From contig JANSYS010000004.1 in NCBI GenBank assembly GCA_024742275.1, positions 248,001-312,000 on the forward strand: 64,000 nucleotides of DNA. Direction: 5' to 3'. The notes below the pieces were generated by a model. The model made no database searches and was not told where the DNA came from. It saw only the letters and a program-made list of their open reading frames with translations. Origin of the DNA: Alphaproteobacteria bacterium (GTDB lineage: Bacteria; Pseudomonadota; Alphaproteobacteria; Thalassobaculales; Thalassobaculaceae). A program made the position numbers and the translations under genes. This document shows positions 1 to 64,000 of this stretch, piece after piece; positions within the stretch are counted from its first letter, which is position 1; the number at the start of each line of letters is the position of its first letter.

Positions 1-608
1 CGGCGGCTGACCCGACCGTAGGTCGGCTTGATGCCGATGACGCCGCAATAGGCCGCGGGACCGCGGATCGAACCGCCGGTGTCGGACCCCATGGCGGTGC
101 GCGTCATGCCCATGGCGACGGCGGCGCCAGATCCACTCGAGGAGCCACCGGGGCCGTGATCTCGGTTCCAGGGATTTCGGGCCGGCGGAAAAGGCAGGTC
201 GAAGGACGGACCGCCAAAGGCGAACTCATGGGTGGAGAGCTTTCCAAGCAGCACCCCGCCGGCCTCGGCCAGCTTCTCCGCGCAAACGCTGTCGGTCGCC
301 GGAATGACATCCTCGCGCAGTTTGGAGTGGCAGGTGGTCAGGATGCCGGCGGTATCATAGATGTCCTTGAGCGCGTAGGGGACGCCGTGCATCGGACCTC
401 GGTCCGTGCCTTCGGCCAGGTCCCGGTCGGCCTTGGCCGCGTCCTGCATGGCCCGATCGCCGGTGACCGTGATGAAGGCATTGAGCGCCGGATCGAGGTC
501 GGCGACTTTCCCGAGACAGTATTCGGTGATCTTCTTCGACGTGAGCGATCCATCGCGCAGCTTGGCGCCGATCTCGGCAATGGACAGGTTCTCCAACAAT
601 TCGGTCAT
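1..608 (-). CDS. Amidase signature family enzyme, C-terminus beyond the window
   Basis: This is the N-terminal 202 codons of an amidase-signature hydrolase, which cleaves amide or carbamoyl C-N bonds in the cytoplasm. The Ser-cisSer-Lys triad context is visible: the Lys in ALKDIYDT, the glycine/serine loop GGSSSGSGAAV, and the nucleophile loop GSDTGGSIRGPAA. It is a clear paralogue of the amidase at 9849-11270. The start is ATG at 608, which overlaps the stop of the upstream small gene by 4 bp (ATGA), so the two are translationally coupled. An amidase preceded by a small AtzG-like gene recalls the AtzE/AtzG arrangement, but the substrate here cannot be read from sequence. The gene runs off the left edge, so a C-terminal extension cannot be excluded. 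Confidence 0.9.
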   Translation of the reverse strand, partial: MTELLENLSIAEIGAKLRDGSLTSKKITEYCLGKVADLDPALNAFITVTGDRAMQDAAKADRDLAEGTDRGPMHGVPYALKDIYDTAGILTTCHSKLREDVIPATDSVCAEKLAEAGGVLLGKLSTHEFAFGGPSFDLPFPPARNPWNRDHGPGGSSSGSGAAVAMGMTRTAMGSDTGGSIRGPAAYCGVIGIKPTYGRVSR

Positions 609-823
609 GACGCAGCTCCCCGGGTGATGGTGTCCGGCACGAAGACGCTTGCAGGCTCGGCGGCGGCGCTGCGCGGTCGCCTCAGGTCGGCTGTCATGGC
701 CTGCAGCCCGACGAAACCTTCGTAGATCGTCTCGACCCGGTCAGGCGGGAGGGTGAGCCCGTTCAAGGCGGTCATCGCCTCGAAGGCTTGGCGCATGGTG
801 GTGGTTCTATCGTCGCTGGACAT
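605..823 (-). CDS. AtzG-like small amidase partner (DUF4089-like)
   Basis: A 72-residue protein encoded directly upstream of, and overlapping by 4 bp, the amidase at 1-608. It has one helical segment of the type found in AtzG/DUF4089 proteins (GLTLPPDRVETIYEGF followed by LQAMTADLR) and a tail with AAEPASVF. AtzG is known to form a complex with the amidase AtzE and to be needed for its stability. A structural-partner role here is inferred from size, pattern and coupling. A second such pair lies at 9849-11491, and its tail also contains AAEPA, so the two pairs look like duplicates. The promoter is presumably in the gap to the right, which carries a palindrome shared with other promoters of the cluster. 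Confidence 0.75.
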   Translation of the reverse strand: MSSDDRTTTMRQAFEAMTALNGLTLPPDRVETIYEGFVGLQAMTADLRRPRSAAAEPASVFVPDTITRGAAS

Positions 824-894
824 CGCGGGTTCCCCTGCTGAAGACGGGTCTAACGGCGGTCTTAGGCGGCGAGGCCGTGCCGCGTATAGCTCGA

Positions 895-906
895 ATTGTA
901 TCCAAA
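895..906. promoter_or_regulatory. Candidate GntR operator, copy A
   Basis: ATTGTATCCAAA, the reverse-strand form of ATTGGATACAAT with one end base changed. It lies about 70 bp upstream of the AtzG-like gene start at 823. The arms ATTG and CAAT around a 4-bp centre fit the short palindromes bound by GntR/FCD regulators. Assignment to the regulator at 12931 is inference. Confidence 0.6.
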
Positions 907-1239
907 AAGGAGGCCCGGCCGTCCAGTGATTTTGCGTTGCACAAAATAGCGGCGACTAGATTTTCCTAGTTGAGAGCGAATTCAGAGGCTTGCGTAGCTG
1001 CCTCTTTGATTTGGCTTTGGCTTTCTGGGGTTCTGGACAGCAAACGCGCAACGCGTGGATTCAAAATGTGCAAAATGCTGCATTGAAATAACGCCAAGGG
1101 CTCAGAAAATCATCCTGCTTGAGGGGCGGCGGCTACCGAAATCGTTGTTCAGGCGGGAAGCTAGAAGGCCAATTAAGTGTATGAAAATAAATAATATATA
1201 TGTAATTCAAGCAGGTGTTTCGATGTGCGGCTTTTTTGT

Positions 1240-1251
1240 ATTGGATACAAT
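1240..1251. promoter_or_regulatory. Candidate GntR operator, copy B
   Basis: ATTGGATACAAT followed by TTCGG, about 190 bp upstream of the importer's binding-protein start at 1439. It is identical over 12 bp to copy C at 11576, including the adjoining TTCG, which supports a shared regulator. Confidence 0.65.
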
Positions 1252-1438
1252 TTCGGACGTTTCGGCACATCTGTTGCAGTTAGGTGAGGCCAAGTCGCGG
1301 TTCGTTCTGCTGGCCCCGTTCCGACGGAGCGGTTGGGCGGCAGGCGCCGAAGGAACTGCGGAAACCGTTCCAACGGGCGGTCAACCCGCGTCGGGGCGTT
1401 GCGGAAAGCGCGGCGGGTACATGCAAGGAGGCTTCACA

Positions 1439-3025
1439 ATGCGTACAATCAGGACACTGGCTTCGGCCCTTGCCGTGTCTACCGGCCTGGCGATCGCTGC
1501 CACGTCGGCGTCGGCCGAGTCCGTGCTTCGCGTCGCCATGACGGCGGGCGACATTCCGGTGACGATCGGTCAGCCCGACCAGGGGTTCGAGGGCTATCGC
1601 TTCGTCGGCTACAATCTGTATGACGGCTTGGTGCTGTGGGATTTGTCCCAGGGCGATACCGCCGCCGACATCAAGCCGGGTCTGGCGACATCGTGGGAAA
1701 TCGATCCGAACGATGACAAACGTTGGATTTTCAAACTGCGCGAGGGCGTGAAGTGGCACGACGGCTGCGACTTCACCGCCGAGGACGTGGCCTGGAATTT
1801 CGCGCGCGTCTCCGACGAGAGCGCCCCGCAGTTCAACGCCAAGCAGTTCGCGGCGATCCGCAATCGGACGGGCATCATCGACAAGGTCGAGATTCTCGGC
1901 GACCACGAAGTCGCGTTCATCACCAGCCAGCCGGACGCGCTGTTCCCGTACCAGCTCTCGTACTGGTTCATGATCAGCCGCTGCAAGCTGACCGAGCTGG
2001 GCAACGACTACGAGAAGTACGCGGTCGATCCGTCCGGTACCGGGCCTTACAAGTTCGACGCCTTCGTTCCGCAGGAGCGTCTCGAACTCGTCAAGAACGA
2101 AGACTACTGGGACGAAACACGCATCCCGAAGCATGATCGTCTGGTCCTGATCCCGATGCCGGAGGCGACGACGCGTGCCGCCGCGCTGCTCTCGGGCCAG
2201 GTGGACTTCGTAGAGGCACCGTCCCCGGATACTATTCCGCGGCTGGAGTCGGCGGGCATGCAGATCGTCACGGCTCCGTATCCGCACAACTGGTCGTACC
2301 AGTTGAACTTCGTCGACGGTCCTTTCAAGGACGTGAAGGTGCGCCGCGCGGCGAACTACGCCCTGAACCGTTCCGAAATGAAGGCGCTGCTGGGCGGGTT
2401 CATGGAAGAGGGCTATGGCGTCGTGCCGGCGTCGACCCCTTACTACGGAAATCCGATGTTCAAGTACGAGTACGATCCGGAGAAGGCGACTGCGCTGCTG
2501 AAGGAAGCCGGATGCTACCCGTGCGAGATCACGCTCGCGATCTCGACCTCCGGTTCCGGCCAGATGCAGCCGCTGCCCATGAACGAACTGGTGAAGAGCC
2601 AGCTCGACGCGGTCGGCTTCGAGACCAACCTCGACGTCATGGATTGGAACGCGCTTCTCGATGTCGGTCGTCCGGGCCGCGAGAAGAACCCGGAGATTGA
2701 CGGCATCAACATCAGCCGCGCCCTGCAGGATCCGTTCAGCGCCCTGATCCGTCACGTCTACAGCAAGCAGCATGCGCCGAAGGGGTCGAACTGGGGGCAC
2801 TACTCCAATCCCGAGGTCGATGCGGTGATCGACGAGATCTACTCGTCCTTCGATCCGACCGTCCGCATGGAGAAGCTGACCAAGCTGCATGAAATGATGG
2901 TCGACGACGCGGTAAAGCTGATGGTGGCGCATGACGTCAACCCGCGTGCGCTTGCCCCGAACGTGAAGGGTTTCGTCCAGGCCCAGAGCTGGTTCCAGGA
3001 CCTGACCCCGATCGTGGTCGAGTAA
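1439..3025 (+). CDS. ABC transporter substrate-binding protein, peptide/amide type (family 5)
   Basis: Periplasmic binding protein of 528 residues for a dipeptide/oligopeptide-type ABC importer. A signal peptide (MRTIRTLASALAVSTGLAIAA, cleavage after ASA) is followed by the SBP_bac_5 fold, with features such as WEIDPNDDKRWIFKLREGVKWHDG and YDPEKATALLKEAG. The start is ATG 1439, chosen for AAGGAGG at 1425-1431 and the signal peptide; the frame is open further upstream to 1055. It heads an operon with two permeases and two ATPases, and a strong hairpin follows its stop, a common way to keep binding-protein mRNA in excess. Because the surrounding genes are amidases and carbamoylases, the ligand may be an amide-bearing compound rather than a peptide. 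That is inference. Confidence 0.92.
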   Translation: MRTIRTLASALAVSTGLAIAATSASAESVLRVAMTAGDIPVTIGQPDQGFEGYRFVGYNLYDGLVLWDLSQGDTAADIKPGLATSWEIDPNDDKRWIFKLREGVKWHDGCDFTAEDVAWNFARVSDESAPQFNAKQFAAIRNRTGIIDKVEILGDHEVAFITSQPDALFPYQLSYWFMISRCKLTELGNDYEKYAVDPSGTGPYKFDAFVPQERLELVKNEDYWDETRIPKHDRLVLIPMPEATTRAAALLSGQVDFVEAPSPDTIPRLESAGMQIVTAPYPHNWSYQLNFVDGPFKDVKVRRAANYALNRSEMKALLGGFMEEGYGVVPASTPYYGNPMFKYEYDPEKATALLKEAGCYPCEITLAISTSGSGQMQPLPMNELVKSQLDAVGFETNLDVMDWNALLDVGRPGREKNPEIDGINISRALQDPFSALIRHVYSKQHAPKGSNWGHYSNPEVDAVIDEIYSSFDPTVRMEKLTKLHEMMVDDAVKLMVAHDVNPRALAPNVKGFVQAQSWFQDLTPIVVE

Positions 3026-3044
3026 GCACCACGACCAGGACGAT

Positions 3045-3075
3045 CCGGCCGGCCCGACCACCCGGGGCCGGCCGG
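3045..3075 (+). promoter_or_regulatory. Intercistronic stem-loop after the binding-protein gene
   Basis: A perfect 11-bp inverted repeat, CCGGCCGGCCC (3045-3055) and GGGCCGGCCGG (3065-3075), with a 9-nt loop. There is no U-run after it, so it is more likely an mRNA-stabilising or attenuating element between the binding protein and permease genes than a full terminator. Confidence 0.6.
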
Positions 3076-3119
3076 GTCCCCCTCGCCAGAGCATTCTCCG
3101 AGCCGAAGGGATTCCTTTC

Positions 3120-4076
3120 ATGACCGCCTATATTCTTCGCCGCTTGCTGTACGCGATTCCCATTGCGCTCGGCGTCAGCATCGTCTGCTTCGCCCTGGTC
3201 TACATCGCGCCGGGCGACCCGCTTCAGACGATCCTGCCCGAGGACGCCAGCGCCGAGACCATCGAGATGGTCAAGAAGGCCTACGGCTTCGACAAGCCGA
3301 TCCCGGTGCAATACGCCATCTGGCTAGGCAAGGTGCTGACCGGCGATTTCGGGCTCTCCATCGCCACCGGACGCGCCGTCACCGACGATCTCTTCAAAGC
3401 CCTCGGAAACACGATGCTGCTGGCGACCGGCGCCGTCGTCGTCGCATTCTCCCTGGCTTTTGTGATGGGCCTCGTGGCCGGTTATCACGCGGGCGGCCCG
3501 ATCGACCGCGGAGTGACCGGCATCGCGGTGATCGGCGTCAGCATCCCGAATTACTGGCTCGGGATCGTGATGGTCATCATCTTCGCGGTTGAGCTCAACG
3601 TGCTGCCGGCGACCGGCATGGGCCCGCGCGGCTCCGATACCTTCAATTTCTGGGAGTGGGACCATTTCCGGCATCTGCTCATGCCGCTGGTCACGCTCTC
3701 GATGATTCCGATCGGCATCATCACCCGAACCACCCGCGCCGCCGTCGCCGAGGTTCTGAACCAGGATTTCGTCGAGACGCTGCGTGCCAAGGGGTTGAGC
3801 GAGTTCGAAATCCTGCTTCACGTCGTGAAGAACGCCATGCCGCAGGTGCTGGCGGTAATGGGACTCCAGTTCGGCTACCTGATGGGCGGCTCGATCCTGG
3901 TGGAGACGATCTTTACCTGGCCCGGCACCGGCTTCCTGCTGAACAAGGCGATCCTGACCCGCGATCTGCCGGTCCTTCAGGGCACGATCCTGATCCTGGC
4001 GATGATCTTTGTGGCCACCAACCTGGTCATCGATCTGCTGCAGACGATGGTCGACCCGCGACTGAAGCGCAGCTAA
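3120..4076 (+). CDS. ABC transporter permease, DppB/OppB type
   Basis: Inner-membrane permease of 318 residues with about six membrane helices. The first follows the typical MTAYILRRLLYAIPIALGV start. The conserved EAA loop that docks the ATPase is visible around residues 218-245 (RAKGLSEFEILLHVVKNAMP). Length and order match the first permease of dipeptide/oligopeptide importers. It works with the permease at 4095 and the ATPases at 5009 and 6163. It follows the binding protein after a 94-bp gap containing a hairpin and is 18 bp from the next gene, so it belongs to the same operon. Confidence 0.93.
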   Translation: MTAYILRRLLYAIPIALGVSIVCFALVYIAPGDPLQTILPEDASAETIEMVKKAYGFDKPIPVQYAIWLGKVLTGDFGLSIATGRAVTDDLFKALGNTMLLATGAVVVAFSLAFVMGLVAGYHAGGPIDRGVTGIAVIGVSIPNYWLGIVMVIIFAVELNVLPATGMGPRGSDTFNFWEWDHFRHLLMPLVTLSMIPIGIITRTTRAAVAEVLNQDFVETLRAKGLSEFEILLHVVKNAMPQVLAVMGLQFGYLMGGSILVETIFTWPGTGFLLNKAILTRDLPVLQGTILILAMIFVATNLVIDLLQTMVDPRLKRS

Positions 4077-4094
4077 GGCTGAGGAGGAACTCCC

Positions 4095-4997
4095 ATGGCG
4101 AACATCACCATGTCCCCGGCCGATGCGGCGGCCGTCCAGGGCGCGCCGTCCGTCCGGGTGCGCAGCTACTGGCAGAATGTCGGCTACCGGCTGCGATACG
4201 ACTATCTCACGCTGTTCTTCGGCGCGATGGTCATCCTGATCATTTTGTCCGCGATCTTCGCGCCGCTGCTGGCACCGATGGATCCCTACCAGAGCAGCCT
4301 GATCAATCGACTGAAGCCGATCGGCTACAAGGACTTCCTGCTGGGGACCGACGAACTTGGGCGGGATATCCTATCGCGCATGCTCTATGGGGGCCGGATT
4401 TCACTCACCATGGGGATCGTCCCGGTGCTGATCGCGACCATCGTCGGCGGGTCGCTCGGCATCGTCGCCGGCTTCGTCGGCGGTCGTACCAACATGATCA
4501 TCATGCGCACGGTCGACGTGTTCTACGCGTTTCCGTCGATCCTGCTGGCCGTCGCGATATCCGGTGCCATGGGCGGCGGCATCGTCAACGGCATGCTGTC
4601 GCTGACCCTGGTGTTCATTCCACCACTCTGCCGGGTGGCGGAGACCGCGACCTCCCAGGTGCGGAACCTTGATTTCGTCGAGGCGGCCCGTGCAACGGGC
4701 GCCAGAACGCTCAGCATCATTCGGGTCCACATCCTGGGCAACGTGCTGGGACCGATCCTGGTCTACTCGTCCAGTATGGTGAGCGTGAGCATCCTGCTCG
4801 CCTCCGGCCTGTCCTTCCTCGGCCTCGGCGTCACGCCGCCGGAACCGGATTGGGGACTGATGCTGAACACCCTGCGCCAGGCCATCTACATCAACCCGGT
4901 CGTCTGCGCGATCCCGGGGGTGGCCATCCTGATCACCTCGATCTGTTTCAACCTGGTCAGCGACGGACTGCGCTCGGCCATGGATGTTCGACTGTAG
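4095..4997 (+). CDS. ABC transporter permease, DppC/OppC type
   Basis: Second membrane subunit of the importer, 300 residues. It has the cytoplasmic N-terminus and first helix typical of DppC (LTLFFGAMVILIILSAIFAPLLA), the LLGTDELGRDILSRMLYGGR motif near residues 75-97, and the EAA loop VEAARATGARTLSIIRVHILG. A ribosome site (GAGGAG) sits just before ATG 4095. It forms the channel heterodimer with the preceding permease. The substrate is unknown. Confidence 0.93.
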   Translation: MANITMSPADAAAVQGAPSVRVRSYWQNVGYRLRYDYLTLFFGAMVILIILSAIFAPLLAPMDPYQSSLINRLKPIGYKDFLLGTDELGRDILSRMLYGGRISLTMGIVPVLIATIVGGSLGIVAGFVGGRTNMIIMRTVDVFYAFPSILLAVAISGAMGGGIVNGMLSLTLVFIPPLCRVAETATSQVRNLDFVEAARATGARTLSIIRVHILGNVLGPILVYSSSMVSVSILLASGLSFLGLGVTPPEPDWGLMLNTLRQAIYINPVVCAIPGVAILITSICFNLVSDGLRSAMDVRL

Positions 4998-5008
4998 GGA
5001 GCGAGCCG

Positions 5009-6148
5009 ATGACCGTCACAGAGAACACCCGGCCGTCGCAGACGCTCAACGCCGTGGACAGGAAAGACGCGCGCGACCGCGGCGGCGACCGTCAGCCGAT
5101 GCTGATCGCCCGCGAGCTGAAGAAGCACTTTCCGATCACCGGCGGGGTACTTAACCGGACGATCGGCCATGTTCGGGCGGTCGACGGCGTTAGCTTCACG
5201 GTGATGAAGGGGGAGACGTTGGGTGTCGTCGGCGAGTCCGGTTGCGGCAAGTCGACCCTGGCCCGACTGCTGATGCACCTGATCGTGCCGGACTCCGGTG
5301 ATCTGATCTTCGACGGCGACGCGGTCGGAGAGAACGACGGTCTGTCGGTTCGCGACATGCGGCGGCTGATGCAGATGGTCTTCCAGGACAGCTACTCGTC
5401 GCTCAACCCGCGCATGCCGGTCGAGGACTCTATCTCCTACGGCAAGAAGGTTCACGGGGCCTCTGAGCAGGAGGCAAAGGAGGCGGCGCGGGAGTTGCTG
5501 ACCAAGGTCGGGCTGGATCCCAACCTCTTCGGACCCCGCTACCCGCACGAACTGTCGGGCGGCCAGAAGCAGCGGGTGAATATCGCCCGCGCTCTTGTCC
5601 TCGAGCCGCGGGTGGTGATCCTCGATGAGGCGGTCTCGGCGCTCGACAAGTCCGTAGAGGCGCAGGTTCTGAACCTGTTGCGCTACCTCAAGCAGCACTT
5701 CAACCTGACCTACGTGTTCATTTCCCACGACCTGAACGTCGTGCAGTACGTCAGCGATCGCGTGCTGGTGATGTATCTCGGCGAGGTTGTCGAGATCGGA
5801 CCGGTCGACGAGATCTACGCGCGGCCCAAGCACCCCTACACCCAAGCCCTCCTCGCGTCGCGCCTGTCGATGGATCCGGACGATCGCATCGAGGAACCGC
5901 CTCTGGTCGGCGATCCGCCGAACCCGATCAACCCGCCCTCGGGCTGCCGGTTCAGAACCCGCTGCAAGTTCGCGGAGAAGATCTGCGAGATCGAGCGTCC
6001 GGTACTCGGCGAGTGGCTGTCGTCCGAGGCCCATGTCACGGCCTGCCATATGTTCGTGCCCCGCTCAGGCCATTCGATGGCCAACGAAGCGGGCAAGCCG
6101 GAGGCCGCGGCGACGGTGCCGGCGGCGGCCATGGCCGGCGAAGACTGA
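5009..6148 (+). CDS. ABC transporter ATP-binding protein, DppF/OppF type
   Basis: ATPase of 379 residues that energises the importer. It has Walker A GESGCGKST (about residues 75-83), the signature LSGGQKQR, Walker B VVILDEAVSALD, and the oligopeptide-transporter C-terminal extension with cysteines (GCRFRTRCKFAEKIC). The frame is open further upstream, but ATG 5009 is preferred because it lies 11 bp after the permease stop with a GGGAGCG ribosome site. It pairs with the second ATPase at 6163. The 30-residue polar N-terminus before the ATPase domain has no assigned role. Confidence 0.92.
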   Translation: MTVTENTRPSQTLNAVDRKDARDRGGDRQPMLIARELKKHFPITGGVLNRTIGHVRAVDGVSFTVMKGETLGVVGESGCGKSTLARLLMHLIVPDSGDLIFDGDAVGENDGLSVRDMRRLMQMVFQDSYSSLNPRMPVEDSISYGKKVHGASEQEAKEAARELLTKVGLDPNLFGPRYPHELSGGQKQRVNIARALVLEPRVVILDEAVSALDKSVEAQVLNLLRYLKQHFNLTYVFISHDLNVVQYVSDRVLVMYLGEVVEIGPVDEIYARPKHPYTQALLASRLSMDPDDRIEEPPLVGDPPNPINPPSGCRFRTRCKFAEKICEIERPVLGEWLSSEAHVTACHMFVPRSGHSMANEAGKPEAAATVPAAAMAGED

Positions 6149-6162
6149 GCGGAGGACGACCG

Positions 6163-7179
6163 ATGAGCGATACCGCAAAGAAGACGCCGCTGGTCCGGCT
6201 CGAGGACCTGAACGTCAAGTTTGTGACACGCGAAAGCACCGTGAACGCGGTGAACGATGTCAACCTTACCCTGGAAGCCGGCGAGGTGCTCTGCATCATC
6301 GGCGAGTCTGGATCGGGCAAGAGCGTGAGCATGCGCGCGTTGATGCGCCTGTTGCCGGAGCGTCGAACGCGGATCTCCGGCACCATCGAGGTCGACGGCA
6401 AGGACGTTCTGTCGCTCAAGGGTGCGGAACTGTCGGACCTGCGAGGCGGTCTGGTCTCGATGATCTTTCAGGAGCCGATGACGGCGCTGGATCCGGTTTT
6501 CTCCGTCGGACACCAGATCGCCGAGACCGTCCGCCGTCACGAAGGCTGTTCCTACGACAAGGGCATGGAGCGGGCGCTCGAACTTCTGGAACTTGTGAAG
6601 GTGCCGTCCGCCGAGCGGCGGCTGAAGGCCTTTCCACATGAACTGTCCGGTGGGTTGCGGCAGCGGGCGATGATCGCCATGGCCCTGTCCTGCCGCCCGA
6701 AGCTGCTGCTTGCCGATGAACCGACCACCGCCCTGGACGCGACGGTGCAGATCCAGGTTCTCATCCTGCTTCGCAAGATCCAGGCGGAAATGGGAATGGG
6801 GGTGATCTTCGTTACCCACGACCTCGGCGTCGCCGCCGAGATCGCCGACCGGGTCGCCGTCATGTATGCGGGCCGTATCGTGGAAACCGGGACGGTGCAG
6901 GAGGTGCTGGGCAATCCGAAGCATCCCTACACCCAGGGCATGCTGTCCTCGACCGTTCACGGCAACATGCGTGGCAAGGATATCGAAGCGATCCCGGGCA
7001 GCCCCCCGGACCTGAGGGCCATGCCTCCCGGCTGCAGCTTCGCGCCCCGGTGCAAGTATGCCGAGCCGGCCTGCACCGCCGCTCTGCCGCCCGAGGTGGT
7101 GTTCGAGGACGGTCGCATGGCCCGCTGCATCAAGCTCACGCCGTCGGCGGCGCCGGAGAAAGAACTCGTCCCCGCCTGA
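6163..7179 (+). CDS. ABC transporter ATP-binding protein, DppD/OppD type
   Basis: Second ATPase of the importer, 338 residues. Visible are Walker A GESGSGKSV, with Val replacing the usual final Thr/Ser as often seen in OppD, a signature-type LSGGLRQR, and Walker B LLLADEPTTALD. The C-terminal cysteine-rich segment PPGCSFAPRCKYAEPAC is typical of the oligopeptide group. The start ATG 6163 has GGAGGA upstream and lies 14 bp after the previous gene. The next gene, a hydrolase, begins 34 bp later and may be co-transcribed, linking uptake to hydrolysis. Confidence 0.92.
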   Translation: MSDTAKKTPLVRLEDLNVKFVTRESTVNAVNDVNLTLEAGEVLCIIGESGSGKSVSMRALMRLLPERRTRISGTIEVDGKDVLSLKGAELSDLRGGLVSMIFQEPMTALDPVFSVGHQIAETVRRHEGCSYDKGMERALELLELVKVPSAERRLKAFPHELSGGLRQRAMIAMALSCRPKLLLADEPTTALDATVQIQVLILLRKIQAEMGMGVIFVTHDLGVAAEIADRVAVMYAGRIVETGTVQEVLGNPKHPYTQGMLSSTVHGNMRGKDIEAIPGSPPDLRAMPPGCSFAPRCKYAEPACTAALPPEVVFEDGRMARCIKLTPSAAPEKELVPA

Positions 7180-7213
7180 ACAGTGGCGGCGGCATGTCCA
7201 CAGGGAGGCAGAC

Positions 7214-7927
7214 ATGATGAACAAGACGGAGATTTCCCAGCGCGTCGTCGACGCGGTCGTCGCGCGGCTGGGAACGCCCCACCCGCACGCCAATCTGGAC
7301 CCGTCGAAGACCGCGCTGATCGTCATCGACCTGCAGAACGGGTTCATGATGGACGACGTGGCCCACGCGCTCTGCGTCCAGGCCCGCGCGATCGTCCCCA
7401 ACGTCAATCGGTTGGCCGAAGCCGTGCGCGCCACCGGCGGCAAGGTCTACTGGATTCAGAATACCCATGACGAGACCTGCCTCGAAGGCTGGTCCAACCT
7501 CCACGCAATGACGCCGCCGGCCAAAGTCGCCAAGCGCATCGAGTCCATGTCGCCCGGCGGGATCGGCCACGAGCTCTGGTCTGAGCTCGACGTCAAGGAG
7601 GGCGATCAGAAGGTGCTCAAGAACCGCTACTCGGCGTTTGTTCAGGGCTCGTCCGATCTGCACGAAATCCTGCAGCGGGAGGGGATCGATACGGTACTGA
7701 TTACCGGAACGGTGACCAACGTGTGCTGCGAGTCCTCGGCCCGAGACGCGATGATGCTGAACTACAAGGTTGTCATGGTGACCGACGGCAACGCGGCGGT
7801 GACCGACATTGAGCACAACGCGGCTCTGACCAACTTCTATTTGACGTTCGGCGATATCTTCAGCACCGACGAGCTGGTCGAGATCCTGCACAAGAACGCC
7901 GGAGACGCGCAGGTGGCCGCGGAATGA
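7214..7927 (+). CDS. Isochorismatase-family cysteine amidohydrolase
   Basis: Cytoplasmic cysteine hydrolase of 237 residues in the family of RutB, N-carbamoylsarcosine amidohydrolase and biuret hydrolase. The catalytic triad is visible: Asp39 (IVIDLQNGF), Lys136 (LKNRYSAF) and Cys171 (TVTNVCCESSARDA), with the expected non-proline peptide environment before the Cys. The family releases ammonia, often with carbamate, from amides or ureides. The start is ATG 7214 (a second ATG follows at 7217) after GGGAGG. Its stop overlaps the next start by 4 bp (ATGA), so it is coupled to the asparaginase-like enzyme. Being just downstream of the importer ATPases suggests it acts on an imported compound. The exact substrate is unknown. 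Confidence 0.88.
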   Translation: MMNKTEISQRVVDAVVARLGTPHPHANLDPSKTALIVIDLQNGFMMDDVAHALCVQARAIVPNVNRLAEAVRATGGKVYWIQNTHDETCLEGWSNLHAMTPPAKVAKRIESMSPGGIGHELWSELDVKEGDQKVLKNRYSAFVQGSSDLHEILQREGIDTVLITGTVTNVCCESSARDAMMLNYKVVMVTDGNAAVTDIEHNAALTNFYLTFGDIFSTDELVEILHKNAGDAQVAAE

Positions 7928-8922
7928 GCAAGCCCAAGGTCGCGGTCATCGGCACCGGCGGAACCATCGCGTCGATCGGCAAAGGGCCGCTCGACATTCT
8001 CGACTACGGCGCCAACAATTCGATGCTCGAGGTCGACAGGATCGTCGACCTGTTCCCGGAGGTCCACGAGGTTGCGGACGTTCTGGTGGTGCCGTTTCGT
8101 GCCATTCCCAGTCCGTCCATGGGGTTCGCCGAGTGGAAGGAACTCGTGCTCAAGATCGACGAGGTGGCGGCGCAGAATCCGGATCTCGCCGGTTTCGTGG
8201 TCACTCACGGGACGGCGTCGCTCGAGGAGACGGCGTATGTGCTCCACCTGACGGTCAAGACCGACCTGCCTGTGGTGGTGATCGGTTCCCAGAGACCGTC
8301 CAGCGCGCTGTCGACCGATGCCGGCTTCAATCTTGTCAACGGCATTCGGACGGCGGCGAGCCCGGACGCCCGCGGCATGGGCGTCATGACCCTCCTCAAC
8401 GACGAGATCCAGTGCGCCCGCGAGGTGACCAAAACGTCGACCTATCGGATGCAGACGTTCCGCTCGCCGGATTTCGGCTGCCTTGGGCACGCGGACGGCG
8501 ACGCGGTTGCCTTCTACCGCAAGCCGCTGCGTCGTCATGCGCCGTATACCGAGTTCGACATCCGGAGCCTGGACGGTCTGCCGCGGGTAGACATCGTCTA
8601 TGCGTATTGCGGGTCGGACGGTGCGGCCGTGCGTGCGTTCATCGAGGCGGGTGCCGCCGGGATCGTTTCCGCCGGCTTCGCCCCGGGCTTCTGCGGACCC
8701 GGCGACGAGGAGCCGCTCAAGCAAGCTGTCGAGAAGGGGATCGTGGTCGTCCAGTCCAGCAGGGCCGGCAGCGGGCGCACGTTCAAGAGCACTAAGCTCG
8801 CCGCGAACGGATTTATGATCGCCGATAACCTCAATCCTCAAAAGGCGCGGATCCTGCTTGCCTTCGCGCTGTCGGTGACCCGGGACCCGGCGGAGATCGA
8901 GCGGATCTTCGCCACCTACTGA
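7924..8922 (+). CDS. Asparaginase-like amidohydrolase with altered HGT-D motif
   Basis: Protein of 332 residues with the asparaginase/glutaminase fold. The N-terminal nucleophile loop TGGTIAS is present, as is the Lys of the second active-site group (REVTKTSTYRM). However, the usual HGTDT motif reads HGTASLEETA, so the Asp that binds the substrate amino group in E. coli AnsB (Asp90) is Ala. The C-terminal NLNPQKAR segment matches the family well. The loss of this Asp suggests a substrate other than free asparagine, such as a simpler amide; this is inference. It starts inside the stop of the preceding hydrolase, so the two probably work in sequence or as partners. Confidence 0.85.
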   Translation: MSKPKVAVIGTGGTIASIGKGPLDILDYGANNSMLEVDRIVDLFPEVHEVADVLVVPFRAIPSPSMGFAEWKELVLKIDEVAAQNPDLAGFVVTHGTASLEETAYVLHLTVKTDLPVVVIGSQRPSSALSTDAGFNLVNGIRTAASPDARGMGVMTLLNDEIQCAREVTKTSTYRMQTFRSPDFGCLGHADGDAVAFYRKPLRRHAPYTEFDIRSLDGLPRVDIVYAYCGSDGAAVRAFIEAGAAGIVSAGFAPGFCGPGDEEPLKQAVEKGIVVVQSSRAGSGRTFKSTKLAANGFMIADNLNPQKARILLAFALSVTRDPAEIERIFATY

Positions 8923-8933
8923 CGGAGCCTGGA

Positions 8934-9839
8934 ATGGCGGTCGCCGTTCCCTCCAATCCCCGGCACACCACGGAACCGGACGGCCGGCGCGGTATCCTCC
9001 TGATGCTCGTCGGCCTTCTGCTGTTCTCGGTTCTGAACGGCATCGTGAAGGCGCAGACCGAGCTCTTTCCGGTGGTTCAGATCATGTTCTTCCGCAACGC
9101 CTTCGCCATGATTCCGCTGGCGGTCGTGATGCTGTGGTTCGTGGACTGGCGGTCGGTGCGGACCCGGATGCCGGCCTGGCATCTGCTGCACGCCGCCGTG
9201 ATGTCGGCGGCCATCGGACTAATTTTCGCCGGATATGAGCGCCTGCCGCTGGCCGATGCGACGGCGATCAACTTCGCCGCGCCGCTGATTGTCACGGCGC
9301 TGTCGGCACCGCTGTTGAAAGAGCCGGTCGGGTGGGTGAAGTGGGGGGCGGTTGGCGTCGGTTTCGCCGGCGTCCTGTTCATGGTTCAACCGGGCGGCGA
9401 CGTGATCCGGGAGGGTGCGCTCTACAGCCTGTTCGGCACGGTGCTGGCGGCCTGCGCGGTGCTGATCGCCCGCCATCTGAGCAAGCACGACAGCACCATG
9501 ACCATCGTGCTCCTCTTCATGGCGTTGTCCTCGGCGATGGTGTTGCCGCTGCTGCCGGCCGTTTGGGTCACCCCCACGCCGCTGCAGCTTGCCGGTTTGA
9601 TCGCCATGGGGCTGGCATCGGGAGGCGCCCAGTACATGACCACGCGCGCCCTGTACCATGCGCCGGCTGCGACGATCGCGCCGATGAACTACACGAAGAT
9701 GATCTGGGCGCTGCTGATCGGTTTCTTCGCCTTCGGCGACTGGCCGGGGCCGGTCGTGCTGGCGGGCTCCGCGCTGGTGCTCGCCAGCACCTGGGTCGTC
9801 TATCGCGCCGAGGGCCGGAAACGGCCCACGGCGGCGTAG
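8934..9839 (+). CDS. EamA/DMT-family membrane transporter
   Basis: Integral membrane protein of 301 residues with about ten helices in two EamA repeats of five. The first repeat has the pattern ADATAINFAAPLIVTALSAPLL and the second APMNYTKMIWALLIGFFAFGDWP. DMT proteins commonly export metabolites or amino acids. It starts 11 bp after the asparaginase-like gene and is likely the last gene of the importer operon. A role in expelling a by-product or taking up a related compound is possible. A related EamA gene lies at 11621. Confidence 0.87.
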   Translation: MAVAVPSNPRHTTEPDGRRGILLMLVGLLLFSVLNGIVKAQTELFPVVQIMFFRNAFAMIPLAVVMLWFVDWRSVRTRMPAWHLLHAAVMSAAIGLIFAGYERLPLADATAINFAAPLIVTALSAPLLKEPVGWVKWGAVGVGFAGVLFMVQPGGDVIREGALYSLFGTVLAACAVLIARHLSKHDSTMTIVLLFMALSSAMVLPLLPAVWVTPTPLQLAGLIAMGLASGGAQYMTTRALYHAPAATIAPMNYTKMIWALLIGFFAFGDWPGPVVLAGSALVLASTWVVYRAEGRKRPTAA

Positions 9840-9848
9840 GGTAACGAG

Positions 9849-11270
9849 CTACTCGGCAGCGTCCGCCGCCTCAAGGGCCAGCGAGGGACGGCGCTCGCGC
9901 CAGTCGGTCGCCGCCTCGTAGGCCGCGCCGACCTGGAACACGGTCGCCTCGTCGAACGCCCTGCCGACGATTTGCATCGACAGGGGTAGTCCGTTGGAGT
10001 GATAGCCGACGCAGATCGACATGGCTGGGCTGCCAGTGACGTTGAACGGCTGGGTCATCATGCCGGACATCTTCATCGGATCGTCCGGCAGGCCGTCGAA
10101 CCGGCCGGCGGTGACCACCGAGCACGGGGCGATCAGGGCGTCGTACTGGCCGAGGACGACGTTGTTCACCTCGATCGCCAGTTCCCGCCGCAGGCGCAAA
10201 GCTTCGACATAGTCAGATCCGCGCACGAAGGCGCCGGCCATCAGCCGCTCGCGTGTCGGCCGGCCGTAGAGTTCCGGCCGCTCGATCAGATCGTGCTGGT
10301 GAATGGCGTAGCATTCCGGCAGGACCAGCAGCCGCCCGCATGCTTGGTAAAGCGCGTAGGGCGACAGTTGCGCTGTTTCGACCGTCGCGCCGCTGGCACG
10401 CAGCACGTCGATTGCGGCACGAAGCGCTGCGACCGCTTCAGGATCGGCGTTGCCTTCTTCCTCGATCCAGCTCTCGACAAAGCCGATCCGCATCCCGCTG
10501 ACGCCCTTGGAAAGCCCAGCCGTGTAGTCGACCTTCGGCACGTCGGCGCTCGCCGGATCGAGCGGATCGTATCCTGCGATGACGTTCAGGGTGATCGCAG
10601 CGTCCTCGACGGTCCAGCTGAGCGGGCCGCAATGGTCCATCGTGTAGGACAACGGGAATACGCCGCGGCGGCTCACCCGGCCGTATGTCGGCTTCATGCC
10701 GACCGTTCCGCAAAGCGCGGCCGGTCCGCGGATCGATCCGCCCGTGTCGGAGCCGAGGGCCATCCGGGTGATGCCCGCGGCCACGGCGGCACCGGATCCG
10801 GAAGAGGAGCCGCCGGGGACGTGCTCCGGGTTCCAGGGGTTGCGCGCGGGCGGAAAGAAGGTCTCGGCAGACGGCCCGCCGGTGGCGAATTCGATGGTCG
10901 CGCATTTTCCGAGCATCACCGCGCCGCCGTCGAGGAGAAGCTGGACGGAATGGGCGTTGGCGTCGGGGACGAACTCGGCGCGGACATGGGACTGGCAGGT
11001 CGTCAGGACACCCTCCGTATCGTAGATGTCCTTCACGCCGAACGGGACGCCGTGCATCGGGCCGAGATCGGTCCCGGCCTTCAGTTCCGCCTCGGCCGCC
11101 GTGGCGCGCGCCAGCGCGGCGTCGGCCGTGACGGTGTTGAAGCTGTGCAGCCGCCCGTTCGTCGCCTCGATCCGATCCAGCGCGGCGCGCGTGACCGCAA
11201 CGGGAGAGAGGGTGCCGTCCCGGTAGCCTCGGCCCAGTTCTGCGATCGACAGGTTGAGGAGATCGTTCAC
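9849..11270 (-). CDS. Amidase signature family enzyme
   Basis: Amidase of 473 residues. Its Ser-cisSer-Lys triad is visible at Lys80 (GVKDIYD), Ser155 region (GGSSSGSG) and Ser179 (GSDTGGSIRGPAA). The frame is open upstream to 11378, but the start is GTG 11270: it overlaps the stop of the small upstream gene by 4 bp (GTGA) and follows GAGGAG. The product thus begins NDLLNLSIAELG, matching ENLSIAEIG of the paralogue at 1-608. It probably acts with its AtzG-like partner. Position between two transporter genes inside the nitrogen cluster supports an amide or carbamoyl substrate of unknown identity. Confidence 0.92.
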   Translation of the reverse strand: MNDLLNLSIAELGRGYRDGTLSPVAVTRAALDRIEATNGRLHSFNTVTADAALARATAAEAELKAGTDLGPMHGVPFGVKDIYDTEGVLTTCQSHVRAEFVPDANAHSVQLLLDGGAVMLGKCATIEFATGGPSAETFFPPARNPWNPEHVPGGSSSGSGAAVAAGITRMALGSDTGGSIRGPAALCGTVGMKPTYGRVSRRGVFPLSYTMDHCGPLSWTVEDAAITLNVIAGYDPLDPASADVPKVDYTAGLSKGVSGMRIGFVESWIEEEGNADPEAVAALRAAIDVLRASGATVETAQLSPYALYQACGRLLVLPECYAIHQHDLIERPELYGRPTRERLMAGAFVRGSDYVEALRLRRELAIEVNNVVLGQYDALIAPCSVVTAGRFDGLPDDPMKMSGMMTQPFNVTGSPAMSICVGYHSNGLPLSMQIVGRAFDEATVFQVGAAYEAATDWRERRPSLALEAADAAE

Positions 11271-11491
11271 AGCGCTCCTCCCGTTCCCGGTTCGGACAGA
11301 CGATCGACGGTGGTCAGTGCGTAGGCGTTCGCGGGTTCGGCCGCGGCGGGCCTGCGGGTTCGAACGATCTCGGTCCACGCCGCGACCTGCTTGTACGCGT
11401 TGAACATCGTCTCGTTGCGGTCCTGCGGAATGCGCAGACCCGCTCGCTCGATCAGCCCGTCGTACTGACGGCGGAGGGCGGCATCGTCCAT
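11267..11491 (-). CDS. AtzG-like small amidase partner (DUF4089-like)
   Basis: A 74-residue protein coupled by a 4-bp overlap to the amidase at 9849-11270. It has an AGLRIPQDRNETMFNAYKQVAAWTEIVRT helical core and the tail AAAEPANAY, parallel to the small gene at 605-823. AtzG-type proteins stabilise their cognate amidases; that role is inferred. A ribosome site GGGAGA precedes ATG 11491, and a palindrome copy lies about 85 bp upstream. Confidence 0.72.
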   Translation of the reverse strand: MDDAALRRQYDGLIERAGLRIPQDRNETMFNAYKQVAAWTEIVRTRRPAAAEPANAYALTTVDRLSEPGTGGAL

Positions 11492-11575
11492 CGTGAGTCT
11501 CCCTGAAAGGCCGGCGCCCCGGATTGACGGAGCGGACCGGCGGTCCCTGTCACGATCACGGTAGACCCTGCGGGT

Positions 11576-11587
11576 ATTGGATACAAT
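11576..11587. promoter_or_regulatory. Candidate GntR operator, copy C
   Basis: ATTGGATACAAT followed by TTCG, identical to copy B. It lies upstream of the minus-strand small gene/amidase pair (start 11491) and downstream of the EamA gene that ends at 11621, so it most likely controls the amidase pair. Confidence 0.65.
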
Positions 11588-11620
11588 TTCGAAAATAGAA
11601 GAAAACTGTGTCCCTGCCGA

Positions 11621-12694
11621 TCATGCGCCCTTCGATTTTTTCGCGCGTGCCGCCTTCTGCTCGGCCCTTACCGTGTAGAATGACGTTGCGCAGATCAGAC
11701 CGGCGCCGATCAGTGTCGTGATGTCCGGGATCTCAAGGAAAACCACGAAGCCGATGATCATGGCAAACACCAGTCGAGAATAGTCCATCGGCGCGACTGC
11801 AGACGCTTCGCCCGTCTTGAAGCCCTGGATGTTGCAGAGCTGGCCGACGACCGAGAGCAGGCCGATGGCCAGCATGATTCCCCACTGAGCAAGGGTCGGC
11901 GTCACCCAGAAATAGATCGTCGGCGGGATCATGATGATGCCGACCAGGATCGCCTGATAGCTGAGGATGGTCACGGGCCTATCGTATTGGGACACCTTGC
12001 GGATGATCACCATTACCGCTGCGGCTGCGGCGGCACCGGCCACGGCCAGAAGCGAGTAGATGTTGAAGCCGTCGGCGTCCGGCTTGACCATGACCAGCAC
12101 GCCGACGAAGCCGAGCAGAACCGCGAACCATCGGCGCGGGCCGGCGACCTCGTGCAGGAACGCCAGGGCGAGCAGGGTGACGAAGAGGCTCTTCGCGAAT
12201 CCCAGGGCTGTGGCGTCGGCCAGCGGCAGATGAACGAAGGCGGTGAAGCCGCACGTCATGGCGATCACCGCCATGCACACTCGGGCAAGGTGCAGTCCGA
12301 CATGGTTGGTCTTCAGAATGTCCGGATAACCGGAGATCAGGACCGGCAGGACGGTGCAGGTCATGGTGATCTGACGAAACAGGAGGATCTGAACCACCGG
12401 GATTGTATCACCGATCTCCTTGATCAGGGCGGTCATGATCGTGAAGAAGAAGCCTGCGATCACGACCCAGATGGCGCCCTGGGCGTTGGGTGGCAGGGCT
12501 GCAAACGCTGTTCGTCCCGGCGCTGAGACGCGCTGCAGGAGAACTTTTAATATATTGAAACGTAGAAGAAATCTGGAAGACAGACTGGGGTCCAGCGGGG
12601 ATTGTGTACGGGGGTCGCTTGACACTGGGCGGCGCTTTCTTGCGGAGGGACCGGTACGGCTGCGGGGCGCGCCCCGCATGGGCCGAACGGACAT
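11621..12694 (-). CDS. EamA/DMT-family membrane transporter
   Basis: Membrane protein with about ten helices in two EamA repeats, starting with NAQGAIWVVIAGFFFTIM; motifs ADATALGFAKSLFVTLLALAFL and APMDYSRLVFAMIIGFVVFLE mark the repeats. The start is uncertain. ATG 12694 lies within the palindrome at 12693-12704, ATG 12679 and GTG 12625 are alternatives, and roughly the first 55 residues are low-complexity polar sequence that may not be translated. It resembles the EamA gene at 8934. It lies divergent from the GntR regulator, a usual place for a regulated target. Confidence 0.82.
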   Translation of the reverse strand: MSVRPMRGAPRSRTGPSARKRRPVSSDPRTQSPLDPSLSSRFLLRFNILKVLLQRVSAPGRTAFAALPPNAQGAIWVVIAGFFFTIMTALIKEIGDTIPVVQILLFRQITMTCTVLPVLISGYPDILKTNHVGLHLARVCMAVIAMTCGFTAFVHLPLADATALGFAKSLFVTLLALAFLHEVAGPRRWFAVLLGFVGVLVMVKPDADGFNIYSLLAVAGAAAAAAVMVIIRKVSQYDRPVTILSYQAILVGIIMIPPTIYFWVTPTLAQWGIMLAIGLLSVVGQLCNIQGFKTGEASAVAPMDYSRLVFAMIIGFVVFLEIPDITTLIGAGLICATSFYTVRAEQKAARAKKSKGA

Positions 12695-12704
12695 TGGATG
12701 CAAT
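12693..12704. promoter_or_regulatory. Candidate GntR operator, copy D
   Basis: ATTGGATGCAAT, one base from copies B and C and a better-matched variant within its arms. It lies in the divergent interval between the EamA gene (minus) and the GntR regulator (plus, start 12931), as expected for autoregulation and control of the neighbour. It overlaps the most distal possible ATG of the EamA gene. Confidence 0.6.
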
Positions 12705-12930
12705 ACCTATTGACGGAAACGGTGTGAACTCTACCTAACGCAGGCCTGAAATGGTATTAGTGAAACGTCGGCATAACGACCGGCACGCGGCGTCCACCGT
12801 CAAGGGTCCTGAAATACGCTCTGGCCGGACATGAGAGAGGTCAGCGCAAGATCGGGATCGGCGGGCGCCAAGGGAATGGATAACGGGGCGCTCCGGACGG
12901 GGCGACTCCAAAACGGGGACGAAGCAGCCA

Positions 12931-13641
12931 ATGGCAACACGCGGTCAATCCGTCGCTCGCACACTGCGGGAGGGCGTGCTCGACGGGACGTTTGGACCCG
13001 GCGAGCGCATGAACGAGGTCGACATATCAAATTCTCTGGGCGTGTCCCGCACGCCTGTCCGGAGCGCGTTGGGTATTCTTGCGGCCGAAGGGCTGCTCGA
13101 CTACGTCCCGAACAGCGGCTATGTCGTCCGTCACTACAGCGTTCAGGACGTCGAGGATGTCTACGCCGCCCGCTCGGTACTGGAAGGATTGGCGGCCCGC
13201 ACCGTGGCCGAACGCGGACTTCCGGACCGCCATCGCGGCGTGCTTCACAAAGTGCTGTCCGAAACGCGGGCGCTGTGCGACGCGCAAGAGTGGAACGAGG
13301 ATGTTCGCGAGGCTTGGTCGCGGCTCAATGAGGCGTTCCATGACACGATCTTCGAGGCGGCGGACAACCGTCATCTGCGGGAGCTGATCGGCAAATCGCG
13401 CTCCATTCCGCAGCTTCAGACGGTGAAGTTCCGTTGGCACGATCTGGACACACTAATCGAATCCTATTCCGATCACGTGGAGATCTTCGAGGCGATCGCT
13501 GACCGGCAGGGGGCACGTGCCGAATACCTGGCGCGCGAGCATGTGTATCGGTCCGGCCGACGGCTGATCGCCAACTGGCGACGGTTCGAGTCGCCGACCC
13601 CGGCCAGGCGGTCTTCCCGCCGGGTACCGCGGGCGGCATAG
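12931..13641 (+). CDS. GntR-family transcriptional regulator (FCD subfamily)
   Basis: DNA-binding regulator of 236 residues. The N-terminal winged helix (residues about 5-70) includes GERMNEVDISNSLGVSRTPVRSAL and the wing EGLLDYVPNSGYVV. The C-terminal helical FCD ligand-binding domain runs from about residue 80 to 220, with the conserved RSVLEGLAAR and NEAFHDTIFEAADN segments. Such proteins usually repress catabolic or transport genes and are released by a pathway metabolite. It is the only regulator in the first 16 kb, and four similar palindromes flank the cluster, so it is the best candidate controller of the amide genes. The ribosome site before ATG 12931 is weak. Confidence 0.9.
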   Translation: MATRGQSVARTLREGVLDGTFGPGERMNEVDISNSLGVSRTPVRSALGILAAEGLLDYVPNSGYVVRHYSVQDVEDVYAARSVLEGLAARTVAERGLPDRHRGVLHKVLSETRALCDAQEWNEDVREAWSRLNEAFHDTIFEAADNRHLRELIGKSRSIPQLQTVKFRWHDLDTLIESYSDHVEIFEAIADRQGARAEYLAREHVYRSGRRLIANWRRFESPTPARRSSRRVPRAA

Positions 13642-13648
13642 CGCTCTT

Positions 13649-14614
13649 TTATGTATCGAGCTTGCCGAGAGCGGGATCTATGCGTTTCGCCTCGTCGGGC
13701 GTGACCGCGCCTTTCGTTCCGGTGATCAGGGCGTAGGCGCCTGGCTCGCGGTGGCGCTCGAACGCGAAGACGCTTTCGCGATAGGACCGGCAGAGATCGA
13801 GATCGCAGGTGGCGACGACCAGCTCGTCATCCTCGGTCACGGCCTGGGCGATTGTCTCGCCGGTCGGGGCGGCGATCAGGCTGCCGCCCATCTGATGGAC
13901 ACCTTCCTCCACCCCGGCCTTGGCGACGCCGACCACAAAGGCGGCGTTCTGGTAAGCGCCTGCCTGCATGACGATCGCGTTGTGATGCCAGGAGAGCCGG
14001 TCGTGCTCGGGCGCCGGCGGATTGTGGATCGGCGTGTTGTAGCCGATGAGGATCATCTCCGCTCCTTGCAGGCCGAGCACCCGGTAGGTCTCCGGCCAGC
14101 GCCGGTCGTTGCAGATCGCCATGCCGATCCGTCCACCGAAGGCATCGAACACCCGGAACCCCAGATCGCCCGGAGCGAAGTAGCGCTTCTCCAAGTGTTG
14201 GAACGCGCGCCAGGGTTCGTGCTCCCTATGGCCTGGGAGATGGATCTTCCGGTACTTGCCGACGGTCTCGCCGGACTTGTCGACCAGGATTGCGGTGTTG
14301 AACCGGGTTCCGTCGGCGGCCAATTCGGCATAGCCGAGGTGGAAGCCGATGGAGAGATCGCGGGCCGCGTCGAACAGCGGTTGGGTCTCCGGACCCGGCA
14401 TCGCGCGCTCGTAGAAGCGGTCCAGGTCCGCCTCCTGCTCGTAGTACCAGCGCGGAAAGAAGGTGGTCAGCGCCAATTCCGGAAAGACGATCAGATCCGC
14501 TCCTTGCGCCTTGGCCCGCTCCATGAGGCCGACGAGGCGCGCCACGGTCGCGGCGCGCGGCGTTTCCAGTGCGATGGGACCGAGTTGGGCGGCGGCGACG
14601 GTGACGGGGCGCAT
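13649..14614 (-). CDS. N-carbamoyl-D-amino-acid hydrolase-like nitrilase
   Basis: Nitrilase-superfamily enzyme of 321 residues, very similar along its length to D-carbamoylases (HyuC/DCase). The catalytic residues are visible: Glu46 (FPELALTTFFPRW), Lys123 (KYRKIHLPG) and Cys168 (CNDRRWPE). Known relatives hydrolyse N-carbamoyl-D-amino acids to the amino acid, CO2 and ammonia, the last step of hydantoin breakdown. No hydantoinase is seen here, so the carbamoyl substrate may come from another route. It ends 8 bp from the convergent GntR gene and probably shares a transcript with the amidohydrolase upstream at 14720-15568. Confidence 0.9.
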   Translation of the reverse strand: MRPVTVAAAQLGPIALETPRAATVARLVGLMERAKAQGADLIVFPELALTTFFPRWYYEQEADLDRFYERAMPGPETQPLFDAARDLSIGFHLGYAELAADGTRFNTAILVDKSGETVGKYRKIHLPGHREHEPWRAFQHLEKRYFAPGDLGFRVFDAFGGRIGMAICNDRRWPETYRVLGLQGAEMILIGYNTPIHNPPAPEHDRLSWHHNAIVMQAGAYQNAAFVVGVAKAGVEEGVHQMGGSLIAAPTGETIAQAVTEDDELVVATCDLDLCRSYRESVFAFERHREPGAYALITGTKGAVTPDEAKRIDPALGKLDT

Positions 14615-14719
14615 GGGCGGTTCATCCCGAATGATGGTCGACCGTACCCGGCCGGGACAATCGATCCTGCTATTTTGCAGGTGCGAAGAAAAGGTGCGAA
14701 AGCGCGGAACGGGCCTCCG

Positions 14720-15568
14720 CTAGTCCGGCCAGCCGTATAGGCGGCCGGGATTGTCCTGGAGAACCGCCCGCCGGGCGTCCTCGTTCGGGAACCAGTCGGT
14801 GACGGCGTGATACAGACCGGCGGTGTCCAGTTTCTGATAGGGCACGACCGTATCGCCGCTCGCAGTGACGCCTGCATGATTCGGCGTATGCGGCCAGTCA
14901 CTGGCCCAGACTGTCCGCTCTGGTGCGCGGGCGTGGAGGGTTCGGGCGAGATCGGCCACGCCTTCGCCATGGGGTCCGGTGGATATCCGGTAGGAGCCGG
15001 ACAGCTTCACCCAGGCGCCGCCGTCGAGCAGGCGGGTCATCGGCTCTAGAGACCGAACGGGATTCGACGGGTCGATGGCGCCGAAATGATCGAGCACCAG
15101 CGGAGCGCTCAATCGGTCCTGGAGCGCGGCGAGATCGGTCAGAACATCGGGATCGCAAAAGACCTGGATGTGCCAGCCGCTGCCCGTTAGAAGCCGGTCG
15201 AGCTTCGGCAGGACCTCGACGACCGGACGCGCAACGGCCCGCACTGAGCGTAGATTGACGCGCACGCCTCTGACCCGTCGTTCGTGGAGCCGAGCTAGGT
15301 CGCCGTCGGCGACTGTCTCCGCGTCGATCACCACAACACCGCGCGCCCTGTCGCCGAGCCGGTCGAGGGCGTCTAGGGTGCAGGCGTTGTCCGTCGCATA
15401 GGCGCTTGGCTGAACAACGACGACGCGATCGATGTCGGTGCCCGCCACCGCTTTCCAATAGGCGTCGACATCGGCGGGCGCGACGGTGTAGCTGCGCGGT
15501 TCGGCGAACGGATATCGCGCCTGATCTCCGAATATATGCATGTGGCAGTCGACCGCGCGCAGCGTCAC
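14720..15568 (-). CDS. Amidohydrolase-family TIM-barrel hydrolase
   Basis: Protein of 282 residues of the metal-dependent amidohydrolase group that includes 2-pyrone-4,6-dicarboxylate lactonase. The metal-binding motif CHMHIFG is at the N-terminus, a central LDHFGAID segment follows, and ASDWPHT lies near the C-terminus. The start is GTG 15568, supported by GGGAGGGG just upstream. Family members hydrolyse lactones or related cyclic esters or decarboxylate acids. Placed upstream of the carbamoylase on the same strand, it may process a cyclic amide or lactone intermediate. Its substrate is unknown. Confidence 0.82.
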   Translation of the reverse strand: MTLRAVDCHMHIFGDQARYPFAEPRSYTVAPADVDAYWKAVAGTDIDRVVVVQPSAYATDNACTLDALDRLGDRARGVVVIDAETVADGDLARLHERRVRGVRVNLRSVRAVARPVVEVLPKLDRLLTGSGWHIQVFCDPDVLTDLAALQDRLSAPLVLDHFGAIDPSNPVRSLEPMTRLLDGGAWVKLSGSYRISTGPHGEGVADLARTLHARAPERTVWASDWPHTPNHAGVTASGDTVVPYQKLDTAGLYHAVTDWFPNEDARRAVLQDNPGRLYGWPD

Positions 15569-15767
15569 TCACCCCTCCCGATGCCGTTTGAAGCGTACAC
15601 GGCCCCACTTTCGGCGAGTATCGGACGGCAGGCCACCGTATTCCCACCGGTAATCGCCAATTCCCGTCCGATCACCAGGGGCGTCGGGGCGGAGAGCGGC
15701 GGCTGTGCTAGGGTGAGTTCGGCTGCGGACCGCAGCGCTCGGACCCTGCCGCTGCCGGACTCTCGCG

Positions 15768-16361
15768 ATGCTGACCTTCGCCGCCGCCCTTTTCTTTCTG
15801 ATCATCACGCCGGGCATCGGTGTGCTGACCACCGCCGGTATCGGCGCCGGGTTCGGCGTCGGTCCCGGCGTTCGGTTTCTGATCGGGCTGTTCATCGGCA
15901 CCAATCTGGCAGCGGCGCTGGTGGTTACCGGCGTCGCAGCGGTCGTCCTCGCCCATCCGGTAATCGGTCCGACGCTGCTCTACGCGTCGCTGGTCTACCT
16001 GCTGTACCTAGCATTCCGGATCGGTTGGGCGGGAGCACGGGTGGCGTTCATCGAGCGTCGGAGCGCGCCCGGCATTCCGGGCGGCATCGGCCTGCAGCTG
16101 ATCAACCCTAAGTCCTACGCGGTGAACACCACGCTGTTTACGGGCTTTCACTTCATGCCCGACGAGCCGCTGCTGGAGATAGTCGTCAAGTTTCTGATCA
16201 TCAACGTAATTTGGGTTCCGGTACACCTTAGCTGGCTATGGGCCGGCGTCTCGCTGAAGCGGCTGGATCTGTCGCCACGGACCCAATCGATCATCAACAA
16301 AGCGATGGCCCTGTCGATGATCGCTGTCGTCGTGCTGGCGGCGCTTCCTGCGCGTGGCTGA
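15768..16361 (+). CDS. LysE/RhtB-family exporter
   Basis: Membrane protein of 197 residues with five to six helices. The LysE-type opening (FFLIITPGIGVLTTAGIGAG) and the conserved NPKSYAV motif near residue 112 identify the amino-acid/metabolite exporter family. It is divergent from the amidohydrolase/carbamoylase pair with a 199-bp gap. It could relieve accumulation of an amino acid made by the neighbouring hydrolases, which is inference. No hairpin or dedicated regulator was seen. Confidence 0.82.
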   Translation: MLTFAAALFFLIITPGIGVLTTAGIGAGFGVGPGVRFLIGLFIGTNLAAALVVTGVAAVVLAHPVIGPTLLYASLVYLLYLAFRIGWAGARVAFIERRSAPGIPGGIGLQLINPKSYAVNTTLFTGFHFMPDEPLLEIVVKFLIINVIWVPVHLSWLWAGVSLKRLDLSPRTQSIINKAMALSMIAVVVLAALPARG

Positions 16362-16513
16362 TTCGCATCCGGCTCGACGCGGCGCGCGATCCGTCGGGCG
16401 ATCCGCAGCACCCCGTCAAGCCCCGGAATCAAACCGCTAATTGCGCTTTTTCGATCAGCCGTCAGAATAGAGGTCTGAAGATGGCCTGACCGGTCGATCG
16501 GGGGGATTGATAG

Positions 16514-18220
16514 ATGCTGAGTAACATCTCCACAAAGCTGATTGCTCTTGTGGTGTTCATGACGGCGGCTTTGTTTGCCTTCGCCGGCTACACGATCTTT
16601 TCGCTGTCGAAAGTGGCGAAGCAGGTCGACCAGATCGCGTCGACCGAAACGCCGATCGCGCAGAGCGCCTATCGGGTGGTCGAGGCACAGCTTCAGCAGG
16701 AACTGGCGCTGCACGTCGCCATCGCCGTTTCCGGCCAGGGGCGCGGTGACCTTGGCGAGGGCTACATCTCGAAGTTCGAGACCTACTCTTCAGAGGTCGA
16801 GACCGAACTCGCGAATATCGAAGCCGTCATCGACTCCGCCATGGAGACGCCGGCGGATCGTCTGGCCCTTTACGAAGAATTAAAGGGAAACCTCCGCGAG
16901 ATCCGTCAGATGCGCGATGAGGTGGAGGTCGTCGCCGGACGTGTGATTACCCAGTATCGCGCTTTGGTGAAAGCCGCCGGCGCACGCATCCCGCGCTTGT
17001 CGACGCTTGGTCCGAAGATGGAAGAGATCGAGAAGATCCAGGCCAGGCTGACGGTCTCCATCGACGACCTGGTTCACAAGGTCAATGAGATGACCACGGA
17101 CTCGGTGACGGACATTCAGGCGTCCGAGCAGCAGGTCATGCAGAGCCTCATCATCGCAGCCGTCCTGATCGGCGCGATATCGCTGATCATCGGTATCATT
17201 CTGGCGCTTCGAATTCGCAGCCGTCTTGCCAATGCCGTGTCCACGGTGGACCGGTTCGCCATGGGCGATATGACCGTCTCCATTACCGATGGTGCGGGCA
17301 AGGACGAGGTCGGCAAGGTGCTCGGCGCCATGGCGCATATGCAGCAGAACCTGATCGATATCCTCGGAACAATACGCAATGTCGGCAACGGGATCACGAC
17401 CGGCAGCAACGAGTTGCTGCAGACTGCGCAGCAAGTGTCGGACGGCGTGAACGACCAGGCGTCGAGCATTCAGGAAACCTCGGCCGCGATGGAGGAGATG
17501 ACCGCCGGCATCCGCCAGAACGCCAAGAACGCCGAAGAGACCGAGAAGGTGTCCGAACGGATGGCCACCGAAGCCGGACGCTGCGCCGACGCCATGACCC
17601 AGACGGCGGCGGCGATGAAGGATATCTCCGACAAGATCCTGGTGGTCGAGGAGATCACGCGAAAAATCGAGCTCTTGGCGCTCAACGCGTCGGTGGAAGC
17701 AGCCCGAGCCGGTGAGCACGGGCGCGGTTTCGCCGTCGTCGCCTCGGAAGTGTCGCGCCTCGCGGAAATCTCAAAGCAGGCGGCGAGCGAGATCCAGGAT
17801 GCCTCTGCCGACGGGCGGGAAGCGGCCGAGAACACCAACCGGCTGCTCTCGGACCTGCTGCCGGAGATCACCCGGGTCAAAGATCTGGTCCAGGGCATCA
17901 GCGCCGCCAGCGACGAGCAGTCGGTCGGTGCCGACGAGATCAACGTCGCGATCCATCGACTCAACACGGTTGTTCAGCAGAACGCCACCGCCGCGCAGCA
18001 AATGGCGGCAACGTCCGGGTCTATCGCCGGCCAGGGCACCGAACTCCAGAAATCCATCACCCGCTTCAAGCTCGATGCGTCCGCAGGCGGTACCCGCGAG
18101 AACGATGAAGAGGCGGCCGGTCGGCGGCCGGTTCGGTCTTCGGCCCGCCGCGAGAAGGCAGCTGAGGACGAGCCGGAACTGGACGACGCGATCACATCGG
18201 GCAATTTCGGGAGGTACTGA
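16514..18220 (+). CDS. Methyl-accepting chemotaxis protein
   Basis: Chemoreceptor of 568 residues. One helix near residues 8-30 and a second near 209-232 enclose a helical periplasmic sensor of about 180 residues. A HAMP linker follows (RSRLANAVSTVDRFAMGDM), then a long coiled-coil signalling domain whose tip reads ELLALNASVEAARAGEHGRGFAVVASEVSRLAEIS. Glutamine/glutamate-rich helices are likely methylation sites for the CheR encoded next. The last residues lack a clear CheR/CheB-tethering WxxF pentapeptide. The gene begins the plus-strand half of the chemotaxis cluster. Its sensor ligand cannot be predicted. Confidence 0.95.
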   Translation: MLSNISTKLIALVVFMTAALFAFAGYTIFSLSKVAKQVDQIASTETPIAQSAYRVVEAQLQQELALHVAIAVSGQGRGDLGEGYISKFETYSSEVETELANIEAVIDSAMETPADRLALYEELKGNLREIRQMRDEVEVVAGRVITQYRALVKAAGARIPRLSTLGPKMEEIEKIQARLTVSIDDLVHKVNEMTTDSVTDIQASEQQVMQSLIIAAVLIGAISLIIGIILALRIRSRLANAVSTVDRFAMGDMTVSITDGAGKDEVGKVLGAMAHMQQNLIDILGTIRNVGNGITTGSNELLQTAQQVSDGVNDQASSIQETSAAMEEMTAGIRQNAKNAEETEKVSERMATEAGRCADAMTQTAAAMKDISDKILVVEEITRKIELLALNASVEAARAGEHGRGFAVVASEVSRLAEISKQAASEIQDASADGREAAENTNRLLSDLLPEITRVKDLVQGISAASDEQSVGADEINVAIHRLNTVVQQNATAAQQMAATSGSIAGQGTELQKSITRFKLDASAGGTRENDEEAAGRRPVRSSARREKAAEDEPELDDAITSGNFGRY

Positions 18221-18230
18221 GGCCGGCCTG

Positions 18231-19046
18231 GTGGATTTGGAGAGTTTTCGCCGCCTCGCTCACGAGCGTTTCGGCATCGTTCTGCCAGACAACGCGGAGA
18301 GCTTTCTGCGGTCGCGTCTTAGTACGCTCATGGAGCGCACCGGCCACGCGGATCTCGAGGCGCTCCTGCGGGCGGCGGAAAGCAAAGGCAACGACGACCT
18401 GTTCATCGACATCGTCGAGAAGCTGTCCACCAATCACAGTTACTTCTATCGCGAACCGGCGCACTTCGAATTCCTCTCGTCGGTCGCCCTGCCGGAGATC
18501 GACGAGCGGCTGCGCCGGCAGCGATCGAGGGACGTCCGGATCTGGAGCGCGGCGGCGGCGGCGGGGGAAGAGGCCTATTCGATCGCCATGGCGATGCGGA
18601 CCTTTTTTGGCGCGCACTACCAGGATCTGGATGCCGGTGTTCTCGCTACCGATATCGCCAAGCGGTCCCTGCGCCAGGGGGCCGAAGGGGTCTATCGGGC
18701 CGAGAGTTTCAGACATATTCCCCAGGCCTGGCGCGACAACTTCGTCGAGCCGGTCGGCCAGGACAGCTATCGTGTGGTGAAAGCCGTCCGCGACGACGTG
18801 ATGTTCCGATGGCTGAACCTGATCGGACCCCTGACCGCCCTGCGCGGAGGGTTCCATGTCATCTTCTGCCGCAACGTGATGATCTATTTCGACGCACCGA
18901 CGCGAGAGCGTCTAATCCAGTCGCTCACGCATCTGTTGGCCCCTGGCGGCTATCTGTTCATCGGGCACACCGACGACGCCGAGTTCGCGCGCAAATACCT
19001 CGATCAGCAGAGGCCGGCGATATTCCGCAAGAGGGCCGGTAAGTGA
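18231..19046 (+). CDS. cheR: Chemotaxis protein methyltransferase CheR
   Basis: SAM-dependent glutamate methyltransferase of 271 residues that methylates the chemoreceptor. The N-terminal helical domain includes STNHSYFYREPAHFEFL. The SAM-binding domain shows RIWSAAAAAGEEAYSIAMAM, where the usual CSTGEE is AAAGEE, then ATDIAKRSLRQGAEGVY and FHVIFCRNVMIYFD. The frame is open upstream inside the MCP gene, but GTG 18231 just after the MCP stop gives a product of normal CheR length. Its stop overlaps the cheB start (GTGA). The replacement of Cys-Ser by Ala-Ala in the SAM loop is unusual but may be tolerated. Confidence 0.93.
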   Translation: MDLESFRRLAHERFGIVLPDNAESFLRSRLSTLMERTGHADLEALLRAAESKGNDDLFIDIVEKLSTNHSYFYREPAHFEFLSSVALPEIDERLRRQRSRDVRIWSAAAAAGEEAYSIAMAMRTFFGAHYQDLDAGVLATDIAKRSLRQGAEGVYRAESFRHIPQAWRDNFVEPVGQDSYRVVKAVRDDVMFRWLNLIGPLTALRGGFHVIFCRNVMIYFDAPTRERLIQSLTHLLAPGGYLFIGHTDDAEFARKYLDQQRPAIFRKRAGK

Positions 19047-20125
19047 GCGGCATGAGCGTTATCGTCGTCGCGGCCGAACCGTTGCTGCGCAAAGCGGTGA
19101 CCGAGACGCTGAATGGCCTGGCCGGGCTGGGTGACGTCCAGGCGATTACTCCCGTTCGGGCAACCTTGGAGCGTCTGAAACAGAGCGACGCGGTGATCGT
19201 TGCCGGATCGGATTCAGATCACCAGACGCTGGAGCCGGCGGTGGCGAGTGCCATCGACGCCGGTCGGCCCGTTGTGTTCATCGCTTTCGGATCGGGTACG
19301 GGAGGGGCACCGTCACTGGTCGGGCTAGGCGGCGCGGGAGCGTTCTCGGTGGAGGTGCCGGACCTCGACATCCGCGCCCAGTTGACCGCCGCGGCGCCGC
19401 GGATCGAGGCCACCCTACGGCGGGCGGAGGCGGCGCAGGCGTCGACTGGTGCCGTATCGCCGAAATCGGAGAGGGCGGGACCGGCGTCAGCGGCGGAACC
19501 GGGTCGAGCGCCCGCTGCACCCCGGCCGGTCGCAGCTGGGTCCCCCTATCTCGGCGTGGTTATCTGTATCGGCGCCTCCACCGGCGGGACAGACGCTCTG
19601 TTGACGATCCTGTCCAAGACCCCTCGGACCAGCCCGCCCATCGTCATCGTTCAGCACATGCCGGAGGCATATGTCGGCGACTTCGCCGCCCGGCTTGACC
19701 GCTCTTCCCCGATGGACGTGGCGCTTGCCCAGGACGATCTGCCTCTGCGGATGGGGCTGGCGGTGGTGGCGCCGGGCGGTCGTCAGCTTCGTCTGCTGAA
19801 GGACGGCAGAGGGATCTGGACCCGATCCGGCGAGGATACCCGCTTTGGCGGGCATTGCCCGGCGGTCGACGTTTTGATGCAGTCGGCGGCGGATCAACTC
19901 GGCAAGCGGGCGATCGGCGTCGTTCTGACCGGCATGGGGCGGGACGGAGCGGACGGCTTGCTGGCTATGCGCAAGGCCGGTGCGCGCACGGTCGCGCAGG
20001 ACGAGGCCACCTGCATCGTCTACGGAATGCCCAAAGCGGCTTTCGAGGTCGGCGGAGCCGACAGTGTTGTGCCGCTGGGCAAGGTCGCGGAGTTCGTTTC
20101 CGGGCTTGTCATGTCGTTTCGGTAG
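19043..20125 (+). CDS. cheB: Chemotaxis methylesterase CheB with degenerate receiver domain
   Basis: Protein of 360 residues. The C-terminal methylesterase/deamidase domain (about 168-360) is intact, with Ser179 (GASTGG), His205 (QHMPEAY) and Asp301 (GMGRDGADG). The N-terminal region (5-125) keeps the outline of a receiver domain but lacks every phosphorylation residue: the acidic pair is Ala-Ala (VVAAEP), the acceptor position is Ala54 (DAVIVAG), and no Lys precedes a Pro. A Pro/Ala-rich linker joins the domains. The stand-alone receiver at 24547-24966 looks like the missing regulatory half. The start is GTG 19043 (ATG 19052 is an alternative), coupled to cheR. Confidence 0.92.
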   Translation: MSGMSVIVVAAEPLLRKAVTETLNGLAGLGDVQAITPVRATLERLKQSDAVIVAGSDSDHQTLEPAVASAIDAGRPVVFIAFGSGTGGAPSLVGLGGAGAFSVEVPDLDIRAQLTAAAPRIEATLRRAEAAQASTGAVSPKSERAGPASAAEPGRAPAAPRPVAAGSPYLGVVICIGASTGGTDALLTILSKTPRTSPPIVIVQHMPEAYVGDFAARLDRSSPMDVALAQDDLPLRMGLAVVAPGGRQLRLLKDGRGIWTRSGEDTRFGGHCPAVDVLMQSAADQLGKRAIGVVLTGMGRDGADGLLAMRKAGARTVAQDEATCIVYGMPKAAFEVGGADSVVPLGKVAEFVSGLVMSFR

Positions 20126-20213
20126 TCTGGAAAGGCGACCAGGCTTTCCCATCGAGCGCGAGCGGAGGTGCCGTTTCCGGGCTGACCGGCGGGCGGGGGG
20201 CTAAGCGTCCGAC

Positions 20214-23200
20214 CTAGCCGCCGGCAATGGCGATCAGCGTTTCCGGATCGAGCACCAGTAGCGGCTGGCCTTCGCCCATGACGGTTGCGCCGGCGAGCAC
20301 GTCGACCGAGTTCAGGGCCGGGTGCAGTTCCTTCATGAACACTTCCTGGCGTCGCTTCACCCGATGGACCGCCACGCCGATGCGACGCTGCGGCGAACCG
20401 ATGATGACAACGGGAAACGCCTTCTGATCTGCCGCGTCCTCGGGTGTCTCCCAGCCGAGCATGGTCTCGATCGGCCGCACCGTGAGAAACCCGTCCCGGT
20501 GCTGGATGCCGGCGCGTTCTCCCACGGTCTGGATCTGTTTGCGGTCGACCTCGATGACTTCGATGATCGCCCGCTCCGGCAGACCGAGATCGCGGGCACC
20601 GTCGCTGACGACGATGATGCGCTGCAGCGCTGCCGAGACCGGGAAGCTGAGATAGAACCGGGTCCCTTCGCCTTCCTCGCTATCAATATCGATGGCGCCG
20701 CCGAGCCGCCGCAGAGTGGTCAGAACCACATCCATGCCGACGCCGCGCCCGGAGGTTTCCGTTACCGACGCGGCCGTGGAGAAGCCGGGAGCGAAGATCT
20801 GTCGATGGATTTCGCGCTCGGTCATCCGCGCGGCGTCCTGCTCGCTGATCAAGCCCTTTTCCAATGCCTTACTGCGGATGCGCGCCGTATTCAGACCGCG
20901 CCCGTCCTCGGCGATCATGATCTGGGCGACGTTGCCGCTCTGGGTGGCCCTCAGGGTGAGCGTCGCCTTCTCCGGTTTGCCGGCGTCGAGACGATCCTGC
21001 GGTGTTTCGATCCCGTGATCCATGGCATTGCGGATCATGTGGACCATGGGCTCCATCAGCGCGTCGACCATGGATTTGTCGATCTGGATGTCGCCGTCGT
21101 CGATCTCCAGGGTCACCTGCTTGCCGAGGGAGCGGGCGAGATCGCGAACCAGGCGCGGCATCCGGCCGAACACGATGCTGATCGGGACGACGCGCAGATC
21201 AAGGGTCACCGAGTGCAACATCCGCAACGTCGCCTCGGCCCGGGCGATCTGGTTGGCGAAGACCTTGCCGGCATCGTCGATCCGCGCTGCCGCGGCGTTC
21301 AGTCTCTCTGCCTTGCGGGCGCCGCTCTGGCTGGCAAGCGAACGCAACTCGGCGGCGGTGGCGGCGAACCCGGCTTCGGATGCGCCCTGATCCAGCCGCG
21401 ACAGGCTGAGCCGCAGTTCCGCTACGGTGTCGAGGTAGCTGTCGATCAAACTGGACGAGACGCGCAGGGAACTGCCGCCGACACTGCTCCCTACGGCACC
21501 GCCAGTTGCGCCGCGCGCCGGAGCCGACTCCCCACGTTCCACCGGGACGCCGCCGTCGGTCGCGGCGGGAGGCGGAGCCGCCGTCTTGTCCTCGGTCACG
21601 GCCGCCGGCCTCGGCGGTGCGGCGTGAGGAGTTACTGCCGGCGCACTCTCCGGTTGGCTTCGGGAAGCGGGTGGGGGCGGAGCTGCCGCAGGTGTCTCAC
21701 GATCTGTCTCAGGCGCGGACGCCGACCGCGGTGACGTGTCGCCCCAGGGCGGCGTAAAGCCCTCCTGCTGGTCCGGCGACCAGGAGCCGTGGAGCGCGGA
21801 ATCCCAGGAGCTGTCGTCGACGAAGAGAACCGGACCGTCGGAATCCGCGGCGGGTGGCGGTGTGCCATCTGTCGGTTGGGCGGGGGTGGGTCGAGTTGTC
21901 GACGGAGCGGGCGGCGGAGCGGCCGGCGTCTGGCCCGAAACTGCGAGCTGCGTGTCGCCGACTGCGAGCACCGCCCAAGCGCGGAGGGCCTGGCCATCCG
22001 TATCGAGACTCCGAACCGACGTCTGAACCGGCGCGTCGTCGCCGATGATGCCGATGAGGAACTGATAGAGATCGGGGTCGATATCGACCAGCACGCGGTT
22101 GGAAATCACCTGGTTGCGATACAGCACACCGAGAATTTCGCCGCTGGCCGGAGCGCCGTCCGGAACCATGACCTGGACCTGGACCAGGCGAGCGCCAGGC
22201 TGTTCCAGGAAGGCGACCGCCTCGTCGCGGGCGGCCGGAGACATGCTGTCGAACAGATCGTCGCCGAGAACCTTGCGCAGGGCAGCCACACGGGCGCCGG
22301 CGCCCGTGAGGAGGAGGGCCAGCTCATCGCGTAGCCTGTCGTACGTATCGCGGGGCATGTCGAGGGAGGAGACCGTTAGGCCCTCAATGCCGATCACCTC
22401 GCTCTCGCGGCGGATCTCGTCGACCACGTCAAGCGCGCCGGACCGCTCCCGCCAGCCGTCGATGAGTGTCAGTTCGCTCGCCAACCGGGCCAACGCCGAG
22501 ATCCGGAACACGCCCAAGGCTCGGGAAAGGATGCCGACCAGTTCCCAGTCGGTCGGCGCGCCACCGCGGACCGACAGTCGGTCGACGACCGCCCGCGCCT
22601 CGCGCGAGATGTGTGGCGCCATGGAGTCGTCGACATCGTCCATGGCGATGCCGGAATCCGCCAGCTCCGATAGGATCCTGAGCCTGTGAATAAAGATGCA
22701 GAGGCCCCGGATCAGGGCGGTGCGGCCTCCATCCTGACTGTCGAGCCCATCCAGAATGCCGCCGAGCACTTCGGATATGCCGAGGTAGCCGACATCGTTC
22801 GCTGCCTCGCGGATCGCCATCAGGGACGATGCGATGGCGCGGCTGTCCAGGCTGTCCATTGCCGGGTTTTCCAGCGCTTCGGCAAGCTGGCCGAGTTCGG
22901 CCGAGACGACGGCGTCGAAGGGTTGAACCGTCGCAGGCTGAAACTCCGGCTCGTCCGGATTCGCCGGCTTCTGCGACACCTGAATCGCCATGCGGCTCTG
23001 GTTTGACGCCGCGTCCTCTTCCGGTTCGGGCGCGGGCGCCGGAGCCGCGGGCCTCGGCGCCTGTTCGAATTGGGGGGCGGACGGTTCGTCGACCGCCGGG
23101 GCGGGGGCAACAGGAGCGGGGGCAACAGGAGCGGGGGCAACCGGGGGGGCGGCAACAGGGGTCGGCGGCGTTGCCGCCGCCGCCGCTGCCGTCGGCGCGG

Positions 23201-23612
23201 TGATCTCGTCGCCCTTCTTCAGCTGGGCCTTGGCGTGTTTGAGCGCAGCAATCAATCCGGTGTCGCCGGGGATATCGGACTGGCTTTCCAGACAGGCGGC
23301 ACGCAAATCGACCAGCGCGTCGTTGGCCTGGAGCAATAGGTCGCGCGCGGCGTCGTTCGGTCGTGCCTCGCGGTTGCGGAACATGTCCAGCAGGTCTTCG
23401 GCCGCATGGGCGACAGTCTCCATGCCGATCAGGCCGAGTGAGGCGGACACGCCCTTCAGCGAGTGGATGGCGCGGAACAACGCCCCCATGATATCCGGAT
23501 TCTCCAGGTCCGCGGTGGAGCCGGAGAGATTTGCCTCGAGCTGGGCGAGGTAGTCCTCGCTTTCCTGCTCGAACAGGTCCCACATCTCCGAATTGCCGTC
23601 GTCGAAGCTCAT
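20214..23612 (-). CDS. cheA: Chemotaxis histidine kinase CheA, unusually long
   Basis: Kinase of 1132 residues against about 650-750 for common CheA. It begins with an Hpt domain holding the phosphorylatable His50 (AIHSLKG). A Pro/Ala-rich linker (about 140-225) follows, then a helical region of about 300 residues (about 230-550) that is not a standard CheA domain, and a second Pro-rich linker. The catalytic core comprises dimerisation helices, the N-box MIRNAMDHGIE, EDGRGL and GRGVGMDVV. The C-terminal CheW-like domain ends with LLVLDPETLIAIAGG. It is the last gene of the minus-strand operon, overlapping the CheW gene by 4 bp, and converges with cheB. There is no C-terminal receiver. Confidence 0.95.
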   Translation of the reverse strand: MSFDDGNSEMWDLFEQESEDYLAQLEANLSGSTADLENPDIMGALFRAIHSLKGVSASLGLIGMETVAHAAEDLLDMFRNREARPNDAARDLLLQANDALVDLRAACLESQSDIPGDTGLIAALKHAKAQLKKGDEITAPTAAAAAATPPTPVAAPPVAPAPVAPAPVAPAPAVDEPSAPQFEQAPRPAAPAPAPEPEEDAASNQSRMAIQVSQKPANPDEPEFQPATVQPFDAVVSAELGQLAEALENPAMDSLDSRAIASSLMAIREAANDVGYLGISEVLGGILDGLDSQDGGRTALIRGLCIFIHRLRILSELADSGIAMDDVDDSMAPHISREARAVVDRLSVRGGAPTDWELVGILSRALGVFRISALARLASELTLIDGWRERSGALDVVDEIRRESEVIGIEGLTVSSLDMPRDTYDRLRDELALLLTGAGARVAALRKVLGDDLFDSMSPAARDEAVAFLEQPGARLVQVQVMVPDGAPASGEILGVLYRNQVISNRVLVDIDPDLYQFLIGIIGDDAPVQTSVRSLDTDGQALRAWAVLAVGDTQLAVSGQTPAAPPPAPSTTRPTPAQPTDGTPPPAADSDGPVLFVDDSSWDSALHGSWSPDQQEGFTPPWGDTSPRSASAPETDRETPAAAPPPPASRSQPESAPAVTPHAAPPRPAAVTEDKTAAPPPAATDGGVPVERGESAPARGATGGAVGSSVGGSSLRVSSSLIDSYLDTVAELRLSLSRLDQGASEAGFAATAAELRSLASQSGARKAERLNAAAARIDDAGKVFANQIARAEATLRMLHSVTLDLRVVPISIVFGRMPRLVRDLARSLGKQVTLEIDDGDIQIDKSMVDALMEPMVHMIRNAMDHGIETPQDRLDAGKPEKATLTLRATQSGNVAQIMIAEDGRGLNTARIRSKALEKGLISEQDAARMTEREIHRQIFAPGFSTAASVTETSGRGVGMDVVLTTLRRLGGAIDIDSEEGEGTRFYLSFPVSAALQRIIVVSDGARDLGLPERAIIEVIEVDRKQIQTVGERAGIQHRDGFLTVRPIETMLGWETPEDAADQKAFPVVIIGSPQRRIGVAVHRVKRRQEVFMKELHPALNSVDVLAGATVMGEGQPLLVLDPETLIAIAGG
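23101..23145. repeat. 15-bp tandem repeat inside cheA linker
   Basis: Two perfect units of GCGGGGGCAACAGGA plus a third near-complete unit, encoding repeated Pro-Val-Ala-Pro-Ala. It forms the first flexible linker of CheA after the Hpt domain. The number of units could vary between strains by slippage. Confidence 0.75.
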
Positions 23613-24550
23613 GTGACCGCCACGCCGCGGTCGGCGCCGCGATTGAACTCGGGGACATGGGAGGCGATCAGGCTCGCCATATCGATCACTTCGTGGAACG
23701 TGCCTTTATGAGTGATCACCCGCGCTTGGCCTTCGGCGTCGGCCGGACCCGGGGGGCTTTCATCGTCGACGATCCCGAGTACGCCCTCGGTGGCGATCGC
23801 CCATTTCTGATCGAAATAGCTGACGATGATGTGGATGGACTGCTTCTCGAAACCCTCTTCCGTCAGACGCAGCACCGGAAGAACGTTGCCGCTGACTTCG
23901 ATGACGGAGTCGAGCTTGACCCCCGGTCGACGGGGCAGCGGAGCGGTGTCGATGTCGTCGATCGCCCGGTCGACTGTCGTCGAGTCGATCGCGAACAGCC
24001 GGCCGCCTACGGTGATCGCCATGTACTTCGGGCGCTGGCGGACTTTCGTCTCGTCCGGATCAGCCCGTTCGGCCACGGCGCGCTGGTCGGCAAGAAGCGG
24101 AAGGGTGCTTTGGGCCTTGAACCAGCGGTCGGCATCGACCGCCTGGACCAGTTCGCCCTTCTCGTCGAGAAAGGCATGCTGCACCTCGTCGCCGGCGACG
24201 AGCCCGTGCATCGGCTTTGCCGGACCGAAATCGCGGATGCCGAGAATACGTTCCACCGCGAGTCCGATCACGGCGCTGCCACGCTGCATGACGATGCACA
24301 TGGCGAGATTGAGGTCGGTCTCGTGCTGCTTCAGGCGCATCACGACGAGCGGAATTGGTTCTTCCCGCAGAACCATGACGCCGATGTAGTTACCGGAATC
24401 GCCTTCGATCGGCTCCATCTTGTCGATCTCGACGACCTCGCGTACCCGGGTGAGGGGGACGCCGAAACGCCGGCCGTCCGACATGAACAGGAGGACCGGG
24501 ACCCGATCCTGACCGTCGCCGGGCTTGCCGTCGCGCACCACCGCGTTCAT
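23609..24550 (-). CDS. Double-domain CheW coupling protein
   Basis: Protein of 313 residues made of two CheW-type beta-barrel domains in tandem. The first is at about residues 15-155 (LLFMSDGRRFGVPLTRVREVVEID ... IPLVVMRL) and the second at about 172-305 (YMAITVGGRLFAIDSTTVDRAI ... VLPVLRL). CheW links chemoreceptors to CheA. A double CheW could bridge two partners in the array, or one copy could bind a different receptor. It overlaps the receiver gene before it and cheA after it, each by 4 bp, so the three are made together. No receiver domain is attached, so it is not CheV. Confidence 0.9.
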   Translation of the reverse strand: MNAVVRDGKPGDGQDRVPVLLFMSDGRRFGVPLTRVREVVEIDKMEPIEGDSGNYIGVMVLREEPIPLVVMRLKQHETDLNLAMCIVMQRGSAVIGLAVERILGIRDFGPAKPMHGLVAGDEVQHAFLDEKGELVQAVDADRWFKAQSTLPLLADQRAVAERADPDETKVRQRPKYMAITVGGRLFAIDSTTVDRAIDDIDTAPLPRRPGVKLDSVIEVSGNVLPVLRLTEEGFEKQSIHIIVSYFDQKWAIATEGVLGIVDDESPPGPADAEGQARVITHKGTFHEVIDMASLIASHVPEFNRGADRGVAVT

Positions 24551-24966
24551 GGCGCGGCTCCGGCGGGTGCCGGGGCGAGCAGACGCTCGATCGTATCGAT
24601 CAGCAACCCTCCACCAGACGCGTCGACGTCCTTGCTCACGGAGCCGGAGGGCTTGCCGATCACCGCGTCGGCACCGACCAGCCGCGCCTCCACCGCTTTA
24701 GGCGAAGCTGGGTGAGTAAGCGAGGACAGAACGATGACCTTGGCCGGGGAGAGGATCTTGAGCCGGCGCAGGCACTCGATGCCGTCCATCACCGGCATCT
24801 CGATGTCGAGAGTGATCACGTCGGGCGACAGATCGCGGGCCATGTCCACGCCCTCTCTGCCGTTCTCGGCCTCGCCGACCACCTCGAAACCCTCAGTCCG
24901 CGCCAGGATGTTCTTGATGGTAAGCCGAACCAGCTTTGAATCATCGACGATTAGAACTCTAGGCAT
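24547..24966 (-). CDS. Stand-alone CheB-type receiver domain protein
   Basis: Single receiver domain of 139 residues. The acidic pair is Asp8/Asp9, the phospho-acceptor Asp54 (VITLDIEMPVMDG) and the conserved Lys105 (IGKPSG). The sequences LDIEMPVMDGIECLRRL and VIVLSSLTHPASPKAVEARLVGADAVIGKP, plus a Ser-rich KPSGSVSKD linker start, match the receiver half of CheB rather than CheY. It ends where the CheB linker would begin. It heads the minus-strand operon, coupled to the double CheW gene. Since the CheB at 19043 has a dead receiver, this protein may control the methylesterase in trans. A CheY-like role is the alternative. Confidence 0.9.
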   Translation of the reverse strand: MPRVLIVDDSKLVRLTIKNILARTEGFEVVGEAENGREGVDMARDLSPDVITLDIEMPVMDGIECLRRLKILSPAKVIVLSSLTHPASPKAVEARLVGADAVIGKPSGSVSKDVDASGGGLLIDTIERLLAPAPAGAAP

Positions 24967-25156
24967 CCGCCTGTCATCTTCCCGAATGCTATCAAGGCAT
25001 TGAAAACACAGTAGTCAATCGTTCCATATCGGGACAGCTTTGCCTACCCGTTTGTGGCGGACCAGCGACCCCCTCTTTACGGAAACCGCTTCTGCCAGGG
25101 TCACTACACGGTGTACGATCGAATACGGACCAACAGAGACCTGAAGGCGGGGAACC

Positions 25157-25819
25157 GTGCTGGGTTGGCATTTTGTCGATGAAACGCTGAAGAACGGCCG
25201 TCCTGTGCCGGCTGATGGAGAGGCGCTGAGCCACGATGGGCCCGTCAGCCTGTGCGAGCAGGGCCTGCATGCCTCGGAACGGGTGCTGGACGCTCTGAAG
25301 TTCGCACCCGGAAACACCATTTGTCGGGTCGAGTGCGATGCCGTTGGCGAACGCCAGACGGACAAGTTCGTGTGCGGCAGCCGGACCATCCTGTGGCGCC
25401 TCGACGGCGAGGAGGTCCTTCGGGCTTTCGCCCGCAAGGTGGCGCTCGATGTCGCCGATCTCTGGAACATGCCGGACGACGTGCGCCGGTTTCTCGAGAC
25501 GGGCAACGACAACCTGAGGGTGGCCGCCCGCGGCGCGGCTCGCCAGGCGTCTCGGGAAGCGGCGTTGGCCGACGAGCCGCAGGCGGCTGCGGCGGGGGAG
25601 GCGGCGAGGGCCGCCGCCGCCCGGACCCATGCCGCCCGGTCGACCGGACTGGCAGCCGCCTGGGCGGCGTCCAAAGCCACGCGGCGCGACGATGCCTGGA
25701 CCGAATACAACAGGTTGCTGGAGACCATGATCGAGGCCGCGCGGGCCAGCGCCCCGCCCGAAGCGGAAGATGACGAGTGGGGCGATTTCGCGGACGAGAT
25801 CGAAGCGGAGTTCGGTTAG
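25157..25819 (+). CDS. Hypothetical protein resembling phage/prophage-associated DUF7666-type proteins
   Basis: Protein of 220 residues from GTG 25157. The first 110 residues follow a pattern I associate with small phage-borne proteins of unknown function (GWHFVDETLKNGRPVP, then CEQGLHASERVLDALKFAPG, then ICRVECDAVG and TDKFVCGSRTILW). A long Ala/Arg-rich helical tail follows (about 120-175) and an acidic C-terminus. No enzyme motif or membrane segment is seen. Its neighbours are not phage genes, so it may be a stray acquisition. It converges with the orphan gene at 25846-27591 with only 26 bp between stops. Function unknown. Confidence 0.6.
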   Translation: MLGWHFVDETLKNGRPVPADGEALSHDGPVSLCEQGLHASERVLDALKFAPGNTICRVECDAVGERQTDKFVCGSRTILWRLDGEEVLRAFARKVALDVADLWNMPDDVRRFLETGNDNLRVAARGAARQASREAALADEPQAAAAGEAARAAAARTHAARSTGLAAAWAASKATRRDDAWTEYNRLLETMIEAARASAPPEAEDDEWGDFADEIEAEFG

Positions 25820-25845
25820 ACGGCATCCGGTTGCGTGGCGTTCTG

Positions 25846-27591
25846 TCACCCGAAGAATCCGCAACGGTGCAGTTGCTCGTGGAATTTCCTCAGCGTTTTC
25901 GCCTTCTCGCTCGGATCCGGGATTCCCGCGACCAGTTCGTCTTCGAAGTTCGGCCGGCGCAGGTGTCGAACGATGATGCTGCGCGCCAGATTCGACGCTT
26001 TCCCCTTCGGCAGCATCTCCGGCTGGACCATGCTCACCAGCATTAAGGCGCGGACATGCAGCGGCTTTTCCGGGTTGTCGAGTTTATCGAGGATTTTGCC
26101 GTCTGTGATGTAGGACACTAGCAACTCGTCCAGTCGCTCTGTCAGGGTCACTTTGCGCTGCGCGGGCAGGTTTGACTTCTCGATGTGGTTATAGATCGAG
26201 GTCACTTTCGCCATCTTCTTGTTTGGCGGCAGTTTGTCCCGGATCAGGTGGTTCACGGTCTGCGACTCCACCAGCATCTTGTCGAGCAGCGTCTCCAGGT
26301 CGTTGCGCAGGTACGTCTGGCCGACTTCGCTGTCCATCAGCGCCAGCAGATATCCGGTCTTGCGTCCAGGATCGCCCAAGGTGGGCAACATGGTCTCCGC
26401 CGCTTCCCGCATTCCTTTGTTGCCGCCCTTGTTGATGATGGTGGACTGTCGGGCGGTCATCGCCTGGGCCATGGACGGACCGCCGATGATCTCGATATCG
26501 GGAATCAGCTTGTCGAGCAGCCCGAGGAAGACTTCGCGCTCCTCCTCCCGGTCGCCCCGCGACAGCGGGCTCAGTCCCTCAAGCTGGCGCCGGACCCGAT
26601 CGAGCAGGACATCCTGGCTCTCCGGAAGCTTGCCGTCCGCGATCAGATTGATGAACACCCTGTTGGTGAAGTCGCGGTGCTCGGGCGTCAGCTCCTGCGG
26701 CTCCTCCTCTTCCTCAGTCGGGTCTCCGATCGGTCGGCCCTCGGCCACGCAAAGCAGAGTGACGAGCGCGGTCCCGAGTTCCCGCGGATTGCCGATCAGG
26801 TCGCGCAGGACATCGACGTTGTAGAGCGTGTCGGCGACGAAGATATCTATCGCCTGGAAGATCTCCGGCGCCTCCGCCTTCCAGCCCCATTCCATGAGCT
26901 GGCCGAACTTTCCAAGGAAACTCCGGTTCTCTACCAACTCCACCGACATGGCGTATCGGATCAGGTGGTCGCGATGTTCCTGGGGGGCAGTGGCGATGAT
27001 CCCGCCGGTTACCTCGTTGAAACCGTCCACCCGGATGCGCGGGATCTTCTGGTTTGAGGCAGCAATCGCCCGAGCGTTGATCTTGTTGACGAAGTCGAAC
27101 AGCACGTCGCGCCGTTCGTTGACGCTCGTCTCCTCCATCTTGCGCACCTGGAAGGTCGCGACCTTACCGATGGCGGAGAACAGCATCGTCCCTTCGTCGA
27201 GCAGCCGCTTGATCTCGCGCGGCGCGTGCATAAGCTCTGTGGCAGTGAGGTTGTTCTTGTCCAGATAGCTGCGAAACAGTCGGTTCACGGTCGCCCGCGG
27301 TTCACCGAGGAACAGCTCGCTCGGCGCATGACAGACCGGAGCGTCGTCTATGTCTTGGACGAAGACCTTGTCTTCGGTCTTCGGTTTCATCTTCTCGAAC
27401 AGGATGTCTTCCGGCTTCAGCCGGTCGATTGATCCTTTCGCTTCGTTGATGACGCGTACGCCTTGAATCCCGGCTTTCGCCAGGATTTTCGCGGCTTCCG
27501 CTTGAGCCAGTTCCTTGTGCGCGGCGGTGGCTTCGATCGTCCAACGGCCTTCGCGCAAGGCGAGGATTTCGTATGTCTTTCCGCCGAACAT
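25846..27591 (-). CDS. Hypothetical helical protein, about 581 residues
   Basis: I do not recognise a named family. The product is soluble with no signal peptide or membrane helices. It opens with a short domain of the type YEILALREGRWTIEATAAH that is also seen at the start of other alphaproteobacterial orphan proteins. The remainder is predicted helical, with a Glu-rich stretch (GDPTEEEEEPQELTPEH) near residue 310 and charged C-terminal helices. ATG 27591 is preferred: the frame stays open to 27705, but those 38 residues are unlike the rest and cross the palindromes at 27674-27708. It is a lone gene. Codon use is less biased than its neighbours. Confidence 0.7.
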   Translation of the reverse strand: MFGGKTYEILALREGRWTIEATAAHKELAQAEAAKILAKAGIQGVRVINEAKGSIDRLKPEDILFEKMKPKTEDKVFVQDIDDAPVCHAPSELFLGEPRATVNRLFRSYLDKNNLTATELMHAPREIKRLLDEGTMLFSAIGKVATFQVRKMEETSVNERRDVLFDFVNKINARAIAASNQKIPRIRVDGFNEVTGGIIATAPQEHRDHLIRYAMSVELVENRSFLGKFGQLMEWGWKAEAPEIFQAIDIFVADTLYNVDVLRDLIGNPRELGTALVTLLCVAEGRPIGDPTEEEEEPQELTPEHRDFTNRVFINLIADGKLPESQDVLLDRVRRQLEGLSPLSRGDREEEREVFLGLLDKLIPDIEIIGGPSMAQAMTARQSTIINKGGNKGMREAAETMLPTLGDPGRKTGYLLALMDSEVGQTYLRNDLETLLDKMLVESQTVNHLIRDKLPPNKKMAKVTSIYNHIEKSNLPAQRKVTLTERLDELLVSYITDGKILDKLDNPEKPLHVRALMLVSMVQPEMLPKGKASNLARSIIVRHLRRPNFEDELVAGIPDPSEKAKTLRKFHEQLHRCGFFG

Positions 27592-27935
27592 TTCTATGCT
27601 CGCACTATGATCATTCTCGGCGGAGCGCTTCTTGCTCCCCCTACTCCCTACACCGACATAATAGTAAACAGATTTTGACGTCAAATCATGTGCGGAATTG
27701 CACATGATCGTGTGTGCTCGATAAGAATCAATTAAAAATAGAAAAATATGTTTTGAGGACGGTGGTAAGGGAGTTGCACCGAAAGGAAGAGAAGCGGTCG
27801 CTCCCGTGGAAATGCGGCGATTGGGCGATGCGCGACGAGAGCACGGGAACGCCCCGACGGTCGTCCGGAACTTGTGCTGAAGAACGGAGAAGGCGAGACT
27901 GCCGGATGATTCATCCCGTAGAGGTCGTGTCGATC
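27592..27935. other. AT-richer divergent intergenic region
   Basis: The 344 bases between the orphan gene (minus) and the small secreted protein (plus) contain an A/T-rich tract (about 27655-27760) with two adjacent perfect palindromes. Open frames crossing it are poor coding candidates. It likely carries the promoters of both divergent genes. Confidence 0.55.
27674..27708. promoter_or_regulatory. Two adjoining palindromes, candidate operator
   Basis: TTTGACGTCAAA (27674-27685) is a perfect 12-bp palindrome. Sharing its last base is a perfect 9-bp inverted repeat, ATCATGTGC (27685-27693) and GCACATGAT (27700-27708), around GGAATT. The arrangement in a divergent promoter region suggests protein binding sites. 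The second could alternatively form an RNA hairpin. Confidence 0.5.
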
Positions 27936-28262
27936 ATGTTCGTCCGCTTCGCCTTGGTGATGGCGCTCTGCTCCGCCCCCGTGTCGGCAACGGCCCAGAA
28001 CCAGACGCTGGCTCCCTCAAACCACCTTCATGCCTTCAGTCTCGAGCATTGCATGCAGCGGTTCGCCAACGACGCTGCGTTGCCGGCGCGGCAGGTGCCG
28101 AAGTTCTGCGGTTGTCTGAACCTGAAGACAAAAGAACTGGTTCCCAAGCATCTATATATGCCCATTCTGATAGGGCTTATGCAGGGCAAGAGCCTCAGTC
28201 CGAACGACGCTGCGGTGATCGACGGTCTCGCTCGGCAGTGCAGGTCCGAGGCTGTCCAGTAG
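27936..28262 (+). CDS. Small secreted cysteine-containing protein
   Basis: Exported protein of about 108 residues from ATG 27936, with a signal peptide (MFVRFALVMALCSAPVSATAQ). The mature part has cysteines in HCMQRF, FCGCL and ARQCRSE that could form two disulfides or bind a ligand in the periplasm. An in-frame ATG at 27906 is an alternative start that adds ten residues. The family is not recognised; similar short Cys-containing periplasmic proteins are common orphans in alphaproteobacteria. It lies 72 bp before the alanine dehydrogenase gene but has no obvious link with it. Confidence 0.65.
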   Translation: MFVRFALVMALCSAPVSATAQNQTLAPSNHLHAFSLEHCMQRFANDAALPARQVPKFCGCLNLKTKELVPKHLYMPILIGLMQGKSLSPNDAAVIDGLARQCRSEAVQ

Positions 28263-28334
28263 GGACCACCGTTCCGATTGCGCCTAGTTTCGCTCGGACA
28301 TACGGTCACGGACACATCTTTCAAGGAGGTGGCC

Positions 28335-29453
28335 ATGCGCATCGGCGTGCCGAAGGAAATCAAGAACCACGAGTACCGCGTGGGCCTGGTGCCCTCCAGC
28401 GTCCGCGAGCTCGTCGCCCATGGCCACGAGGTGGTCGTCGAGACCCATGCCGGTTACGGCATCGGCCTCGACGACGGCCACTACGAGGCGGCGGGCGCGA
28501 CCATCCTGGCAAGCGCCGACGAGGTCTTCGCCACCGCCGACATGATCGTGAAGGTGAAGGAGCCCCAGGCCGAGGAGATCGCCCGCCTGCGCAAGGGCCA
28601 GATCCTGTTCACCTACCTGCATCTGGCGCCCGACGCCGAGCAGACCAAGGGGTTGATCGACAGCGGCTGCATCGCCATCGCCTACGAGACGGTGACCGAT
28701 GCCCATGGCCGCCTGCCGCTGCTGGCGCCGATGAGCGAAGTGGCCGGTCGGATGTCGATCCAGGCCGGTGCCCATTGCCTGGAGAAGGCGCAGGGCGGCA
28801 ACGGCATGCTGCTCGGCGGCGTTCCCGGCGTGGCGGCGGCCAACGTGGTCATTCTCGGCGGCGGCGTGGTCGGCACGAACGCCGCGCGCATGGCCATGGG
28901 GCTGGAGGCCAAGGTCACCATCCTCGACAAGTCGCTGCACCGGCTCTACGAGCTCGACATGCAGTTCGGGGCGACGTTGAACACCATCTTCTCCACCCGC
29001 GACGCGGTCGAGGAATACGTGCTGCAGGCCGATCTGGTGGTCGGCGCCGTCCTCGTGCCCGGTGCAGCCGCGCCGAAGCTGGTCACCCGGGAGATGGTGT
29101 CGCGGATGAAGCGCGGCTCGGTCCTGGTCGACGTGGCGATCGACCAGGGCGGCTGCATCGAGACCTCGAAGCCGACGACCCACGCGGAGCCGACCTACAT
29201 CGTCGACGAGGTGGTGCATTACTGCGTCGCCAACATGCCCGGCGGCGTCGCCCGTACCTCCACCTTCGCGCTGAACAACGCGACCCTGCCCTTCACCCTG
29301 GCCCTGGCCGACAAGGGCTGGCGCCAGGCGCTGTACGACGACGCGTTCCTGAAGCAGGGCCTGAATGTCCACGAGGGCCGGGTGACCTACAAGGCCGTCG
29401 CCGACGCCCACGGCCTGCCATACACCCCGGTCGAGGAGGCGCTGCGGCTGTGA
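28335..29453 (+). CDS. ald: Alanine dehydrogenase
   Basis: NAD-dependent L-alanine dehydrogenase of 372 residues, converting alanine to pyruvate and ammonia or the reverse. It matches the family end to end: [20 protein letters not shown], the substrate-binding lysine in VKVKEPQ, the catalytic His in FTYLHLAPD, and the NAD-binding loop [17 protein letters not shown] 28335 follows a strong AAGGAGGT. Codons are very GC-rich at third positions compared with the lipoprotein gene that follows. In this setting it could recycle alanine formed by the polyamine aminotransferase at 37035. Its last 29 bp are repeated at 30017-30045. Confidence 0.95.
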
Positions 29454-29455
29454 TC
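29427..29455. repeat. Direct repeat, copy 1 (3' end of ald)
   Basis: 29-bp segment covering the final ald codons and stop, matching 26 of 29 bases of 30017-30045. The two copies bracket the lipoprotein gene. Confidence 0.7.
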
Positions 29456-29995
29456 CGGGCTCCTATTTGTTTTTCCGCAGTCCTGGTACTAGCCGGATGC
29501 CAGGCGACTGGCTCCGGATCGCTCCAGGAGTCGGCTGTCGAGGCGCGGCAAGCGGTACCGAGGCAGAGCCTGTCGGAGGCCGCCCGCGTTGAGCGTTGCG
29601 TGGCAACCCGAGATCGATATGGCGAACTCGAAGAGAGAGGAGACGCTACGGCGAACTTCGAGATGGCCGAGCTCTATGATGTAGGCTGTGCCGTCCCTCA
29701 TGATCCGTTTCGCGCGTACGCCCTCTACAAGGCTGCCGCTGAAGCTGGACATGGCAAGGCCGCATTGAGGCTCGCGCATTTCCTGGCGGGCGGCAAAGGG
29801 ATCGCTGGTGACTGGGATGAGTCTTTGTTCTGGTTCGGAGTAGCGGATCGTTCCGGCGAACTCACCCGGCTCGAACGCCGTATGATGACCTGGACAACGA
29901 ATCGCATGGAGCGCCGACTCTTGGAGCGCGGGCAGGGAGATCGTATCGCGGAGGCGAACACACGGGCGCAGGAATGGTCTGCTGCCGCCGACTAG
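29450..29995 (+). CDS. Lipoprotein with Sel1-like repeats
   Basis: Protein of 181 residues from GTG 29450, which overlaps the ald stop by 4 bp. The N-terminus has a lipobox (LVLAGC, acylated Cys about residue 17), so it is probably anchored to a membrane facing the periplasm. Two Sel1-type helical repeats follow (ATANFEMAELYDVG ... DPFRAYALYKAAAEAGHGKAALRLAHFLAGG), which usually mediate protein contacts. Base composition is lower in GC than ald and puuB on either side, and the gene is bracketed by repeats of the ald 3' end, which suggests insertion. Role unknown. Confidence 0.75.
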   Translation: MIRAPICFSAVLVLAGCQATGSGSLQESAVEARQAVPRQSLSEAARVERCVATRDRYGELEERGDATANFEMAELYDVGCAVPHDPFRAYALYKAAAEAGHGKAALRLAHFLAGGKGIAGDWDESLFWFGVADRSGELTRLERRMMTWTTNRMERRLLERGQGDRIAEANTRAQEWSAAAD

Positions 29996-30016
29996 AGGGT
30001 CTAACGCTCGGTGGCG

Positions 30017-30045
30017 CCGGTCGATGAGGCGCTGCGGTTTTGATC
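30017..30045. repeat. Direct repeat, copy 2 (relic of an ald 3' end)
   Basis: Matches 29427-29455 at 26 of 29 positions. Read in the same sense it encodes PVDEALRF-stop, against PVEEALRL-stop in ald. It is non-functional here, lying after the lipoprotein gene stop. Confidence 0.7.
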
Positions 30046-30099
30046 GCTTCCGGCATCCTGAACCCGCTTGAGGCTCGTGCCGCCGGCGGAGGAGCGTTG

Positions 30100-30120
30100 G
30101 TCCTGAATTGAATTCAGGAC
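30100..30120. terminator. 21-bp palindrome between convergent genes
   Basis: GTCCTGAATT and AATTCAGGAC around one base form a near-continuous palindrome between the lipoprotein gene (plus) and puuB (minus). As RNA it could fold with an 8-bp stem. Position favours a bidirectional terminator, but a U-run is missing, so an operator is possible. Confidence 0.4.
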
Positions 30121-30141
30121 GACGGTCTTGCGGAGTGCAGA

Positions 30142-31416
30142 CTATACCCCCAGCCAGTCCCGCATCTTCGCCCAGCCCATGCCCGCCATCAGGGCCGGGG
30201 TGCGCAGGGGGCCGCCGGGGAAGGGGAGGTGGCGCACGCTCTCGAACAGTTTGAGCCGGGCGTCGTCGCCGGTGATCGCCTCGGCGACGATCTTGCCGGC
30301 GAGACCGGTCAGAACCACGCCCTGGCCTGAGAACCCCTGGGCGTGGAAGACGGTCTCCGACAGCCGGCCGATATCGGGGATGCGGTTGATGGTGATGCCG
30401 ATCAGGCCGCCCCATTGGTGATCGATCCGCACGTCCGAGAGCTCCGGGAAGACCCGGCCGATCTTGCGGCGCATGGTGCGCGCCAGACCCGGCGGGGTGA
30501 TCGCCGAATAGCTCGCGCCGGCCCCGAACAGCAGGCGCCGGTCGTGGGTCAGGCGGAAATAGTCGAGCGCCAGGTTGCAGTCGGCCACCGCCACGTCGCG
30601 GGGGAACAGCCGCGCGGCCATATCCTCGGCCAGCGGCTCGGTCACGGCGACGAAGGACGCCACCGGCATGATCTTCGAGCGCAGCCGCCGTTCCAGCCGG
30701 CCGAGATAGGCGTTGGCGCAGTAGACGACGTGCTTCGCGGTGACGGCGCCGCCGGGCGTGCGGACGACGGTGCCGTCGACCGCGCGCACGGGGCTGCGCT
30801 CGAACAGGGCGGCGCCCGCGTCCTCGGCGCCGCGGGCGAGGCCCTGGAGGTATCGAAGCGGATGGATCTGGCCGCTGTCCGGGTCGCTCAGGAGGCCGAC
30901 ATAGCGGTCGGTGCCGAGCCAGTCCCGCACCGCCCGCCCTTCGACGACTTCCGGAGCGGTGTAGCACCACTCGGCCCACTCCCCCCGCGCCTCGTGCAGT
31001 CCGGCGAGCTGTCGGCGGTTGAGGGCGGCATGGACGTAGCCGAGCCGCAGATCGGCGTCGGGCGCGTGGCGCGCCGCGCGGTCCCGCAGGTCGGTGAAGG
31101 CCTCCCGCGACCAGTCCCACAGGGTCCGGGCGTTGTCGCGGCCGACGGCCCGCTTCAGGGTGGCGGCCGACGCGCTCCAGCCGAGCAGGGCCTGGCCGCC
31201 GTTGCGTCCCGACGCGCCGTGCCCGAGGGTCTCGGCTTCCAGAAGAACCGTGTCGAGGCCGCGCTCGGCGCAGTGCAGGGCGGTCGACACCCCGGCGAGG
31301 CCGCCGCCGATGACGCAGACGTCGCAGTTCCGGTCGCCGATCAGGCGCGGCCGGTCGGGCGACGGCGCCGTGGCGTGGTACCAGGTGAGCGGGGCGGAAG
31401 TCGTTGGGGCGGTCAT
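30142..31416 (-). CDS. puuB: FAD-dependent gamma-glutamylputrescine oxidase-like enzyme
   Basis: FAD-dependent amine oxidase of the DAO family, 424 residues. It has an N-terminal dinucleotide-binding loop (CVIGGGLAGVSTALHCAERG), the ATLGHGASGRNGGQ-type motif (here ETLGHGASGRNGGQ) and the C-terminal GFSGQGVVLTGLAGK. PuuB oxidises gamma-glutamylputrescine to the aldehyde with release of ammonia and peroxide. The assignment is supported by the PuuA-type ligase gene 16 bp upstream on the same strand. Other DAO enzymes share the fold, so specificity is inferred from context. Very high GC3 makes a long antisense open frame here that is not a gene. Confidence 0.85.
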   Translation of the reverse strand: MTAPTTSAPLTWYHATAPSPDRPRLIGDRNCDVCVIGGGLAGVSTALHCAERGLDTVLLEAETLGHGASGRNGGQALLGWSASAATLKRAVGRDNARTLWDWSREAFTDLRDRAARHAPDADLRLGYVHAALNRRQLAGLHEARGEWAEWCYTAPEVVEGRAVRDWLGTDRYVGLLSDPDSGQIHPLRYLQGLARGAEDAGAALFERSPVRAVDGTVVRTPGGAVTAKHVVYCANAYLGRLERRLRSKIMPVASFVAVTEPLAEDMAARLFPRDVAVADCNLALDYFRLTHDRRLLFGAGASYSAITPPGLARTMRRKIGRVFPELSDVRIDHQWGGLIGITINRIPDIGRLSETVFHAQGFSGQGVVLTGLAGKIVAEAITGDDARLKLFESVRHLPFPGGPLRTPALMAGMGWAKMRDWLGV

Positions 31417-31432
31417 CTTGTCCGGGTCCCGC

Positions 31433-32836
31433 TCAGACCGTCTTCAGGTACCAGGCCCATTCGAGTGGCGTGACCTCGGACTCGAAGTCCCGGCGCTCGC
31501 TCTCCTTCACGGCGTGGAAGACGTGGCGGAAGCCTTCGCCGAGCCAGTCGGCGATGAAGTCGCTGGTGCGGAACAGCTCGAGCGACTCCGCCCAGGTCTT
31601 GGGCACGCTCGGCTCCTGGGACTCGTAGGCGTTGCCGTCGACCGGGGCCGGTGCCTCCGCCTGCGTCTCGATCCCGTGCAGGATCGCCGCGAGGATGGCG
31701 GCTCCGGCGAGATAGGGGTTGGCGTCGGCGCCGGCGACCCGGTGCTCGATCCGCACCGCGTCCGCCGAGGAGGCGGGCACGCGGAAGGCGCAGGTCCGGT
31801 TGTTGTAGCCCCAGCAGGCCGACAGCGGCACGTAAGCGTTCGGTCGGATCCGCCGATAGGCGTTGGCGGTCGGTGCGAACAGGGCCATGCAGTCGTTCAT
31901 CGTGGTGCACAGGCCGCCGACCGCGTGGCGCAGGGCGGGGGAGCCGTGCTCCGGGTCCTCGGCGCTGGCGAAGATGTTGTTGCCGTCGCGATCCAGGACG
32001 CTGACATGCATGTGCAGGCCGTTGCCGGTCTCGTCGCCGAACGGCTTGGCCATGAAGGTGGCGTTCATCCCGTGGGCCCGGGCCACGCCCTTGATCGCGC
32101 GCTTGAGCATGACCGCGTGGTCGGCCGCCTGGACCGGGTCGTCCACATGGGTGAGGTTGATCTCGAACTGGCCCGGCGCGTACTCCGCCGACGCCGCCAT
32201 CGCCGGAATACCCTGGAGCTGACAGGCGTTGGCCACGTCGTCCAGCACCGCCTCGAAATCGTCCAGCTCGTCCAGCCCGTAGACCTGGGTGGTCGACTGG
32301 CGCGAGCCGGTGACCGGGCTGATCGCCGGGCTTGGCGGCAGGTGCGCCTCGCGGGTCTTGTCGATGAGGTAGAATTCGAGCTCCAGCGCCACCACCGGCT
32401 TCAGCCCCTTGTCGGCGTATCGCTGGGCTACGCGCTGCAGGACGACGCGCGGATCGGCGTAGAACGGCGTGCCGTCGGGCTCGGTCATGGTCAGCAGGAC
32501 CTGGGCCGAGGGCCGGGCGGTCCAGGGCACCTCGACGAGAGACCCGGCGACCGGCCAGCACGGGTAGTCGGCGTCGCCGAGTTCCCAGACCAGGCCGCTG
32601 GAGTCGACGCTGTCGCCGGTCACGTCCGTGCCGAACACCGAGGCGGGAAAGGCGGCGCCGTTCTTGAACGTGCCGTCGAGCTGGTCGCGTCCGATCCGTT
32701 TGCCCCGGACGACACCGGACAGGTCGGGGAGCAACACATCGATCGTCGCGACGCCAGGATGCGCGTCAAGGAAGGCGCTCGCGGTTTCGGGCGATGGGAC
32801 GGAGTCAGGGCGCACGGAAGACATGATGTGGAACAC
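31433..32836 (-). CDS. puuA: Gamma-glutamylputrescine synthetase-like (glutamine synthetase family)
   Basis: Glutamine-synthetase-family ligase of 467 residues that would join glutamate to putrescine using ATP, the first step of the Puu pathway. Family features seen are LLPDLSGVVRGKRI near the start, LELEFYLID, the glutamate-binding EYAPGQFEINLTH, the ATP/metal motif HMHVSVLDRDGNN, and NRTCAFRVPA. The start may be 32836 or the ATG four residues in (32824). It is 16 bp upstream of puuB in one operon and divergent from the MBL hydrolase. A second such ligase lies at 35256. GlnA function is unlikely given the neighbours. Confidence 0.88.
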   Translation of the reverse strand: MFHIMSSVRPDSVPSPETASAFLDAHPGVATIDVLLPDLSGVVRGKRIGRDQLDGTFKNGAAFPASVFGTDVTGDSVDSSGLVWELGDADYPCWPVAGSLVEVPWTARPSAQVLLTMTEPDGTPFYADPRVVLQRVAQRYADKGLKPVVALELEFYLIDKTREAHLPPSPAISPVTGSRQSTTQVYGLDELDDFEAVLDDVANACQLQGIPAMAASAEYAPGQFEINLTHVDDPVQAADHAVMLKRAIKGVARAHGMNATFMAKPFGDETGNGLHMHVSVLDRDGNNIFASAEDPEHGSPALRHAVGGLCTTMNDCMALFAPTANAYRRIRPNAYVPLSACWGYNNRTCAFRVPASSADAVRIEHRVAGADANPYLAGAAILAAILHGIETQAEAPAPVDGNAYESQEPSVPKTWAESLELFRTSDFIADWLGEGFRHVFHAVKESERRDFESEVTPLEWAWYLKTV

Positions 32837-32948
32837 TCAAAAGGTTTCCCGCTCATACCATGGCGGGAAGGGCCTATGGAATGCGATCTTGCGCCGTGCC
32901 TCCCTGCGGGCGGACACTTGCAGCGCGCAGTCCCGGAGGCACCAACCC

Positions 32949-33824
32949 ATGACGCTCAGCTTTGCCGTCGGCGATCTTCGGATCGACCGGATCATCGAAC
33001 AGGAGCTGCCCGGCTTCGATCCGTTTCAATTTCTGCCGACCCTGACGCCGGAGCTGCTGGAGCAGAACCGTCACTGGCTCGAGCCGCTGAGCCTGGATCC
33101 GGCAACCGGTCTGTTCATCTTTCCGATGCAGTCCTACGTCATCCGTACCGGCCGCCACACGATTCTCGTCGACACCTGCGTCGGCAATCACAAGGACCGG
33201 CCGACCCGGCCGGCTTGGCACCAGAAGACCGACACGACCTACATGGATGCGCTGGCCCGGGCGGGGCTGTCGGTCGAGGATATCGACTACGTCATGTGCA
33301 CCCACCTGCACCCCGACCATGTGGGCTGGAACACCTGGTTGCTGGACGGACGCTGGGTGCCGACCTTCCCGAACGCGAAGTATCTTTTTTCGAAGAAGGA
33401 ACTGGCGCACTGGACCGCCCGCAATGCGGAGGCCCCGGTCCCGTACATGGTGGACAGCGTGCTGCCGGTGGTGGCGGCCGGTCAGGTGGTCGAGGTCGCC
33501 AGCGACCACGCGTTCGACGACACCCTCCACCTGGAGCCGACGCCCGGCCACACGCCCGACCATTTCGCCGTGCATTTGACCTCGAACGGGGCGGAGGCGG
33601 TCATGATCGGCGACATGATTCACTCCCTCCTACAGTGTCGCCATCCGGATCTGATCGCGGCGCCGGATGTCGATCCGGAACAAGCCAAGGCCACGCGGAT
33701 TGCCGTCATGGACAAATACTGCGAGACGGACACGCTGATCTGCTCGGCCCATTTCCGCTCGCCCTCGATCGGCCATTTCGTGCGCTGGGGTGAGGCATTC
33801 GATTTTCAGTTTCGGCAGGCATAG
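32949..33824 (+). CDS. Metallo-beta-lactamase-fold hydrolase
   Basis: MBL-fold metal hydrolase of 291 residues, cytoplasmic (no signal peptide). The metal motif THLHPDHVG has His119, His121, Asp123 and His124; further ligands are in PTPGHTPDH and in GDMIHSLLQ. It resembles the lactonase/organophosphate-type branch of the fold. The frame extends upstream to 32628 through puuA antisense, but ATG 32949 matches the usual N-terminus. It diverges from puuA with a 112-bp interval. A lactone or thioester substrate related to polyamine breakdown is possible but unproven. Confidence 0.85.
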   Translation: MTLSFAVGDLRIDRIIEQELPGFDPFQFLPTLTPELLEQNRHWLEPLSLDPATGLFIFPMQSYVIRTGRHTILVDTCVGNHKDRPTRPAWHQKTDTTYMDALARAGLSVEDIDYVMCTHLHPDHVGWNTWLLDGRWVPTFPNAKYLFSKKELAHWTARNAEAPVPYMVDSVLPVVAAGQVVEVASDHAFDDTLHLEPTPGHTPDHFAVHLTSNGAEAVMIGDMIHSLLQCRHPDLIAAPDVDPEQAKATRIAVMDKYCETDTLICSAHFRSPSIGHFVRWGEAFDFQFRQA

Positions 33825-34015
33825 TCGCACTGGTTGCGCTTTCAAACCGTCTGTTGGCCTGAAGGTCGCCGGTGATTGTGAGAAAACTCGCAGAGTCGGA
33901 TCGGGAAACATTTTTACAATTGGAGGTAGTTGATGCTTTGAACTGGGTTCCGTGAAACCATGCACCGCCGTTTTGCTTGTCAGGCGCGACACGTTCGGTT
34001 GGAAGGGCATAAGGG

Positions 34016-35149
34016 ATGACGGCTGTTGTTGCCGATCCCGCTGAACCGTCAGGACGCTTGATAGGCGCCAGCTTGACGTCCGCCGTCGGATCGCTTCCGC
34101 TCCATCTGCTTCCCCTTACCATCGCGGCGGCCGTCGCCGGGACCGATACGTCGCCGGAAGTCGCCGGGCTGATTGCCTCGGCCCTGTTGGTCGGCCAACT
34201 GATCGCGTCGACCCTCCTGCCCGTCCTTGGTGTCTCTACGATATCCAAGCTCTGGGCAGCGGTTCTGTCCGTCGCGCTGCTCGGCGGAATGGTCGTCTCC
34301 GGGCTTGGCGGTGTCGTGGGCCTCCTTGGCGGTTGGTTCCTGGTCGGCCTGAGTTGCGGTGGGTTGATCTTCCTTGGAACAGTGGCGGCGGCGCATTTCA
34401 GGGCGCCGGAGCTCGCTTTTACCCTGAGGCTCGGCATCGTGCTTGTCGTAGCCGGCGCCTGCACCGTCCTTGTTCAGGTGACCGGCGTGTTGGCGGACTA
34501 TCACGGCTACCTGATCTGGTTGGCCGTCGCTATTGCCGCCATCCTCGGCATCGGCAACCTGCTCTACGCACCCGCTTCGCCGCTGCTGTCCGTCGGTGAG
34601 CCGGGCACTGCGGCCGCGTTCAACGCGCCGCTTGCGCTAGGGCTTGCGGCGGCCTTCGTGTTGTTCGTCGGCCAGACGGGCCTGGTTGCCTATGTTTTGT
34701 TCGGGGCAGCCGAACGGGGCATGGAGCTGCGCCATGCGGCATGGGCGTTCGCTGCCTGCAAGATCGGCTCCGGCATTTGGTTGGTCGCCGCCTCACAGAC
34801 ATCAAAACCAGGTTCCTCGATCCGTCGCATGGCGTTGCTCGGTGTGCTGGTTGCGGCCGGCGGCTACGGTATTTCCAGTGCCGGTCACATCGCATTTCTC
34901 TTCGCGTCCCTGATCCTGTTCCAGATCGCCTTCAACTCGCTTTCGGCCCAGATGCAGGGGAGTATCGCCGCGACCGGTCCGCATGTCGCAGGCCGTTGGA
35001 TCACCTGTTCTCTGTTGCTTGGAGCAGCGGTTGGGCCACCTCTGCACGGCTGGGCGATCAGTGCAGGGCTAGAGGCCGGATTCGTCGCCTTCGCGCTCTC
35101 TACGACCGCTCTACCGGTCTTGTGGCGGATCGTCTGCCGAACTGACTGA
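34016..35149 (+). CDS. MFS-type membrane transporter
   Basis: Integral membrane protein of 377 residues with about twelve predicted helices and little soluble sequence, consistent with a compact major facilitator. No signature identifying its substrate was found. The start ATG 34016 has AAGGG upstream. It is followed at 106 bp by the second PuuA-type ligase on the same strand, so uptake of the ligase's amine substrate is a reasonable but unproven idea. The 190 bp upstream is A/T-richer than its surroundings and likely holds the promoter. Confidence 0.72.
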   Translation: MTAVVADPAEPSGRLIGASLTSAVGSLPLHLLPLTIAAAVAGTDTSPEVAGLIASALLVGQLIASTLLPVLGVSTISKLWAAVLSVALLGGMVVSGLGGVVGLLGGWFLVGLSCGGLIFLGTVAAAHFRAPELAFTLRLGIVLVVAGACTVLVQVTGVLADYHGYLIWLAVAIAAILGIGNLLYAPASPLLSVGEPGTAAAFNAPLALGLAAAFVLFVGQTGLVAYVLFGAAERGMELRHAAWAFAACKIGSGIWLVAASQTSKPGSSIRRMALLGVLVAAGGYGISSAGHIAFLFASLILFQIAFNSLSAQMQGSIAATGPHVAGRWITCSLLLGAAVGPPLHGWAISAGLEAGFVAFALSTTALPVLWRIVCRTD

Positions 35150-35255
35150 GCGTTGACCTTGCCGATTGCGGGGTGACCGCTTGCCCTGTCCGGCGTCGTT
35201 GCCGCGGCCAGGAGACTGTTGTATTCGTTGACGTCTCCAAACCGCGAGGCTCCCT

Positions 35256-36599
35256 ATGACAATCGATCTCGAAGCCTGGATCCGCGAACATCGGATCACG
35301 GAGGTGGAGTGTCTTGTCTCCGATCTTTCGGGAATTGCGCGCGGCAAGATCCTCCCGGCCCAGAAGTTCCTGCGCGCGACCCGCGACCAGGGACTGCGCC
35401 TGCCGGAGTCGATCTTCGGTCAGACGGTGACGGGCGAGTATATCGACGAGATCGATCTGGACCCGCGGGCCAGCGACGTGTTCCTGCGGCCGCTCGCGGA
35501 GACCATTCGCATGGTGCCCTGGTATGGCGAGCCGACGGCTCAGGTCATCCACGACGCGTATTACTTCGACGGAAGCCCCGTGGATATCGCGGCCCGCCAT
35601 GTGTTGCGCCGGGTGCTCGACCTTTATGCGGAAAAGGGCTGGACGCCGATCGTCGCGCCGGAGCTGGAGTTCTTTTTGGTGAAGGTCAACGAGGACCCGG
35701 ACTATCCGCTTGAACCGCCCGTCGGCCGGTCGGGTCGGCCGGAGACCGCGCGCCAAGCCTACGGTATCGACGCCGTAAACGAGTTCGATCCGCTGTTCGA
35801 GGACATCTACGACTATTGCGAGGCACAGGAGATCGACGTCGACACGCTGATTCACGAGAGCGGGGCGGCGCAGATGGAGATTAATTTCAACCACGGTAAG
35901 GCGATGGCGCTCGCCGACCAGACCTTCCTGTTCAAGCGCACCGTCCGTCAGGCTGCGCTGAACCACAAGGTCTATGCCACGTTCATGGCGAAGCCGATGC
36001 AGTACGAGCCTGGCAGCTCGATGCACATGCATATCTCCGTCGTCGACAGCGAGACCGGCCGCAATCTGTTTGCGGACGAGGAAGGTGGGAACACGGAGTT
36101 CTTTCTGAATTTCATTGGCGGCCTGCAGAAATACGTCTCGCCGTCGATGGCGCTCTTCGCCCCGTATGTGAACTCCTATCGACGGCTGGTGCCGGACTCG
36201 GATGCGCCGGTCAACGTACATTGGGGCGTCGACAATCGGACGACCGGCTTCCGGGTGCCCGTATCGCGCCCCGAAAGCCGGCGGGTAGAAAACCGGGTGC
36301 CGGGAGCCGACGCCAATCCGTATCTTGCCTTCGCGGCGTCGCTCGCCTGCGGCTATCTGGGGCTGATCGAGAAACTGGACCCGTCGAAACCGGTGGAGGG
36401 CAGTGCCTACAATCTGGCGGCAAACCTTCCTCGGCACCTGGAAGACGCCCTACTTCGCCTGAACCGGTCGAAGCCGCTGCGGGACATATTGGGCCAGCGC
36501 TTCGTCAATGTGCTCACGCAGGTCAAGGAGCAGGAGGCCAAAGCGTACCTGCAGGTCATCAGCGCCTGGGAGCGTGAGTATCTTCTCCTGAACGTCTAG
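35256..36599 (+). CDS. Glutamine synthetase family gamma-glutamyl-polyamine ligase
   Basis: Ligase of 447 residues in the PuuA group. Motifs include LVSDLSGIARGKIL, APELEFFLVKV, the glutamate site HESGAAQMEINFNHG, HMHISVVDSETGRN and DNRTTGFRVPVS. It differs enough from the copy at 31433 to suggest a different amine (for example spermidine, ethanolamine or another diamine). It follows the MFS transporter and precedes a putrescine-type aminotransferase at 37035. This arrangement supports polyamine use. Exact specificity cannot be read from sequence. Confidence 0.88.
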   Translation: MTIDLEAWIREHRITEVECLVSDLSGIARGKILPAQKFLRATRDQGLRLPESIFGQTVTGEYIDEIDLDPRASDVFLRPLAETIRMVPWYGEPTAQVIHDAYYFDGSPVDIAARHVLRRVLDLYAEKGWTPIVAPELEFFLVKVNEDPDYPLEPPVGRSGRPETARQAYGIDAVNEFDPLFEDIYDYCEAQEIDVDTLIHESGAAQMEINFNHGKAMALADQTFLFKRTVRQAALNHKVYATFMAKPMQYEPGSSMHMHISVVDSETGRNLFADEEGGNTEFFLNFIGGLQKYVSPSMALFAPYVNSYRRLVPDSDAPVNVHWGVDNRTTGFRVPVSRPESRRVENRVPGADANPYLAFAASLACGYLGLIEKLDPSKPVEGSAYNLAANLPRHLEDALLRLNRSKPLRDILGQRFVNVLTQVKEQEAKAYLQVISAWEREYLLLNV

Positions 36600-36665
36600 G
36601 TCGCCGAGCAACGCAACTCAGGCCGCGGCGCAGCCTGTAGACGGGGATATCTCAGCCGTCGGCCC

Positions 36666-36845
36666 TCAGGCCGCGTCGCGCGTCTCCTGACCTTCGAGTT
36701 CGGCGATCTGTCGGGTGGTTTCCGCGGCGATCTGCCGAGCCTTGTCGAGCGCGCTGCTGTAGGCCTTCGACAGCTCCGCCTCTCGGGCCGCGGCGATCAG
36801 CGACTCAATGGCGTTCGCGTTGATGGCGTTCAGCGGATTGTGCAT
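36666..36845 (-). CDS. Small hypothetical helical protein
   Basis: Product of 59 residues from ATG 36845, which follows a strong GGGGAGGGG. An upstream in-frame start at 36875 would add ten residues before that ribosome site and is less likely. The sequence is a single amphipathic Ala/Glu-rich helix (IESLIAAAREAELSKAYSSALDKARQI), suggesting a coiled-coil or oligomerising peptide. No family recognised. It is oriented opposite to both neighbours. Confidence 0.55.
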   Translation of the reverse strand: MHNPLNAINANAIESLIAAAREAELSKAYSSALDKARQIAAETTRQIAELEGQETRDAA

Positions 36846-37034
36846 TTTTCCCCTCCCCAGCGGTTGATTGGTCAACCGATTGATTTCCGATCCATCATCC
36901 TCGCCCCCGAATAGTGAACGAAGACTTAACGGCCAGGATCGTATTTCGTCGGCGAAGGGGGTGTTGAACTGCTGCCGTTCTTCTTCATTGGGCGTATAGT
37001 CCGGCCATCAATCCGCTATCCCGGACCAACCGTC

Positions 37035-38405
37035 ATGAACAACCCCGCGCACGCCGTCGACACCGCGACGATCCAGAGCCTCGATGCCGCCCATCACTGG
37101 CATCCGTTCACCGATACGAAGGCGTTGAACGCCGAAGGCTCGCGGGTGATCGTCAGAGCTGAGGGTAGCCGTCTCTGGGATTCAAACGGCAACGAGATTT
37201 TGGACGGAATGGCCGGCCTGTGGTGTGTCAACGTGGGTTACGGACGCCGCGAACTCGCCGACGCCGCCGCACGGCAGATGATGGCGCTTCCGTACTACAA
37301 CACGTTCTTCAAGACGACGACCGTGCCGGCGACCGAACTCGCCGGCAAGCTGGCCGAGCTGACCCCGGAAGGGCTTGACTACGCCTTCTTCGCCAATTCG
37401 GGTTCCGAGGCGAACGATACGATCGTCCGCATGGTCCGTCAGTTCTGGCAACTTCGCGGCAAGACCAACAAGAAGACGATCATCAGCCGAGAATACGCCT
37501 ATCACGGCTCCACCATGATCGCGACGAGCCTGGGCGGGATGACCGCGATGCATAACCAGGTCGACATGCCGCTGCCGGGCTTCTCGCATATTCGCCCGCC
37601 TTACTATCTGCGTGACGGCGGCAACATGACCGAGGATGCCTTCGGTATTGCCGCCGCGCAGGCCCTGGAGGAACGAATTCAGGAGCTCGGCGCCGACACG
37701 ATCGCCGCCTTTATCGCCGAGCCGATCCAGGGCGCGGGCGGCGTCATCATCCCGCCGGCGAGCTACTTCCCGGAGATTCAAAGGATATGCCGCAATCACG
37801 ATATCCTGTTCATCGTCGACGAGGTCATTTGCGGCTTCGGGCGCACGGGCAACTGGTTCGCCAGCGAGACCTTCGATCTGAGGCCCGACATGATGACGTT
37901 GGCGAAGGGCCTCTCTTCCGGGTACGCGCCGATTTCGGCAGTGATGGTCGGGGACCGCGTGGCCAAGACACTCATCGAGGACGGGGGCGAGTTCTTCCAC
38001 GGGTTCACCTATTCGGGGCACCCGGTCGCCTGCGCGGTGGCTTTGGAGAACCTTAGAATCATCGAGCAGGAGGCCTTGATCGAGCGCGTCCGCAGCGATG
38101 TCGGCCCGTATTTGCAGGACAGTCTGCGCTCACTGTCCGACCATCCGCTGGTCGGTGAGGTTCGGGGAGTCGGCCTGATCGCGGCGGTGGAGTTGGTAAA
38201 GGATAAGGACGGACCGGTCTTCTTCGACCCGCTCGGCCGTGTGGGTACGATCTGCCGGGATCACTGCTTCGCCAACAATCTTGTGATGAGGGCGGTTCGC
38301 GACACGATGGTCTGTTCGCCTCCGCTGGTGATCACCCGCGGCGAGATCGACCGTCTCGTGACGACGCTGCGCACATGCCTGGATAGGACTCTCGCCGACC
38401 TCTAA
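37035..38405 (+). CDS. Class III aminotransferase, putrescine/polyamine-pyruvate type
   Basis: PLP-dependent omega-aminotransferase of 456 residues. The PLP-binding Lys291 ([13 protein letters not shown]), Asp262 in [12 protein letters not shown], the N-terminal HHWHPFTD motif and the cofactor phosphate loop NSGSEANDT are all visible. The [10 protein letters not shown] opening is typical of SpuC-like putrescine or spermidine-pyruvate aminotransferases and beta-alanine-pyruvate enzymes. It would transfer an amino group to pyruvate, giving alanine, which the ald product could deaminate. It stands alone on its strand but between polyamine genes. Confidence 0.9.
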
Positions 38406-38490
38406 GCGGGTACAACCTAAAACATCGATCGAGACTTGCTTAAAATTTCCTTAAACACGATAATAACCGTGGGCGAGGGAGGCCTAAGTA

Positions 38491-38901
38491 ATGGAATCGT
38501 CGGTCGCGGCAGTCTCGCGTGCGTCATTCAATCAACCGGGCCAGTCGGCAGCCGGTGTGCCTTTGGGCGCCCGGGGCTCGACGGCTATCGGCAGTGGTCT
38601 CCGGTCCGGTGCCGTCCTTGTCGATGCTGTTGACCGCGTCGCGTCCGAACTGCAGTTGGAGCGTGAATCGGCAGCCGAGGCTGCGCGCGATGCCGCACTG
38701 GCAGAGCAGAGAGCGCAAGACGCCGAAAACCGTCTTGCGCGCGCTGAAGGCCGGGTTGAGGACGAGGATCGGGCGCCGGTCAATACCTCAAGGTTCGGGG
38801 TGAGTGACGACGACACGGAAAGGTCGATTAATGCGGCTCGTGTCGCCGCGTCTCAAGGCGAACGCACGCCGCGCGGCGCCTTCGTCAATCTATCTGTTTG
38901 A
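38491..38901 (+). CDS. Hypothetical protein with coiled-coil segment
   Basis: Protein of 136 residues. Residues about 45-95 form a charged heptad-like helix (ELQLERESAAEAARDAALAEQRAQDAENRLARAEG); the ends are Gly/Ser-rich and probably disordered. A ribosome site GGGAGG precedes ATG 38491. No signal, membrane segment or known domain is seen. It is about 90 bp downstream of the aminotransferase gene and no functional link is evident. It might be a structural or adaptor protein. Confidence 0.55.
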   Translation: MESSVAAVSRASFNQPGQSAAGVPLGARGSTAIGSGLRSGAVLVDAVDRVASELQLERESAAEAARDAALAEQRAQDAENRLARAEGRVEDEDRAPVNTSRFGVSDDDTERSINAARVAASQGERTPRGAFVNLSV

Positions 38902-39049
38902 CCGGAAGCTGACCCGTTTCGAACCGGTTCTTGGCTCAAGAGCGGGTTGAATGAGCCGTTGTTGTGTCGACTGGATCACTCTTTGATCGTGGCGACACGC
39001 CGCATGGCTGCCTGTCCTTGAATACTGGGAAAAGGTTGCGGTGCAAGGT

Positions 39050-39535
39050 TTACTCGGGCAGATCCAGGCTGGCTTTCTGCACCTTTTCCAGAAACGAGAG
39101 AACCTTCTGCCGTTTCGATTCGAGCTGTAGTTGGGTTGTCGGCAGCTCGGCGATCCACATCTTGACCCTGGCGACCACCTTCTCCACGCCTTCGTCCTTG
39201 AGGACGTAGTCGTCGGCTCCGCTGCGAAAGCTGGACAGGAGCGTCTCCGGTTTGCGGATGCTTGTAGCGATGATGATCGGGATCGTCAGACTGATCTTGC
39301 CGCGCACCATCGAGATGAAACGGTTGCCGCCTTCCTGATGGAACACGCCCGGCCGGGTGAAAACACCGAGGTCCACGACGCAGAGATCGATGCGGGAGCG
39401 TTCCATGATCTTGAGCGCATCCGCGGACTCGGTGAAGTTCGTCACGCTTCCGACGATGCCGTCGACCGCCGCGCGGAACAGCATCGTCTGAATCATGTCG
39501 TCCTCGAGCAGCAGAATTTGGCGTTCAATGGGCAT
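39050..39535 (-). CDS. Single-domain response regulator
   Basis: Receiver protein of 161 residues from ATG 39535. The acidic pair Asp12/Asp13, phospho-acceptor Asp55 (CVVDLGVF) and Lys113 (VLKDEG) are present, followed by a short C-terminal helix (LESKRQKVLSFLEKVQKA). There is no DNA-binding domain, so output is by protein contact. It starts 5 bp after the hybrid kinase gene's stop on the same strand, so it is almost certainly its partner in a phosphorelay. Confidence 0.88.
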   Translation of the reverse strand: MPIERQILLLEDDMIQTMLFRAAVDGIVGSVTNFTESADALKIMERSRIDLCVVDLGVFTRPGVFHQEGGNRFISMVRGKISLTIPIIIATSIRKPETLLSSFRSGADDYVLKDEGVEKVVARVKMWIAELPTTQLQLESKRQKVLSFLEKVQKASLDLPE

Positions 39536-39540
39536 GGGGT

Positions 39541-40791
39541 TCAGGAAGCGGGAGAGGGTGTGGACTGCAGTTCGTCGATCTGCGCCCGCGCTTGGGCCGC
39601 GACTTCGGAAAGCGTTGCCAAGTCGGTCTCGTTCAGGCTCGCGCCGGATCGCAGGATCTCCTGCAGACGCCGGCATAGCGCGCTGAGACGCAGCAAACCG
39701 ATGTTGCCGGCGATGGAGACCATCTTGTGCAGCGCTTGCCGCTTGTCCTCCGACTCCACATCGGATGCAACGACCTGCGCTCCGAGCGATTCGATTTCCG
39801 ATACTGCCTGTTGAAGGACCATCTTCATGGTATCGGCCGGTACCAATTTGGCGAGTGAGGCGTATCGCTCGACGCTGAAGGACGGCTCCGAGTTGGAGGC
39901 GACGGCCGAGCCCGCCGACGTTTCCGTCGATGGGGGGGAGCCGGCCGCGACTTCGACAAGATTGATGTGGGCAAGGGCGTCGAAGAGTGAGGCTTTGTCT
40001 ATCGGTTTGGTCAGGTAGGCGTTCATGCCCGCGTCAAGGCAGGCGGCCATATCGTCCCGCGACGCGTAGGCTGTGAGTGCGACGATCGGGACCGATCGCG
40101 CGGATTCGTCGGTGGCGGCGCTCCGAATCTCGAGGGTCGCCTTGAGTCCGTTCATTACCGGCATCTCGATATCCATCAGCACCGCATCGAACCCACCGGA
40201 CCGGACCGCCTCGACCGCCTCTGACCCGTTGGCCGCCGTGCTTGTATGGAAACCGACTTGATCGAGAAACGCGCAGGCGATCTCGGCATTCACCTCGACA
40301 TCGTCGACGACAAGGACGCGGAGTCCCTGGCGGACGGATACGTATGTGGAGTCGACATGCGGCCCTTGCTCGACTGCGGCCGCCCGGTCGTGCGTTTTGG
40401 TCGGGATCTCTAGGCTGACGGTCGTCCCGATACCGGGAACCGAGTCGATGGAAATCGATCCTCCCATGGCCTCCACGGCGGCACGGGCAATGGGCATCCC
40501 GAGGCTGGCGCCGCTCCAAGCTCCGGCGTCCTGGCGCTCGAACGGTTTGAAGACCATGTTCAGCCGCTGCTCATCGATCCCGACACCCGTATCGGAGACT
40601 TTGATCCGAAGAAGCGCATCCGGCCCTGTGGCCGTGTTTCGTTCGACGGTCTCCAGCGTTGTTGCGATGGCAACGTGTCCCCGCTCGGTAGATTGCACGG
40701 CATTGGACAACGTATTGATCAGGCATCGGCGAAGCCGGTCCGCGTCCAATTCCACGACGACATCGGGTACGCCGTCCCCCGCCACCCTCAA
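39541..40791 (-). CDS. Hybrid histidine kinase, downstream portion (HATPase-REC-Hpt)
   Basis: Open part of about 416 residues after an in-frame amber codon. It has an ATPase domain (N-box CLINTLSNAVQ, G1 box DTGVGID, GASLGMPIARAAVEAMGG). A receiver follows (VVDDVEVNAE, phospho-acceptor in LMDIEMPVMNG, TKPID). An Hpt-like domain ends it (ALHKMVSIAGNIG). The frame is continuous with the dimerisation domain at 40882-41715 and continues upstream from 40791 to the amber codon. The TTG at 40791 is only the first possible start, with no ribosome site, so independent translation is doubtful. With the upstream part it forms one conventional hybrid kinase of 724 codons. Confidence 0.75.
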   Translation of the reverse strand: MRVAGDGVPDVVVELDADRLRRCLINTLSNAVQSTERGHVAIATTLETVERNTATGPDALLRIKVSDTGVGIDEQRLNMVFKPFERQDAGAWSGASLGMPIARAAVEAMGGSISIDSVPGIGTTVSLEIPTKTHDRAAAVEQGPHVDSTYVSVRQGLRVLVVDDVEVNAEIACAFLDQVGFHTSTAANGSEAVEAVRSGGFDAVLMDIEMPVMNGLKATLEIRSAATDESARSVPIVALTAYASRDDMAACLDAGMNAYLTKPIDKASLFDALAHINLVEVAAGSPPSTETSAGSAVASNSEPSFSVERYASLAKLVPADTMKMVLQQAVSEIESLGAQVVASDVESEDKRQALHKMVSIAGNIGLLRLSALCRRLQEILRSGASLNETDLATLSEVAAQARAQIDELQSTPSPAS

Positions 40792-40881
40792 GTCGAGACC
40801 CTTGCGGTTGGCTTCGTCTCGAATGCTGGAGAGGGCGCTCTCGACGATAGCCTGAAGCGGTCGCCGATCGGCTGAAACCTG

Positions 40882-40884
40882 CTA
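40882..40884 (-). other. In-frame amber codon splitting a hybrid kinase
   Basis: TAG read on the minus strand between AAG and CAG. The codons on both sides are in the same frame and encode adjoining parts of one protein: FSRYQDRK before it and QVSADRRPLQAIVESAL after it, as expected between a HisKA and an HATPase domain. It is a nonsense mutation, a readthrough site, or a sequencing error. Confidence 0.85.
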
Positions 40885-41715
40885 CTTTCGATCTTGGTAC
40901 CTGGAGAAGTGGAGGATGTCGTCAATCATCCGGAGCAGACTTTTGGCCGAAACACGCAACCGGTCGATCCGTTGCTTCTGGCCGGCATCCTGGGTGTCGT
41001 CGCGCAGAAGTTGGGCACAGCCAAGGATCGCATTCAGCGGAGTCCTGACCTCATGGCTCATCAAGGCGATGAAACGATTGCGTACCTGCAAGGCTTCCCG
41101 CGCTTCTGCTTCGCTTCTGCGGAGATCGGCGATCAGGGTGCGCCGCCTGCTCTCGTGCAGCATCATGAGGCCGAGGATGGCGACCCCCGCTACGTTGGTG
41201 AGCACGAGGATCGGCGCGAACCGGGAGAAGAGCGTCCAGGCGATAGCCTTGTCGGGTATCAGCATGAGGGTCGGCAGGGCGATGACCGAGCTGACCGTTG
41301 CAAAGATGAGGAGCGCAGGGAGGACCATTGAGAAACGATGTCGCCGCATCACCGCCCAGGCGGCGACGCTGCACAGCGTGAGGAGGACCATCGAGCCGAC
41401 CCCAGCGGCCATGCCGATGCCGCCGATCCAGACGCGCAGCAAAACCGGAGGGACGACGGCAATCAGGGCGGCAACCGGTCCGCCGAGAATTCCTGAAATC
41501 AGAAGCGGAGCGGAACGCGCGTCGTAAATCACGCCGGGAGCGAACTGGATGGGATTCAGCATGACCAGCGCGGAGATCAGTCCGAGGCCAAGGCCGAGAA
41601 TGGCGGAGCGCGTCAGCTGAGCCATGGCATCGTTAATGCCCGGTGTCGCCGAATAGACGATGGCGGCGAGAGCGAGCAGCGCGATGTTGCTGATGAGTGG
41701 AAGAATCAAGTCCAT
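40882..41715 (-). CDS. Hybrid histidine kinase, upstream portion (5TM sensor and HisKA)
   Basis: First 277 residues of a membrane histidine kinase. Five to six N-terminal helices (residues about 5-185) have the pattern of the 5TMR-LYT sensor (NPIQFAPGVIYDARSAPLLISGILGGP, then a conserved RVWIGGIG). A dimerisation domain follows with the phospho-His221 in SHEVRTPLNAIL. It stops at an amber codon right after FSRYQDRK, before the ATPase domain. As written the protein cannot bind ATP, so either readthrough or the downstream piece must supply the catalytic part. It lies divergent from potF. Confidence 0.8.
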   Translation of the reverse strand: MDLILPLISNIALLALAAIVYSATPGINDAMAQLTRSAILGLGLGLISALVMLNPIQFAPGVIYDARSAPLLISGILGGPVAALIAVVPPVLLRVWIGGIGMAAGVGSMVLLTLCSVAAWAVMRRHRFSMVLPALLIFATVSSVIALPTLMLIPDKAIAWTLFSRFAPILVLTNVAGVAILGLMMLHESRRRTLIADLRRSEAEAREALQVRNRFIALMSHEVRTPLNAILGCAQLLRDDTQDAGQKQRIDRLRVSAKSLLRMIDDILHFSRYQDRK

Positions 41716-41925
41716 GCGTTCGGCTCCGGCCCGTCAACTGTCAGAGTTCAGTTTCGAGCGAATGTGTAAAAATAATCTGAAACACAGAATATTTTCACGA
41801 TCGCAAACCAGGAAGAGACTCGCTCATCCGAGCACTGACCGCCATTGACACTGTCACGTCCAGCCCGTTGAATTCGAGCAACGTTGTGCACCGCGAAAGG
41901 TGCCGGGTCAGAACAGGGGGTCCAG

Positions 41926-42999
41926 ATGACCAATCGCTTCCTCTCCGGCGTTTCGCGCCGGTCGTTTCTCGCAGGAACCGGCGCCGTCGCGGCAGGGCTC
42001 ACCTTCTCAGGCAAAGGCTTCGCCGCAGAGGAGAAGGTGCTGAATTTCTACAATTGGGACACCTATATCGGCGAAACCACCCTCGACGACTTCGCCGGCG
42101 CCAGCGGCATCGAGGTCAACATGGACCTGTTCGCCGACAACGACGAACTGTTCGCCAAGCTCAAGGCGGGAAATCCCGGCTACGACGTCATCGTGCCGAC
42201 CAATGACTACGTCGAGCGCATGATCGTCGCCGAGATGCTGACCAAGCTTGATCACTCGAAAATCCCGAACATCAAGAACATCGACCCGGCCTTCATGGAC
42301 CCGGCCTTCGATCCAGGCCGGACCTACTCTCTGCCCTACATGTGGGGCTCGATCGGCATCGGATACCGTAAAAGCCGTGTGAACAGCGTGCCGGACAGTT
42401 GGAAGGTGCTCTACGACAGCGACGAGTACGCGGGCAAGATCGCCCTGCTGGCCGCGCCGAGCACGGTTCTGCAGATCGGCTGCAAGTATCTGGGCTATTC
42501 GTTGAACGAGAGCGACCCTGCGGTGCTCGAGCGGGTCGCGGAGATGCTGATCAAGCAGAAGCCGAACATCAAGGTTTTCGCCGAAGACAACGGCCAGGAT
42601 CTGCTGCTGTCGGGCGAAGTCGACCTGACCATGGAGTGGAACGGCGACATCCTCCAGGTGATGGCCGAGGACGACGACATTTCCTACGCCGTACCGAAGG
42701 AGGGCGGCCTGCTCTGGGAGGACACGCTCTGCATTCCCACCGGCGCTCCGCATCCGGAGAACGCCCACGCGTTCATCAACTATCTCCTCGATGCGGAGGC
42801 GGGGGCGGCGATCGCCGATTTCATCCAGTACGCCACGCCGAACGCGGCGGCCAGGGCGCTGATGTCGGACGAGTACAAGAACAACCCGGCGATCTTCCCG
42901 AGCGACGAGGTCGTCCGCAATTCCGAGACCGCCATCTATCAGGGCACCGACTACACCCAGCTCGTGGATCGTCTCTGGACCCGGATCGGCGCGGCCTGA
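41926..42999 (+). CDS. potF: Polyamine ABC transporter substrate-binding protein (PotF/PotD type)
   Basis: Periplasmic polyamine-binding protein of 357 residues with a twin-arginine leader (SRRSFLAGTGAVAAGL). The mature part follows PotF/PotD: NFYNWDTYIGETTLDDF, VPTNDYVERMI, PYMWGSIGIGYR, and DLTMEWNGD. The start is ATG 41926; the 14-residue in-frame extension upstream is rejected because the Tat motif is optimally placed from 41926. It is the first gene of the potFHIG operon, upstream of the two permeases and the ATPase. The ligand is probably putrescine or spermidine, matching the neighbouring polyamine catabolic genes. Confidence 0.92.
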   Translation: MTNRFLSGVSRRSFLAGTGAVAAGLTFSGKGFAAEEKVLNFYNWDTYIGETTLDDFAGASGIEVNMDLFADNDELFAKLKAGNPGYDVIVPTNDYVERMIVAEMLTKLDHSKIPNIKNIDPAFMDPAFDPGRTYSLPYMWGSIGIGYRKSRVNSVPDSWKVLYDSDEYAGKIALLAAPSTVLQIGCKYLGYSLNESDPAVLERVAEMLIKQKPNIKVFAEDNGQDLLLSGEVDLTMEWNGDILQVMAEDDDISYAVPKEGGLLWEDTLCIPTGAPHPENAHAFINYLLDAEAGAAIADFIQYATPNAAARALMSDEYKNNPAIFPSDEVVRNSETAIYQGTDYTQLVDRLWTRIGAA

Positions 43000-43048
43000 T
43001 CGGCGGTCCGGCGACGGGTTCGCGATCTCCAGCGGCGCGGGGGGTTCT

Positions 43049-43960
43049 GTGGAGGACTGGCGGCGGGGCCGATCCGCATTCTGGCTGATCGGCCTGGGGC
43101 CGACCTTCTGGCTCCTCCTGTTCTTCCTGGTGCCTCTCGCCATCGTCTGGCTTTACAGCTTTGCCGAGCTGCGTGGCCTCGTCGACATGGAGGTCACGGG
43201 CACCCTCGACAACTACGCCCGTGCCCTCGATCCGCTCTATCTCGAAGTCTTCGGCAAATCGCTCGCGTTCGCCGGCATCACCACGGCGATCTCGCTGGTG
43301 GTCGGGTTCCCGGTCGCGCTGGCCATCGTCTTCGCGCCCCCGAGATGGCGACCTGTTCTCCTGCTCCTGGTGATCCTGCCGTTCTGGACCAACCTGCTGA
43401 TCCGGACCTACGCCCTGATCGCGGTCCTGCGGGTGCGCGGCTTCGCCAACTTCACGCTGGAATGGATTTGGGAGCAGTCGAACACGCTGCTGTCGCTGCT
43501 CGGCCTGGGGTCCTATCAGCTTCTCGGCGAACGTTTCGAGCCGCTGGAACTGCTCTATAACAACACCGCCGTCGTGATCGGGCTCGTCTATGTCCACCTG
43601 CCGTTCATGGTCCTGCCGCTCTACGCGGCGCTGGAGAAGCTCGACCGCTCGCTGATCGAGGCGGCGCTGGATCTCGGCGCGTCCCAATGGCGGGCGTTCA
43701 TGACGGTGGTGGTCCCGCTGTCCATGCCGGGCATCATTTCCGGCGCGATCCTGGTCTTCATTCCCGCTCTCGGATCGTTCCTGACGCCGGATCTGCTCGG
43801 CGGCACCGACAGCCAGATGATTGCCAATGTGATCGAGCGACAGTTCAAGAGCGCAAACGACTGGCCGTTCGGGGCGGCACTATCCTTCCTGCTGATGTAT
43901 CTGACCTTCGCGGCCCTCGCCTTGCGCGCCGTGCTCGCCCGCGGCCGGGGGGGGATCTGA
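43049..43960 (+). CDS. potH: Polyamine ABC transporter permease, PotH/PotB type
   Basis: Inner-membrane permease of 303 residues with six helices. The EAA loop is in IEAALDLGASQWRAFMTVVVPLSMPGI, and the family motif LIRTYALIAVL precedes it. GTG 43049 lies 49 bp after potF. It forms the translocation pore with the protein encoded one base downstream of its stop. Length and order match potH/potB. Confidence 0.92.
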   Translation: MEDWRRGRSAFWLIGLGPTFWLLLFFLVPLAIVWLYSFAELRGLVDMEVTGTLDNYARALDPLYLEVFGKSLAFAGITTAISLVVGFPVALAIVFAPPRWRPVLLLLVILPFWTNLLIRTYALIAVLRVRGFANFTLEWIWEQSNTLLSLLGLGSYQLLGERFEPLELLYNNTAVVIGLVYVHLPFMVLPLYAALEKLDRSLIEAALDLGASQWRAFMTVVVPLSMPGIISGAILVFIPALGSFLTPDLLGGTDSQMIANVIERQFKSANDWPFGAALSFLLMYLTFAALALRAVLARGRGGI

Positions 43961-43961
43961 C

Positions 43962-44792
43962 ATGGCCCGTGTGCCGATCGGCCCGCTCGAGTATACGCGC
44001 CGGACCTGGATGCGCCTGACCCTGTTGGCGACCTTCGTCTTCCTGTACGCGCCGATCGTGACGCTGGTGGCGTTCAGCTTCAACGACAGCCGGCGCAACA
44101 TCGTCTGGCGCGGCTTCACCACCAAGTACTACGAGAAGGCCCTGGGCAATTCCGAGCTCATCGAGGCGTTCGTAAACTCGCTGACCATCGCTCTCCTATC
44201 GACGCTGATCGCTACCGTGCTTGGGGCGTTGACCGCGCTGCTCCTGTGGCGGTTCCGTTTCCCCTTTAAGGCGGGATACGAAGGCGCGATGGCGTTGCCG
44301 ATCGTCATACCGGAGATTTGCATGGGCGTGGCGATGCTCGCCTTTTTCGCCAAGGTCGGCTGGCCGAGCGGGCTGCCGTGGCCGTTCTCGCTGTCCGCCA
44401 TCATCATCGCCCATGTGTCCTTCAGCTTTCCCTTCGTGGCGGTCGTCGTCCGCGCCCGCCTCGCGGGGTTCAATCAGGAACTGGCGGAGGCGGCACAGGA
44501 TCTCGGCGCGAGCGAGTGGCGGGTGTTCTGGGACGTGATGGTTCCGTTCATGCGGCCGGGTCTGGTCGCCGGTGCGCTGCTCGCCTTCACCCTCTCGCTG
44601 GACGATTTCGTCATCACATTCTTCACGTCGGGGCCGGACACCGTGACGTTCCCGGTCAAGGTCTACTCCATGGTCCGCTTCTCGGTAACGCCGGAGGTAA
44701 ATGCCGCCTCGACGGTCCTGATCGTTCTCACCGTACTGCTGACCAGCGCCGCCCTGTGGCTGCAGTTCCGCCAGGAGAAGAAAGAGTCATGA
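43962..44792 (+). CDS. potI: Polyamine ABC transporter permease, PotI/PotC type
   Basis: Second permease, 276 residues, six helices, with AFSFNDSRRNIVWRGFTTKYYEKAL near the start and the EAA loop LAEAAQDLGASEWRVFWDVMVPFMRPG. It begins 1 bp after potH and overlaps the ATPase gene by 4 bp (ATGA), so the importer subunits are made together. Typical of PotI/PotC. Confidence 0.93.
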   Translation: MARVPIGPLEYTRRTWMRLTLLATFVFLYAPIVTLVAFSFNDSRRNIVWRGFTTKYYEKALGNSELIEAFVNSLTIALLSTLIATVLGALTALLLWRFRFPFKAGYEGAMALPIVIPEICMGVAMLAFFAKVGWPSGLPWPFSLSAIIIAHVSFSFPFVAVVVRARLAGFNQELAEAAQDLGASEWRVFWDVMVPFMRPGLVAGALLAFTLSLDDFVITFFTSGPDTVTFPVKVYSMVRFSVTPEVNAASTVLIVLTVLLTSAALWLQFRQEKKES

Positions 44793-45916
44793 ACACGAGC
44801 GGAGATGCGGCTACCACCCGCGGCGCGCCCATCATAGAAATCTCTGGCCTTTGTAAGCGCTTCGGCGACTTCGCCGCCGTGGACAAGGTCGACCTGACCG
44901 TCGAACGTGGCGAGTTCTTCGCGCTGCTGGGGCCGTCCGGCTGCGGCAAGACAACGCTGCTGCGGATGCTCGCGGGGCTGGACCTGCCGACCGAGGGAAC
45001 GATCCGTATCGATGGGCAGGATATGTCCCTGGTCCCTGCCAACCGGCGACCGGTCAACATGGTGTTCCAATCCTACGCTGTGTTCCCGCACATGACGGTG
45101 CTCGACAACGTCGGCTACGGTCTGCGGATCGACGGGGTGGCGAAAGACGAGATCCGCCGGCGGGCCGAGGAAGCATTGGATCTCGTGAAACTCGGCGGTT
45201 TCGGCAATCGGCGGCCGGATCAGCTTTCCGGCGGACAACGCCAGCGTGTCGCTCTTGCCCGTGCCCTGGTCAAGCGTCCCAAGGTGCTATTGCTTGACGA
45301 GCCGTTGTCGGCACTGGACGCCAAGCTTCGTGAAGCGATGCGGCTGGAGATGGTCAACCTCCAGGAAACGGTCGGCATTACCTTCATCATCGTCACCCAC
45401 GACCAGTCCGAAGCCCTGTCGATGGCGACGCGGATCGCGGTGATGGACGCCGGCGTCGTCCAGCAGATCGCCCCGCCGGCGGAGCTCTACGAGTTCCCGG
45501 CCAGCCGTTTCGTGGCTGATTTCATCGGGTCGGTGAATATGATCGAGGGTCGGGTCGAGGCGGCGGCGAACGGTCGGATCCGCCTCGCTTGTCCGGGGAT
45601 CGCCGCGCCGGTGGAGATGGAGCAGGATCGGTTGCCCGCCGTCGGTTCAACCGCCTGGGTAGCCCTGCGGCCGGAGAAGATCGACATCACCAAGGAGGTA
45701 CCGCCCGAGCCCGGCCTCAACCGGGTCTCCGGCGTTGTCGAGGAGATCACCTACCTGGGCGAAACGTCAGTCTACCATGTGCGCGTTGCGCCGGACCTTC
45801 CGCTGATCAAGGTTTCCAGCGCCAACTTGGACCGGGTCACCCGCCGGGCCTTCACCTGGGAGGACCCGGTTCATCTCTCTTGGACCTCGTCCTGCGGCGT
45901 GGTGCTGGATCGGTGA
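44789..45916 (+). CDS. potG: Polyamine ABC transporter ATP-binding protein (PotG/PotA type)
   Basis: ATPase of 375 residues. Walker A is GPSGCGKTT, the signature LSGGQRQR, Walker B LLLDEPLSALD, and a TOBE domain fills the C-terminal third. The start ATG 44789 overlaps the permease stop. A long in-frame extension upstream lies inside the permease gene and is not used. It overlaps the next gene by 4 bp, so an alpha/beta hydrolase is appended to this transport operon. Confidence 0.93.
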   Translation: MNTSGDAATTRGAPIIEISGLCKRFGDFAAVDKVDLTVERGEFFALLGPSGCGKTTLLRMLAGLDLPTEGTIRIDGQDMSLVPANRRPVNMVFQSYAVFPHMTVLDNVGYGLRIDGVAKDEIRRRAEEALDLVKLGGFGNRRPDQLSGGQRQRVALARALVKRPKVLLLDEPLSALDAKLREAMRLEMVNLQETVGITFIIVTHDQSEALSMATRIAVMDAGVVQQIAPPAELYEFPASRFVADFIGSVNMIEGRVEAAANGRIRLACPGIAAPVEMEQDRLPAVGSTAWVALRPEKIDITKEVPPEPGLNRVSGVVEEITYLGETSVYHVRVAPDLPLIKVSSANLDRVTRRAFTWEDPVHLSWTSSCGVVLDR

Positions 45917-46827
45917 CTGCGGCGGACACGATCGAAGAGGCGGGAGGAGAGACCCGCTGGCTGGATCGCCCGGACGGCATGCACCTGCGCTACGCGGTCT
46001 TCGGTCCGGCAGGGCCGGCCGGCTGGTGTCTGTTCCTGCCGGGCTATACCGAGTTCATCGAGAAGCATCTGGAGACGGTGGACGACCTGCGCGCCCGCGG
46101 GTTCGGAGTCGTCGTGCTCGACTGGCGCGGTCAGGGCCTGTCGGCACGCTTTCTGCCGGATCGCTCGAAAGGTCATGTGGACAGTTTCGATACCCATCTC
46201 GCGGATCTCGACGCTGTCGTCGCCGACGCCGGGTTGGCGGACGGCGCGCCGGTCACGGTGTTCGGCCATTCCATGGGCGGGCACCTTGCGATCTGGTATT
46301 GCCGCAGGCACCCGGAGCGGGTGATCCGGGCGGTGGCGGTGGCACCGATGATCGGCGTTGCGGCATTGCGCCGACCGGTGGGGGCGCTGCTCGCGGTTTT
46401 TTGCGCCATCGGACTATCCGGCCGGTACGTTTTCGGCGGCGCGCCCTACGGACCGCACCGCCAGCGCTTCGAGGGCAACAGGTTGACATCGGATCGGGCG
46501 CGGTTCGAGCGGATCCATCGCCTGATCGCAGCCAATCCGGATCTGGCGGTCAGCGACCCGACGTTCGGCTGGGTCCGGGCGGCCTGGCGCTCGATACAAT
46601 TCACCCACAGTCCCGGATGGTTCGAGGCGATCCGGACACCGATCCTGGTCGCGCTGGCCGAAAACGACCGGATCGTCGACAACGGGGCGACCGAGCGGGC
46701 CATCCTGCGGCTGCCGAAGGTTACCGAACTGCGGGTCGCCGATGCCCGCCACGAGATCCTTGGCGAGACCGACGCGATCCGCGCGGAGTTCTGGGCAGCG
46801 GCCGATCGCTTTCTGGCGGAAAACTAA
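45913..46827 (+). CDS. Alpha/beta hydrolase, lysophospholipase/monoacylglycerol-lipase type
   Basis: Soluble alpha/beta hydrolase of 304 residues. The nucleophile elbow GHSMGG lies near residue 117, with later Asp and His candidates in LVALAENDRIVD and VADARHEIL. The sequence resembles PldB-type lysophospholipases. GTG 45913 overlaps the potG stop (GTGA), so it is co-transcribed with the polyamine importer. A link to transport is unproven; membrane repair is one possibility. Its stop overlaps by 3 bp the convergent stop of the GNAT gene. Confidence 0.85.
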   Translation: MTAADTIEEAGGETRWLDRPDGMHLRYAVFGPAGPAGWCLFLPGYTEFIEKHLETVDDLRARGFGVVVLDWRGQGLSARFLPDRSKGHVDSFDTHLADLDAVVADAGLADGAPVTVFGHSMGGHLAIWYCRRHPERVIRAVAVAPMIGVAALRRPVGALLAVFCAIGLSGRYVFGGAPYGPHRQRFEGNRLTSDRARFERIHRLIAANPDLAVSDPTFGWVRAAWRSIQFTHSPGWFEAIRTPILVALAENDRIVDNGATERAILRLPKVTELRVADARHEILGETDAIRAEFWAAADRFLAEN

Positions 46828-47297
46828 GCCGTCCAGACGTAGTTGATGTCGATGGCATCCCGGTTAGTCTCGACGAAGCCGAGGCGTTTGTAGAAACGGT
46901 TCGCCGGGCTCCCGTTCAGGACGGTGAGGCGGATCGGCTTTGCGGCCGCCGCGGCTTCCTTCATCAATCGCTCCATGACCCGTCGGCCGAGGCCCGCTCC
47001 CTGAGACTCCGGCGGAAGATAGAGGTGCTCGATCTCGATATGATCGCCGCGGTCGTGGACGGTGACACAGCCGGCGAAGTCACCGTCGATGTTGATCAGG
47101 CGCGTCGCGTGCGGGCTGAAGCCGGCCAAGAACCGGTCGCGAGCCCGCTCCGGCGTGTATCGACCGAGACGTTCCAGCTCCCCGCGCATGACCGCGATCT
47201 TGAGGGCGACCAGGCGATCGATATCGACTGGCGAGGCGGGACTGAATCTCAGCTCTTTGAGGGATGCGGATTTGGTCTGTACGCTTTCGCTCTGCAT
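46824..47297 (-). CDS. GNAT-family N-acetyltransferase
   Basis: Acetyltransferase of about 157 residues from ATG 47297, with a longer in-frame start at 47345 being less likely. The acetyl-CoA loop EHLYLPPESQGAGLGRRVMERL and the C-terminal segment VLNGSPANRFYKRLGFVETNRDA are typical. Polyamines or amino sugars are possible acceptors; none can be assigned. The start lies 102 bp from the plus-strand small gene and the stop overlaps the hydrolase stop. Confidence 0.82.
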   Translation of the reverse strand: MQSESVQTKSASLKELRFSPASPVDIDRLVALKIAVMRGELERLGRYTPERARDRFLAGFSPHATRLINIDGDFAGCVTVHDRGDHIEIEHLYLPPESQGAGLGRRVMERLMKEAAAAAKPIRLTVLNGSPANRFYKRLGFVETNRDAIDINYVWTA

Positions 47298-47398
47298 GGG
47301 TCCAATTCTGTACAGGTGTTCGGCTTGGCGCCCGCCGCCGGCCACCGTACCATGACGGTCGTTTCCGTCATCGCCCGCTCGGGCCTCCGGAGGGTCGC

Positions 47399-47578
47399 AT
47401 GCTCTTGATCGAGAAGATTATGGCCGCTTTTGTCAACCTGATCGCCATCGATCTGATGAAGCTGGATAGCGAAGATGTGGTCCGCGCCCGCCGGGAGTAC
47501 CTCGGTGAGAAGAAGGTCGTGGACGGTCCGGTGCCGCGGCCCGACGGTCGTCAGGTGGTCGTCCGTTTCGGACGCTGA
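47399..47578 (+). CDS. Small hypothetical protein
   Basis: Product of 59 residues from ATG 47399 with GGAGG eight bases upstream. The N-terminal half is hydrophobic (LLIEKIMAAFVNLIAIDLM) and the rest is basic. It lies 11 bp before the N-carbamoylputrescine amidase gene and could be co-translated with it. No family recognised. Confidence 0.55.
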   Translation: MLLIEKIMAAFVNLIAIDLMKLDSEDVVRARREYLGEKKVVDGPVPRPDGRQVVVRFGR

Positions 47579-47589
47579 AAGAGAACCGG

Positions 47590-48465
47590 ATGGCCCGCCG
47601 CGTGAAAGTTGCCGCGACCCAGATGGCTTGCACGCCGGAGGCCGCGGCGAATCTCGACCGGGCGGAGGCGTTGGTCCGTCGCGCCGCCGCCGAGGGCGCG
47701 CAGGTGATCCTGCTTCAGGAACTGTTCGAGACGCCCTATTTCTGCAAGGACCAGGATGCCGCTCTGTTCGCCCTGGCGCGGCCGGTCGAGGACAACCCTG
47801 TGATCGCCCGCTTCGCCGACCTCGCGCGCGAGCTCTCCGTGGTGCTGCCGTTCAGCTTCTTCGAGGCGGCGCACAACGCGCATTTCAACAGTCTGGTAGT
47901 GATCGACGCAGACGGGTCGGTTCTCGACCTCTACCGCAAAGCGCATATTCCCGACGGTCCGGGGTACCAGGAGAAATTCTACTTCACGCCGGGCGACACC
48001 GGGTTTCGGGTTTGGGACACCGCCTATGGCCGTCTCGGCTGCGCCATCTGCTGGGATCAATGGTTCCCGGAGGCGGCGCGGGCGATGGCGCTCAAGGGGG
48101 CGGAGCTGCTGTTCTACCCGACCGCCATCGGCAGTGAGCCGCCGCCGGCCCCGCCGGTGGACAGTTCCGGCCACTGGCGCCGGGTGATGCAAGGCCATGC
48201 GGGGGCCAATCTTGTGCCGCTGGTGGCGAGCAACCGGGTTGGACGCGAAGTCGGCACCAGTTCCGAAATCACCTTCTACGGAACCTCCTTCATCGCCGAC
48301 GAGACCGGCGCGGTCGTTGCGGATGCCGGTGGCGCAGACGAGGCGGTGATCACCGCGGTCTTCGACCTCGACGCGGTCCGAGCCCGTCGGCTCGGCTGGG
48401 GCGTGTTCAGGGATCGCCGGCCGGATCTTTATGGCGCGATCGCCACCAGCGACGGCGGACGCTAG
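47590..48465 (+). CDS. aguB: N-carbamoylputrescine amidase
   Basis: Nitrilase-superfamily enzyme of 291 residues that cleaves N-carbamoylputrescine to putrescine, CO2 and ammonia, the second step from agmatine. The triad is Glu44 (LQELFETPYFC), Lys117 (YRKAHIPDGPGYQEKFYF) and Cys154 (CAICWDQWFPE). The PDGPGYQEKFYF and CWDQWFPEAAR sequences are specific to this subgroup. No agmatine deiminase (aguA) is visible nearby. It fits the polyamine theme of the region. Confidence 0.93.
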   Translation: MARRVKVAATQMACTPEAAANLDRAEALVRRAAAEGAQVILLQELFETPYFCKDQDAALFALARPVEDNPVIARFADLARELSVVLPFSFFEAAHNAHFNSLVVIDADGSVLDLYRKAHIPDGPGYQEKFYFTPGDTGFRVWDTAYGRLGCAICWDQWFPEAARAMALKGAELLFYPTAIGSEPPPAPPVDSSGHWRRVMQGHAGANLVPLVASNRVGREVGTSSEITFYGTSFIADETGAVVADAGGADEAVITAVFDLDAVRARRLGWGVFRDRRPDLYGAIATSDGGR

Positions 48466-48483
48466 GGCTGGATCGCCTGATCC

Positions 48484-48523
48484 GATCAGACGCCCGAACC
48501 GATCAGACGCCCGAACCGATCAG
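48484..48523. repeat. 17-bp tandem repeat
   Basis: GATCAGACGCCCGAACC occurs twice in tandem (48484-48500, 48501-48517), followed by a partial third copy GATCAG, between convergent aguB and a small gene. The third copy supplies the small gene's stop region. A slippage product. Confidence 0.75.
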
Positions 48524-48813
48524 CTCATGTCGAGCAGCGCCGCGACCATCGCCGTCCATTCCTCGTCGAGGTCGCCCTTCGTGTGGGGCTTGCCGGCACG
48601 GCGGAACCAGTATCCGGCATTCATCTCGTCGCCCTCGAAGCGATGCAGGTGCGCGTGGACCCAGGCAGCGGGGGCGCCGTCATCGGCCTGAACGGTCTCG
48701 TGAGCGGTCTCCCAGGCGCCGCGGCCCTGATGCCAGAGGCCGAGCAGGGCCGCACCGAGGTTGTCGGGCGGTACACCCTCGTCTATCGATCTGCGAAATT
48801 CCTCAAAGGTCAT
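48520..48813 (-). CDS. Small conserved hypothetical protein
   Basis: Protein of 97 residues. It has the pattern LLGLWHQGRGAWETAHETVQ ... WVHAHLHRFEGDEMNAGYWFRRAGKP ... DLDEEWTAMVAALL. This pattern is familiar from a widespread family of short bacterial proteins of unknown function. No signal or membrane segment. GGAGCG precedes ATG 48813. It lies just upstream of the ugpQ stop on the same strand, so the two could be co-transcribed (ugpQ first). Confidence 0.7.
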   Translation of the reverse strand: MTFEEFRRSIDEGVPPDNLGAALLGLWHQGRGAWETAHETVQADDGAPAAWVHAHLHRFEGDEMNAGYWFRRAGKPHTKGDLDEEWTAMVAALLDMS

Positions 48814-48828
48814 GGCTACGCTCCGGGA

Positions 48829-49770
48829 TCACGGTCTCAGGCGCTGGATCGCGATGTCGGGATAGTCGGTGATGATCCCGTCGACGCCCATCTCCTTCAG
48901 CGCCTCCATCGCGTCCCCGTCGTTCACGGTCCAGACATGGACCTCCAGCCCGAGCGCGTGCGCTTCCGCCAAAGCTTCTGGCGTGAGGTCACGGTGAAAG
49001 GGCGACCAGATGTCGCCGCGCAGATTGGCGATGGCCCGAGGCACCGAACCATCGAAATCGTCGATGTCGAGACCGCCGAGCCATGGCGAGGGACCGGGGC
49101 GTTTCACCTGGACGTTGTCCAGCCAGTTGCGCGCGGCGGTCAGGTAGGATGTCCGGATTTCCGGCGCGATCCGTTTTACCTCGGAGAGAGTGCGCCAGTC
49201 GAAGCTCTGGACGATGGCCCTGTCGGCGACACCGGCCTCGCGGATCACGGCGACGACGGCGGCCGCGAACTCCTCCGGCGCCGCTGTTTCCTCCGGCGCC
49301 AGCGGCGACAGCTTGGTCTCGATATTGAATTCAAGGTCGGCCGGGCCCTCGGACTTGGCCATCGCCAGCACCTCGGCCAGGGTCGGCATGGCCGTGCCGT
49401 CGACCGGAACCTGATCGGTAAACCGTTCGGCGGTCCTGCTGCCAGGCCGGGTGCGGCCCACATCGACGGCCTGCAGATCGGCAAGCGTCATACTGCGTAA
49501 CGTGCGGGAGCCGTCGATCCATTCGCCGCCTATTCGCGCGAGATCGGGCGACAGGGTTCGGTCGTGGGAGACCACCACGACGCCGTCCGCCGTCATGCCG
49601 GTGTCCAGTTCGAGGACGTCGACGCCGAGCGTCATCGCCTCCCGGAAGGCCGGCAGGGTGTTCTCCGGCAGCAGACCCCGCGCCCCGCGATGGCCGTGAA
49701 TGTCGACCGCCAGGGCGGGAACGGAAGCGAGGCAGGCGAGAAGCGGCAAAAGAGTGAGTGTTTTTCGCAC
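48829..49770 (-). CDS. ugpQ: Glycerophosphodiester phosphodiesterase, exported
   Basis: Enzyme of 313 residues that splits glycerophosphodiesters into glycerol-3-phosphate and an alcohol. It has an N-terminal signal peptide (LTLLPLLACLASVPALA), the catalytic HGHRGARGLLPENT, metal-binding Glu in LELDTG and EFNIETK, and a C-terminal VHVWTVNDGDAME ... GIITDYPD. The frame remains open far upstream across ugpB antisense. GTG 49770 is chosen because the signal peptide begins there and AAGGAAC is upstream. It is divergent from the ugp importer, whose substrate it would generate in the periplasm. Confidence 0.9.
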   Translation of the reverse strand: MRKTLTLLPLLACLASVPALAVDIHGHRGARGLLPENTLPAFREAMTLGVDVLELDTGMTADGVVVVSHDRTLSPDLARIGGEWIDGSRTLRSMTLADLQAVDVGRTRPGSRTAERFTDQVPVDGTAMPTLAEVLAMAKSEGPADLEFNIETKLSPLAPEETAAPEEFAAAVVAVIREAGVADRAIVQSFDWRTLSEVKRIAPEIRTSYLTAARNWLDNVQVKRPGPSPWLGGLDIDDFDGSVPRAIANLRGDIWSPFHRDLTPEALAEAHALGLEVHVWTVNDGDAMEALKEMGVDGIITDYPDIAIQRLRP

Positions 49771-49835
49771 CTTATTGTTCCTTCCCAGGAAATGACGGTC
49801 CGCTATGGGACGCGATTGTTGGTTGATCGGCAAGC

Positions 49836-49864
49836 GTGTCACTCGATAGTCATCGAACTGTCCC
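49836..49864 (+). promoter_or_regulatory. Candidate PHO box between ugpQ and ugpB
   Basis: Three half-sites similar to the PhoB consensus CTGTCAT occur at exactly 11-bp spacing: GTGTCAC (49836-49842), TAGTCAT (49847-49853) and CTGTCCC (49858-49864). A possible -10 (TATATC region) lies about 20 bp downstream toward ugpB. The site suits phosphate-starvation control of both divergent ugp units. Each half-site has one or two mismatches. Confidence 0.55.
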
Positions 49865-50010
49865 CGTCGTGTAATTGTCTCTAGTATATCCATGCGGCGC
49901 GCCGATTTGGTGCCGGCCGGAGGGGCTCGTTTCAATAGTGGCCCCCTCTCGGTCAGCCCGGCGCTGGCGTCGCCGCCAACGAAAAGCAACCTGACCCCCG
50001 GGGGAAGAGC

Positions 50011-51321
50011 ATGTTCAAATCCAAGACTTTTATGGCCGGCATGGCGGGCGCTTTCGCCCTCTCCATGGCCAGCGAAGCGATCGCCGCCACGGAGATCCAG
50101 TGGTGGCACGCGATGGGCGGCCGCAACGGCGAACTCGTGAACGAGATGGCTGAGGGCTTCAACGCGACACAATCCGACTTCAAGATCGTCCCTGTCTATA
50201 AGGGCAACTATACGGAGACCATGACGGCGGCGATCGCGGCATTCCGCGCAAAGCAGCAGCCGCATATCGTTCAGGTCTTCGAGGTCGGGACCGCGACCAT
50301 GATGGCGGCCGAAGGCGCCGTCTATCCGGTCTACAAGCTGATGGAGGACACCGGTACAGCGTTCAACCAGGACGACTATCTGCCGGCCGTTGTCAGCTAC
50401 TACACCACGCCGGACAATAAACTGCTGTCGCTCCCGTTCAACAGCTCGACGCCGGTTCTCTGGTACAACAAGGACGCTCTGGACAAGGCTGGCGCGAAGG
50501 TCCCGACCACCTGGGCCGAGATGTTCGACGCTTCCGAGAAGCTGGTCGCGTCGGGCATGAAGTGCGGCTTCTCCTTCGGTTGGCAGTCCTGGGTCATGGT
50601 CGAGAACTTCTCGGCCTGGCACAACATCCCCATGGGCACCGAAGAGAACGGCTTCGCCGGGCTCGGCACCGAGTTTATCTTCAATAACGAGTCCGTCGTC
50701 GGCACCCTCCAGAGCATCGCCGACAGCCAGAGCAAGAACCTGTTCCAGTATGGCGGACGCCGCGGCGAGAGCCTGCCGATGTTCACCAACGGCGAATGCG
50801 GTATGTGGATGAATTCGTCGGCCTATTACGGCTCGATCGTCAAGCAGGCCCAGTTCGAGTTCGGTCAGAGCATGCTGCCGCTGAACACGGACGTGGCCGC
50901 CAAGCCGCAGAACTCGATCATCGGCGGTGCCACCCTCTGGGTTCTGGCTGGCAAGCCGGCGGCCGAGTACAAGGGCGTGGCCGAGTTCTTCAACTACATC
51001 TCTTCGGCCGAGGTTCAGGCCCGCTGGCATCAGGAAACCGGATACGTTCCGATCACCACGGCGGCGTACGAGTTGTCCAAGACCCAGGGTTTCTACGAGA
51101 AGAATCCAGGAACCGACACGGCCATCAAGCAGCTCAGCCTGAACACGCCGACCCCGAACTCCAAAGGCATCCGTTTCGGTAACTTCGTTCAGGTCCGCGA
51201 CGTGATCAACGAGGAGATGGAAGCGCTCTGGGCCGGCGATCAGACGGCGCAGGAGGCGATGAATGTGGCGGTGGAGCGCGGCAACGCGCTGCTGCGCAGG
51301 TTCGAGAAGGCCAACGACTGA
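50011..51321 (+). CDS. ugpB: Glycerol-3-phosphate ABC transporter substrate-binding protein
   Basis: Periplasmic binding protein of 436 residues, similar to E. coli UgpB throughout: WWHAMGGRNGELV, VYKGNYTETMTAAIAAFR, EVGTATMMAAEGAV, PFNSSTPVLWYNKDA, GMKCGFSFGWQSWV and the final AVERGNALLRRFEKA. A signal peptide ends near ASEAIAA. ATG 50011 follows GGGGGAAGA. It binds glycerol-3-phosphate or glycerophosphodiesters for the UgpAEC importer. A strong hairpin follows its stop before ugpA. Confidence 0.96.
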   Translation: MFKSKTFMAGMAGAFALSMASEAIAATEIQWWHAMGGRNGELVNEMAEGFNATQSDFKIVPVYKGNYTETMTAAIAAFRAKQQPHIVQVFEVGTATMMAAEGAVYPVYKLMEDTGTAFNQDDYLPAVVSYYTTPDNKLLSLPFNSSTPVLWYNKDALDKAGAKVPTTWAEMFDASEKLVASGMKCGFSFGWQSWVMVENFSAWHNIPMGTEENGFAGLGTEFIFNNESVVGTLQSIADSQSKNLFQYGGRRGESLPMFTNGECGMWMNSSAYYGSIVKQAQFEFGQSMLPLNTDVAAKPQNSIIGGATLWVLAGKPAAEYKGVAEFFNYISSAEVQARWHQETGYVPITTAAYELSKTQGFYEKNPGTDTAIKQLSLNTPTPNSKGIRFGNFVQVRDVINEEMEALWAGDQTAQEAMNVAVERGNALLRRFEKAND

Positions 51322-51363
51322 GGCCGATAGGCGCTCTCTCCCGAGCGCAAAGGAACCCTGCGA

Positions 51364-51393
51364 GGAGGCCGGCGCCGCGTAGCGCCGGCCTCC
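51364..51393 (+). promoter_or_regulatory. Intercistronic stem-loop between ugpB and ugpA
   Basis: A perfect 12-bp stem, GGAGGCCGGCGC (51364-51375) and GCGCCGGCCTCC (51382-51393), around the 6-nt loop CGCGTA. With no U-run, it likely keeps ugpB mRNA in excess by stopping 3' decay or partly ending transcription. Confidence 0.65.
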
Positions 51394-51420
51394 CGCATCG
51401 TGTGTTGCGGGGATTGAACC

Positions 51421-52302
51421 TTGATCAAGCGCGTGACGTTTCGGAACCTGTGGCTGCCGTACCTGCTGCTGCTGCCGCAGCTTGCCGTGACCCTGATCTT
51501 CTTCATCTGGCCGGCGCTTCAGGCGCTCTACCAGTCGCTGCTGGTGGAGGACGCGTTCGGCCTATCGACCGAATTCGTCTGGTTCGAGAACTTCGAGGAG
51601 CTGTTCTCCGATCCGCTCTATCTCGAGGCGTTCACCAACACAGTCGTCTTCAGCTTCTCCGTCGCCTTCGCGTCGATGGCGATCGCCCTGTTGCTGGCGG
51701 TCATGGCGGACCGCACGATCAAGGGAGCGACCGCGTATAAGACCCTGCTGATCTGGCCCTATGCCGTCGCCCCGGCGGTGGCCGGCGTTCTTTGGTTCTT
51801 CATGTTCAATCCGGTCGTCGGCATTCTCGCCTATGTGCTGCGCGGCGTCGGCTACGATTGGAACCACTATCTCGACGGCGGCGACGCGATGACACTTGTG
51901 GTGATCGCCGCGTCCTGGAAGCAGATCAGCTACAATTTCCTGTTCTTCCTTGCCGGCCTTCAGGCGATCCCGCGTTCGCTGATCGAGGCGGCTGCGATCG
52001 ACGGTGCCGGTCCTTTCAAGCGCTTCTGGACCATCATCTTCCCGCTCCTGTCGCCGACCACCTTCTTCCTGTTGGTGGTCAACGTGGTCTACGCATTCTT
52101 CGACACCTTCGGCATCATCCACGCCACGACCGAAGGCGGCCCGGCGGGTGCTACGCAGATACTGGTCTACAAGGTCTATAGCGACGGGTTCGTCGGTCTG
52201 GATCTCGGCAGTTCGGCGGCCCAGTCAGTCGTCCTTATGGCGATCGTGATCGCGCTGACCGTCGTCCAGTTCCGCTACATCGAGCGGAGGGTTGAGTACT
52301 GA
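51421..52302 (+). CDS. ugpA: Glycerol-3-phosphate ABC transporter permease UgpA
   Basis: Permease of 293 residues with six helices. The family opening [30 protein letters not shown] and the EAA loop [26 protein letters not shown] are clear. The start appears to be TTG 51421 (GTG 51433 is the alternative). Its stop overlaps the ugpE start (TGATG). Confidence 0.93.
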
Positions 52303-53150
52303 TGGTCGAGAACCGCCCCTATCTGACGGTCATCTCTCACCTGGTCGTTATCCTCGGCATCGTCATTACGGTCATGCCGATCTGGATCACCTTCGTCGCC
52401 TCGACCCATCCGATCGAGCACATCATGGACGGAACGATCCCGATGTGGCCGGGCGACCAGTTCTTCGAGAACTATGCCACGGTGCTCGGGGCCGGTATTG
52501 CCGATGCCGGCGGCATTCCGGTCGGAACCATGCTCTTCAACAGCCTGGTTATGGCCCTGACCATTGCCGTCGGAAAGATCGCGATCTCGCTGATCGCCGC
52601 CTTCGCCATCGTCTATTTCGACTTCCCCTTCCGCATGGCCTGCTTCTGGATCATCTTCATCACCCTGATGCTGCCGGTCGAGGTGCGCATTCTGCCGACC
52701 TTCGCGGTCGTGGCCAATCTGGGCATGCTGAACTCCTATATCGGCCTCAGCCTTCCGCTCATCGCCTCGGCGACGGCGACATTCCTGTTCCGCCAGTTCT
52801 TCCTGACGGTTCCCGAGGAATTGGCGGAAGCGGCGCGGATCGACGGGGCAGGGCCGCTGAAGTTCTTCAAGGACATCCTGCTGCCGCTGTCGCGCACCAA
52901 CGTCGCGGCCCTGTTCGTGATTCTCTTCATCTACGGCTGGAACCAGTATCTCTGGCCGCTGCTGGTGACGACGGACGAGTCCTTCTACACGGTCGTGATG
53001 GGCATTCAGCGCATGACCCAGGCGGCCGAGTCGCTGCCGCTTTGGCACCTGGTCATGGCGACGACGATGCTGGCGATGTTGCCGCCGGTGATCGTCGTCG
53101 TCGTCATGCAGAAGCTGTTCGTCAAAGGCCTCGTCGAGACCGAGAAATAG
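52302..53150 (+). CDS. ugpE: Glycerol-3-phosphate ABC transporter permease UgpE
   Basis: Second permease, 282 residues, six helices. The EAA loop is AEAARIDGAGPLKFFKDILLPLSRTNVAAL and family features include MPIWITFVASTHPIEHI and LPTFAVVANLGMLNSYIGL. It starts at the ugpA stop and is followed 30 bp later by the ATPase gene. Together UgpA and UgpE form the channel. Confidence 0.94.
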   Translation: MVENRPYLTVISHLVVILGIVITVMPIWITFVASTHPIEHIMDGTIPMWPGDQFFENYATVLGAGIADAGGIPVGTMLFNSLVMALTIAVGKIAISLIAAFAIVYFDFPFRMACFWIIFITLMLPVEVRILPTFAVVANLGMLNSYIGLSLPLIASATATFLFRQFFLTVPEELAEAARIDGAGPLKFFKDILLPLSRTNVAALFVILFIYGWNQYLWPLLVTTDESFYTVVMGIQRMTQAAESLPLWHLVMATTMLAMLPPVIVVVVMQKLFVKGLVETEK

Positions 53151-53180
53151 CGAAACCGAGAACTAAGGGAGCGCCCGACG

Positions 53181-54251
53181 ATGGCGGAATTGCACCTCAA
53201 GGGTGTCCAGAAGATCTATCAGAACGGTTTCCACGCCATTCACGGGATCGATCTCGATGTGGCGGACGGCGAGTTCATCGTGCTGGTCGGGCCGTCCGGC
53301 TGCGGCAAGTCGACACTGCTGCGGATGGTGGCCGGGCTTGAGACCATCTCCGACGGTCTCGTCGAGATCGGTGGCCGCCCGGTGAACCGATTGGAGCCGG
53401 CCGACCGGGACATCGCCATGGTGTTCCAGAACTACGCCCTGTATCCGCATATGAAGGTCTACGACAACATGGCCTACGGGCTCCGAAACCGGGGCACGCC
53501 CAAGGATGAGATCGATCGCCGGGTCCGTGAGGCGGCCGGAATCCTGGAGCTGGAGCCGCTGCTTGATCGCCGACCCAATCAGCTCTCCGGTGGCCAGCGC
53601 CAGCGCGTCGCCATGGGCCGGGCCATCGTGCGCGAGCCGTCGGTTTTCCTGTTTGACGAGCCGTTGTCCAACCTCGACGCCAAGTTGAGGGTGCAGATGC
53701 GCGTCGAGATCAAGCGTCTGCAGCGCCGTCTCGCCATCACCAGCCTCTATGTCACCCATGACCAGGTCGAGGCGATGACGATGGCCGATCGGCTCGTCGT
53801 GATGAACGGCGGTCGGGCCGAGCAAATCGGCACGCCGATCGAGCTTTACGATAGGCCGGCCACCACGTTCGTCGCGACGTTCATCGGTTCGCCGTCGATG
53901 AACCTGCTCGAGGGGACGGTCGCGGAGGGCGGGACCTCGGTGGCGCTGGTTTCCGGCTCGTCGATCGGACTGCCCGACCCGCGACCGGAGCTCGCCGGGC
54001 GGTCGGTGACTCTTGGCGTGCGGCCCGAGCATCTGACGCCCACCACGGATGGCAGCGGCATGACCCTGCGCCTCGATCTGATCGAGCAGCTCGGCGCCGA
54101 CACCTTGCTGCACGGACATCTCGACGGCGACGAGCGGCGGTTGGTGACCGTGCGTCTGACCGGGCACTTCGCTCCTGGGCAGGACGCGGTGCAGGTCGCC
54201 GCGACGAACGCGGTTCACCTGTTTGACCCGCAAGCCGGTTCCAGACTCTAG
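53181..54251 (+). CDS. ugpC: Glycerol-3-phosphate ABC transporter ATP-binding protein UgpC
   Basis: ATPase of 356 residues of the MalK/UgpC group. Walker A is GPSGCGKST, the signature LSGGQRQR, Walker [13 protein letters not shown], with a C-terminal TOBE/OB domain. The gene ends the ugp operon and faces dctP, with a hairpin in between. The sugar-importer ATPases are close relatives; the assignment rests on the unambiguous UgpB upstream. Confidence 0.93.
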
Positions 54252-54304
54252 GCTCTGGCATTCAGCGCCGGGTTTGATCGACCGCTTAACCTGATGCCCT
54301 CTCA

Positions 54305-54333
54305 GCCCGGACCGGCGATTGAGCGGTCCGGGC
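54305..54333. terminator. Bidirectional terminator candidate between ugpC and dctP
   Basis: A perfect 10-bp stem, GCCCGGACCG (54305-54314) and CGGTCCGGGC (54324-54333), with a 9-nt loop in the 101-bp gap between convergent operons. The following bases CCTTTG give only a weak U-tract. Confidence 0.6.
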
Positions 54334-54352
54334 CCTTTGAGGATGGCAGCGT

Positions 54353-55387
54353 TCAGGTGTAGCGGTACGGCCGACCGGCCTTCTCCATGTCGTCATTGTA
54401 CTTCTTGAAGATCTCCACGACCTTCGCCTTGAGCGGCGACTCGGCGGCGATCTCGTCCCAGAAGACGCGGGCGGCGGCCTCGACCGTGGCCCATTCGGCA
54501 TCCGGGATCGTGGTCAGCTCCATTTTTTCGCCATGGACCCGCAAGCTCGCCTCGCCGCCCCAGTACCAGTACTGGCGGTAGTAGTGCGACTGGTCGCAGC
54601 ACACCCGGAACAGGGTCTGGAGGTCCTCCGGCAACTCCTCCCAGCGGCCCATATTGGCGAAGAACGAGCCGCACCAGGCGCCGGAGATGTTGTTGGTGAG
54701 GAAGTAGTTGGTCACGTCTGCCCAGCCGACCGTGTAGTCCTCGGTGATGCCCGACCAGGCGATGCCGTCGAGCTCGCCGGTCTGCACTGCGACTTCGATG
54801 TCCTCCCAAGGCAGCGTGACCGGCACGACGCCGAACTGGGTCAGGAAGCGGCCGGCGGTCGGGAAGGTGAAAACGCGTTTACCCTCGAGATCCTTGAGCG
54901 AGCGGATCGGGTCCTTTGTCGCGAAGTGGCAGGGATCCCAGGCGCCGGCGGAAATGTGCTTCACGCCGACCTTGGCGTATTCCTCCTCCCAGATTTCCCC
55001 GAGGCCGTACTGGTTGAACAGCACCGGCACGTCGAGTGAATAGCGCGAGGCGAAAGGAAAATAGCCGCCGAACACCGTGACCTCGGTGGGCGAGGCCATG
55101 CTGTCGTCGTCCGACTGGACCGCGTCGATCGTGCCGCGCTGCAGCGCCCGGAACAACTCGCCGGTGGGCACGAGCTGATCGGCGAAGAACAGCTCGATCT
55201 GCATCCGGTCGCCGGCGATCTTGTTGAACATGTCGATGGCGGGCTTGATCACGTGCTCCGCGAGGGCCGGCCCGGCATAAGTTTGCATTCGCCACTTGAT
55301 GGTGGACTGCGCGATCGCAGGAGTCGCCAATGCGGCGGCTGGCGCGGCCGCGGCGGCGCCCTTCAGAAATGTGCGTCTCGTGGTCAT
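54353..55387 (-). CDS. TRAP transporter substrate-binding protein (DctP family)
   Basis: Extracytoplasmic solute receptor of 344 residues with a twin-arginine-like leader (TTRRTFLKGAAAAAPAAALA). It has the DctP-type core (KWRMQTYAG, GDRMQIELFFADQLVP, LEGKRVFTFPTAGRFLTQFG, and ELDGIAWSG with the ligand-binding region). Such receptors bind organic acids, but Trp/Tyr-rich loops do not point to one ligand. AGGAGGG precedes ATG 55387. It is the third gene of a Q-M-P operon and would deliver substrate to the membrane pair. Confidence 0.9.
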   Translation of the reverse strand: MTTRRTFLKGAAAAAPAAALATPAIAQSTIKWRMQTYAGPALAEHVIKPAIDMFNKIAGDRMQIELFFADQLVPTGELFRALQRGTIDAVQSDDDSMASPTEVTVFGGYFPFASRYSLDVPVLFNQYGLGEIWEEEYAKVGVKHISAGAWDPCHFATKDPIRSLKDLEGKRVFTFPTAGRFLTQFGVVPVTLPWEDIEVAVQTGELDGIAWSGITEDYTVGWADVTNYFLTNNISGAWCGSFFANMGRWEELPEDLQTLFRVCCDQSHYYRQYWYWGGEASLRVHGEKMELTTIPDAEWATVEAAARVFWDEIAAESPLKAKVVEIFKKYNDDMEKAGRPYRYT

Positions 55388-55450
55388 GAAGCCCTCCTAG
55401 TCTTTTGGTTGAGGGAGCCATGATGACCGTATTCTGCGGTGCGGCGAAAA

Positions 55451-56776
55451 CTATTTCGCGTAGACGACCTCCGGCAGCCATAGGGCGATCTGCGGGAAGA
55501 CCATGACGAGGGCGAGGGCGATCACCATGACCGCGGCAAAGGGCAGAATAGACCTGTAGATATCACCGAGACCGATGTCCGGCGGCGCCATGGCCCGCAT
55601 GAGGAACAGGTTGTAGCCGAATGGCGGGGTCATGTAGGCGATCTGCGTGGTGATCGTATACAGCACGCCGTACCAGATCAGATCGAAGCCCAGCGCGCCG
55701 ACCAGGGGCACGTACAAGGGCGCGACGATCACCAGCATGGCGGTGTCGTCCAGGAACGTGCCCATCAGGATGAAGCTGAGCTGCATCAGGATCAGGATGG
55801 TCCAGGGATTGAGACCGAGTTTGTCTGTGAACAGGTCCTCGATCGCCTTGACCGCGCCCAGTCCATCGAAGATCGCCCCGAAACCGAGCGCCGCCAGGAT
55901 GATCCACATGAACATGCAGGAGACGGCCAGCGTATTTCGGGTCGTGTTCTCGAACACCTCCCGCGTCATACGGCCTTTGAGCACGGCGGCGAGGAAGGCG
56001 GCGATGGCGCCGATGGCCGAGCTTTCCACCAGCGAGGTCCAACCGTTGACGAAGGGAACCATCATCGCTGCGAAGATCGCCAGCGGCAGCAGCCCGGCGC
56101 GCAGCAGGCGCAGCTTCTCCGCCATGTCGATCTGCGCGCGTTCGGCCGGGTCGAGCGGCGGGCCGAGGCTCGGCTGGAGCCGGCATCGAACGTAGATGTA
56201 GACGATGAACAGCGCGGCCATCATCAGTCCCGGCATCACACCGGCGAGCCAGAGCTGACCGACCGGCTGGCGAGCGATCATGGCGTAGAGCACCAGCACC
56301 ACCGACGGCGGGACCAGGATTCCGAGCGAGGATCCCGCTTGGACGACGCCGGTCACCATGATCTTGTCGTAGCCGCGACGCAGCAACTCGGGCAAAGCGA
56401 TGGTGGCGCCGATCGCCATGCCGGCGACGGACAGGCCGTTCATCGCCGAGATCAACACCATGAGCCCGATCGTGCCGATCGCGAGGCCGCCGCGAACCGG
56501 GCCCATCCAGACATGGAACATGCGGTAGAGATCATCTGCGATCCGGCTCTCCGAAAGCACGTAGCCCATGAAGATGAACATCGGCAGGGTGAGCAGCGGG
56601 TACCACTTCATCAGCTTCATGGCGGCAGCGAAGGGAATCTCGACGCCTCCGACGCCCCAGAGCAGCATGCCGGCGGCGGCGCCCACGAACCCGATGGCGG
56701 CGAATACCCGCTGGCCGGTCATCAGCATCAGCATCATCGACGCAAACATCAGGAGCGCGATCAGTTCGTAGGACAT
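55451..56776 (-). CDS. TRAP transporter large membrane subunit (DctM family)
   Basis: Membrane protein of 441 residues with about twelve helices. DctM motifs include MTGQRVFAAIGFVGAAAG, MFIFMGYVLSESRIADDLY and GSSLGILVPPSVVLVLYAMIA. It couples solute entry to the sodium gradient. The frame is open upstream through dctQ, but ATG 56776 overlaps the dctQ stop by one base and gives the right length. It works with DctQ and DctP encoded beside it. Confidence 0.93.
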   Translation of the reverse strand: MSYELIALLMFASMMLMLMTGQRVFAAIGFVGAAAGMLLWGVGGVEIPFAAAMKLMKWYPLLTLPMFIFMGYVLSESRIADDLYRMFHVWMGPVRGGLAIGTIGLMVLISAMNGLSVAGMAIGATIALPELLRRGYDKIMVTGVVQAGSSLGILVPPSVVLVLYAMIARQPVGQLWLAGVMPGLMMAALFIVYIYVRCRLQPSLGPPLDPAERAQIDMAEKLRLLRAGLLPLAIFAAMMVPFVNGWTSLVESSAIGAIAAFLAAVLKGRMTREVFENTTRNTLAVSCMFMWIILAALGFGAIFDGLGAVKAIEDLFTDKLGLNPWTILILMQLSFILMGTFLDDTAMLVIVAPLYVPLVGALGFDLIWYGVLYTITTQIAYMTPPFGYNLFLMRAMAPPDIGLGDIYRSILPFAAVMVIALALVMVFPQIALWLPEVVYAK

Positions 56777-57387
56777 CAGGCGTCTCCAGACTGCGGTACG
56801 CCCGACAGGAGGCTCAGGATGTCCTTGAACAGCTCGGCCAGCGCCTGCAGCAGCATCAGGAAGACCCCGAGGCAGAGAATCACCTTCACTGGCCAGAGCA
56901 GCGGGCGCCACGCGGTCGAGCTGCGTTCCAGATATCCCAGCATCTCCGCCACCGCGTCGGGCCCACCGGTGAGAAACCCGATGAAGAGGTCGGCGAAGAA
57001 CGCGAACGGCTCCATCCCGAAATAGCCAAGGGAGTAGGCGGTCGAGCTTACCGCGCCGTAGAAAAGGACGCCGAGATAGAACATCAGGAAAAGGACCGTG
57101 AAGCTGTCGACCCAGGCTTTGGTCCGGACCGACCAGGAGCCAGAGAACAGATCCATTCGGACGTTCGAGCCGAGTTGGATCGAGTAGGGGCTGCCGAGGA
57201 TATAGTAGGCGACCATCACGAACTGCGCCGTTTCCAACGTCCAGAGCGAGGGGTCGAAGAAGGTCTTCGAGGCCGAGGACCAAAGCAGCACGCCCATTAG
57301 CGCGAAGACCAGGTACATCGCGACCCGCCCAATTGCCCGGTTCAGTCCCTCGATGGCCCGCACGTATGCGCGCATGATGCCGATCAT
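56776..57387 (-). CDS. TRAP transporter small membrane subunit (DctQ family)
   Basis: Membrane protein of 203 residues with four helices, first gene of the TRAP operon. Features: GRVAMYLVFALMGVLLWSSASKTFF, VMVAYYILGSPYSIQLGSNVRMDLF and a final helix LCLGVFLMLLQALAELFKD. A GAAAGGGG ribosome site precedes ATG 57387. It anchors or stabilises the large subunit. Confidence 0.9.
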   Translation of the reverse strand: MIGIMRAYVRAIEGLNRAIGRVAMYLVFALMGVLLWSSASKTFFDPSLWTLETAQFVMVAYYILGSPYSIQLGSNVRMDLFSGSWSVRTKAWVDSFTVLFLMFYLGVLFYGAVSSTAYSLGYFGMEPFAFFADLFIGFLTGGPDAVAEMLGYLERSSTAWRPLLWPVKVILCLGVFLMLLQALAELFKDILSLLSGVPQSGDA

Positions 57388-57544
57388 CGGCCCCTTTCTC
57401 GCCGATCCGGCGACTCAGCTCATGCGCTGTATCCGGGGGGAGGATCACAACGCGGCAGTGTGAAGGAAAGACTATCCAGGCGCCGGGGGTCCGGTTCAAG
57501 TCCGATAGGCTCGCCGCGGTTGAATACGGCCGGAGGGGGCCGCC

Positions 57545-58045
57545 TTAGCCGACCGCCCGCTGCATGACGACGACATCGATCCAGGTTTCGAACTTGAAGC
57601 CGATCTTTTCCATTTGGCCGACTTTGCGGAACCCGAACGCTCCGTGCAGGGCTTCTGAGCCTGAGGCCGGATCACTGATCACCGCCATCATCTGTTGCCA
57701 GGGGCCAGCCTCCGCGATCCGCAGCAGTTCGGCCAGAAGGGCTCGGCCGATGCCTTGGCGGACGGCGTCGTGGGCGACATAGATCGAGTTCTCGACGGTA
57801 AAACGATAGGCCGATCGTGGGCGATAGCTGCTCAGATAGGCGTAGCCGACGACCTTGCCGTTCAGTTCGGCCGCCAGGTATGGGAACCCGGCATTCACCA
57901 CAGCGTCCCGCCTCTCTGCCATTTCCGACTCTGTCGGCGCGCTCTCTTCGAACGACGCGGTGCCGTTCAAAACATGATGCGCGTAGATCCGCGCAATGGC
58001 GGGTACGTCGCTCGGTTCGGACGGGCGGATGGTCACGGACGTCAT
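57545..58045 (-). CDS. GNAT acetyltransferase, phosphinothricin-acetyltransferase-like
   Basis: Acetyltransferase of 166 residues from ATG 58045. It begins VTIRPSEPSDVPAIARIYAHHVLNGTASFEE and carries YRFTVENSIYVAHDAVRQGIGRALLAELL and FRKVGQMEKIGFKFETWIDV. These are characteristic of the PAT/bar-type GNATs that acetylate phosphinothricin, methionine sulfone or similar amino compounds. It is divergent from the cupin gene. In the host it may serve general detoxification. Confidence 0.87.
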   Translation of the reverse strand: MTSVTIRPSEPSDVPAIARIYAHHVLNGTASFEESAPTESEMAERRDAVVNAGFPYLAAELNGKVVGYAYLSSYRPRSAYRFTVENSIYVAHDAVRQGIGRALLAELLRIAEAGPWQQMMAVISDPASGSEALHGAFGFRKVGQMEKIGFKFETWIDVVVMQRAVG

Positions 58046-58112
58046 AGCGGGGTTCCGAAAGCGGATCGTCGATGGTTCAATCTTGCCACCAATCGGAAAG
58101 GGAGGACAGACC

Positions 58113-58556
58113 ATGACGGTGATGGAAGCGGGCGTGACGCCGGCCGGCGAGGGGATCGACGGCGTCGTCTGGTCGATCCTGGGCCAGACCTACAAGCCGA
58201 AGCAGGAGAGCGAGAGCTGCTTCACCTTCGAGACGCTCTTCCCCGCCGGTACGTTCGTGCCGCCGCACATCCACCTGGCCCAGGACGAGTTCATCTACAT
58301 TCTCGACGGCGCTTTCGATCTTGTGCTCGACGGCCAGCAGAAGCATGGCGCGACCGGCGATCTGATCAGAATGCCGATGGGGATCTCGCACGGGATCTTC
58401 AACAACTCGGGCAAGGACGTAAGGGCGCTCTTTTGGGTGTCTCCGTCGCGGACGCTGCGTGCTTTGTTCGAGAAGATCAACAACGTGAATGACCCCGATG
58501 AGGTCGTCCGCCTCGCGGCACAGCATGAGGTCGAGTTCCTGCCGCCGCCCGACTGA
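58113..58556 (+). CDS. Cupin-domain protein
   Basis: Soluble single-cupin protein of 147 residues. Conserved metal-motif regions are PPHIHLAQDEFIYILDGAFDLVL (motif 1, with two His and Glu) and IRMPMGISHGIFNNSG (motif 2, His). The in-frame region upstream to 57996 is not used; AAAGGGAGG sits before ATG 58113. Cupins of this size act as dioxygenases, isomerases or sensors; no specific activity can be given. Confidence 0.85.
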   Translation: MTVMEAGVTPAGEGIDGVVWSILGQTYKPKQESESCFTFETLFPAGTFVPPHIHLAQDEFIYILDGAFDLVLDGQQKHGATGDLIRMPMGISHGIFNNSGKDVRALFWVSPSRTLRALFEKINNVNDPDEVVRLAAQHEVEFLPPPD

Positions 58557-58698
58557 TCTTCGATTTTTCGGCTCTCACGCATCAATAGACCGAGACGAGC
58601 GCGGCCCGGCCCGAGAACTCGAGCCTGTGACGTGGCCGTATCTTTTTTGACTGCGAGGTGTGATACTCAACAACTGCTGAAGCAAAAGCGAAGCGGGT

Positions 58699-59217
58699 AT
58701 GAGTTCGTTTTACGAAACACCTGACGGCTTTTGGGGGCTGCCAAGCGTCCATCAACAGATGGATCTATCGGAGATCGATCGATTTCCATTGCTGGCCCAG
58801 GCGTTTGCTGTCTGGCGCGCGAATTCAATCGAGGGGTTGCCGAAGACGATCGACCCGCTCGAAATGCCTCCGGCTCTTATAAAGGGGATCAGTCTGATCG
58901 AATGGCGCGAGGAGCCCGGAGACTGGTTCGTGCGGCCTTCGTAAACGCTGCTGACCCAGGGTCACGGCGGGCCCTTGACAGGCGGCAGGTTGGCGGACGG
59001 CTTGCGGCCGGGTCAGGCGCGCCGCATGCGGAAGCGAATCCGACTGATGCAGGAAAGCGGAGCCCCCGCTCTCGACCGGTTCGAATTCGAAGACCGAAAA
59101 GGCCGTATCTGGGCTTATGTCCGGCTCGCACTCCCTCTTAGCAGCGACGGCGAGAGACGGGACCGGTATGCCCTGATTTTCGACCCGGAGACGTTTGGCC
59201 AGCCGATAGACGCCTGA
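58699..59217 (+). pseudogene. PAS-domain protein copy 1, interrupted by in-frame TAA
   Basis: First of three tandem paralogues. The frame is continuous from ATG 58699 to 59217 except for TAA at 58942-58944. Before it the sequence (FWGLPSVH ... GLPKTIDPLEMPPALIKGISLIEW ... GDWFVRPS) and after it (QESGAPALDRFEFEDRKGRIWAYVRLALPLSSDGERRDRY ... DPETFGQ) align along the intact copies at 59477 and 60241 without gaps at the stop. The stop replaces a Ser codon in the paralogues' LSS, consistent with a single base change. The C-terminal piece has no good start, so this copy is probably inactive, although readthrough or a sequencing error is possible. Confidence 0.82.
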
Positions 59218-59322
59218 GCGGCGTGCGTTGGTGCTAATGCATAAAAGCGCCCGTCTCTTTCGTTCGCAGGCACTCGAATGCGGTTGATGCGTCATGTTGA
59301 AAAAATACTCTGAATAAGCTTA

Positions 59323-59445
59323 GGTTGTGATCTCAATTCGACAGCTTGAAAGAGTTTGAAACTCGCTCCGATTTCTTGACGAAAAAAGTATTTTCACAAA
59401 TCGTTCATACGGGTTCTGCTGGCGTCTCAGTCGTCCGCCGCGTAT
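59323..59445 (+). promoter_or_regulatory. Conserved upstream elements of PAS copy 2
   Basis: Two segments recur before PAS copy 3: GGTTGTGATCTCAATTCG with CTTGAAAG (59323-59352), and GCCGCGTAT (59437-59445), which lies exactly 40 bp upstream of the ATG in both copies. The interval is A/T-rich and likely includes the promoter. Confidence 0.45.
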
Positions 59446-59476
59446 CGTATGTCAAAGTGCGGAGTTGGGCATCTTG

Positions 59477-59989
59477 ATGCAAAAGTCTTTGGACAAGCCT
59501 TTTTGGTCTCTCCCGAGCGTTCATATCCCGATGCCAATCGAAGATGTTTGTCGGTTCCCGCTTCTTGCAGAATGCTTGGAGTATTGGAAAGCCGCATCTG
59601 TCGAAGGATTGCCGAAGACGATCGACCCTCTTGAATTGCCGCGGGGCTTGATTAAGGGCGTGAGCCTGGTCGATTGGAGCTATGAGCGGGGCGACTGGGT
59701 GCTCCGGCTCTCGTCCATGTTGATCGACGAAACCCAAAGACTTCCGATGGGGGGCACGTGGTTTTCCGAGATTTTTGAGCCGGATGAACTGGCCACGGTG
59801 CATGCGCGCGTTCGCGACATCGTGCAGCGCGGTGAAGCCGACTTGGCGCGTTACGAATTCATGGACACCAAGAGCCGTGTTTGGTCCTACGTCCGGCTGA
59901 TCCTTCCGCTCAGCAGCGACGGCGTCGCGCGCGACCGATACTGCCTAGCGATGGATCCTGAGACGTTTGGCAAGCGTGTTGAGGACTGA
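59477..59989 (+). CDS. Single PAS-domain protein, copy 2
   Basis: Protein of 170 residues of the alphaproteobacterial single-PAS type: PFWSLPSVHIPMPIEDV at the start, GLPKTIDPLELPRGLIKGVSLVDW, then the C-terminal LILPLSSDGVARDRYCLAMDPETFGK. No kinase, cyclase or DNA-binding domain is attached, so it likely senses a small ligand or redox change and signals by protein contact. ATG 59477 is chosen by comparison with copy 3: both have GGAG 12 bp upstream and give equal lengths. TTG 59465 is possible. Confidence 0.78.
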   Translation: MQKSLDKPFWSLPSVHIPMPIEDVCRFPLLAECLEYWKAASVEGLPKTIDPLELPRGLIKGVSLVDWSYERGDWVLRLSSMLIDETQRLPMGGTWFSEIFEPDELATVHARVRDIVQRGEADLARYEFMDTKSRVWSYVRLILPLSSDGVARDRYCLAMDPETFGKRVED

Positions 59990-60088
59990 GCGAGCCGTGG
60001 TGATGTTTGGCGCCCGGCCCTGTATCTCGATGGTCGTAAAAGGCGGCGACGTTGGCTGGGATCCTACAAAAAATTAACGAATTCCTTA

Positions 60089-60209
60089 GGGTTGATGAGT
60101 TTTCAACGTCTTGAAAGCACCACAAACCGATTCAAGCTCTTGGTCGCTTGAACCAATCTTAACCGATTTTTCATGCAGGTTGCCTTATTTTGACTTTCTT
60201 GCCGCGTAT
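60089..60209 (+). promoter_or_regulatory. Conserved upstream elements of PAS copy 3
   Basis: Counterparts of the elements before copy 2: GGGTTGATGAGTTTTCAACG with CTTGAAAG (60089-60118), and GCCGCGTAT (60201-60209), exactly 40 bp before ATG 60241. A TTGACT hexamer at 60190-60195 may be a -35 box. Confidence 0.45.
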
Positions 60210-60240
60210 TTTGTTTTGAGACATGGAGACCAACGTCTTG

Positions 60241-60753
60241 ATGCGAAATGACTTAGACCAACCTCTCTGGTCTCTCCCGAGCGTTCACGTCCCAATGCCA
60301 ATCGAAGAAATCGTTCGCTTTCCACTTCTTGCGGAATGCTTGGAGTATTGGAAAGCTGTGTCTGGTGAGGGATTGCCGCAGACGATCGACCCTCTTCAAT
60401 TGCCGCGAGGCTTGATCAAGGGCGTCAGCCTGGTCGATTGGAGTGATGAGCGGGGCGACTGGGTGCTGCGGCTCTCCTCCTCGTTGATAGACGAGACACA
60501 TGGACGCCCGATGAAAGGCTCAACGTTTGCTGACGCGTTCAAGCCGAATGCACTCGCTGAGGTGCATGCCCAGATGAGACTGCTGATGGAGCGCGGCGCT
60601 CCCGATCTCGCCCGGCGGGAGTTCTTGGACCCCAAGAGCCGCGTCTGGTCGTTCGTGCGATTGTTTCTCCCGCTCAGTAGCAACGGAATCGCGCGAGACA
60701 GGTACTGCCTCGTGATGGATCCTGAAACCTTCGGCAAGCGCATTGAGGACTGA
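60241..60753 (+). CDS. Single PAS-domain protein, copy 3
   Basis: Protein of 170 residues, the closest relative of copy 2 (shared LWSLPSVH, MPIEE, RFPLLAECLEYWKA, LPRGLIKGVSLVDWSDERGDW, LFLPLSSNGIARDRYCLVMDPETFGKRIED). The middle diverges most (PMKGSTFADAFKPNALAEV). ATG 60241 is preferred over the in-frame ATG 60223 by alignment with copy 2. It ends 3 bp before the convergent monooxygenase gene. Role as for copy 2. Confidence 0.78.
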   Translation: MRNDLDQPLWSLPSVHVPMPIEEIVRFPLLAECLEYWKAVSGEGLPQTIDPLQLPRGLIKGVSLVDWSDERGDWVLRLSSSLIDETHGRPMKGSTFADAFKPNALAEVHAQMRLLMERGAPDLARREFLDPKSRVWSFVRLFLPLSSNGIARDRYCLVMDPETFGKRIED

Positions 60754-60756
60754 CGA

Positions 60757-62013
60757 TCAGGTCTCGGCCCGATTGACGTCGGTCTGGCTGAACCGCGCGA
60801 GTGTCGCGTAGCCGCGGACGATGGACTCGAGCTCTTCGCGCGTCGCCACCTGATCCAAGTCTTCGAACCCGTCCGGCGCGCGTTGCTCGACCAGATCGAT
60901 CACGCCCTCCGGTCCGCCCGTACGGTTGGTCCGCACGATCTCCGCCGTCATCGGCAGGCGTTCGGCCTCATAGGATTTGAGCGCGTTCTCGACATCCCCG
61001 CCGCTGGCGCCGAGGATGGGGGCAAGACAGCGGGCATCGAGGATCGCCTGACTGGCTCCGTTCGAGCCTACCGGATACATCGCATGGGCCGCGTCGCCGA
61101 GCAGCGTGACCCGGCCGAACGACCAGCGTTCCACCGGATCGCGGTCGCACATCGGATACTCGTAGAAGTCGACGGTTCGCGTGATCAGGGCGACCGGGTC
61201 GATGATGTCGAGATCGAAGACGCCGTCGACGTATTGCATCACGTCGGCACGGTCGCCCAGGCGACTCCAGTTCTCGCGCCGCGGCGGCGGGCGGGTGCCG
61301 TCGCCGAGGCGGGCGACGACGGCCCAGTTGATCAACGTCTTACTTGGGGTGTCGGGGTCTTTGTAGATCGGATAGCACACGAACTTGGCGTTCATGCCGC
61401 CGGCAATGACCATCGAACGACCGGTCAGGAACGGATCTCCTTCCACCGCGCCACGCCACAGCATCAATCCGTTCCAGCTAGGCGGGCCCTCGTCCGGGTA
61501 AAACGTCTCCCGGACTTTCGAGTGGATCCCGTCGCAGCCGATCAGAACGTCGCCGGAAACGGACACGACGCTGCGCGTATCGCGCCGGTCGAAGGTCGCT
61601 GTGACGGTTTTGCCGTCGTCCAGCAATCCGGTGAGCTGGTGGCCGGTGTGGACATGGTCGTCGCCCAATCTCTCCCGCACCGCATCGAGCAGCAGGCCCT
61701 GCAGTTTTCCGCGGTGGATTGAGAATTGTGGGAAGTCGTAACCCGCATCGGTCCCGCGCAGATCACGCCAGATCTCCTGACCGAACCGGTTCTGATAGAT
61801 CAGCTCGTATGTCCGTATGCCGACGGCGTCGAGCCGGTCTAGCAGGCCGAGGGCGGCAAGTTCTTTGATGGCGTGGGGCAGGGTGTTAATGCCGACGCCG
61901 AGCTCGCGGATCGTTTGCGACTGCTCGTAGACATGGGCCTCGATACCTTGTTCGTGCAGGCTGAGCGCGGTCGCGAGGCCACCGATGCCGCCGCCGATGA
62001 TAATCGCCTTCAT
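60757..62013 (-). CDS. FAD-dependent monooxygenase (aromatic hydroxylase type)
   Basis: Flavoprotein monooxygenase of 418 residues. It has the GxGxxG loop IIIGGGIGGLATAL at the N-terminus, the middle DG motif (GCDGIHSKVRE) and the second FAD motif GDAAHAMYPVGSNGASQAILDA. It resembles salicylate-hydroxylase/PhzS-type enzymes that hydroxylate ring compounds using NAD(P)H and oxygen. The frame is open upstream to 62382, but ATG 62013 starts right at the FAD fold. No ring-cleavage genes accompany it. Substrate unknown. Confidence 0.87.
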   Translation of the reverse strand: MKAIIIGGGIGGLATALSLHEQGIEAHVYEQSQTIRELGVGINTLPHAIKELAALGLLDRLDAVGIRTYELIYQNRFGQEIWRDLRGTDAGYDFPQFSIHRGKLQGLLLDAVRERLGDDHVHTGHQLTGLLDDGKTVTATFDRRDTRSVVSVSGDVLIGCDGIHSKVRETFYPDEGPPSWNGLMLWRGAVEGDPFLTGRSMVIAGGMNAKFVCYPIYKDPDTPSKTLINWAVVARLGDGTRPPPRRENWSRLGDRADVMQYVDGVFDLDIIDPVALITRTVDFYEYPMCDRDPVERWSFGRVTLLGDAAHAMYPVGSNGASQAILDARCLAPILGASGGDVENALKSYEAERLPMTAEIVRTNRTGGPEGVIDLVEQRAPDGFEDLDQVATREELESIVRGYATLARFSQTDVNRAET

Positions 62014-62380
62014 GCTCCCCACTCCTTCATTTCCAAGGGCCCCCGGCTCCGTTGTCCGCAGTCTCGCGGACCATGCGTTCCGTGTCACCGCGCGAGGTAC
62101 CGCCTCCGGCTCACACGTAGCAGGATCGACAGGCCGGTGGAAACCGACCGTCCAGATGGTCGCGGCGGAACCGCGCGCAATCGGCGCCGAACCAGCTCTG
62201 CGCTGGGGCTGCGTCGTCGGCAACTTGACCGTTAAGGATAGGGCGACAACGGTGCATTGACGTGGATCAATCGGCAGCAATTCGCCGCGAGACAGGCGCC
62301 CCGGTAACATCGCCGCGTGATCGCCGGACGTGCTAGAACGCTCCGTCGTGGCCCGTCGGCCGCGCCGGGAGATGGAGGCC
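62014..62380. other. Intergenic region before the sigma factor
   Basis: The 367 bases between the monooxygenase and sigma genes, which diverge. Both promoters should lie here. I see no clear hairpin, repeat, RNA gene or coding sequence; the base composition is that of the surrounding genes. Confidence 0.5.
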
Positions 62381-62992
62381 ATGGAACGTCCCGACGCCCA
62401 ATCCGCTGACGAGATCGATCTCGTCGCCGCGTTGCAGGCCGGCGACGAGCGGGCTTTCGAGCGGCTGGTTCGGGATCATGGTCCCCGGCTGTTCGCGGTG
62501 GCTCGGCGCATGACCCGGGACGAGGCGGCCGCACAGGACTGCTTGCAGGAGGCATTCCTGTCCGCCCACAAGGCGATCGGCCGCTTCGAGCCGCATGGAT
62601 CGCTAGGCGGCTGGCTGCATCGGATCACCGTGAATGCGTGCCTCATGCGATTACGCGCCGCCAAACGTCTGGCTGAAACGCCGATCGACGACCTGCTGCC
62701 GTCCTTCAGCGCGGAGGGTCTGCGCGTCGGAGAGCCGCGCGCGGAAGTCCGCGACCCCGAGACGGAACTGGAAGCGACGCGGTTGAAAAGCATGCTGCGC
62801 GAAAAAATCGACGCCTTGCCCGACGCCTACCGTATCGTTCTTCTGTTGCGCGACATTGAAGGATACAGCACGCGCGAGGCGGCCGAGGCGATCGGTATTG
62901 CCGAAGGCGCGCTGAAGGTCCGCCTGCATCGGGCGCGGGCGGCGCTCAAAACACTGGTCGAGCCGCTTTGGGACGAGTTGGGACCATCATGA
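62381..62992 (+). CDS. ECF-type RNA polymerase sigma factor
   Basis: Sigma-70-family factor of about 203 residues with only regions 2 and 4. Region 2 (ERLVRDHGPRLFAVARRMTRDEAAAQDCLQEAFLSAH) and region 4 (LPDAYRIVLLLRDIEGYSTREAAEAIGIAEGALKVRLHRARAALK) are complete. The start is ATG 62381 with GGGAG upstream; ATG 62372 and 62330 are in-frame alternatives. It overlaps a zinc-finger gene by 4 bp (ATGA), a classic sigma/anti-sigma arrangement. The signal and regulon are unknown. Confidence 0.88.
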   Translation: MERPDAQSADEIDLVAALQAGDERAFERLVRDHGPRLFAVARRMTRDEAAAQDCLQEAFLSAHKAIGRFEPHGSLGGWLHRITVNACLMRLRAAKRLAETPIDDLLPSFSAEGLRVGEPRAEVRDPETELEATRLKSMLREKIDALPDAYRIVLLLRDIEGYSTREAAEAIGIAEGALKVRLHRARAALKTLVEPLWDELGPS

Positions 62993-63306
62993 TCACCCGC
63001 CACAGACTGCGCTGGCGTATCCAGCATTGGCTCGAGAACCGCGTTCCCGGTCTGCTGACCTGCGCCGAGTTCCAGCAGACGCTGGACGACTATATCGACG
63101 GCGCCTTGGGCCGAGCGGGCCGCATGATCGTCGACATTCATCTGAAGACCTGTCCCACCTGCCGACGCTATATGAGTGCCTACCGCAAAGTCCGCGATAT
63201 CGCTCCTCGGGCGCTGGACACGGATGAGACGAAGGCGTTGGGCGAGATCCCGGAGGACTTGGTCTTGGCCATCATCATGGCGCGAAAGGCCCAGCCTGAC
63301 GCATAA
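62989..63306 (+). CDS. Putative zinc-binding anti-sigma factor
   Basis: Protein of 105 residues translationally coupled to the sigma factor gene. It contains a zinc-binding anti-sigma pattern: Cys25, His51, Cys55 and Cys58 (HLKTCPTCRRY), a H-x3-C-x2-C core as in ZAS/zf-HC2 proteins. There is no membrane helix, so it is probably cytoplasmic and may react to redox or metal stress. Its role is inferred from position and motif. Confidence 0.8.
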   Translation: MITRHRLRWRIQHWLENRVPGLLTCAEFQQTLDDYIDGALGRAGRMIVDIHLKTCPTCRRYMSAYRKVRDIAPRALDTDETKALGEIPEDLVLAIIMARKAQPDA

Positions 63307-63401
63307 GGGGGTGCGCGCCGCTCGGACCGGGTGAATACTGGCGTCGGTAATGGACCGTCAGCATCTCGGTCGGGCGCAGGACCTTGGAAATCCGTTTTCC
63401 C

Positions 63402-64000
63402 ATGTGGCTTCGGGTCGTCGACCGCCCCGGGGCAACCGTGTTTGCCACTCTGTCGGCGACGGAGGCGTTTTCGCGTGCGCTGGTCGCCGGGGTGATTCCT
63501 CTCGAAGCCTACCGGTTGTTGGAGTCGGCGCGGAACGTGAGCGTCGCCTTTACGATGATCGGTTTCGTGGCGTTGCTGGCCAGCTTTGCGGTGCCCGTGG
63601 TCATCCGGTTGATACGTCGTAAATGGATCTTCAGCGCCGGTTGCGCGTTCATGGTCGCCGCGCCGCTTCTGATGTTGCTTGACGCCGCTGTTCCGTTCAT
63701 CGGGGCGTTGCAGTTTCGCGCGCTCGCCGTGGTCTGCGTCAACATCTCCCTGAACCTCTATATCCTAGACTACATAGCCCGGAGAGACTTCGTGACGGCG
63801 GAGCCGCGACGGCTCGCGTTTATGGGGGTGGCCTGGTTCACCGGCCCCGGCCTCGGAATCTATCTCTACAAGAGCTTCGGCCTCGCCGCGGTTTGCGTGC
63901 CGAGCGCCGTGTTCGCTCTGGTCGCGCTCGCTTACTTCTGGATCCTGCGAATGCGCGAGGATCCCCGGGTCGCGCCGGCCAAGAAACGGCCGCCGACCCC
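63402..64000 (+). CDS. MFS-type transporter, C-terminus beyond the window
   Basis: The frame is open from ATG 63402 (TTG 63384 is an alternative) to the right edge, about 199 codons. Hydrophobic segments alternate with basic loops (VSVAFTMIGFVALLASFAVPVVIRLIRRKWIF; LAFMGVAWFTGPGLGIYLYKSFGL; VPSAVFALVALAYFWILRMRED), giving about six membrane helices, half of a major facilitator. Substrate unknown. It follows the anti-sigma gene by about 95 bp and may be part of its stress response or independent. Confidence 0.7.
   Translation, partial: MWLRVVDRPGATVFATLSATEAFSRALVAGVIPLEAYRLLESARNVSVAFTMIGFVALLASFAVPVVIRLIRRKWIFSAGCAFMVAAPLLMLLDAAVPFIGALQFRALAVVCVNISLNLYILDYIARRDFVTAEPRRLAFMGVAWFTGPGLGIYLYKSFGLAAVCVPSAVFALVALAYFWILRMREDPRVAPAKKRPPT

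Follow-up and report, generated by a model that had tools for sequence, protein, structure and literature searches.

The minus-strand frame 41715-39541 of the window (the whole stretch of 64,000 nucleotides analysed here, from a genome designated G000) encodes a hybrid histidine kinase interrupted by one amber codon. The interruption is very probably a recent nonsense, loss-of-function allele of an otherwise normal kinase gene, that is, a young pseudogene. The locus is most likely an ordinary young pseudogene and not a novel type of split or recoded kinase. The frame consists of 277 residues, TAG as codon 278, 446 residues and a terminal TGA. As the earlier note claimed, translation shows no stop inside this frame other than TAG at 40884-40882 (one assembly, one strain), and the codon right after TAG is CAG. 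The features of the locus are as follows.

40882..41715, minus strand: upstream fragment, 277 aa and the amber codon; 5TM-LYT membrane sensor and HisKA with His221
Residues 33-185, minus strand: 5TM-5TMR_LYT (Pfam PF07694, 3.1e-17)
Residues 212-274, minus strand: HisKA (Pfam PF00512, 1.4e-18)
40882..40884, minus strand: in-frame amber codon (codon 278) in the HisKA-HATPase linker; sense in 3/3 same-genus orthologues
39541..40881, minus strand: downstream part, 446 codons and the stop; linker, HATPase_c, REC and Hpt
40789..40791, minus strand: in-frame TTG with AAGG 8 nt upstream; candidate internal start, 416 aa
40396..40746, minus strand: HATPase_c domain (Pfam PF02518, 7.1e-21)
Within 39541..40881, minus strand: REC (Response_reg) downstream of TAG (Pfam PF00072, 1.1e-25)
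Within 39541..40881, minus strand: Hpt downstream of TAG (Pfam PF01627, 6.1e-6)
39050..39535, minus strand: receiver-only response regulator adjoining the kinase; ATG 5 nt after the kinase stop, no clear ribosome site
Window 39535-39543, L115 3815-3825, L116 3910-3918, L117 6362-6371: kinase stop/regulator start junctions

The earlier note placed a 5TM sensor and HisKA before the TAG, and a linker, HATPase, REC and Hpt after it in the same frame. Pfam agrees with both placements. All five domains score above the gathering cut-off, and HisKA, HATPase_c, REC and Hpt share one frame. The phospho-acceptor is assigned as His221 by the motif MSHEVRTP. The domain set is that of a hybrid HisKA histidine kinase, with the TAG breaking the open frame. 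A profile of the proteins of three relatives aligns across the TAG, scoring 709.7 bits with "1 TAG" in the match. In the relatives the reading frame continues unbroken through this position and, judging from these sequences, the continuity of the frame across the TAG is more than chance.

Orthologues were searched with the downstream 446 residues in 36 genomes of the family, including G000, at a cut-off of E 1e-40. At this level or better, 18 of the 36 genomes match. A clear orthologue is seen in three genomes of the same genus, with identities in the downstream half of 57% (G026), 52% (G025) and 52% (G027). Their open frames are 765 (G026), 719 (G025) and 768 aa (G027) and contain no stop. 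The kinase gene is thus found in three of the five other same-genus genomes, intact in all three. The remaining two, G023 and G024 (1.5 Mb each), show no match to the kinase or the regulator at the cut-offs applied; they resemble a reduced lineage, which may be symbiotic. The next-best match is in G010 (36%), where no regulator match is seen near the kinase, nor genome-wide at the cut-off. The order-level search took in the same 36 genomes. Kinase loci in named genomes show 25-43% identity in the best segment (best 80 loci kept). Matches in plasmid records (3560) are all under 60% identity, with 20 listed at 30-35%, and the close-relative search of viral contigs found no relative of the kinase.

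The TAG codon falls in the HisKA-HATPase linker. This linker is poorly conserved and the four sequences align poorly there, so the CAG-to-TAG change offered as an example in the earlier note is only one candidate origin of the stop. The comparison of orthologues at this codon, proposed in the earlier note, gave sense codons in the linker region of G025, G026 and G027 (3/3). The intact kinases of these genomes resemble the G000 copy in domain order, neighbours and whole-length identity (53-59%). They differ from it in having no internal stop and in keeping Phe342 and Gly404; the G000 copy has neither trait.

The neighbourhood is conserved as well. The regulator orthologue adjoins the kinase in 3/3 relatives, with 65-75% identity. 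Its start overlaps the kinase stop in G026 and lies 5-6 nt after it in the others; no clear ribosome site is seen in any of the four genomes, and GGAG lies 14 nt upstream of the start in G025. This arrangement, common to all four genomes, suggests translational coupling. Nearby in the window, Pfam also recognises a class-III aminotransferase, a solute-binding protein and a member of the glutamine synthetase family; three further genes look, from their translations, like two permeases and an ABC ATPase. These neighbours suggest that the locus belongs to polyamine or amine metabolism. A small gene, the aminotransferase, the solute-binding protein and the two permeases are likewise near the kinase in all three relatives. 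The glutamine synthetase gene is next in G026 and G025; in G027 a different gene lies beyond the aminotransferase, within the stretch examined. The small gene (136 aa, plus strand, window 38491-38901) has no Pfam match. It adjoins the regulator in all four genomes of the genus with the kinase-regulator pair, and the C-terminal end shared by these four copies is G-[AS]-F-[VI]-N-L-[AS]-V.

Sequence comparison of the four genus members bears on the age of the stop. Unique residues were counted after columns with a gap or stop were dropped, which left 277 upstream and 433 downstream columns; the glutamine synthetase gene was skipped. In the order G000, G026, G025 and G027, the counts are 25, 14, 15 and 16 for the upstream part, 40, 24, 19 and 24 for the downstream part, 16, 5, 5 and 14 for the regulator, 19, 7, 4 and 9 for the aminotransferase, 11, 8, 3 and 3 for the solute-binding protein, 6, 7, 2 and 2 and 5, 1, 4 and 6 for the two permeases, and 8, 6, 7 and 10 for the small gene. 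Binomial comparison of G000 with G026 gives p 0.06 downstream (all columns) and 0.11 upstream. G000 sits on a long branch in several genes, the permeases and the small gene excepted, and its downstream half does not stand out among them.

A codon model was fitted to the four sequences with the topology (G000,G026),(G025,G027) assumed. The synonymous branches are long and near saturation (about 1.5 for G000), so branch lengths are rough. For the downstream half, omega is 0.138 on the G000 branch and 0.184 on the other branches (p 0.33), with a 95% profile interval of about 0.08-0.22; omega of 1 is rejected (2dlnL 38). Upstream it is 0.106 versus 0.163 elsewhere (p 0.24). The HATPase part alone gives 0.274 versus 0.158 (p 0.29), and REC and Hpt give 0.089 versus 0.187 (p 0.052). 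The acceleration that relaxed selection after the stop would bring is not seen in the downstream half on the G000 branch, which fits a recent event. That omega in this lineage is no higher than elsewhere agrees with the view of the earlier note that the system was used recently. Under neutrality, a frame of this sequence would be expected to acquire about 25-37 stops for each substitution per site. As no second stop is present, at most about 0.08-0.12 neutral substitutions per site (95% limit) have accumulated since the TAG arose, if the half is unconstrained. With neither a second stop nor a rise in omega, either the TAG is recent or the downstream half is still translated. The lack of excess downstream changes fits a recent stop, and equally continued translation.

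The ATPase domain carries changes of another kind. The homologue set consisted of 94 distant homologues (88 loci) spanning HisKA to REC; loci of genus members, non-spanning homologues, duplicates and stretches of 700 residues or more were left out. Four residues of G000, L335T, K341Q, F342S and G404S, are each seen in 0/94 homologues. Position 404 is Gly in all 94 and in the three relatives, and Ser in G000 only. Position 342 is Phe in 85/94, Tyr in 9/94 and Phe in the three relatives, and Ser in G000 only. All four genus members depart at position 335, and at position 341 G027 departs as well. Private residues at positions conserved at 85% or more number 4 in G000 versus 2, 2 and 3 in G026, G025 and G027. 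Because private departures are few, the argument for decay rests on the kind and place of the residues. The four private or unusual residues of G000 all sit in the ATPase domain, after the TAG. Based on motifs, L335T, K341Q and F342S are placed in the N box, and G404S replaces the second glycine in the G2 box. PMC5964349 describes residues of the G1 and G2 boxes as essential for binding ATP. Two positions of the ATP-binding boxes (G404S and F342S) depart from consensus only in G000, and an effect of these changes on ATP binding is predicted. The changes fit a loss of kinase function moderately well.

Stops of this type were surveyed in the genome and the family. In G000, 33 HisKA and 39 HATPase matches are seen, none with a stop inside the match. 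An open frame with a HATPase match is shared by 31 of the 33 HisKA matches. The two exceptions are the amber-interrupted kinase and one match within 180 bases of the end of contig C45, where the remainder of the gene would run off the contig. For the family survey, a profile built from the three relatives and starting at HisKA was run over the 36 genomes, with up to 42 candidates scored per genome. It gave at least 179 matches in 22 of the 36 genomes, and the G000 kinase ranks fourth. Among the matches listed, nine contain internal stops; in the eight others the stop follows the ATPase or receiver part, at gene ends, and the G000 kinase is the only HisKA-HATPase interruption. A G020 match marked "1 TGA" in the downstream-half search has a main alignment free of stops. 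These surveys indicate that the interruption is a single event and a habit of neither the genome nor the family.

The search for an amber suppressor tRNA gene, also proposed in the earlier note, gave no CTA anticodon among the 79 tRNA matches over the cut-off in the G000 assembly. One further match, C8:16229 (26 bits), of the 80 in total, is below the cut-off and was left out. Anticodons were assigned by ARAGORN for 76 matches (hand-matched to the tRNA list) and read by eye from cmscan covariance-model alignments for three (His GTG, Leu TAG and Thr TGT). The assembly also encodes a bacterial RF1, whose score of 531 bits exceeds the curated cut-off. Since its completeness is 97.9%, a tRNA gene might still lie in the unassembled part. 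A suppressor-tRNA pattern matched at 10 sites (2 forward, 8 reverse), and its reversed control gave 9 and 11. Of the 10 hits, five sit in tRNA genes for Arg (TCT, twice), Glu (CTC and TTC) and Gln (CTG) according to ARAGORN. None of the other five coincides with a tRNA match, and three that were scanned contain no tRNA gene.

Two contigs of the assembly were considered as phage-like tRNA-rich contigs, and this was rejected. Contig C8 (L161, L162; 76.6 kb) encodes PsaA, PsaB and cytochrome f (Pfam) and many tRNAs, and is plastid DNA. Contig C15 (L133, L160; 27.8 kb) contains tRNA arrays and frames resembling atp1, nad3, nad7 and nad9 by eye, and looks mitochondrial. Given these organelle contigs, the sample probably contained an alga.

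The earlier note left a nonsense mutation, a readthrough switch and a two-protein kinase side by side. A nonsense allele is favoured because the 3/3 same-genus copies are uninterrupted and in the same neighbourhood, because the search for an amber suppressor tRNA was negative and RF1 is encoded, because two ATP-site positions depart from consensus only in the G000 lineage, and because this is the only HisKA-HATPase interruption among the matches listed, with 31/33 HisKA frames of the genome whole. What counts against it is that the unique changes downstream (40 versus 24 in G026) are in proportion to those upstream (25 versus 14) and in the regulator (16 versus 5). The lower omega of REC and Hpt on the G000 branch and the private residues (4 versus 2, 2 and 3) count against it too. 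It is unlikely that the TAG reflects an error of base calling or assembly, or comes from a minority variant of a mixed sample, with the gene itself intact. The bin does hold plastid and apparently mitochondrial contigs, as a mixed sample would, and the frame is otherwise clean, with normal constraint. In Wolbachia, sensor kinase genes are broken in one strain and whole in others, namely pleC (a pseudogene in wOo) and a split cckA, the latter likewise indistinguishable from an artefact, according to the available text of PMC4426382. The cckA of wAlbB has, in the same text, five in-frame stops from one single-base deletion, whereas the G000 kinase has a single stop in an otherwise open frame. 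Against an error, the ATP-site changes suggest a real loss of constraint, the TAG sits in a 319 kb contig, and none of six other genes compared across the four genomes is interrupted. Programmed or regulated amber readthrough, producing some full-length kinase, would account for a frame that is open and under constraint both before and after its single stop, but it is extremely unlikely: positive support was not obtained, neither an amber-decoding tRNA nor loss of RF1 was found, the stop is shared by 0/3 orthologues, and no other HisKA match of G000 is split likewise, bar the one cut by a contig end. Titles and opening parts of abstracts in the literature gave nothing on this kinase gene, nor on amber readthrough in kinases.

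The two-protein option has a weak internal start signal. The earlier note stated that no ATG or ribosome site follows the stop; there is indeed no ATG near, but the in-frame TTG at 40791-40789 has AAGG 8 nt upstream. This TTG is the first in-frame start codon after the TAG (residue 309, 90 nt downstream) and lies ahead of the HATPase, so a separate ATPase-REC-Hpt protein starting there is possible. It is very unlikely, however, that the locus is a natural split kinase in which 5TM-HisKA is phosphorylated in trans by such a protein. The relatives are fused and have CTC, CTG and CTG at the TTG site, with no ATG, GTG or TTG in any of them; they retain AAGG, inside Lys-Gly or Lys-Asp codons. A 4-base SD-like match at the scanned distance is seen at 2 of the 24 in-frame start codons downstream of the TAG, so the single match at the TTG is unremarkable. 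The ATP-site residues are changed as well. In favour of a split kinase are the purifying selection on the downstream half in the G000 lineage and precedents for such a division. Park et al. are said to have reconstituted EnvZ from two fragments in 1998. Kinase-like proteins of Caulobacter that act as phosphotransferases, PhyK and LovK, come from other kinase subfamilies than the G000 kinase and retain the ATPase domain, whereas the ATPase half of the G000 kinase is cut off. According to PMC5964349, their phospho-acceptor part stays active when the G1 or G2 box is mutated, with a single-domain regulator supplying the phosphate. CheA3/CheA4 of Rhodobacter sphaeroides (PMC3591291) and Hik36/Hik43 of Synechocystis (PMC7656254) carry the phospho-acceptor and the ATPase on separate proteins; as far as the available texts go, these are CheA-like pairs from separate genes, whereas G000 has one frame cut by a stop and only a candidate second start. 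By analogy, these systems make functional alternatives thinkable for the G000 kinase. It can be speculated that the truncated 5TM-HisKA sensor now works without an ATPase of its own as a phosphotransferase or phosphatase fed by the neighbouring single-domain regulator, much like PhyK and LovK, perhaps together with a separately started ATPase-REC-Hpt protein, but this is highly doubtful.

Based on the domain order, the intact protein of the genus would sense via its membrane helices and autophosphorylate on HisKA. The phosphate would pass via REC and Hpt, and then probably to the neighbouring receiver-only regulator. Under a nonsense allele, translation in G000 would end at codon 278 and leave a membrane sensor and HisKA that lacks the ATPase and could not phosphorylate itself. 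The ATPase-REC-Hpt half would give little or no product. Translation of the regulator is probably lowered too, because its start follows the kinase stop by 5 nt without a clear ribosome site. The signalling system of G000 would then be silent or nearly so, a kinase-null state.

If the phosphotransferase reading were true, the locus would show, caught in nature, how a single nonsense change turns a kinase into a phosphotransferase. A functional truncated sensor would show this route, testable in one locus. With a young pseudogene, the finding is mainly a correction: the striking pattern of a kinase split by an amber codon is best explained without recoding, via three intact relatives.
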